DNA of 22,874 bases from positions 1 through 22,874 of IMG/VR virus record IMGVR_UViG_3300034073_000582; one strand, 5' to 3'. Source of the DNA: a virus. Below the pieces are notes generated by a model. It saw only the letters and a program-made list of their open reading frames with translations, did no database searches and was not told the origin of the DNA. Positions 1 through 22,874 of the stretch are shown here, piece after piece; within the stretch, counting starts at the first letter, position 1, and each line of letters begins with the position of its first letter. The position numbers were made by a program, and so were the translations under genes.

Positions 1-183
1 CCCTGCGCTTCTTTTATTTCTGTTAGCAGACTTCCCTTTGTCTTGCTCACGCTGTTCTCCAATCAATGCGTTGATCTTCTCGATTACATCCCACAACGCA
101 TCAGCTTGATCTCTTGCCGGTGTCACCTTCAAAAGACTGTCGCGAATGAGTCGCAACTCCACCATACTGAAGTTCTTTGCCAT
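1..183 (-). CDS. Hypothetical protein, truncated by the left window edge
   Basis: An open frame starts at an ATG (183..181) and runs off the left edge with no stop, giving 61 visible residues. A clear Shine-Dalgarno sequence, GGGAGGTG, lies about 8 bases upstream of the start. The visible part begins MAKNFSMVELRLIRDSLLK and continues as a charged, probably helical segment, ending in a basic stretch rich in Lys, Arg, Ser and Asn. No signal peptide or membrane segment is visible. I do not recognise a family. It follows the lysis genes by about 30 bases, so it may be the last gene of the late operon. Its ribosome binding site sits in a small hairpin (193..207). Confidence 0.75.
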   Translation of the reverse strand, partial: MAKNFSMVELRLIRDSLLKVTPARDQADALWDVIEKINALIGEQREQDKGKSANRNKRSAG

Positions 184-192
184 TGTCTAGCA

Positions 193-207
193 CCTCCCTA
201 AGAGAGG
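193..207 (-). promoter_or_regulatory. Hairpin covering the ribosome binding site of the leftmost gene
   Basis: On the minus strand the sequence CCTCTCTTAGGGAGG folds as CCTCTC/GGGAGG with a TTA loop: six pairs, one a G-U wobble. The 3' arm is the Shine-Dalgarno sequence of the gene starting at 183. Folding would hide the binding site unless ribosomes open it. It could equally be a weak remnant of a gene boundary. There is no T-tract, so it is not a standard terminator. Confidence 0.4.
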
Positions 208-213
208 CAAACC

Positions 214-426
214 CTAGTGGTTCTCGATGTGGTCCGTCAACCTCTCAGAAACCTTATCTATCTTGGTTTCTACGCTGCCCTGCTTTTTATAAACCATCTT
301 CAGCATCCCCATCACAACCTCATGATCTGAGGCGTTCTCCTTCTTGAATCGTTGGAGCAGGGCGACTATGACAGAAAAAGCACCAGCAACAACGGCGCTA
401 AGAAAGACAGCCCACCCAGCGTCCAC
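214..426 (-). CDS. Small membrane protein with coiled coil, lysis-associated
   Basis: This is a 70-residue protein starting at GTG 426, one base after the endolysin stop codon, with an AGGGAG ribosome binding site. Residues about 5-24 form one hydrophobic helix (AVFLSAVVAGAFSVIVALLQ), preceded by a very short acidic N-terminus. The rest is charged and helical with a heptad-like pattern (VETKIDKVSERLTDHIENH), which suggests a short coiled coil. One membrane helix plus a soluble coil beside an endolysin is common in actinophage lysis cassettes, where such proteins are annotated as holin-like or accessory membrane proteins. I cannot assign a role from sequence alone. An antiholin or accessory holin role is plausible. 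Confidence 0.75.
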   Translation of the reverse strand: MDAGWAVFLSAVVAGAFSVIVALLQRFKKENASDHEVVMGMLKMVYKKQGSVETKIDKVSERLTDHIENH

Positions 427-427
427 A

Positions 428-994
428 TCAAGCTCCCTGTGATTCCTTCCACGCCTTCACGCGCTCAGGCACATCATCGCCTGCAACGTAACGCAGATGC
501 CACGGCTCTGACGGAAGTACTTCCCACGAGAACCCGAATGACACAGCGTTCTTGGCAAGCCACTCCAAACGCTTCGGTTCTGCGGCGTTGGCAATATCGA
601 TGGCCACCCCGTAATTATGCTGACTCGTACCAGGCACCGCCAGCTGCGCCAATTTTGGTGACTTCAAATACCAAGCCTTGCCCTTGTAGACACGGGGCTT
701 CTGCTTCATCTGCTTCTTGTTTGGCTTGTCGGTGTATCGCTGGAAGAATCCGTACTCCTGAACCGCAAGACTGCGATATGTGTCCGCTGGGCTAGTCGGG
801 CTGAGGTCAATTCCTTCTGCGTTAGCCGCGGCGTCCATCGCCTCGTATGCGTCAGCCGCACAATGATGCAACTGACCTTTGCCTTCGATCTTGCGCAAAA
901 GCGACGGGTCCAATTCACCTGGCTCCACCCCTTTGAGGTGCGAGCACAACTTCACCTTGATGATGGGAAGTTTGGCGATGTCCACCTTCGCCAT
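428..994 (-). CDS. Endolysin, M15-family D-Ala-D-Ala carboxypeptidase/endopeptidase (VanY-like)
   Basis: This is a 188-residue zinc peptidase expected to cut peptide cross-links in host peptidoglycan at lysis. The M15 signature is complete. SQHNYGVAIDI at residues 124-134 supplies the zinc ligands His126 and Asp133. EPWHLRY at 163-169 supplies the catalytic Glu163 and third ligand His166. TYRSLAVQ (about 72-79) matches the usual substrate-binding YRS...Q segment upstream. The start ATG overlaps the holin stop by one base (TAATG). No signal peptide is seen, so export would depend on the holin. No wall-binding domain is visible at either end: the first 60 residues are short and partly hydrophilic, and the peptidase domain ends close to the C-terminus. 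The family assignment is firm; the exact bond cut is inferred. Confidence 0.93.
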   Translation of the reverse strand: MAKVDIAKLPIIKVKLCSHLKGVEPGELDPSLLRKIEGKGQLHHCAADAYEAMDAAANAEGIDLSPTSPADTYRSLAVQEYGFFQRYTDKPNKKQMKQKPRVYKGKAWYLKSPKLAQLAVPGTSQHNYGVAIDIANAAEPKRLEWLAKNAVSFGFSWEVLPSEPWHLRYVAGDDVPERVKAWKESQGA

Positions 995-1248
995 TATGCG
1001 GTCGCCTCATCCTTCTTCTTCGGTGCACCAGCGCCAGAGAACGCGGCTTCAATTTCTTCCTTCGTCAACGTGCCATCCACGCTGAAACGGAGAAGCTTCT
1101 CAACGACCTGAGCACAGGCCATCACGCCAGCAAGGGCAGCAGACTTCCACAGTTCAACACCGATGATTGCGCCACCAGCAACCGCAGCCAAAGCCGAGGA
1201 GCCGAACAGGGCGAAGATACGGAAAATGATGTTCTTGAGCTTGTCCAT
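994..1248 (-). CDS. Putative holin, two membrane segments
   Basis: This is an 84-residue protein. Two hydrophobic segments are visible, roughly residues 8-30 (FRIFALFGSSALAAVAGGAIIG) and 33-50 (LWKSAALAGVMACAQVVE). A charged, soluble C-terminal tail follows, ending in KKKDEATA. The pattern of a short amphipathic start, small-residue-rich helices, a Trp near the second helix and a charged tail resembles the r1t-type phage holins of Gram-positive hosts. Holins form membrane lesions that release or activate the endolysin. Its stop codon overlaps the endolysin start, the classical holin-endolysin order. The gene starts one base after the stop of a 53-residue membrane protein, so the two may act together, for example as holin and antiholin. 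Family membership is inferred from topology and position. Confidence 0.8.
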   Translation of the reverse strand: MDKLKNIIFRIFALFGSSALAAVAGGAIIGVELWKSAALAGVMACAQVVEKLLRFSVDGTLTKEEIEAAFSGAGAPKKKDEATA

Positions 1249-1249
1249 T

Positions 1250-1411
1250 TCAGTCTTTCTGGGAGAGGGATAACGCTGAGTGCAGGATCAATGTTACACC
1301 AGTTATCCACAGGGCTGACCGGAGAGTAGGCCCAGACAAGGTAATCAACACAAGGCTGGTTCCGGCGTAGGTCCATGAGTTGTCGCTCAGGAAGTTGAAG
1401 AATTTACGCAT
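1250..1411 (-). CDS. 53-residue two-helix membrane protein, second holin-like gene
   Basis: This short gene starts at ATG 1411, which overlaps the TGA of the upstream PA14-like gene (TGATG). It ends at TGA 1250-1252, one base before the holin ATG. The protein begins MRKFFNFLSDNSW. It has two hydrophobic stretches, about residues 14-28 (TYAGTSLVLITLSGP) and 31-50 (LRSALWITGVTLILHSALSL), and ends SQKD. The basic N-terminus and two short helices are typical of small holins, antiholins or holin accessory proteins. The overlaps on both sides strongly favour translation. Without this gene there would be an unexplained 160-base gap inside an otherwise gapless operon. The function is inferred from topology and neighbours only. 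Confidence 0.7.
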   Translation of the reverse strand: MRKFFNFLSDNSWTYAGTSLVLITLSGPTLRSALWITGVTLILHSALSLSQKD

Positions 1412-2904
1412 CAGCGCCGTATTCTAGTACCTGCTGCTGCGAGCGTTACCCCTGCTGTTACAGCGATTAGTGTGCGTCTGGTGCCGACTGGGATGTTGGA
1501 TCCGAGGGGCACATAGTCATCTAAGCCTTCACCGAAAATGTCAATCGTGTCCTCGAACGCTTCACGGACTTCGGCTGGCGCATCCTGTACCGCTTCGATC
1601 AGGGCAGCGACTTGGGTGTTATCTAGTTCGCTAACATTCAACGCCTCGAAGATGGCTTCAGCCTGCTCTACGCTTGCTACTGCAAGCACCTGTGGGTTGG
1701 TGGCAAGCTGGGCAGCCTGCGCAGGGGTCGGTTCGGAGGACGCATCCAGAGCCTCTAGGAGCGTTTCAGGGGTATCAATAGTGCTGACAGGGGGTTCGCT
1801 CTCGTCTACGGGGCTTACAGGAGGCTCTGCGTCGATTGTGGGGGCATCCTCAACAGGGATGTCCACGGCTGGTTCCTGTGGATCCTCCACCACATCCTCC
1901 TCGAACGGGGGTAGCGTGTCCACCGATGTTTGAGTTTCTGGGACTTCTGGGTCTGTTACTGGCGGTTGTGGTGCTTCCGTTGTTGATACTGGGGGCACAG
2001 TCGTGGAAGGTTCAATCGTGGCTGATGGCGGTGGAGGTACCCATTCTTGTGTGGTTGACGTGGCAGGTAGCGTCGTACTCGTAGAAGGAGGAACAGATGT
2101 TGTTGAAGATTCTTGTGGGATGGTGCTTGTTGTCTGTGGCGGTGGTTCCGTTGTGGAACTACTGGTTGCGGAAGGGACGCTCAAACTGGTAGTGGTTTGA
2201 GCCACTGTGGTGGAGGTTGAGGATGAACTCGTTGTTGTTTCTGGTTCAGTTGTGGTGGTGGACGACGAGGAAGTAGTCGTCGGTTCCTGAGTGGTTGAGG
2301 TTTCCTGAAGCGTCGTAGAAGTAGTGGTCGTGGCAGGGGCAGTCGTTTCGGGGACAGTAGAAGTAGAGGTCGTCGTCACAGGGGTGGATGCTGTTGTAAA
2401 TGCCCATTCTGGAACGATCTCCCAATATGCGTCGTCAATCTTCCAAGCGAGCATATAGCAGGTACCGCCACCAGCCTCAAAGAACCAGCCATCCAACGGG
2501 TATTCGCCCGGCATAACGGAAAGCGTTATGGTCTGCGACCACGAGCAGCCCTTCAGGTTCCAAGTACCGAACTCGTAGCCACCGATATTGACTGTGCCAC
2601 CGTCATCGGCTGCGACCATGAACTCAATCGTTTCGTGTTCGGGCAGTGTGATGAACCCTGTGTAGTGGACCATGAAGTAGTCCCAACCGCACTCTTGGAA
2701 TGGTTCTCCGTTGAAGTTGCGGTTGATGTTGTTTTCGACCTCGGACCCGCAAGTGGGGTACAGGTTGTCTGAGCGTTCCGGTGGTATCTGGTCAATCAGA
2801 TAGCCGACAGCGTTCAACCCGTATTCGGGTTCAGCTTGTGCTTCTCTGGGAAGTAAAGCGAAGAAAACCGCTGGAAGAAAAACGATCCAGCGACTTCTGA
2901 ACAC
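1411..2904 (-). CDS. Secreted PA14-like protein with Thr/Ser/Pro-rich stalk and C-terminal hydrophobic anchor
   Basis: I place the start at GTG 2904, two codons' length from the upstream TAG, because it puts a signal peptide at the very N-terminus. Residues 1-24 have a basic start, a hydrophobic core (WIVFLPAVFFALL) and an AQA cleavage motif. The protein has 497 residues. Residues about 28-165 look like a PA14/GLEYA-type carbohydrate-binding beta-sandwich: the DDGG motif is at 100-103, followed by a paired-strand pattern, and Cys52, 72, 120 and 149 could form disulfides. Residues about 171-315 are almost only Thr, Ser and Pro. Residues 316-385 are acidic and Pro-rich. Residues 385-462 look helical. 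A short hydrophobic segment with Arg on both sides (478-497) ends the protein. It lies between the fibre genes and the lysis genes. It may display a lectin on the host surface or be a virion fibre; the signal peptide favours the former. Confidence 0.8.
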   Translation of the reverse strand: MFRSRWIVFLPAVFFALLPREAQAEPEYGLNAVGYLIDQIPPERSDNLYPTCGSEVENNINRNFNGEPFQECGWDYFMVHYTGFITLPEHETIEFMVAADDGGTVNIGGYEFGTWNLKGCSWSQTITLSVMPGEYPLDGWFFEAGGGTCYMLAWKIDDAYWEIVPEWAFTTASTPVTTTSTSTVPETTAPATTTTSTTLQETSTTQEPTTTSSSSTTTTEPETTTSSSSTSTTVAQTTTSLSVPSATSSSTTEPPPQTTSTIPQESSTTSVPPSTSTTLPATSTTQEWVPPPPSATIEPSTTVPPVSTTEAPQPPVTDPEVPETQTSVDTLPPFEEDVVEDPQEPAVDIPVEDAPTIDAEPPVSPVDESEPPVSTIDTPETLLEALDASSEPTPAQAAQLATNPQVLAVASVEQAEAIFEALNVSELDNTQVAALIEAVQDAPAEVREAFEDTIDIFGEGLDDYVPLGSNIPVGTRRTLIAVTAGVTLAAAGTRIRR

Positions 2905-2905
2905 G

Positions 2906-3127
2906 CTATGCGATGTTGTTGAGTTCCGCCTGATGCACGTTGATCGCGGCTTCAAGGGTGGCGAGAGCCTGTTCTGCTGATGCGACACCAGCCTCATCGT
3001 TCAACTGGGCACAGGTTTGCTTGTTCAGTTCATGTTGCCATGCTTCGGCAGCGAACTGGGCGATGCGCTGGTTCAGGATGTTTTGCTTCTGTTCAGCGGT
3101 GAGTAGTGAGGTGTAGTCGATTGCCAT
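2906..3127 (-). CDS. Small helical protein following the tail fibre
   Basis: This is a 73-residue protein starting MAIDYTSLLTAEQKQNIL at ATG 3127. The start is fixed by a strong ribosome binding site, TAAGGAGCAACC, whose TAA is also the stop of the tail fibre gene. A longer frame to 3178 would lie inside the fibre gene and lacks this signal. The sequence is rich in Ala, Gln, Glu and Leu and should be nearly all helix, with a heptad-like C-terminal half (VASAEQALATLEAAINVHQAEL). Small helical proteins of this kind often follow tail fibre genes in environmental phages and could be fibre chaperones or small virion proteins. I do not know a proven function. Its stop is one base from the GTG of the PA14-like gene. 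Confidence 0.8.
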   Translation of the reverse strand: MAIDYTSLLTAEQKQNILNQRIAQFAAEAWQHELNKQTCAQLNDEAGVASAEQALATLEAAINVHQAELNNIA

Positions 3128-3137
3128 TGGTTGCTCC

Positions 3138-5603
3138 TTATGCGTTTGCGATGGTGGTAACGGTACCAGAAGACCCACGATATTTCAAGGCTCCTGATTC
3201 AACATAGAGGTAACCGCCACCCGTGGGGTTGGCCGATGGTGCTGTGCCATTAGCGATTGCCACGATTTTTGCACCAGAAAAAGACGACATGTTGATTCCG
3301 AGGTTTCCTGCATTGTCAATACGCATGCGTTCTGTGGTCGATGATGCCCCGTCCGCGGTAGTCAAAAACAGTAAACGACCAGGCATATCGTTTGTGCCAG
3401 GTGTTCCATCAACGGTTGCTTGAATAGCGGCACCCTGAATGTAGCCCGTTCCATCAGAACCCCAGAATTGAATCTGACCAATCGTGTCGCCGTCATTGAC
3501 TACCGTGTGGCTACCAACAGTTGCGTTTCGTGATTTAGCGAAAGCATAAATGGATGAACCGGAGTCTGCCGAGTATCGTGCACTACCGATAACGGTTGAG
3601 CCAGAGCCATAAGCGCCGACGAGTGGCGTGTTCCCACCCTGAAAACCGTAACCAGTTCCGCTTCCCACATTGAGGCGACCAGTTGAATCAAATGTTGACA
3701 GCGCGGTGCCAGCGGAGTTCTGTATCTCGAACAGGTTTCCAGACTGACTTGCGGCACCCTTCACCACTAGCGCCTTATCACCTGCGGTCGTGTTCGTTAC
3801 CTGTGCCATTACGCCAGAAGTGAGAGTCGCACCAACACCAAGACGACCCGCAAGAAAGTTGGCTGCGGTACCAGACATGTACAGGTTCCACGCATTTGAA
3901 GCAGCGGCAACATCACCCAAAAACCCGTAATTATTGGTGGCACCACTAAGCGCCGCAGTTACACGGAAACCATACTGGCTGGTAATCGTTGATCCAGCAC
4001 CAGGGGTCGAAATACCAACAGCATCAAAGTGAACCAAATTGGACAGAGTAAACGAAGCAGCTTGTGTCGATACGCTAGAACGATAGGTCGCTGCTGTGGC
4101 TGTCACATCTGACTGAATTGCACCGTTGACCAAAACCCCAATAGAAGTTGTTGAACCAGTAATCGTTTTGGCAACAATAAGGTTTCGTCCTGCGGTTGGC
4201 AATCCACCAACACCTAACGAACCAGCCAGATAGTTGTCTGCGGTACCGTTCATATACAGGTTGTAGCGACCCGTAGCAGCGGCTACATCGCCGTAGAACG
4301 CAAAGTTGTTTGTTGCACCAGTAAGACCACTGTCAACATAAAAACCGTATTGGTTTGTAATCGTAGAACCAGAACCAGGTGTAGCGACACCAGCCACATA
4401 AAAACTGGTGAGACTTGCCAAAGTAAATGATGCGGCTGCCGTGCTCACAGCAGAACGGTAAACCTGAACTGCACCAGTAACATCTGACTGGATTGCGCCG
4501 CTTACCACAGCACCAATAGAAGTTGTCGCACCAGTTATGGCCTTGCTAACCGTAAGGTTTCTTCCCGCGGTTGGTGTTCCACCGATTCCTACTTGTCCGC
4601 TGGAGTCGATACGCATACGCTCCGTATTGTTTGTCCACAGTGTCAATGGTGAAGAAAGAGTATTTACAATCGCCGCAGAATTCGCTCCACCAAATGACGT
4701 AGCGGTAGAACTTCCCACAAGAAACCTAAAAGCGGTTGCAGAAGAATCGTTCCCAATGTTTATACCAGAAAAAGCTGTCGAACCAGCGTTTACGTTTCTC
4801 ACATGAACCGACTGCGCTGCATCCAAATCTGCAACAATGTTCAACGGACCAACAAATGACGATGTGCCAATGGCAACTCGCCCATCTGGACCAATCACAA
4901 AAGGTGTCGAATCAGGATTCGTGCTGTCCTCAACCAACAGCGCATTACCAGCACCAGTCTGCGTAATCCTCAACAGGCCGCTAGACGACGAACCAGACAA
5001 AATCGCACCAGCAAACGTTGGGGTCGCACCCGTATGAATATCCTGCGGAGTAGACAACGTAACCGCAGCAGACTCAGAACCAGACCCAGACACCGTAATC
5101 TGATTCGACGTACCAGCAATCGTCGCAACATAATTACCAGTCGTATCCGTACCCAAATCAATGGCATCCCACTCCACACCATTCGTCGCACCAGAATTAG
5201 CCTTCAAAAACGTTGTGTTCGCACCAACCGCCAAACGATTCAACGCCGACCCATCCGTAACCAGCAGATCACCCTTCGTGGTCAGCTTCGCAACAAGTTC
5301 ATTCGCCTCATCCGCATCATTCGCGGTAAACACCGGATAAATCGTTGCACCAGACGAATGAGATTTCCCAGTCGTATCATCCTGCGCACGAGTCAACGTC
5401 AACGTTGAACCAGAAATCGTCGCTGAACACTTCTCCTCAGACGAAGTACCAGGATCAATCACCACATAAAACGGCACACCAGCCGAAGAAGGCCAACCCG
5501 TTGTTGCCGCGATACCAACAGTTGTGTCGGTCGCGTTGATAGCCCCAGTGATCGTGGTGGAAGCCGCAGCTCCCGCATACTGTCGTCGTGTAAAAGCAGC
5601 CAT
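3138..5603 (-). CDS. Tail fibre / minor tail protein built from repeats
   Basis: This is an 821-residue, Gly/Ser/Thr/Ala-rich beta protein. The N-terminal part (about 1-100) holds a module ending in a TLTRAQDDTTGKSHSSGA stretch, also seen in the putative adaptor at 7474..8358, which suggests attachment to the tail. Residues 105-250 contain short fibre motifs (TKGDLLVTDGSALNRLAVG, GPDGRVAIGT). Two near-identical 125-residue repeats follow (341-465 and 466-590). The motif TTERMRID occurs at 327-334 and again at 757-764, as in many phage fibre shafts. No catalytic motif or intramolecular chaperone is obvious at the C-terminus, which ends LYVESGALKYRGSSGTVTTIANA-like. Fibres of this kind bind host receptors. 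The start ATG follows the upstream stop by eight bases. Which end binds the receptor is inferred. Confidence 0.85.
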   Translation of the reverse strand: MAAFTRRQYAGAAASTTITGAINATDTTVGIAATTGWPSSAGVPFYVVIDPGTSSEEKCSATISGSTLTLTRAQDDTTGKSHSSGATIYPVFTANDADEANELVAKLTTKGDLLVTDGSALNRLAVGANTTFLKANSGATNGVEWDAIDLGTDTTGNYVATIAGTSNQITVSGSGSESAAVTLSTPQDIHTGATPTFAGAILSGSSSSGLLRITQTGAGNALLVEDSTNPDSTPFVIGPDGRVAIGTSSFVGPLNIVADLDAAQSVHVRNVNAGSTAFSGINIGNDSSATAFRFLVGSSTATSFGGANSAAIVNTLSSPLTLWTNNTERMRIDSSGQVGIGGTPTAGRNLTVSKAITGATTSIGAVVSGAIQSDVTGAVQVYRSAVSTAAASFTLASLTSFYVAGVATPGSGSTITNQYGFYVDSGLTGATNNFAFYGDVAAATGRYNLYMNGTADNYLAGSLGVGGLPTAGRNLIVAKTITGSTTSIGVLVNGAIQSDVTATAATYRSSVSTQAASFTLSNLVHFDAVGISTPGAGSTITSQYGFRVTAALSGATNNYGFLGDVAAASNAWNLYMSGTAANFLAGRLGVGATLTSGVMAQVTNTTAGDKALVVKGAASQSGNLFEIQNSAGTALSTFDSTGRLNVGSGTGYGFQGGNTPLVGAYGSGSTVIGSARYSADSGSSIYAFAKSRNATVGSHTVVNDGDTIGQIQFWGSDGTGYIQGAAIQATVDGTPGTNDMPGRLLFLTTADGASSTTERMRIDNAGNLGINMSSFSGAKIVAIANGTAPSANPTGGGYLYVESGALKYRGSSGTVTTIANA
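3834..4208 (-). repeat. Second copy of a 125-residue tail fibre repeat
   Basis: Codons 466-590 of the tail fibre repeat codons 341-465 with exactly the same length (375 bases). Shared landmarks are GGLPTAGRNL, TSIG, GAIQSDVT, YRSSVST, GSTIT, QYGF, SGATNN, GDVAAA, NLYM, GTA and LGVG. The copies differ at many positions, so the duplication is not recent or has diversified under selection. Confidence 0.85.
4209..4583 (-). repeat. First copy of a 125-residue tail fibre repeat
   Basis: Codons 341-465 of the tail fibre form the first of two tandem units. They begin GGTPTAGRNL and end LAGSLGVG. The unit is directly adjacent to the second copy, with no linker. Each unit probably adds one segment of beta-structured shaft. 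Confidence 0.85.
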
Positions 5604-5611
5604 ACTCGTCG

Positions 5612-7471
5612 CTATCTTACACTACGAAGAATCACCACACAGGTGCCGTTCCAATCCCACTCGTTATGGTTACGGGCGGGTTCAATCGGAATCCAGCGCA
5701 CATCCTCCACAATCACCGAATAGGTGTCAGCGTTCTCCTGATAAGAAACCACCTTCGGATTCGACACCAACGCCCGTAAACGGCTCAACTCATCGTCAAC
5801 ATCAAACCAGTAATCCTGCCCATTCTTGCCCGTAATCCGATGATGCATCAGAAGTGGAACCGAGAAAATCTCTGACCGCAACGGAGCCGCATACGCCCTC
5901 GCCATCCAGCGAGTCAACACCGGACCCAGCGAAGCGGTAGTTGCGGAACGAGTCAACGTGATACGGAAATCTGCTTCAAACATTTTCGTTTCAGGACCAT
6001 TGAACGTCACATCAACCGAATCCGCCACAGACATCGTGCCAACAGCCGTATACAAACCAGAATCAAACGATGTTTGAATATCGATAGTCCCGTCAAGTGG
6101 TTCGCTACGCAAGTCAATCTTCGGAATGAACTTCTGATCGGGCACACCCCACCTGAACACCCCAGTTTGAATCGTCCCAGACGACACAAGGTTCGTTGAA
6201 TGTTTACGGTACGCACCCAAACCAGACACCGTGAACACAGGCTCATTATCGAACTCGTGAACATCAAGAACAGCACCCTGACCAGACACCATCAAATCCG
6301 ATGCGTACGCGAACTGGTTGGTAGAAATCTGCACCGACAAATCGATGCGCCCCAAACCTGTTGATGCCGTGTCATAGTTAGTCCAACCGAAATACACGTA
6401 CGATCCGATACCAGCAAACGACCGAACAGATGAACCCGTCGAAATGAACGGTCCGATAATCAGGTTCCCGTTATCGTCCGATGTTGCTGAACGGAACCCT
6501 GTCTCCAAACCAATGAAGATGTAGCCGAGATAACTGTCAAGACTGACAACAATTTCGCCTTGAGGTAATTCACCAGCAACGGTAGGAATATCAAGCGCGG
6601 TTCCATCAGCTTTGACTTGGGTTTTATAGATAAACGTTTTGTTCCCTGAATACCCTGCCGCATAAATATGGTTTTGTCCACCAGCGAAACCAACCCAGTT
6701 GAAATTCGTGTTCGGATGCGTATAAAGCGCTGGCGGATTGTTCGCTGACGATCCAGCCGCTGTAGTGATATTCCAAATCTTGTGCTTATCAGCACCCTGA
6801 CCAGCAGCCATCAAACGACCGCGAACATACGCCAACTTGCCAGCCTCAATACCGGTGATATACGCCGAAGCCGCCGAAGTACCAGCGTTCGTTTGATCTA
6901 TGTCACCGTTCGCATACGAAAAGAACACGTTGTAGCCATCTGAAGTAATCGAATAAATATCTGAAGCGGCAGTGCTCGTCACCGTTGTGAAGGTGGACCA
7001 ATCCGTTGTGTACTTGACGCTCTGCCCATCCGAACCATAAATACGGGTATCAGCAGTAGCCATATACAGGTTCGTTCCAGACGATGAATACGACTGCGTT
7101 GTATCAGACAGAAGCGACAACTGGCCTTTCGTCCAAACATCAATCCCCTTAGACGAAAAGAAACGATACGGTTCAGCGTCAGCAGTATCCGCATATTTCT
7201 GCCCAGCCCCATAATGCCAAGACGACTGCGACCTACGCCACAATCCCTGCGGGTTGATAGCAGACTCCCCAGGTTCAGCTGACTGGTCAACCGAGTCACG
7301 AACACGAGCATCAAACTGGCGGGTGAACTGGTTCGATTTCGTATCAATCATGTACGGGCGACCGTTGATCGCCACAGGAAAAATATATGGAACAAGCGGA
7401 GAGTCACCAGTACCAGCAAAAAATCCTGGAGTGTCCTTATACGGGAACTCAAGTTCAGTAACGATTGCCAC
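5612..7471 (-). CDS. Large beta-rich tail protein, candidate tail nozzle or hub
   Basis: This is a 619-residue protein with GTG start 7471, two bases after the preceding stop. It has no signal peptide or membrane segment. The middle (about 130-400) is a series of short strands with recurring aromatic and Gly patterns (LYMATADTRIYGSDGQ, VFFSYANGDI, NHIYAAGYSGNKTFIYK, YIFIGLETGFRSAT, SYVYFGWTNY), as in beta-propeller folds. The C-terminal 150 residues are beta-rich and end with a compact domain (IVEDVRWIPIEP, CVVILRSVR). The position directly after a putative adaptor and before the fibre matches the nozzle (gp12) of T7-like phages, which also contains a beta-propeller. I infer a nozzle or hub role from order and composition; there is no direct sequence match that I can name. 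It could also be a receptor-binding protein. Confidence 0.65.
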   Translation of the reverse strand: MAIVTELEFPYKDTPGFFAGTGDSPLVPYIFPVAINGRPYMIDTKSNQFTRQFDARVRDSVDQSAEPGESAINPQGLWRRSQSSWHYGAGQKYADTADAEPYRFFSSKGIDVWTKGQLSLLSDTTQSYSSSGTNLYMATADTRIYGSDGQSVKYTTDWSTFTTVTSTAASDIYSITSDGYNVFFSYANGDIDQTNAGTSAASAYITGIEAGKLAYVRGRLMAAGQGADKHKIWNITTAAGSSANNPPALYTHPNTNFNWVGFAGGQNHIYAAGYSGNKTFIYKTQVKADGTALDIPTVAGELPQGEIVVSLDSYLGYIFIGLETGFRSATSDDNGNLIIGPFISTGSSVRSFAGIGSYVYFGWTNYDTASTGLGRIDLSVQISTNQFAYASDLMVSGQGAVLDVHEFDNEPVFTVSGLGAYRKHSTNLVSSGTIQTGVFRWGVPDQKFIPKIDLRSEPLDGTIDIQTSFDSGLYTAVGTMSVADSVDVTFNGPETKMFEADFRITLTRSATTASLGPVLTRWMARAYAAPLRSEIFSVPLLMHHRITGKNGQDYWFDVDDELSRLRALVSNPKVVSYQENADTYSVIVEDVRWIPIEPARNHNEWDWNGTCVVILRSVR

Positions 7472-7473
7472 GG

Positions 7474-8358
7474 CTACTGCCTAATAACTAGCGGGTACTG
7501 TCTCGCCAAACGCGCCGCCTCAGCGACAATACGATCCCTCCGCAAACGCAAAATGTTACTGAACGAGTCACGCATCGCACCAGGCGGAACCTCATCAGAC
7601 CTGCGAGTATCACCCTGCGACTCAATAAAGTTCCGTTTCACCTCACGAACCGACAACATGCGGGACATCACCCCATACTCCAAAATGTCTTCCATCGAAA
7701 CAGGAACATACGACACCGACTGAATGTTGTCCGAAACAGAAGACAAACGAGTATACGGTGCCTTGTAACGCACCCTCAACGTCCCCGCCATCGTCCCCTC
7801 ATCAAAAATAAGTGAGTAACCAGAAGCGAAATCTGCGGTCGGTAAATCACGACCCAAACGCACACGGCGAATCACCGGAAAATCATCCGACAAATACCGC
7901 AAACGAACATCAACCAAATCAATAATGTTCGTAGCGCCCGTAATGTTGATCTGACGATCAGACCCGTTGTACGACAAATCGGCTGTCACCACACGAAACA
8001 ACCCGTTCGCAGGACTTGACAGGTCATCAATGTCCTGATTCAACGCATCAAACATCTGTGCCTTTGGGAACCGCGGATTCAACGTCAGCACCGCCCCAGA
8101 CGAATGAGAAACAGCTGTAGTCCCCGAATACCCGCGCTCAACCGTCAAAGTGTTTGTCGAGGTGTTCGTCGCCCACACATAAAACAACTCTGAACTGATC
8201 TCAAAAATCGTTCCAGGTTGCAGCGAGTTCACCGGATACGAACAAACAACAGTTGTATCGTCGGAATCAATCGACACCGACAACTTGTTTCGTTCTTCAA
8301 CGATCCCAGAAAGCAGTTGTCGCGACACCCGATCAAGGAGCGCAGAAGCGGTAGACAC
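7474..8358 (-). CDS. Putative head-tail connector/adaptor protein
   Basis: This is a 294-residue protein starting at GTG 8358, overlapping the upstream stop by one base (TAGTG). A helical N-terminus (1-25) leads into a beta domain (26-97), which includes LTVERGYSGTTAVSHSSGAV, a motif shared with the N-terminus of the tail fibre. Residues 98-200 are mixed (DVRLRYL, RVRLGRDL). The last 80 residues are strongly helical and basic (MEDILEYGVMSRMLSVREVKRNF, SNILRLRRDRIVAEAARLARQYP), as in helical-bundle adaptor proteins that dock on the portal. The position after the capsid genes and before the large tail protein suits a connector. The assignment rests on gene order and fold impression; a minor tail protein is the alternative. 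Confidence 0.5.
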   Translation of the reverse strand: MSTASALLDRVSRQLLSGIVEERNKLSVSIDSDDTTVVCSYPVNSLQPGTIFEISSELFYVWATNTSTNTLTVERGYSGTTAVSHSSGAVLTLNPRFPKAQMFDALNQDIDDLSSPANGLFRVVTADLSYNGSDRQINITGATNIIDLVDVRLRYLSDDFPVIRRVRLGRDLPTADFASGYSLIFDEGTMAGTLRVRYKAPYTRLSSVSDNIQSVSYVPVSMEDILEYGVMSRMLSVREVKRNFIESQGDTRRSDEVPPGAMRDSFSNILRLRRDRIVAEAARLARQYPLVIRQ

Positions 8359-8504
8359 TACTTCTTCTTCTTGCCTTTCGCCGCAGCCTTATCAGCAGCG
8401 GTCTTCTTCATCTTCATCGGCTTGCCAGACTTCTTGGCCTGCTTCTTAGCGGCAGCCATGCCAGCCTTCGTGTACGGGTATTCCTTTTTTCCAACCATTG
8501 GCAT
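8358..8504 (-). CDS. Very basic 48-residue protein
   Basis: This protein starts at ATG 8504 and begins MPMVGKKEYPYTKAGMAAAKKQ; the rest is dominated by Lys and Ala and ends AAAKGKKKK. An AAGGAT-type ribosome binding site lies about nine bases upstream. The stop codon overlaps the GTG of the putative adaptor. Roughly one third of the residues are Lys. Short proteins with a YPYT.AG start followed by Lys/Ala-rich helix are frequent in environmental phage structural regions; no function is established to my knowledge. Nucleic-acid binding inside the virion or a packaging role is a reasonable guess from charge. It is the third of three consecutive small basic genes. Confidence 0.75.
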   Translation of the reverse strand: MPMVGKKEYPYTKAGMAAAKKQAKKSGKPMKMKKTAADKAAAKGKKKK

Positions 8505-8539
8505 ACGACACCATCCTTTTCAAAAAGAGGATACCACTC

Positions 8540-8800
8540 TCAGCAATCCCACTTACGCAAAGCCAACGCTTTGCGGGTCGGACGACCCTTCGAGTCTTTC
8601 ATCGGCCCAGGTACCCCACTCATCCTTGCGCAAAACGACTTTCTCCGTGCAGCCGCCTTCGGTGAACGCTTTGCCTGCGCCGCAGACACAGGTGGCTTCA
8701 AATTCATCCCCTGCGCTTGCGCTGATGCTCGACCCTTCGCGTTCAACCCGCCCTTCGGATCCTTGCCCTCTTTGCGTTGCCATGCCGGTGTCTTAGCCAT
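8540..8800 (-). CDS. Basic 86-residue conserved phage protein (KEGKDPKGGLNAKGR family)
   Basis: I choose ATG 8800 (MAKTPAWQRKEGKDPKGG) over the longer frame to 8860, because the longer form would lie mostly inside the preceding small gene. The protein has the conserved blocks GGLNAKGRASA, NLKPPVS, RRKSFCARMSG and SKGRPTRKALALRKWDC. I recognise this as a small protein family widespread in phages (a domain of unknown function, I believe DUF6321). It is highly basic, with Cys in the SFCARM block and at the very C-terminus. No enzyme motif is visible. Conservation across unrelated phages suggests a virion or DNA-associated role, but that is inference. It overlaps the upstream gene by eight bases. 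Confidence 0.85.
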   Translation of the reverse strand: MAKTPAWQRKEGKDPKGGLNAKGRASAQAQGMNLKPPVSAAQAKRSPKAAARRKSFCARMSGVPGPMKDSKGRPTRKALALRKWDC

Positions 8801-8945
8801 TACGGGAAGCCCAAGCGTTATCCACAAGGTTCGGGTAACGGCGACCAGCTTTCTTCGCACGAGCCTGCGCAGCCTTCTTCTGAGAAGCCGACAACGGGGT
8901 GGACTTCTTCTTCGGGTTCTTCTTATCCCAGAACTGCTTCTTCAT
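8793..8945 (-). CDS. Basic 50-residue protein (WDKKNPKKKS...YPNLVDN type)
   Basis: This gene starts at ATG 8945, which overlaps the TGA of the glycosyltransferase gene (ATGA, four bases), and ends at TAA 8793-8795. The protein begins MKKQFWDKKNPKKKSTPLS, continues with an Ala/Lys/Arg helix (QKKAAQARAKKAGRRYP) and ends NLVDNAWASRNG. The ATGA coupling and the overlap with the next gene support real translation, even though the gene is very short. The KNPKKKS...YPNLVDN pattern is one I have seen in small phage proteins next to the KGGLNAKGR family, but no function is known to me. Strong positive charge suggests contact with DNA or with acidic capsid surfaces. Confidence 0.75.
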   Translation of the reverse strand: MKKQFWDKKNPKKKSTPLSASQKKAAQARAKKAGRRYPNLVDNAWASRNG

Positions 8946-10030
8946 ACCAATGCTCCTGCTGCGTAAAGGATGTCTTGCACGTTTTCTTCAACCTCATACT
9001 GTATCCCAGGCACGAAGCGTTGCGCTTTACCGTTGATCTCGACCGTGGTTGCTTTGTTGACTTGGGCAGGGACCACGGGTTTTGGGGAAGTCCATTTAGC
9101 TGACGCTGGCAGTTTCTTGCCTTTTGGCACCACCTCAACCAGCCGTTGCGCTGCTTTCTCCCACGAGAACTCATCGGTCAGCACAGCACGTTCACGGGCA
9201 TCCACCCGCAACGCTGAACGGTTCTCATAGTGGAAACGCATTAGACGCACCAGATCATTCAGATCAGGCTCGTCCCACACCCCGCCGTGCCGTGACTGTT
9301 TCAGTGTGGACTTCACTGTTGAGCTAGCGAGATGCGCAAACTGTTCCTGCCCAGATGTGGCAGTCAGGATAGTTGGGACACCACACGAAATCGCCTGCAA
9401 CGGAATCAACCCGAAACCCTCACCACGGGCAGGAGCCACCCAACAGTCAGCAGAGTTGAAGAACTCGACCTGCTCACTCATCGTCATCCACTTACGGTGA
9501 AAAATGATCCGAGGGTCACGAATATCGTCAGGCACATCAGACGCATGCGGAGCCATCTTCAGATGCAGTTCAGCGTCAGGAAAATCAAGTTTTAGAAACG
9601 CCTTCACCACAGCATCGATACCTTTGCGTTCCCACAGGGAGCCACCAGCCATAAATCTGAACACCTTGTTCTCTGCCCGTTGCTGTGGCATCCAGATAGT
9701 GCGATCCACACCCAACGGCACATAGTTCACGTTCGGATGATGCTTACTGAAAGTCTCAACATTATGTTTGCAGGGGACAAGGATCTGGTCGTATTGGGCG
9801 AGCCAACGCACAAACCTGAGTGGCACAACCGAGGTTTCCCACATCGTAAAACAGACACGATGCTGCTTCTCATACCAGCCCTTACAAGAGAACGGCACAC
9901 CCATGTGGACCGACACGCTCGACATCTCATCCAACGTCACCCCATCAGGCACATGGTTCAAGAACCCGTTGAGCATCGAGCCGTAGCCGAACCTGCCATC
10001 GGTGAACCCGTGCCAATGCTGAACGTTCAC
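8942..10030 (-). CDS. GT-B glycosyltransferase (GT4-like) with C-terminal extension
   Basis: The start is set at GTG 10030, which forms a GTGA overlap with the upstream glycosyltransferase stop and has GGAG seven bases upstream; a longer ATG frame to 10078 would overlap more. The protein has 362 residues. The second Rossmann domain carries FRFMAGGSLWERKGIDAVVKAF (about 124-145) and the donor-site block RGEGFGLIPLQAISCGVPTI (about 203-222). This is the EX7E motif of family GT4, with the second Glu replaced by Gln212. WETSVVP (64-70) and VPCKHNVETF (about 85-94) fit the acceptor half and linker. Residues 329-362 form an extra tail (TTVEINGKAQRFVPG...ILYAAGALV) not typical of the enzyme. It should transfer a sugar from a nucleotide donor; the target is unknown. 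Its place in the virion operon suggests protein glycosylation. Confidence 0.85.
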   Translation of the reverse strand: MNVQHWHGFTDGRFGYGSMLNGFLNHVPDGVTLDEMSSVSVHMGVPFSCKGWYEKQHRVCFTMWETSVVPLRFVRWLAQYDQILVPCKHNVETFSKHHPNVNYVPLGVDRTIWMPQQRAENKVFRFMAGGSLWERKGIDAVVKAFLKLDFPDAELHLKMAPHASDVPDDIRDPRIIFHRKWMTMSEQVEFFNSADCWVAPARGEGFGLIPLQAISCGVPTILTATSGQEQFAHLASSTVKSTLKQSRHGGVWDEPDLNDLVRLMRFHYENRSALRVDARERAVLTDEFSWEKAAQRLVEVVPKGKKLPASAKWTSPKPVVPAQVNKATTVEINGKAQRFVPGIQYEVEENVQDILYAAGALV

Positions 10031-10698
10031 AACGGCTCCGGTGGGAAACACGATCCAGGTTTGATGCCACCATCCCAAATCATCTGCTTCACCAACGCAA
10101 TCTGCTGTACAGCCTGCTCATAGTTCGCTGGTATGGACTGCTGCCCGTCATGAAGGTTGTAAAAGTATCGGACCCGATCCTCAAACCGCACATCCAAACA
10201 ATGCTGGTAATACTCCAAACTGGCAACCCAGTCAGCCCACGGAATCGGGCGATGCGGAATCAGATGCGCAATATCTCGATGAACAATCCGATATCCGTCA
10301 AGGGTGAACCAATTATCGTTTAGACAGTTTATCCAACGCTCTTTGGTTGGGGTGTGAATATCTTTCTTGCTGTCAATGTAACTGGATACAAGCACATCGC
10401 CTTCGAGCACTAGGTCTTGGAAGGCGTCTGCTGGCATCACATCATCCAACCCAAGAAACCCCACATAGTCGCTTGTGGCTTCACGCATCCCATGATTGAA
10501 CGACTCCCAGATGAACGGTTCCACGGCTGGTATTTGTCGAATATTTTCAGGCAACTCCGCTTTCACATCGCTGACGAGAAGAATCTCGTTCGGTTGCGGA
10601 TCAAACGCAGTAACGACCGCTAACCATTGTTTCCCCCATTTATCCCAATACTCTTGGGATGCGGTGGAGACAAGCGAAACCGTTGAACCGGATCTCAT
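10027..10698 (-). CDS. GT-A type glycosyltransferase-like protein (GT2-like)
   Basis: This is a 223-residue protein. It has the layout of a small GT-A nucleotide-sugar transferase. N-terminal beta strands (VSLVSTAS, EILLVSDV) are followed by FNHGMREATSDYVGFLGLDDVM at about 67-88, where the acidic LDD at 84-86 replaces the DxD metal site. This is the usual 'N.G...A..D....LD.DD' arrangement of family 2. WADWVASLEYYQHC (154-167) resembles the acceptor-side acidic helix. At 223 residues it is short for the family, so it may be a minimal catalytic domain. The start ATG overlaps the upstream TGA (ATGA) and its own stop overlaps the GT-B gene. The two enzymes probably act on one pathway, possibly building a short glycan on a virion or host surface molecule. 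Confidence 0.75.
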   Translation of the reverse strand: MRSGSTVSLVSTASQEYWDKWGKQWLAVVTAFDPQPNEILLVSDVKAELPENIRQIPAVEPFIWESFNHGMREATSDYVGFLGLDDVMPADAFQDLVLEGDVLVSSYIDSKKDIHTPTKERWINCLNDNWFTLDGYRIVHRDIAHLIPHRPIPWADWVASLEYYQHCLDVRFEDRVRYFYNLHDGQQSIPANYEQAVQQIALVKQMIWDGGIKPGSCFPPEPL

Positions 10699-10997
10699 TT
10701 GACAATCGCATCAAGAGTCGGGTTGATAATCCCTGTCTCAACCTGAAACTTGGTTTCAGCGATCTGCTCAATCTTCGCTGACCCATCCACATTATGCGGC
10801 TGCAACCCCTCGTCACGCAAACGCTTATACGCATCCAAATCCTTCTCCAACACCTTGTCCTTTGCAGCGATCTGAGCAACCCTCGCACCGCCACCACGAG
10901 TAGGGGCAGCTGAAGGTGCGACACCCACCCAAGCAATCTTGCAACCGAAACAACCCTCCACATCCAACGAAGGATGTGTCTCCTGATGCTTTATCAC
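10695..10997 (-). CDS. Small conserved phage protein with His/Cys cluster
   Basis: This is a 100-residue protein starting at GTG 10997, overlapping the upstream TGA (GTGA). The N-terminus contains His4, His8, Cys16 and Cys19 in an H-x3-H-x7-C-x2-C arrangement (HPSLDVEGCFGCK), which could bind zinc. The HPSxxVEGCFGCK block is one I recognise from small conserved proteins in phage structural operons. A Gly-rich stretch (RGGGARV, about 34-40) separates it from a helical charged region (IAAKDKVLEKDLDAYKRLRDEGLQPHNVDG). The protein ends ETGIINPTLDAIVK. Zinc binding is a guess from spacing. Its position between virion genes and the glycosyltransferases does not settle the function. Confidence 0.75.
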   Translation of the reverse strand: MIKHQETHPSLDVEGCFGCKIAWVGVAPSAAPTRGGGARVAQIAAKDKVLEKDLDAYKRLRDEGLQPHNVDGSAKIEQIAETKFQVETGIINPTLDAIVK

Positions 10998-11290
10998 GTG
11001 ATGTAACTCCCGTATCCCGCCGCGATCAACGCGGCTTCTTCCTCTACTGTCACCACATTATCGTGCCCACCGTAGAACACGGTGCGAATGTCCGCTGGGT
11101 CCGCAGGGTCATTCTCGGTAAAGGTGCCATTCAGAAGCCAATACACGTTTCTACCTCGCGGGGCAGCAGGATAAAACTGGGCGAGTCTGCGTCGAAGCCT
11201 CTCATCACGCGACAACACACCAAGCACACTGTCACGGGTAGTGGGGGCTTGGGTAACGAAATTGTCGGTCGGTGGACGAAAAGTAGCCAT
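10994..11290 (-). CDS. Small virion protein, paralogue of the C-terminal domain of the repeat protein
   Basis: This is a 98-residue protein starting at ATG 11290, which overlaps the upstream TGA (TGATG). Residues about 46-98 (RGRNVYWLLNG, VFYGGHDNVVT, EEEAALIAAGYGSYIT) align with the last 53 residues of the repeat protein just upstream (RARNLYKLTDG, VYLGSHSNFLT, EVSELTAAGYGSYIT). Both end in the same seven residues. The first 45 residues (MATFRPPTDNFVTQAPTTRDSV...) are different and lack the glycine repeats. This looks like a duplication of the C-terminal domain, fused to or left with a new N-terminus. The domain may be an attachment or decoration module on the capsid or tail. Function is inferred from position. 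Confidence 0.8.
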   Translation of the reverse strand: MATFRPPTDNFVTQAPTTRDSVLGVLSRDERLRRRLAQFYPAAPRGRNVYWLLNGTFTENDPADPADIRTVFYGGHDNVVTVEEEAALIAAGYGSYIT

Positions 11291-12225
11291 CAGGTTATAT
11301 AACTCCCGTATCCGGCTGCTGTCAACTCGGACACCTCGGTATCGGTAAGAAAATTACTATGCGAACCCAAATACACTTTTACCACCTGCCCTTGATCTCG
11401 TTGCTCGACGGTGGTGTAAGTGCCATCTGTCAGCTTGTACAGGTTTCGTGCACGGCGACCAGAACGGTCATAGGAACGCAAACGCTGGTTCGTATCAAAG
11501 TTGGCAAACAAACCACCAGGGTATTCGTCGTCGGCTGGCACGCGGAAAATACGGGATTTCGTCCACGAAGCAGAACTGCTACCCGTGCCTGACGCAGATG
11601 CGGTTCGTGGCACAAGTCGAGCACCAACAACAACATCCGAGCCTGTGCCAGATCCTGTTGCGGTACGCAAACTGATTACAAGATCAACACCAACCCCAGA
11701 GCCAACACCCGAACCGGTGGCTGTACGTATCGGGACACGAACAATAACTGTTGCCGATGAACCAACACCAGCCCCTGTCGCTGTGCGCACACGAATGTAA
11801 TCCCCATCAGCAGAACTAGACCCAGTACCAGAACCTGTCCCTGTGCGAGCGGTAAACAGTTTTTCATCGCTAGAGGAAGAACCTGTACCAGAACCTGTCG
11901 CCGTGCGCGGAGCAATATGCAGCCCGTTAGCTGTTTGTGTACCGGCACCAGAACCAGTTGCGGTACGAACACGAATGTAATCACCAGTCGCAGACGAAGT
12001 TCCAGTACCAGAACCCGTTGCCGTTCGGAACCTGATAATGAGACGATCAGCGGTTCCCGTGCCGACACCACCACCCGTAGCGGTACGGAACCTGATGATA
12101 AGCCCAACCGCCGAACTAGTTCCAGCACCAGACCCAGTAGCGGTCGCTGTTACAGGATCACCAACATAAAACCTTCTGGTGCCGACAAACGGTTCAGTAA
12201 ACCCGATTACCGCTGTTCTGGCCAT
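11290..12225 (-). CDS. Virion protein with ten 20-residue Gly/Thr/Ser-rich repeats
   Basis: This is a 311-residue protein starting at ATG 12225 with ribosome binding site AAAGGGGA. After a short N-terminus (MARTAVIGFTEPFVGTRRFYVGDP), ten units of exactly 20 residues run from about 28 to 227. The consensus is RTATGSGTGSSSADGxxIRV. A Gly/Ser/Thr turn alternates with a short hydrophobic-basic strand (LIIRF, DYIRV, LVISL), the pattern expected of a beta-solenoid or a triple-stranded fibre. A linker (228-258) with PADDEYPGGLFANF follows. The final 53-residue module ending AAGYGSYIT is shared with the next gene. Position after the capsid and small virion protein suggests a head fibre or decoration protein; a tail-fibre part is the alternative. 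Thr and Ser in each unit could be glycosylated by the nearby enzymes. Confidence 0.85.
   Translation of the reverse strand: MARTAVIGFTEPFVGTRRFYVGDPVTATATGSGAGTSSAVGLIIRFRTATGGGVGTGTADRLIIRFRTATGSGTGTSSATGDYIRVRTATGSGAGTQTANGLHIAPRTATGSGTGSSSSDEKLFTARTGTGSGTGSSSADGDYIRVRTATGAGVGSSATVIVRVPIRTATGSGVGSGVGVDLVISLRTATGSGTGSDVVVGARLVPRTASASGTGSSSASWTKSRIFRVPADDEYPGGLFANFDTNQRLRSYDRSGRRARNLYKLTDGTYTTVEQRDQGQVVKVYLGSHSNFLTDTEVSELTAAGYGSYIT
11545..12144 (-). repeat. Ten tandem 60-bp coding repeats
   Basis: The RTAT motif (or RTGT/RTAS) recurs at residues 47, 67, 87, 107, 127, 147, 167, 187 and 207, with a related TATATGSG at 26-33. That is exactly 60 bases per unit with no insertion or deletion. The most regular DNA part encodes ACxGCxACxGGxTCxGG-like strings, but the strand-forming half of each unit varies. 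The units have diverged enough that they do not look like a recent slippage product. Confidence 0.9.
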
Positions 12226-12241
12226 AAGGGGTTATCCCCTT
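12226..12241 (-). promoter_or_regulatory. Perfect hairpin enclosing the ribosome binding site of the repeat protein
   Basis: On the minus strand AAGGGGATAACCCCTT forms a six-pair stem with loop ATAA, directly next to the ATG at 12225. The Shine-Dalgarno purines AAAGGGGA are the 5' arm, so folding would block initiation. It could tune the amount of the repeat protein relative to the capsid protein. It lacks a following T-tract. Confidence 0.5.
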
Positions 12242-12245
12242 TCAG

Positions 12246-12608
12246 CTAGTCGAGAGACAGCGTAAGAGTAGTGATCTGGAACGTATCCCCAGCGGTAACA
12301 GCAGCAGAAGAAGACAGAGCACCAGTCCACAAACAGTTGCCCGCAGAAGCATTGTCCCAAAGCGACCAATGTGAGTACGTTTCGCTTGTCGAGACGTTGG
12401 TCCATTCAAGAGTCGCAGAAGAAGCCATCGAACCCGACGAAGCAGCCGACCACGACACCGACTTACGAGTCGTCTCAGTCGCAGCATTGCTAGTACCATC
12501 TTCCCCTGGATCACCAGTGTGCAACTTGACGTAGGACGTGGTGACAGCAAACGACTGATTCCTTAGCGTGTCAAGAAGTGCGTTCTCGGCGTAGTTAGAA
12601 ATTGACAT
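12246..12608 (-). CDS. Small virion protein (LHTGDPGE family), possible decoration or tail protein
   Basis: This is a 120-residue protein, MSISNYAENALLDTLRNQSF..., with the block VKLHTGDPGEDGTSN at about 27-41. I recognise this as a widespread family of 110-150-residue phage proteins that usually lie near capsid or tail genes and are variously annotated as tail or structural protein. The rest is beta-rich with Ser, Thr and Trp (VSWSAASSGSMASSATLEWTNVSTSETYSHWSLWDN) and ends with an alternating strand (TFQITTLTLSLD). There is no signal peptide. No ribosome binding site is visible upstream. Instead, a TACACT box lies seven bases before the ATG, which would suit a leaderless transcript. A role as a capsid decoration or tail protein is inferred from context. 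Confidence 0.8.
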   Translation of the reverse strand: MSISNYAENALLDTLRNQSFAVTTSYVKLHTGDPGEDGTSNAATETTRKSVSWSAASSGSMASSATLEWTNVSTSETYSHWSLWDNASAGNCLWTGALSSSAAVTAGDTFQITTLTLSLD

Positions 12609-12615
12609 CGCGACA

Positions 12616-12623
12616 AGTGTAGC
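12616..12623 (-). promoter_or_regulatory. Possible promoter -10 box for a leaderless transcript
   Basis: The minus strand reads GCTACACT TGTCGCG ATG. TACACT fits the actinobacterial TANNNT -10 pattern, and the start codon lies at the distance expected for the transcription start. No good -35 is seen, which is common in actinobacteria. The same octamer GCTACACT occurs upstream of the scaffold gene. Confidence 0.35.
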
Positions 12624-12629
12624 AAACGC

Positions 12630-12672
12630 AAAAAGCGGGAATCAGCAGGCATACACCCACCGATCCCCGCTT
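12630..12672 (-). terminator. Terminator-like hairpin after the major capsid gene
   Basis: On the minus strand AAGCGGGGATC pairs with GATTCCCGCTT: 11 pairs with one G-U. The loop is 18 bases and is followed by a run of five T (two of them in the stem). It lies 18 bases after the capsid stop codon. A long loop and short T-run make partial termination more likely than complete. An alternative small hairpin (CCGC-GAA-GCGG, 12668..12678) would compete for the same 5' arm. Confidence 0.6.
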
Positions 12673-12689
12673 CGCGGAGAACCAACTAG

Positions 12690-13667
12690 TTAGTTGGCAC
12701 CAATGCTGGACGACGACTCGATGCGTCCGAGTGCTTCCTCACGGAAGCGACCGTAGCCACCCAGCCAGTACCAGCCGGTTGGGTTGAAGCGGCGCAGAAC
12801 GTCCACAACTGGACCTTCCACGATCTTCGGGAACGCGCCGTTGCCATCGACAGCCGAGAACGCCTTTGCAAGCGACTGGCGGCCCATGACGTGGGTGCAG
12901 TACACGTCCACGGTTGCGCTGGAACCGGTCGAAGAACCCGACCCGTCCGAAGCGTTTTCGAAGATCTTCGCGCGTGGCGTTTCGATGAAACGCACCGACT
13001 CGAACATTCCGATCTCGCCGTTGTAGATGCCTGCGACATCCACGTTGACGTGTGGAGCGTTCCACGAAGCGTTGCCCGTCTCACGACGAAGGTCGTACGA
13101 CACGTCTGGGTGAATGAAACCCATGTAGTAGCCGTTGAACGTGGCAACGTTCTTCTTGCGGAGCGAAGCGGTCATCTTGCGGATGTCGTTCGCGGTGATG
13201 ATGTCGTCAGAACCGACCGTCGCACGGCTCGTCGGGAGCGAAGCGCCACCCGAACCGTAGAAGATGTTCTGGGTGCCAGCGGCGAGAACGTCGCGGACAA
13301 CCTGATCGAGCGAGTCACCAGCGTTGTAGCCGATGATGTTCGCTGCGGCTGCGTCCACATCGAGGAACGAGGTGCCACGGAGCTTGGCGGTCGTGTTGAT
13401 CGCGTTGCCGTACTCGGCGAGCGTGACCGTCACCTGGCTGTCGCTCATCGCGACTGGGGTGACATCGGTCGTCTCAGCGAGGGTGCTGGTTGCTGCCGAA
13501 AGGTCAGCAAACTTGGTGAACACCACCGAGCTTCCTGGCATTGACTGGTTGGTTGGCTGGACATCGGCTGCCTGATCGAACAGGAGTTCGGAGCGCAGCG
13601 CGAAGTAGGCCAGCTGCTCGTACGCCGCCTGAACGGTGTTGAGCGAAGATACTTGCGTGTAAGCCAC
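12690..13667 (-). CDS. Major capsid protein, N4-gp56 family
   Basis: This is a 325-residue shell protein. The start is GTG 13667 with AAGGAAG about nine bases upstream. Features match the N4-gp56 family of HK97-fold capsid proteins. VVFTKFADLSAATSTLAETTDVTP (48-71) leads into the strand QVTVTLAEYGNAINTTAKL (78-96) and SFLDVDAAAANIIGYNAGDSLDQVVRDVLAAGTQ (100-133). MGFIHPDVSYDLRRE (182-196) and YNGEIGMFESVRFIETPRAKIF (215-236) follow. The length is within the family's usual range. There is no N-terminal propeptide or delta domain, in keeping with a separate scaffold gene upstream. Codons in this gene favour C or G in third position more than the neighbours do, as expected for the most highly made protein. 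It forms the icosahedral shell. Confidence 0.95.
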   Translation of the reverse strand: MAYTQVSSLNTVQAAYEQLAYFALRSELLFDQAADVQPTNQSMPGSSVVFTKFADLSAATSTLAETTDVTPVAMSDSQVTVTLAEYGNAINTTAKLRGTSFLDVDAAAANIIGYNAGDSLDQVVRDVLAAGTQNIFYGSGGASLPTSRATVGSDDIITANDIRKMTASLRKKNVATFNGYYMGFIHPDVSYDLRRETGNASWNAPHVNVDVAGIYNGEIGMFESVRFIETPRAKIFENASDGSGSSTGSSATVDVYCTHVMGRQSLAKAFSAVDGNGAFPKIVEGPVVDVLRRFNPTGWYWLGGYGRFREEALGRIESSSSIGAN

Positions 13668-13694
13668 TTTAGGACTTCCTTCTTGTTTGGGGGT

Positions 13695-14138
13695 TTACAG
13701 GTTGCTTGCTTCGGCTCTCGCCTGAGCCAGCAGTTGCATCACTTCATCGGCTGAACGGGCCTGCCTGATTTTGTCCGCGTAGTCAACAACCGGTTCGCTT
13801 GTGTCACCCGCACGAGCAGCCTGAGCCACCCTGTTCCACGCCTGCTGTTCACCAGACGTATCTTTCTTACGAATGAGACTTGCTTCTTCGGCCGCCTGTC
13901 GGATTGCTTCCGGTGAAAGTTCACCGTCATAGCCCTTCACGAAATACTTGGCACCTGGGGCTGACAGGTCGATGCCTGCTTCCACAAACGCCAGCTTTCG
14001 TTCGGCTTCCGCTTTGGCTGCGACCTGCTCTTTCAAAGCCTTATTTTCGGCTTCGAGTTTCCGCAGATGTGCCCTAACGGGATCCTTCGGCTGTTGCTCT
14101 ACCGCGTCCTCATCAAACTCAAAGTTTGCTTCTGACAT
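13695..14138 (-). CDS. Putative capsid scaffolding protein
   Basis: This is a 147-residue acidic, almost wholly helical protein directly upstream of the major capsid gene, with a strong ribosome binding site (AGAAGGAG) before ATG 14138. Residues about 1-18 are acidic (NFEFDEDAVEQQ). Residues 20-50 form a heptad-like coil (VRAHLRKLEAENKALKEQVAAKAEAERKL). The remainder is helical (PEAIRQAAEEASLIRKK, VDYADKIRQARSADEVMQLLAQARAEA). Size, charge, coiled coil and position are those of phage scaffolding proteins, which guide capsid assembly and leave before DNA packaging. No protease motif is visible. The assignment rests on these general properties and synteny. Confidence 0.8.
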   Translation of the reverse strand: MSEANFEFDEDAVEQQPKDPVRAHLRKLEAENKALKEQVAAKAEAERKLAFVEAGIDLSAPGAKYFVKGYDGELSPEAIRQAAEEASLIRKKDTSGEQQAWNRVAQAARAGDTSEPVVDYADKIRQARSADEVMQLLAQARAEASNL

Positions 14139-14157
14139 GGCTCACTCCTTCTGCCCA

Positions 14158-14180
14158 CATCTGGTTGGAGGTTCCAGATG
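14158..14180 (-). promoter_or_regulatory. Stem-loop just upstream of the scaffold ribosome binding site
   Basis: On the minus strand CATCTGG pairs perfectly with CCAGATG across a nine-base loop, and AGAAGGAG starts a few bases later. With no T-tract it is not a terminator. It may protect the 5' end of a capsid transcript or bind a regulator. Confidence 0.45.
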
Positions 14181-14252
14181 GCTGCAAAGTCTCACCCTTG
14201 TTTTCACATCGAAATCGGGGGGTTCCGATGGTGTCCCTGTTGGAACACTCGC

Positions 14253-14260
14253 AGTGTAGC
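14253..14260 (-). promoter_or_regulatory. Possible promoter -10 box for the scaffold and capsid genes
   Basis: The minus strand has GCTACACT preceded by TGTG. TACACT fits TANNNT. No convincing -35 lies 16-18 bases upstream. The same octamer stands before the gene at 12608, so the pair may be a phage late-promoter element. Confidence 0.3.
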
Positions 14261-14278
14261 ACACACCACTGTCGGTGG

Positions 14279-15586
14279 TTACTGTGCGGTGCCAACACCT
14301 GTCTCGATAGCGCCTGAGGTGGCTCCGGTGGTGCGGGTGAACTGACCACCACCAGCGAACTCCGCGGTGCGCAAACGGCGACGGCGCTCCAACTCCTGCT
14401 GAGCCTGAACATTCTGGTTGAACTGGGCACCCACCAACTCCTCGGTGGAGAGCGCGGTTTCGCCAGCGAAGGTTTGACGCAACTCACCCAACGCACCAAT
14501 CTCAGCGAACCCGCGCTGGGCTTCAGCCTCGGTTACACCGCGTCGAGCCAAATCCTCAGCCAATGTTCCAGTCAACTGGATACCAGCCTGCTCCGCGCCA
14601 CGGGCAGCAATCTGAGCGGCACGAGCCTGACGGGTCAAGAGTGGTGCGGCGCGTTCAGGATCAAGGAAGTAGGCAGCCAGTTCAGCTTCACCAACTCCGT
14701 AGAGGGTTTGCATTTGACGCTTCACCGCAGGGTCCGCGTCAGCAACAGCACGATACCCCTGCTGGACACGCTCGTTCAACTCTGATGGCGAAACGTCACC
14801 CTCCAACAAGGCGGTGAAGTCTTCGGTCTGGTCATAAAAATTAGCGGGCAAACCGTTTGATCGAAGCGTTTCCCGATACTGGTTTTCCAACGCAATATAT
14901 GACGCGGGATCCAACTCCGACAAACCCTTACGTGCGCGAACCGAGTTAGCGGCAAATCGACGCTGATATGCGGGTTGTTCGCGCAACGCAAAAATAATTG
15001 CATCAGGATTATTGATGTTGACGGTTTCGCGGACAATAATTTCGTTGTAGGTGTAATCGGCTAGTTCAGCAAGACCGTAACTTGACAGCACGGCGTTGAT
15101 GGTTGAACGAGCATCCTGTCGGCGCTGATTTGCGGCAAGCGCTTCCTCAGCTGCTCGTGCCTCACGATCCAAACGCATCTCACGAGCAACAGGATCTTCT
15201 GTCTCGTCTGTGCCAGTATCCTCGCCACCAGCACCATCGCCTCCCCCGGTCGGAGGTTGTACAGGTGTCGCTGGTGTTGGGGTGAATTGAGGCGAAACAA
15301 TTCCTTCGTTTATCGCGGTTTGAATAGTTTCTGCGGTTGGTCCGATTTGTGCGAGGCTTTCACGCAGACTGGCAAGGCTTTCCTCGGTAATAGGTGTGGA
15401 TGCTGGACTAGTAGTTGACGCTGCTCTTGGCGCAGGCGCGGTTGGTATAGGTGCGGGGGATGGGGCGGCGGCAGGAATAAACCCCGCATCAATCGCAGCC
15501 TGAATAGTCTCAACAGCTGGACCAATCTGGGCAAGCGCACCCAAAGCCTCCTGAAACCACTGTTCATTGATCTGCATATCGCTCAT
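14279..15586 (-). CDS. Putative internal virion protein, 435 residues
   Basis: This protein starts at ATG 15586 in a TAATG overlap with the upstream gene, with AAGG upstream. The N-terminal part has two copies of one short segment, at 14-38 (ALGALAQIGPAVETIQAAIDAG) and 74-98 (LRESLAQIGPTAETIQTAINEG), exactly 60 residues apart and joined by an Ala/Pro linker. A Pro/Gly/acid-rich linker (100-132) leads to a long helical domain (133-330). That domain includes LYGVGEAELAAYFLDPERAAPLLTRQARAAQIA, a block I associate with virion-protein genes of environmental phages. The C-terminus is Gly/Thr-rich. There is no membrane segment. A role as an internal or ejected virion protein is inferred from its place between a giant virion protein and the scaffold. 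Confidence 0.6.
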   Translation of the reverse strand: MSDMQINEQWFQEALGALAQIGPAVETIQAAIDAGFIPAAAPSPAPIPTAPAPRAASTTSPASTPITEESLASLRESLAQIGPTAETIQTAINEGIVSPQFTPTPATPVQPPTGGGDGAGGEDTGTDETEDPVAREMRLDREARAAEEALAANQRRQDARSTINAVLSSYGLAELADYTYNEIIVRETVNINNPDAIIFALREQPAYQRRFAANSVRARKGLSELDPASYIALENQYRETLRSNGLPANFYDQTEDFTALLEGDVSPSELNERVQQGYRAVADADPAVKRQMQTLYGVGEAELAAYFLDPERAAPLLTRQARAAQIAARGAEQAGIQLTGTLAEDLARRGVTEAEAQRGFAEIGALGELRQTFAGETALSTEELVGAQFNQNVQAQQELERRRRLRTAEFAGGGQFTRTTGATSGAIETGVGTAQ

Positions 15587-17115
15587 TACTGAACCTTCCC
15601 AAACGCTCTAGCAATTGACAACGCCACATCCGTAGCCTGCTGATTTGCCTGCTTCGTATACTGCCAACCAAACCGTGAATCAGACTTCAAACGCTCAATC
15701 CAATCGCCAAGCGACATCTGACCAGTCTCCTTCGTACCGAACGCCTGGAGATACGGGCCAGAGAACATATCAATCTTGTCTTCCGGTTGCTCCAAAATCT
15801 GTGCCGCATACTTCTGATAGTTGCCACCAATTTCTTCGAGCGTCAACCCGCGATCAATCTGATCTGCAAGCTGTGGCATCGCACCCTTCGCCCAGTTTTG
15901 CGCTTTCTGACGCAACCCTTCCTCGGTCAACACCACACCTGCTGGGGTTGGTGCACCAGTAAGGATTGACTTCAGTTCAGCGTCACTCACGTTGTAGTTA
16001 TAAGCGCGACCGATAGCACGGATCCTGTCCGCATCAGCAGCTTCCATCGCACGGGTGGCGACAGCAGTCGGCTGATCGGCTGGCTTCAGAATGTACGAGT
16101 AGGCAGCTTGACGCAAGCCAAGACCAGTCAAACCTTTACGAGCCGCATCAGAAGCCAGAGCATTGAGCGTGGTTTCGTCCAGACCAACATCGCCAAGTTC
16201 CCCAGATAGTTCCAGTTTCTTGGCATCGACCAGCGCTTTCTGTGTGGCTGGCGTGGACTGGTCAAATTGCTTCGCGGCTGAAGTGGTGTTCAGGTAGTAG
16301 TTCGTTTGCTTGAACGCAAGTTCGTACGCTTTCAACCCGTCTTCAGTTTTTAGCCCACCGAACTTTCCGTTCGGGTTCGCGGCTTCGATCATCAATTCAA
16401 TTACGTCTTGCCCGAAGTGGGTGGTTGCGTTCTCGGTCAACCAGTCATTGTTGTAAGCAGGGAAGCGTTCACGCAAAATGTCTTTCCATGCGTCAGGTGA
16501 GACAACCGGAGCCTTCTTGCCTTTGCCCTTGCCTTTGGCTGGCGTGACGCTCGGCGCAGATGGTGGGACGCTTTCAGTCGGCGTTATGGTCGGCTTTGCT
16601 GGGACGACATCAGATGTTCCACCAAGACGTTCACGAGCACCGGAAGGCGTAACTGTCGTAGTTCTGGTCTTGGCTGGCGTTACAGGGACGGCTTCGTAAG
16701 ATGCTGTGCCGACAAGACGACCGATGCTTTTCCCTGCCGACATCAAATCAATGTCTTCCTGAATCTGTGCAGGAAGATTGACCGCCGCAGTAAATTCCGC
16801 CTCACTAATCTGCCCGTTATTGAACGCCCGTCGAGCCTGGTTCGCTGCGGTTTCAGCAGACCTCTTAGCTGTCTTGGCTCGATCAATAGCCAGTTTCGTT
16901 TGAGCAACGATGTCTTCCACAACCTGACGCTGCGCACCAGCCTGCTGTTCAGAAGTCTGCTCCTGCTTCGTCTCAGCCTCAACCGCTGGCTCCAAAATGT
17001 CAGGAATCAGAATGTCGCGAATCTCCGTCAGCGAATAACTCTTACCTTTATAGGTGAACTTCTTGCCAGCAGCAAGCGCTTCTTTGGCTTTCTGAAGATC
17101 GTCACTTGCAGACAT
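15586..17115 (-). CDS. Putative internal virion protein, 509 residues
   Basis: This protein starts at ATG 17115 in a TAATG overlap. Residues 1-45 (GKKFTYKGKSYSLTEIRDILIP) look like a small folded unit. Residues 50-125 are helical and charged. Residues 143-207 are a disordered Pro/Thr/Lys linker that includes GKGKGKK at 195-201. The C-terminal 300 residues are helical, with RERFPAYNNDWLTENATTHFG (215-235) and FKQTNYYLNTTSAAKQFD, both of a type seen in large virion proteins of actinophage-like environmental phages. The basic linker could contact DNA. No lytic transglycosylase motif is visible. It is probably co-packaged or part of the ejection apparatus, but the evidence is composition and synteny. 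Confidence 0.6.
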   Translation of the reverse strand: MSASDDLQKAKEALAAGKKFTYKGKSYSLTEIRDILIPDILEPAVEAETKQEQTSEQQAGAQRQVVEDIVAQTKLAIDRAKTAKRSAETAANQARRAFNNGQISEAEFTAAVNLPAQIQEDIDLMSAGKSIGRLVGTASYEAVPVTPAKTRTTTVTPSGARERLGGTSDVVPAKPTITPTESVPPSAPSVTPAKGKGKGKKAPVVSPDAWKDILRERFPAYNNDWLTENATTHFGQDVIELMIEAANPNGKFGGLKTEDGLKAYELAFKQTNYYLNTTSAAKQFDQSTPATQKALVDAKKLELSGELGDVGLDETTLNALASDAARKGLTGLGLRQAAYSYILKPADQPTAVATRAMEAADADRIRAIGRAYNYNVSDAELKSILTGAPTPAGVVLTEEGLRQKAQNWAKGAMPQLADQIDRGLTLEEIGGNYQKYAAQILEQPEDKIDMFSGPYLQAFGTKETGQMSLGDWIERLKSDSRFGWQYTKQANQQATDVALSIARAFGKVQ

Positions 17116-17903
17116 TACGAGCCACCCAAGATACGTGCCGTGATGTCAGCAACACGAGCAAAGTTGTATGCCTGTTCTTCCGCTGGCGCAACATTGCCTG
17201 GAGCCATTTCAATAAGTGTAGATGTCTGCACATCTGTGCCACCACGAATCTGACCCTGAATGTTGGCAACCTGTTGCTTGCGTTCCTGTGGGGTCAGTGT
17301 TCGACCAAGCGAACCGAGAGCCTGCTCGTCAAGTGCGCGACCCAAGTCAATCGCTGACGGGATCTTGCGACCGGCACCAGGCGAAGACACAGGGTTCTCT
17401 TGACGGATGAAGTTCAATGATGTGCGCCATTCGTAACCGTATTCGTTAGATGCAAGCAACACCTGTTGCATGACCTTCAGGTCTGCTGGGGTGAACCCTG
17501 TTGCGGATGGCTTGATTTTTCCGTCATACAGTCCGCGCTGGTACATCTCATTGAGGAAGGCTGAGCGTTCCGTTGTGTCCATCGAACGAAGTTCGGTGTA
17601 TGCCTCACGGGTTGCGTCATAGCGTTGACGTACGATTCGACCAGAGCCATCAACAAGGTTTGTTCCGGCATACAGGTATCCAGTAATCGTTGACTTCGTT
17701 CGGGGACGATCAGCCGTGCCAGTGAACGCCTGTGAATATTGCGGCATAAATGCTTGCTGTTCGGCTTGAAGCATTTCTTGGGTAACGCCAGTAACGGGTC
17801 GAAGGAATGGTTGCTGCCCCTTATCGGTTGTTGCGATAGGTGGTGGGGCAACGCCAAGACCAGCAGGATCGGCAGGATTTACGGGGTTTGGCGTGTTACT
17901 CAT
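17115..17903 (-). CDS. Putative internal virion protein, 262 residues
   Basis: This protein starts at ATG 17903, overlapping the giant gene's TGA (ATGA), with an AGAGG site. A Pro/Ala-rich N-terminus (MSNTPNPVNPADPAGLGVAPPP) precedes a helical body: TQEMLQAEQQAFMPQYSQAF, TELRSMDTTERSAFLNEMYQRGLYDGK and PADLKVMQQVLLASNEYGYEWRTSLNFIRQ. A segment near the C-terminus resembles a domain linker (RTLTPQERKQQVANIQGQIRGG), and the last 20 residues are helical. No known catalytic motif is seen. It is coupled to both neighbours, so it is probably part of the same internal complex. I do not recognise a named family. Confidence 0.55.
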   Translation of the reverse strand: MSNTPNPVNPADPAGLGVAPPPIATTDKGQQPFLRPVTGVTQEMLQAEQQAFMPQYSQAFTGTADRPRTKSTITGYLYAGTNLVDGSGRIVRQRYDATREAYTELRSMDTTERSAFLNEMYQRGLYDGKIKPSATGFTPADLKVMQQVLLASNEYGYEWRTSLNFIRQENPVSSPGAGRKIPSAIDLGRALDEQALGSLGRTLTPQERKQQVANIQGQIRGGTDVQTSTLIEMAPGNVAPAEEQAYNFARVADITARILGGS

Positions 17904-20900
17904 TGGTCAACCTCTGATTGTAACTCGCGTTCCCAGACACGAGAGAAATCTGGTGTCTTTGCCGCAAGAGTCGTACCGATATTAGCCAACCAGTCACGTA
18001 GTGGTTCGGCTGCCTTCGCAGAAGCGAAACCTTGCGCGGAGCCACCAGCGGCCACATACTGAGCAATCGCCTGGTCACGATACGTGAGATAGTCGCTGAT
18101 TGCTTTCGCAGTCTCGTTCCCTTGCAGACGCGGATCCTGAACAGCCTGCGCCATCTGAGCAACCTTCTGGTCGAACTCACCAACCGTGAATACTGGTACA
18201 GCAGGGAAACCTGGGTACTTGCGATTCAGTTCAGATCGAACATTGCGCAACCATGCCCTCTGCTCCGCGTTCGGGTACGGTCCGATCTGTGAACGGTAAG
18301 CCCGATACTGGGCAGAACCAATACGATACTCAGCCTGCTCCACAATCTCTTTTGCCGACAGACGCTCACGCTTACCGGTACGGATCTGACGCTCCCAAGT
18401 GGTGAAGTCAAAGTCTGATCCACCAGGCGCAAAATAGGCCGCAACATCAGGGAACTGTTCGATGAGTCCACCGTTACGGCGTTCCCAGTCACCGAACTCT
18501 TTCGTAGCCTCCAACCCGCCCACGGTTGCCTTGCTCTTAGACGACAAATACAGCATCGCGTCATCACCGTAGATGCGCAAGAACTCGCTCACAGCGGTGT
18601 CGTAGTTTTCGTTCTGTAGACGGTAGAACTCTTTGATGAGCTGAGAGGCGTAGATATCGCCATCCTTGCTGTCGATCACAAACTCGTTGCTTGGTGCGGC
18701 AGGTCCAACGAACTGACCGAGTGCTCGCATCGCAGTCAGGATTCGTGCCTTACCCTTAGCGTCCTCTAACAACTGTTGACGCTGTTGCGGGTCATCCATG
18801 TTGTAGTCACCTGATGCGGCAAGAGCACGGAGCGTGTCGGCGTATGTGTTGCCGAGAATGGTGTCCATCTTGTTCGGGTTGTCCATGAGTGCAGACTTTG
18901 CTTTCTGCGCCCACGACGGCAAACCAAGTTTCCCTGCTGTGGTTCGACCGTACGGCAAAAGAATTGAGATAATGCCATCAAACGTGGGGGTGTCGGGGAG
19001 CATCCCAACAGGGATCTGTGCAACAGGTCCGATAGCAGGAATAACAGACAAACCGATTGACAAACGCTTCACAGGTGCCTGCAACGGAACCTCTAAGCCT
19101 GGGCCACCACCAATCCCTGTGACCAGTTTGCTGATTTCACCAGACATCGGGAAGTTGAACGAATACTCACCGGATACTGGGTCACGGTAGAAGAATCCGT
19201 TTCCGTCTGCGTCTGGGTCGGCGTTCGTCAAACCGTTGAACACCTGTTGTGCTCGACGAATACGGGTGGGATCTTCTGCCACGTAACGGGCGTAGGTTCC
19301 TAGAACTTCACGCCACGCGGCACCGAACGGCACAACGATACGCAAAGCGTCTTCAAGGTTGTTGCGGCTAGTTGCGTTGAATAGTGCATCCTTTGTGGAT
19401 TGGAGCGCCATCAAACCTGCGTAATCATCCAAGTCCCTGACGGTTCCCGTACCGTTCGCTTGGCTGGCAAGTTCCTGAATCTTTCTCCAGTTCGCTTTGC
19501 CACCCACATAGTCGGCTGGCTTCATCTCGATCTCCGCGGCACGGGTCAGGGTGCGATCAACCAGATCCTTAGCCTCAGTCTTGCTGAGTGAGCCGACCGT
19601 TTCTGCGACACGCTCGTAGTAGAACTGGCGATACACAGGTGAGCGTTCCAGCTTGTTGACGAAACGCTTCTCGTACAGTTCGTGGAAGAACAGGTTCGTC
19701 ATGCGATCCAATGCTCGACCTGCTGGGGAACTCTTGTCTGGTGTGGCGACACGCTTACGGATCTTTACCTTGTCTGGCAGGTTTGCGACACCACGCTTTT
19801 CGTTGACGAGGCGCGTGAGTTCTGCGCGTCCACGAGCAAATTCTTCAGCCTCAGCCTGATTCAAAGGCTTGCCGGTGAAACGGTTGTTTGAGACACGGCG
19901 AAGAAGCCAGCGATCACCGTTCGGTGTGTCTGCAACGTCGGTGACGATTGCCAGAATCTTGTTTCCGTCAGCGTCGGCACCGAGATCCACGAGCGTTCCA
20001 CGACCACGGTTCATCGGACCGTCAAGAATCTGCGATGGCTGGATGTCGTCAGCGAACTGGGTAAAGGTTTCGTTCAACGGGACACGCTTGTATCCGACAG
20101 CGAACGCCAGATCAGCGTCACCACCAGTCTTCAGGTTCACTCGCCCCTTAGCAAGATGGTCGATCCACTGGCGCAACACCTCGTCATCCACACCGCGCAC
20201 AGGAACCTTGATTGAGTAGTCGGCATCACCAATAATGTTGATTCCGTTATCCAAATACTTCTCGATTTGGGCGAGCGCTTCACGACCCTTCGGATTGTTC
20301 TTCAGATAATCCACAAGTTCATCGGTTGGGATGCCCTTAGCGACAGCGTTCTCCAACGTGTCCTTAGAGATCTGAATCAGCTCGTCCACCAGTCCACGCG
20401 ACCACAGTTCTGGTCCGTCCTTCAAACGGGAAACGATGTCAAAGTCTTTGCGTGTTCCGCGGCGTATGGCAGGCACGACATCTTCAAGTCCTCGACCGAG
20501 AGCCAACTGCTGTGATTCGGCGTAATAGTCCGTGAGTTCGTCAAACTGGTCGGTGAGTCCACGGATGCCTTCATCAAAGTTTCTGCCGATGATCCGTTCA
20601 GCGCCCTTGTCACCGATAACCCACTGGATGTATCTCAAAGGGTGATTGAAGAACCCTTCCTTACCAATAGTTGCGATACGTACCTGTGCGTCGAACATAT
20701 TGCGCATGATGTATCCACCGGTAGCAAGCGTCAACGGCTTCCACACCTTGTTCTGCACATACTCAGCCAACGCGATAGCGGCGCGTGGGTCTGCGTCTGC
20801 GCGAGCAATCATCTTCTTCAAAATCGGGTTTGCGGTGACGCGACGCAAAGTGCGCACATCAGGCAACACATGGGTGCGGTCGAGTAGTTCTACAACCGAG

Positions 20901-22471
20901 CCTGGGCCGTGGAGTCGAAGCGACTTCAGGTTGTCGGGTGTCAGGTTGCCGAAGACTGCTGGATCAAGTTTGCCTGACTGGATGAGAGCCTGCACGAATC
21001 CTGCGTCGGTTGGGTCGCCTGCCTCATCAACGAAGTATGCGCGTGTCTCATCAATGCTTTCACGCACCTTCGCGAACAGATCCCTGCTGATGACTTCTGG
21101 TACACCGTCTTCGTCAAGCAGGGTTTTGACGGTGGCATCAAACGCATCACGCGCCATATCCAAACCAGTCTTCGTGTCATCTGTGAGGGCATCAAACATG
21201 GTGCGCATCAACGCTCGACCCTCATCGGTTTCGGTGTAACCCGACTTTATGGTGTTCAGATAGTTGTTGTAGTTCTTGAGCGCCTTCATCTTGTCAAAGG
21301 TGTTGCCGTGCAGGATGAAGTTCTCTGGCATTTCGGTCAGGGCACGGGACTGTCTCCACGTATTGACCAACGGGGTGCGTTCCTTATAGAAGCGTTGCGA
21401 TCCACGGATGTCACGGATGTCGGTTGGTAGTGCACGAGCCGAAACCTCATCCAACACGGCTGTCTGTTCACCAAGGATGCCAAGAATCTGATCCGTTGTC
21501 TTCGCGTCAGCAAGTTTCTTTGCAGTGGCAAGATCAATCTTTCCATCAAACACGTCACGGAACATTCGGACAGGATCTTCTTCGCCAGCAACAACATCCA
21601 ACAAACGCTTTGCTCGCGTATCTGAAGTCATGAAACGGGTGAACTTGGAGGTGTCCCACGCTGCTTTTTCTGCGTCCGTCAAACCAGCCAGCGCCTTATC
21701 TGCGACAAGCGCAATCTTTTTTGCAGCAGAAATTTCCTCGGCGGTTTGGATTCCTGCGATGGTGGCTCGACCTGCACGAGCACCAGCCAACGCTTTGCCA
21801 CCAACAATCGTTGGATCTGCACCAATCGCTACTACGGCATCTAGGACACCGGACAGAATTGAATACTGCTTGGAGCCTGGGGTGAAGAACACGTCGGCTG
21901 CGCCACGCCCAATCGTCCACGCTGAGTCACCGATAGTGCCACGGAAACGGCGGGCGCGTTCAGCCTGCTTCTCGGTTGCCTGACCACCCATGAACCAGCC
22001 TTCACCAGCAAGCCCAGAATCTTGGAACATGGTCCCCAACGAAGTTGACTTGAAGAACCCGTCCCAACCGTCAGGGTCGTTCGGTGATGCGATCTGTGAC
22101 GCAACGTTTTGTGCGATCTCAGGGGCCAGGTTCAGTGTTGCGAACGACCAGCGTGAAACAGCCTTTGCTTTGTCAAACACGTTGCGTTCCCACCAGCTCT
22201 TTTGACGCTGACGGGTCGTATCCACCTTCTCAGGTGCGATCTTCGCTTGAATCTCGGAAGCCAACTGGATTGCTTGTGGTGATGCACCACCCTTAGCGAG
22301 CGTGAGCACCTGTCCTGGGGTCAGCCACGGACTATTGCGATAGATCTGTGCTGCGGCTTGCGCAACCTGCGGGGATGCGTTCGTGCGATAGAGAGCGTTT
22401 TCCTGCTTGTTTGCAGAAATCGTGTCAAAGATTTTCTGTTCGGTTACACCATCAATGAAGTTTGATGGCAT
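17900..22471 (-). CDS. Giant internal virion protein, 1523 residues
   Basis: This is the largest gene in the window, with ATG 22471 overlapping the upstream stop (TAATG). It is mostly helical with few Cys. The N-terminus (about 88-125, WWERNVFDKAKAVSRWSFATLNLAPEIAQ) is an amphipathic stretch seen in similar giant phage proteins. Residues about 203-240 (SILSGVLDAVVAIGADPTIVGGKALAG) and about 1155-1180 (SIGLSVIPAIGPVAQIPVGML) are hydrophobic and could insert in a membrane. The block LRIVVPFGAAWREVLGTYARYV lies near residue 1043. I find no transglycosylase, protease or polymerase motif. By size and position it resembles the ejected internal proteins of short-tailed phages (such as T7 gp16) in role rather than in sequence. 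A role in genome ejection is inferred. Confidence 0.6.
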   Translation of the reverse strand: MPSNFIDGVTEQKIFDTISANKQENALYRTNASPQVAQAAAQIYRNSPWLTPGQVLTLAKGGASPQAIQLASEIQAKIAPEKVDTTRQRQKSWWERNVFDKAKAVSRWSFATLNLAPEIAQNVASQIASPNDPDGWDGFFKSTSLGTMFQDSGLAGEGWFMGGQATEKQAERARRFRGTIGDSAWTIGRGAADVFFTPGSKQYSILSGVLDAVVAIGADPTIVGGKALAGARAGRATIAGIQTAEEISAAKKIALVADKALAGLTDAEKAAWDTSKFTRFMTSDTRAKRLLDVVAGEEDPVRMFRDVFDGKIDLATAKKLADAKTTDQILGILGEQTAVLDEVSARALPTDIRDIRGSQRFYKERTPLVNTWRQSRALTEMPENFILHGNTFDKMKALKNYNNYLNTIKSGYTETDEGRALMRTMFDALTDDTKTGLDMARDAFDATVKTLLDEDGVPEVISRDLFAKVRESIDETRAYFVDEAGDPTDAGFVQALIQSGKLDPAVFGNLTPDNLKSLRLHGPGSVVELLDRTHVLPDVRTLRRVTANPILKKMIARADADPRAAIALAEYVQNKVWKPLTLATGGYIMRNMFDAQVRIATIGKEGFFNHPLRYIQWVIGDKGAERIIGRNFDEGIRGLTDQFDELTDYYAESQQLALGRGLEDVVPAIRRGTRKDFDIVSRLKDGPELWSRGLVDELIQISKDTLENAVAKGIPTDELVDYLKNNPKGREALAQIEKYLDNGINIIGDADYSIKVPVRGVDDEVLRQWIDHLAKGRVNLKTGGDADLAFAVGYKRVPLNETFTQFADDIQPSQILDGPMNRGRGTLVDLGADADGNKILAIVTDVADTPNGDRWLLRRVSNNRFTGKPLNQAEAEEFARGRAELTRLVNEKRGVANLPDKVKIRKRVATPDKSSPAGRALDRMTNLFFHELYEKRFVNKLERSPVYRQFYYERVAETVGSLSKTEAKDLVDRTLTRAAEIEMKPADYVGGKANWRKIQELASQANGTGTVRDLDDYAGLMALQSTKDALFNATSRNNLEDALRIVVPFGAAWREVLGTYARYVAEDPTRIRRAQQVFNGLTNADPDADGNGFFYRDPVSGEYSFNFPMSGEISKLVTGIGGGPGLEVPLQAPVKRLSIGLSVIPAIGPVAQIPVGMLPDTPTFDGIISILLPYGRTTAGKLGLPSWAQKAKSALMDNPNKMDTILGNTYADTLRALAASGDYNMDDPQQRQQLLEDAKGKARILTAMRALGQFVGPAAPSNEFVIDSKDGDIYASQLIKEFYRLQNENYDTAVSEFLRIYGDDAMLYLSSKSKATVGGLEATKEFGDWERRNGGLIEQFPDVAAYFAPGGSDFDFTTWERQIRTGKRERLSAKEIVEQAEYRIGSAQYRAYRSQIGPYPNAEQRAWLRNVRSELNRKYPGFPAVPVFTVGEFDQKVAQMAQAVQDPRLQGNETAKAISDYLTYRDQAIAQYVAAGGSAQGFASAKAAEPLRDWLANIGTTLAAKTPDFSRVWERELQSEVDQ

Positions 22472-22848
22472 TAGAAACCGTCACGGGTGTATGCGTCAAT
22501 AAGATCTGCGAGATCATCGTTCGGGAACATCTCGTAGATTGCTCGAAGTTCTGCGAGCGCAGAATCACCAGAAGGCATCGGGATACCAGCAGCAGTTGGT
22601 GACGGTCCAGCACCAAAAGGTGCACCAGCCGTAATCGGTTCCATCGGACGCTCGGTAGGGCGAGTCAACGAACCCAAAGTTCCAGGTACCGGACGCTGAA
22701 CGGCAGCCACATCGACAGGTGACTTGCCCATCGGTACTGCGCGTTGTGCATCCATCTGCTGTTTAGCCATACCGTAGGTTTGACCTGTCGCTACTTTCGC
22801 AGCCACATTCTGAAGATCGCTCCGATTCGAGTACGGGGTGTCAGACAT
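22471..22848 (-). CDS. Small conserved phage virion-region protein
   Basis: This is a 125-residue protein with a near-perfect ribosome binding site (TTAGGAGG) before ATG 22848. It begins SNRSDLQNVAAKVATGQTYGMAKQQMDAQRAVPM, then is Pro/Gly-rich (VQRPVPGTLGSLTRPTERPMEPITAGAPFGAGP), and ends with a helical acidic segment (ALAELRAIYEMFPNDDLADLIDAYTRDGF). I recognise this layout (NRSDLQN..., TAGAPFGPGP, LRAIYE.FPN.DL) from small proteins lying beside portal genes in environmental phages. The low-complexity middle is probably disordered. No function is known to me. It is coupled to the giant virion gene. Confidence 0.8.
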   Translation of the reverse strand: MSDTPYSNRSDLQNVAAKVATGQTYGMAKQQMDAQRAVPMGKSPVDVAAVQRPVPGTLGSLTRPTERPMEPITAGAPFGAGPSPTAAGIPMPSGDSALAELRAIYEMFPNDDLADLIDAYTRDGF

Positions 22849-22849
22849 T

Positions 22850-22874
22850 TCAGCCTCCTAACTGTGCAAGCAAA
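22850..22874 (-). CDS. Possible C-terminal end of the upstream gene
   Basis: The last 25 bases contain one frame reading LLAQLGG followed by TGA (22850-22852), one base before the ATG of the next gene. That spacing matches the rest of the operon. In similar phages the gene here is often the portal, but seven residues cannot show this. Another frame would end at TAG 22858-22860. Confidence 0.35.

Follow-up and report, generated by a model that had tools for sequence, protein, structure and literature searches.

The window analysed here, that is, the whole stretch of 22,874 nucleotides (positions 1 to 22,874) of the IMG/VR virus record IMGVR_UViG_3300034073_000582, carries on its minus strand a gene for a stalked lectin-like protein and a small partner gene for a protein with two predicted transmembrane segments (two-TM). 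These two genes together are referred to as the module. The stalk protein is covered by no PHROG, and its only annotated relative, from phage DSL-LC01, is labelled hypothetical. The features of the locus are, in the direction of reading:

3138-5603, minus strand: tail-fibre-like gene upstream of the module, with PHROG tail fibre and virion structural matches
1411-2904, minus strand: complete gene of the stalk lectin, with 497 codons, from a GTG start at 2904 to a stop codon at 1411-1413
2833-2904, minus strand: predicted signal peptide (residues 1-24), cleavage between AQA and EP, whose AxA motif and hydrophobic core are kept across the family
2398-2832, minus strand: PA14-fold head (residues 25-169), from an AlphaFold2 (AF2) model, PDB comparison and profile match
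2602-2607, minus strand: Asp100-Asp101, at the position of the calcium/sugar motif (DcisD) of PA14 lectins
1903-2397, minus strand: Thr/Ser/Pro stalk (residues 170-334), 165 residues, 70% T/S/P, no Lys or Arg
1771-1902, minus strand: acidic linker (residues 335-378), 15 D/E, no K/R
1546-1770, minus strand: helical domain (residues 379-453) with which the constant pedestal begins, AF2 pLDDT >90
1414-1545, minus strand: C-terminal segment, with a YVPLGS-type motif and an Arg-flanked hydrophobic helix
1432-1488, minus strand: the Arg-flanked hydrophobic helix (residues 473-491) within the C-terminal segment
1250-1411, minus strand: two-TM partner gene, 53 codons, phrog_29041, whose ATG overlaps the stop codon of the stalk gene (TGATG)
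994-1248, minus strand: holin-like small membrane protein, 84 aa, with hydrophobic segments
428-994, minus strand: VanY-type peptidase, probable endolysin (Pfam VanY, 58 bits)
214-426, minus strand: another holin-like small membrane protein, of 70 aa, weak Phage_holin_3_7 match, with a homologue in 166 loci

The start of the stalk-lectin gene matches the starts of its homologues (VKRASRW, VGRSSRW), and its signal peptide is of the AxA type (VFRSRWIVFLPAVFFALLPREAQA, followed by EP). The open reading frame at 1411-2904 is where a preliminary description of this DNA had placed it, and all the parts that were named there are present; the stalk, which it gave as 145 residues, measures 165 residues (170-334). 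The stalk is disordered in the AF2 model, and its four Thr codons are in about equal use, as in the adjoining fibre gene, so the stalk is no DNA microsatellite or repeat artefact.

Structure prediction of the head gave a PA14 fold, in agreement with the PA14-like domain with four cysteines proposed earlier. The AF2 model, built with 46 family members, has a pLDDT >90 over most of the length of the head, and comparison with the PDB aligned it to solved PA14 domains with Z scores of about 16-18 over 137-149 residues. The top structural matches were the RsgI PA14 (Z 18.3), MpPA14 (Z 16.4) and MhPA14 (Z 15.4), with Flo1, Flo5 and Epa1 at Z 13-14, and the family profile matched the solved PA14 domains of RsgI3 (E 3e-24) and MhPA14 (E 1e-6). 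The window protein scores 15.7 bits against Pfam PA14 (PF07691), below the curated cut-off of 24, and a distant family member with the same pedestal (L205) scores 40.1 bits, above it. Judged by sequence and predicted structure, the head is a divergent PA14-fold clade and not a member at the Pfam threshold.

Asp100-Asp101 is invariant in 46 of 46 aligned members, and the four head cysteines are kept in 45 of these. In the profile alignment the aspartates fall on the DDG of solved PA14 lectins, in which the adjacent Asp-Asp (DcisD) holds calcium and sugar (PMC8092209). The sugar-loop residues Gln156 and Asp159 of MpPA14 are not kept in the same alignment, where the window head has Ala144 and Gly147, so that the ligand of the head probably differs from that of MpPA14, or may be absent. 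PA14 domains are known in non-lectin roles too. On balance we consider it fairly likely that the head binds a glycan. Low dN/dS values (0.04-0.16) show purifying selection on the head, in contrast to a recognition surface that changes fast.

Export and anchoring were judged by conservation across family members, and the homologues bear out the signal peptide that had been read from the window alone. A hydrophobic segment precedes the head in 77 of 80 distinct PA14-head proteins and in all 49 proteins with the second head; a cleavage motif of the strict AxA type is found in 71 of the 80 and 44 of the 49. At the other end, a hydrophobic C-terminal segment is present in 104 of 105 distinct tails and a YxPxGS-type motif near the C-terminus in 218 of 220 distinct ends. 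Sortase anchoring was rejected, as none of the 220 distinct ends has LPXTG before the C-terminal helix. At about 16 residues the hydrophobic helix is short, and in some members PPP comes after it, both of which count against a display function. The conserved features make it highly probable that the stalk protein is exported and membrane-anchored.

The export signal, PA14-type domain, stalk and membrane anchor also back the earlier view of a cell-surface protein as opposed to a cytoplasmically assembled fibre. A virion (tail) protein with unusual ends would agree with the adjoining tail-fibre gene and with the frequent occurrence of carbohydrate-binding domains in tail proteins, but has a very small chance of being correct given the conserved cleavable-type signal peptide and membrane tail, the conserved cysteine pattern, the two-TM partner and its fusion to the stalk protein, and the absence of the gene from the collinear relative E7.

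The partner protein (MRKFFNFLSDNSWTYAGTSLVLITLSGPTLRSALWITGVTLILHSALSLSQKD) has two hydrophobic segments and an invariant TLSG turn. A small ORF lies directly downstream of the stalk gene in 244 of 273 loci, mostly with an overlap of a few bases, and most, but not all, of the small ORFs listed are of the two-TM type. A scan with the two-TM protein gave at least 548 close relatives among 599 hits; among the best 80 of these relatives, a stalk protein is encoded upstream in all 77 that have enough upstream sequence to be evaluated. In large phages (L128, L141, many of L211-L240, and DSL-LC01) the two-TM segment is itself part of the stalk protein, at its C-terminal end. In agreement with this, the independent profile phrog_29041, which carries no functional label, matches the window partner over its whole length (residues 1-53, 100.7 bits) and the DSL-LC01 stalk protein at residues 891-935 (E 1.8e-5). 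From the gene fusion and the strict neighbourhood, the stalk protein and its two-TM partner very likely act together in the membrane.

The stalk-lectin gene had been described as directly upstream of the lysis genes, but the 53-codon two-TM gene (1250-1411) intervenes before the holin-like gene. The 84-aa holin-like product matches PHROG 26427, labelled nuclease; its hydrophobic segments make this label doubtful, and we judge it unlikely. In most relatives the module is flanked by a tail-fibre-like gene on one side and the holin/VanY cassette on the other, with a holin homologue within 800 bp of 137 of 183 distinct stalk genes and VanY within 2 kb of 139 of them. Late expression, as previously suggested, is read from this position and agrees with it in most relatives, but in DSL-LC01 the stalk gene lies away from the endolysin and its downstream neighbours are not lysis-like. 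Promoter and terminator scans gave no more matches than expected by chance. A small ORF between the fibre and stalk genes of the window (2906-3178, minus strand) occurs in 6 fetched loci only and looks recently inserted.

The proximity of holin and VanY genes, the membrane base and the long linker would all suit a role in lysis, in which the head grips the outer envelope while the base sits in the membrane, and either helps to break the envelope or blocks glycan receptors on debris, which would spare the progeny. This is quite unlikely, since the DSL-LC01 gene is placed as just described, Planktophila phage E7 lyses its host without the module (PMC10202952), and a mechanical task needs no variety of heads.

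The family of the stalk protein is very large. The PA14 head was found in at least 216 IMG/VR contigs and the pedestal in at least 370, at one module copy per phage. Whatever the head, the pedestal is present in every family member with an intact 3' end, and the few members without it are truncated at a contig end or disrupted by a change of frame. This one C-terminal pedestal bears at least seven different heads:

PA14 head: 100 distinct proteins
CBM/MAM-like sandwich head: 60 distinct proteins, best Z 11.9 to VesC, with carbohydrate modules at about 8
L-type legume lectin head: L208 (139.7 bits, cut-off 78.3)
PPC-like domain with Fn3-like repeat: L237 group and L076 (assigned by eye, no Pfam hit)
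Sandwich with right-handed beta-helix: L223 group (L223:3448-6687; beta-helix by Pfam)
Further beta domain: L298 group
Small Cys-containing head: L261 and L360

The protein with the L-type lectin head (L208:2407-6732) is a 1442-aa relative encoded in a 154-kb phage contig. That other heads on the pedestal, the L-type lectin and the CBM/MAM-like sandwich, are also carbohydrate-binder folds supports a glycan-binding display.

PA14 and sandwich heads are found in phages that share one gene order, and the major capsid proteins of two phages with sandwich heads have 71-76% identity to that of the window. Between the window and L040 the heads are nearly identical (dS 0.13) and the pedestals near saturation (dS 2.4); between the window and L003 the pedestals are close (dS 0.18) and the signal peptides far apart (dS 1.7). 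This mosaic of silent-site distances suggests that the stalk is probably the recombination joint at which heads are swapped.

Exchangeable heads bear on superinfection exclusion, in which the head would cover a glycan receptor so that other phages cannot adsorb. A lectin-type head displayed on the infected cell would fit this, as would the wide spread of the module among phages of one broad host group. However, among PA14 heads at least 85% identical, only 17 of 107 pairs resemble each other at all over the final 150 residues encoded upstream, and for sandwich heads the count is 3 of 118 pairs. The heads do not change together with the tips of the upstream fibres, which weakens masking of the phage's own receptor, although the receptor-binding protein may be encoded by another gene than this upstream one. 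The place beside the lysis genes moreover points to expression late in infection, which in most cases would come too late for exclusion, and we hold exclusion to be unlikely.

A search for the pedestal in bacterial genomes (84,980 species), with a pattern that recovers about 55% of the phage versions (105/191) and that divergent bacterial relatives could escape, gave one match, a phage-like contig in a Flavobacteriales metagenome-assembled genome (MAG). This contig (L076) carries a peptidase and phage-type genes and is probably a misbinned actinophage. No pedestal homologues were found in plasmids, and the head alone gave weak matches only when searched against annotated phages. Matches of the pedestal in the PDB and Pfam (protein A, MgtE_N and like) were weak helical matches and were set aside, and membership of a defence system was rejected, as PADLOC returned nothing. 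No description of the stalk-lectin family was found in the literature, mostly outside subscription papers, on phage-encoded lectins and PA14 domains in freshwater phages.

The major capsid protein of the window shows 44% identity with its counterparts in Streptomyces phages and matches those of the Planktophila phages E7 and F5 (OX376640, OX376641), in E7 as two pieces at 46-51% identity. E7 (L207, OX376640) has the capsid gene and several tail genes in the order of the window and is without the stalk, pedestal and partner genes, which makes it a useful natural comparison; the pedestal has no match in the record of either E7 or F5. That these cultured relatives do without the module counts against a display function. 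WhiB was found in 28 of 31 records searched, almost all of which carry the module, and in 1 of 14 control genomes (Corynebacterium), with no match in the window fragment itself. The presence of WhiB in carriers indicates actinobacterial hosts, and on these gene matches the module carriers are actinophages.

The layout of the protein resembles that of several known surface proteins. Yeast flocculins and epithelial adhesins (Flo5, Epa1) share with it a signal peptide, an N-terminal PA14 head with Asp-Asp, a Ser/Thr-rich stalk and a C-terminal anchor. The window gene differs in being viral (from actinophages), in having a membrane helix and two-TM partner instead of a GPI anchor, and in a base that also carries heads of other folds. 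The flocculin-type plan is thus present in layout, and the likeness is one of a way of working that the sequence suggests, and not of membership in a clade. TraA/TraB of Myxococcus likewise combine a signal sequence, a PA14 head with Asp-Asp, a stalk, a C-terminal sorting helix and a translationally overlapping partner, and overexpression of TraA (with TraB) makes Myxococcus cells adhere (PMC3325183). TraB is OmpA-like, whereas the phage partner is a two-TM hairpin, and the stalk of TraA is Cys-rich where that of the phage is Thr-rich; no sequence relation was found beyond PA14, and the likeness is again one of plan.

Among PA14 domains, MpPA14 and MhPA14 of RTX adhesins have the same fold (Z 15-16) with aligned Asp-Asp, but differ in the Gln156/Asp159 positions, in anchoring and in size. 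The PA14 of RsgI, from Clostridium polysaccharide sensors, is the closest solved domain in sequence and fold and is membrane-anchored like the phage protein; RsgI has an intracellular anti-sigma domain, of which none was seen in the phage protein. Protein WJZ48438 of Actinomycetia phage DSL-LC01 (PMC10611076) has the same pedestal domain and two-TM segment, but the latter is fused to it and the heads are others. The streptococcal prophage adhesins PblA and PblB are also phage gene products that bind at the cell surface, but as virion proteins derived from tails they lack the plan of signal, stalk and anchor. What is new here is that the known plan of a PA14-type surface adhesin would occur in a viral, two-part, head-swapping form.

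We propose that the stalk protein leaves the cytoplasm via its signal peptide. Its C-terminal helix would stay in the cytoplasmic membrane, beside the two-TM partner translated with it, and the stalk of 165 residues would lift the PA14 head across the wall of the infected actinobacterial cell. An extended stalk would span roughly 0.3 nm per residue, so that 165 residues would reach about 50 nm, which should be sufficient for a Gram-positive wall. By binding sugars outside, the head could make the late-infected cell stick to neighbouring cells or particles, as membrane debris would after lysis, and the phage would presumably benefit from more hosts nearby at burst. On the sequence features, a two-part phage display module with a glycan-binding head, probably an adhesin on the dying host, has a little under an even chance of being the right description. 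Adhesion is favoured as the main purpose by analogy with flocculins and with TraA, a choice that we make tentatively. More tentative still is the wider proposal of a dedicated viral display, in which a constant pedestal (C-terminal domain and two-TM segment, separate or fused) carries swapped lectin heads of unrelated folds that bind chosen glycans before lysis; it would be the first flocculin-like adhesion system from phages of free-living freshwater bacteria.

The head types are those of general adhesins, and freshwater phages carry genes aimed at eukaryotic grazers (PMC6802176); both would agree with attachment to particles or protist surfaces, or with protection from grazers, in place of attachment to other bacteria. 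A benefit so late in infection is hard to see, however, and we give this little credence. Freshwater actinobacteria are among the commonest lake bacteria, and the majority of genes in the phages that infect them lack an explanation; the module is present in hundreds of freshwater actinophage contigs. The sequence data suggest that, shortly before lysis, many freshwater actinophages alter what the host cell adheres to. If hosts are indeed made sticky, or their surface masked, late in infection, this would change how infection spreads in plankton, and the family would provide a ready set of swappable glycan-binding heads with directly testable targets.

Further genes of the window, all on the minus strand, were noted in passing. 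Between the tail genes lies a GT4-type glycosyltransferase gene (8942-10078), overlapped by a gene at 10027-10698 that is kept in 2 fetched loci and may, as a guess, encode another glycosyltransferase. The ORF at 11290-12225 contains repeated RTATGSGTGTSS-type units, and its C-terminal AAGYGSYIT recurs in the next small gene (10994-11290), as if duplicated.
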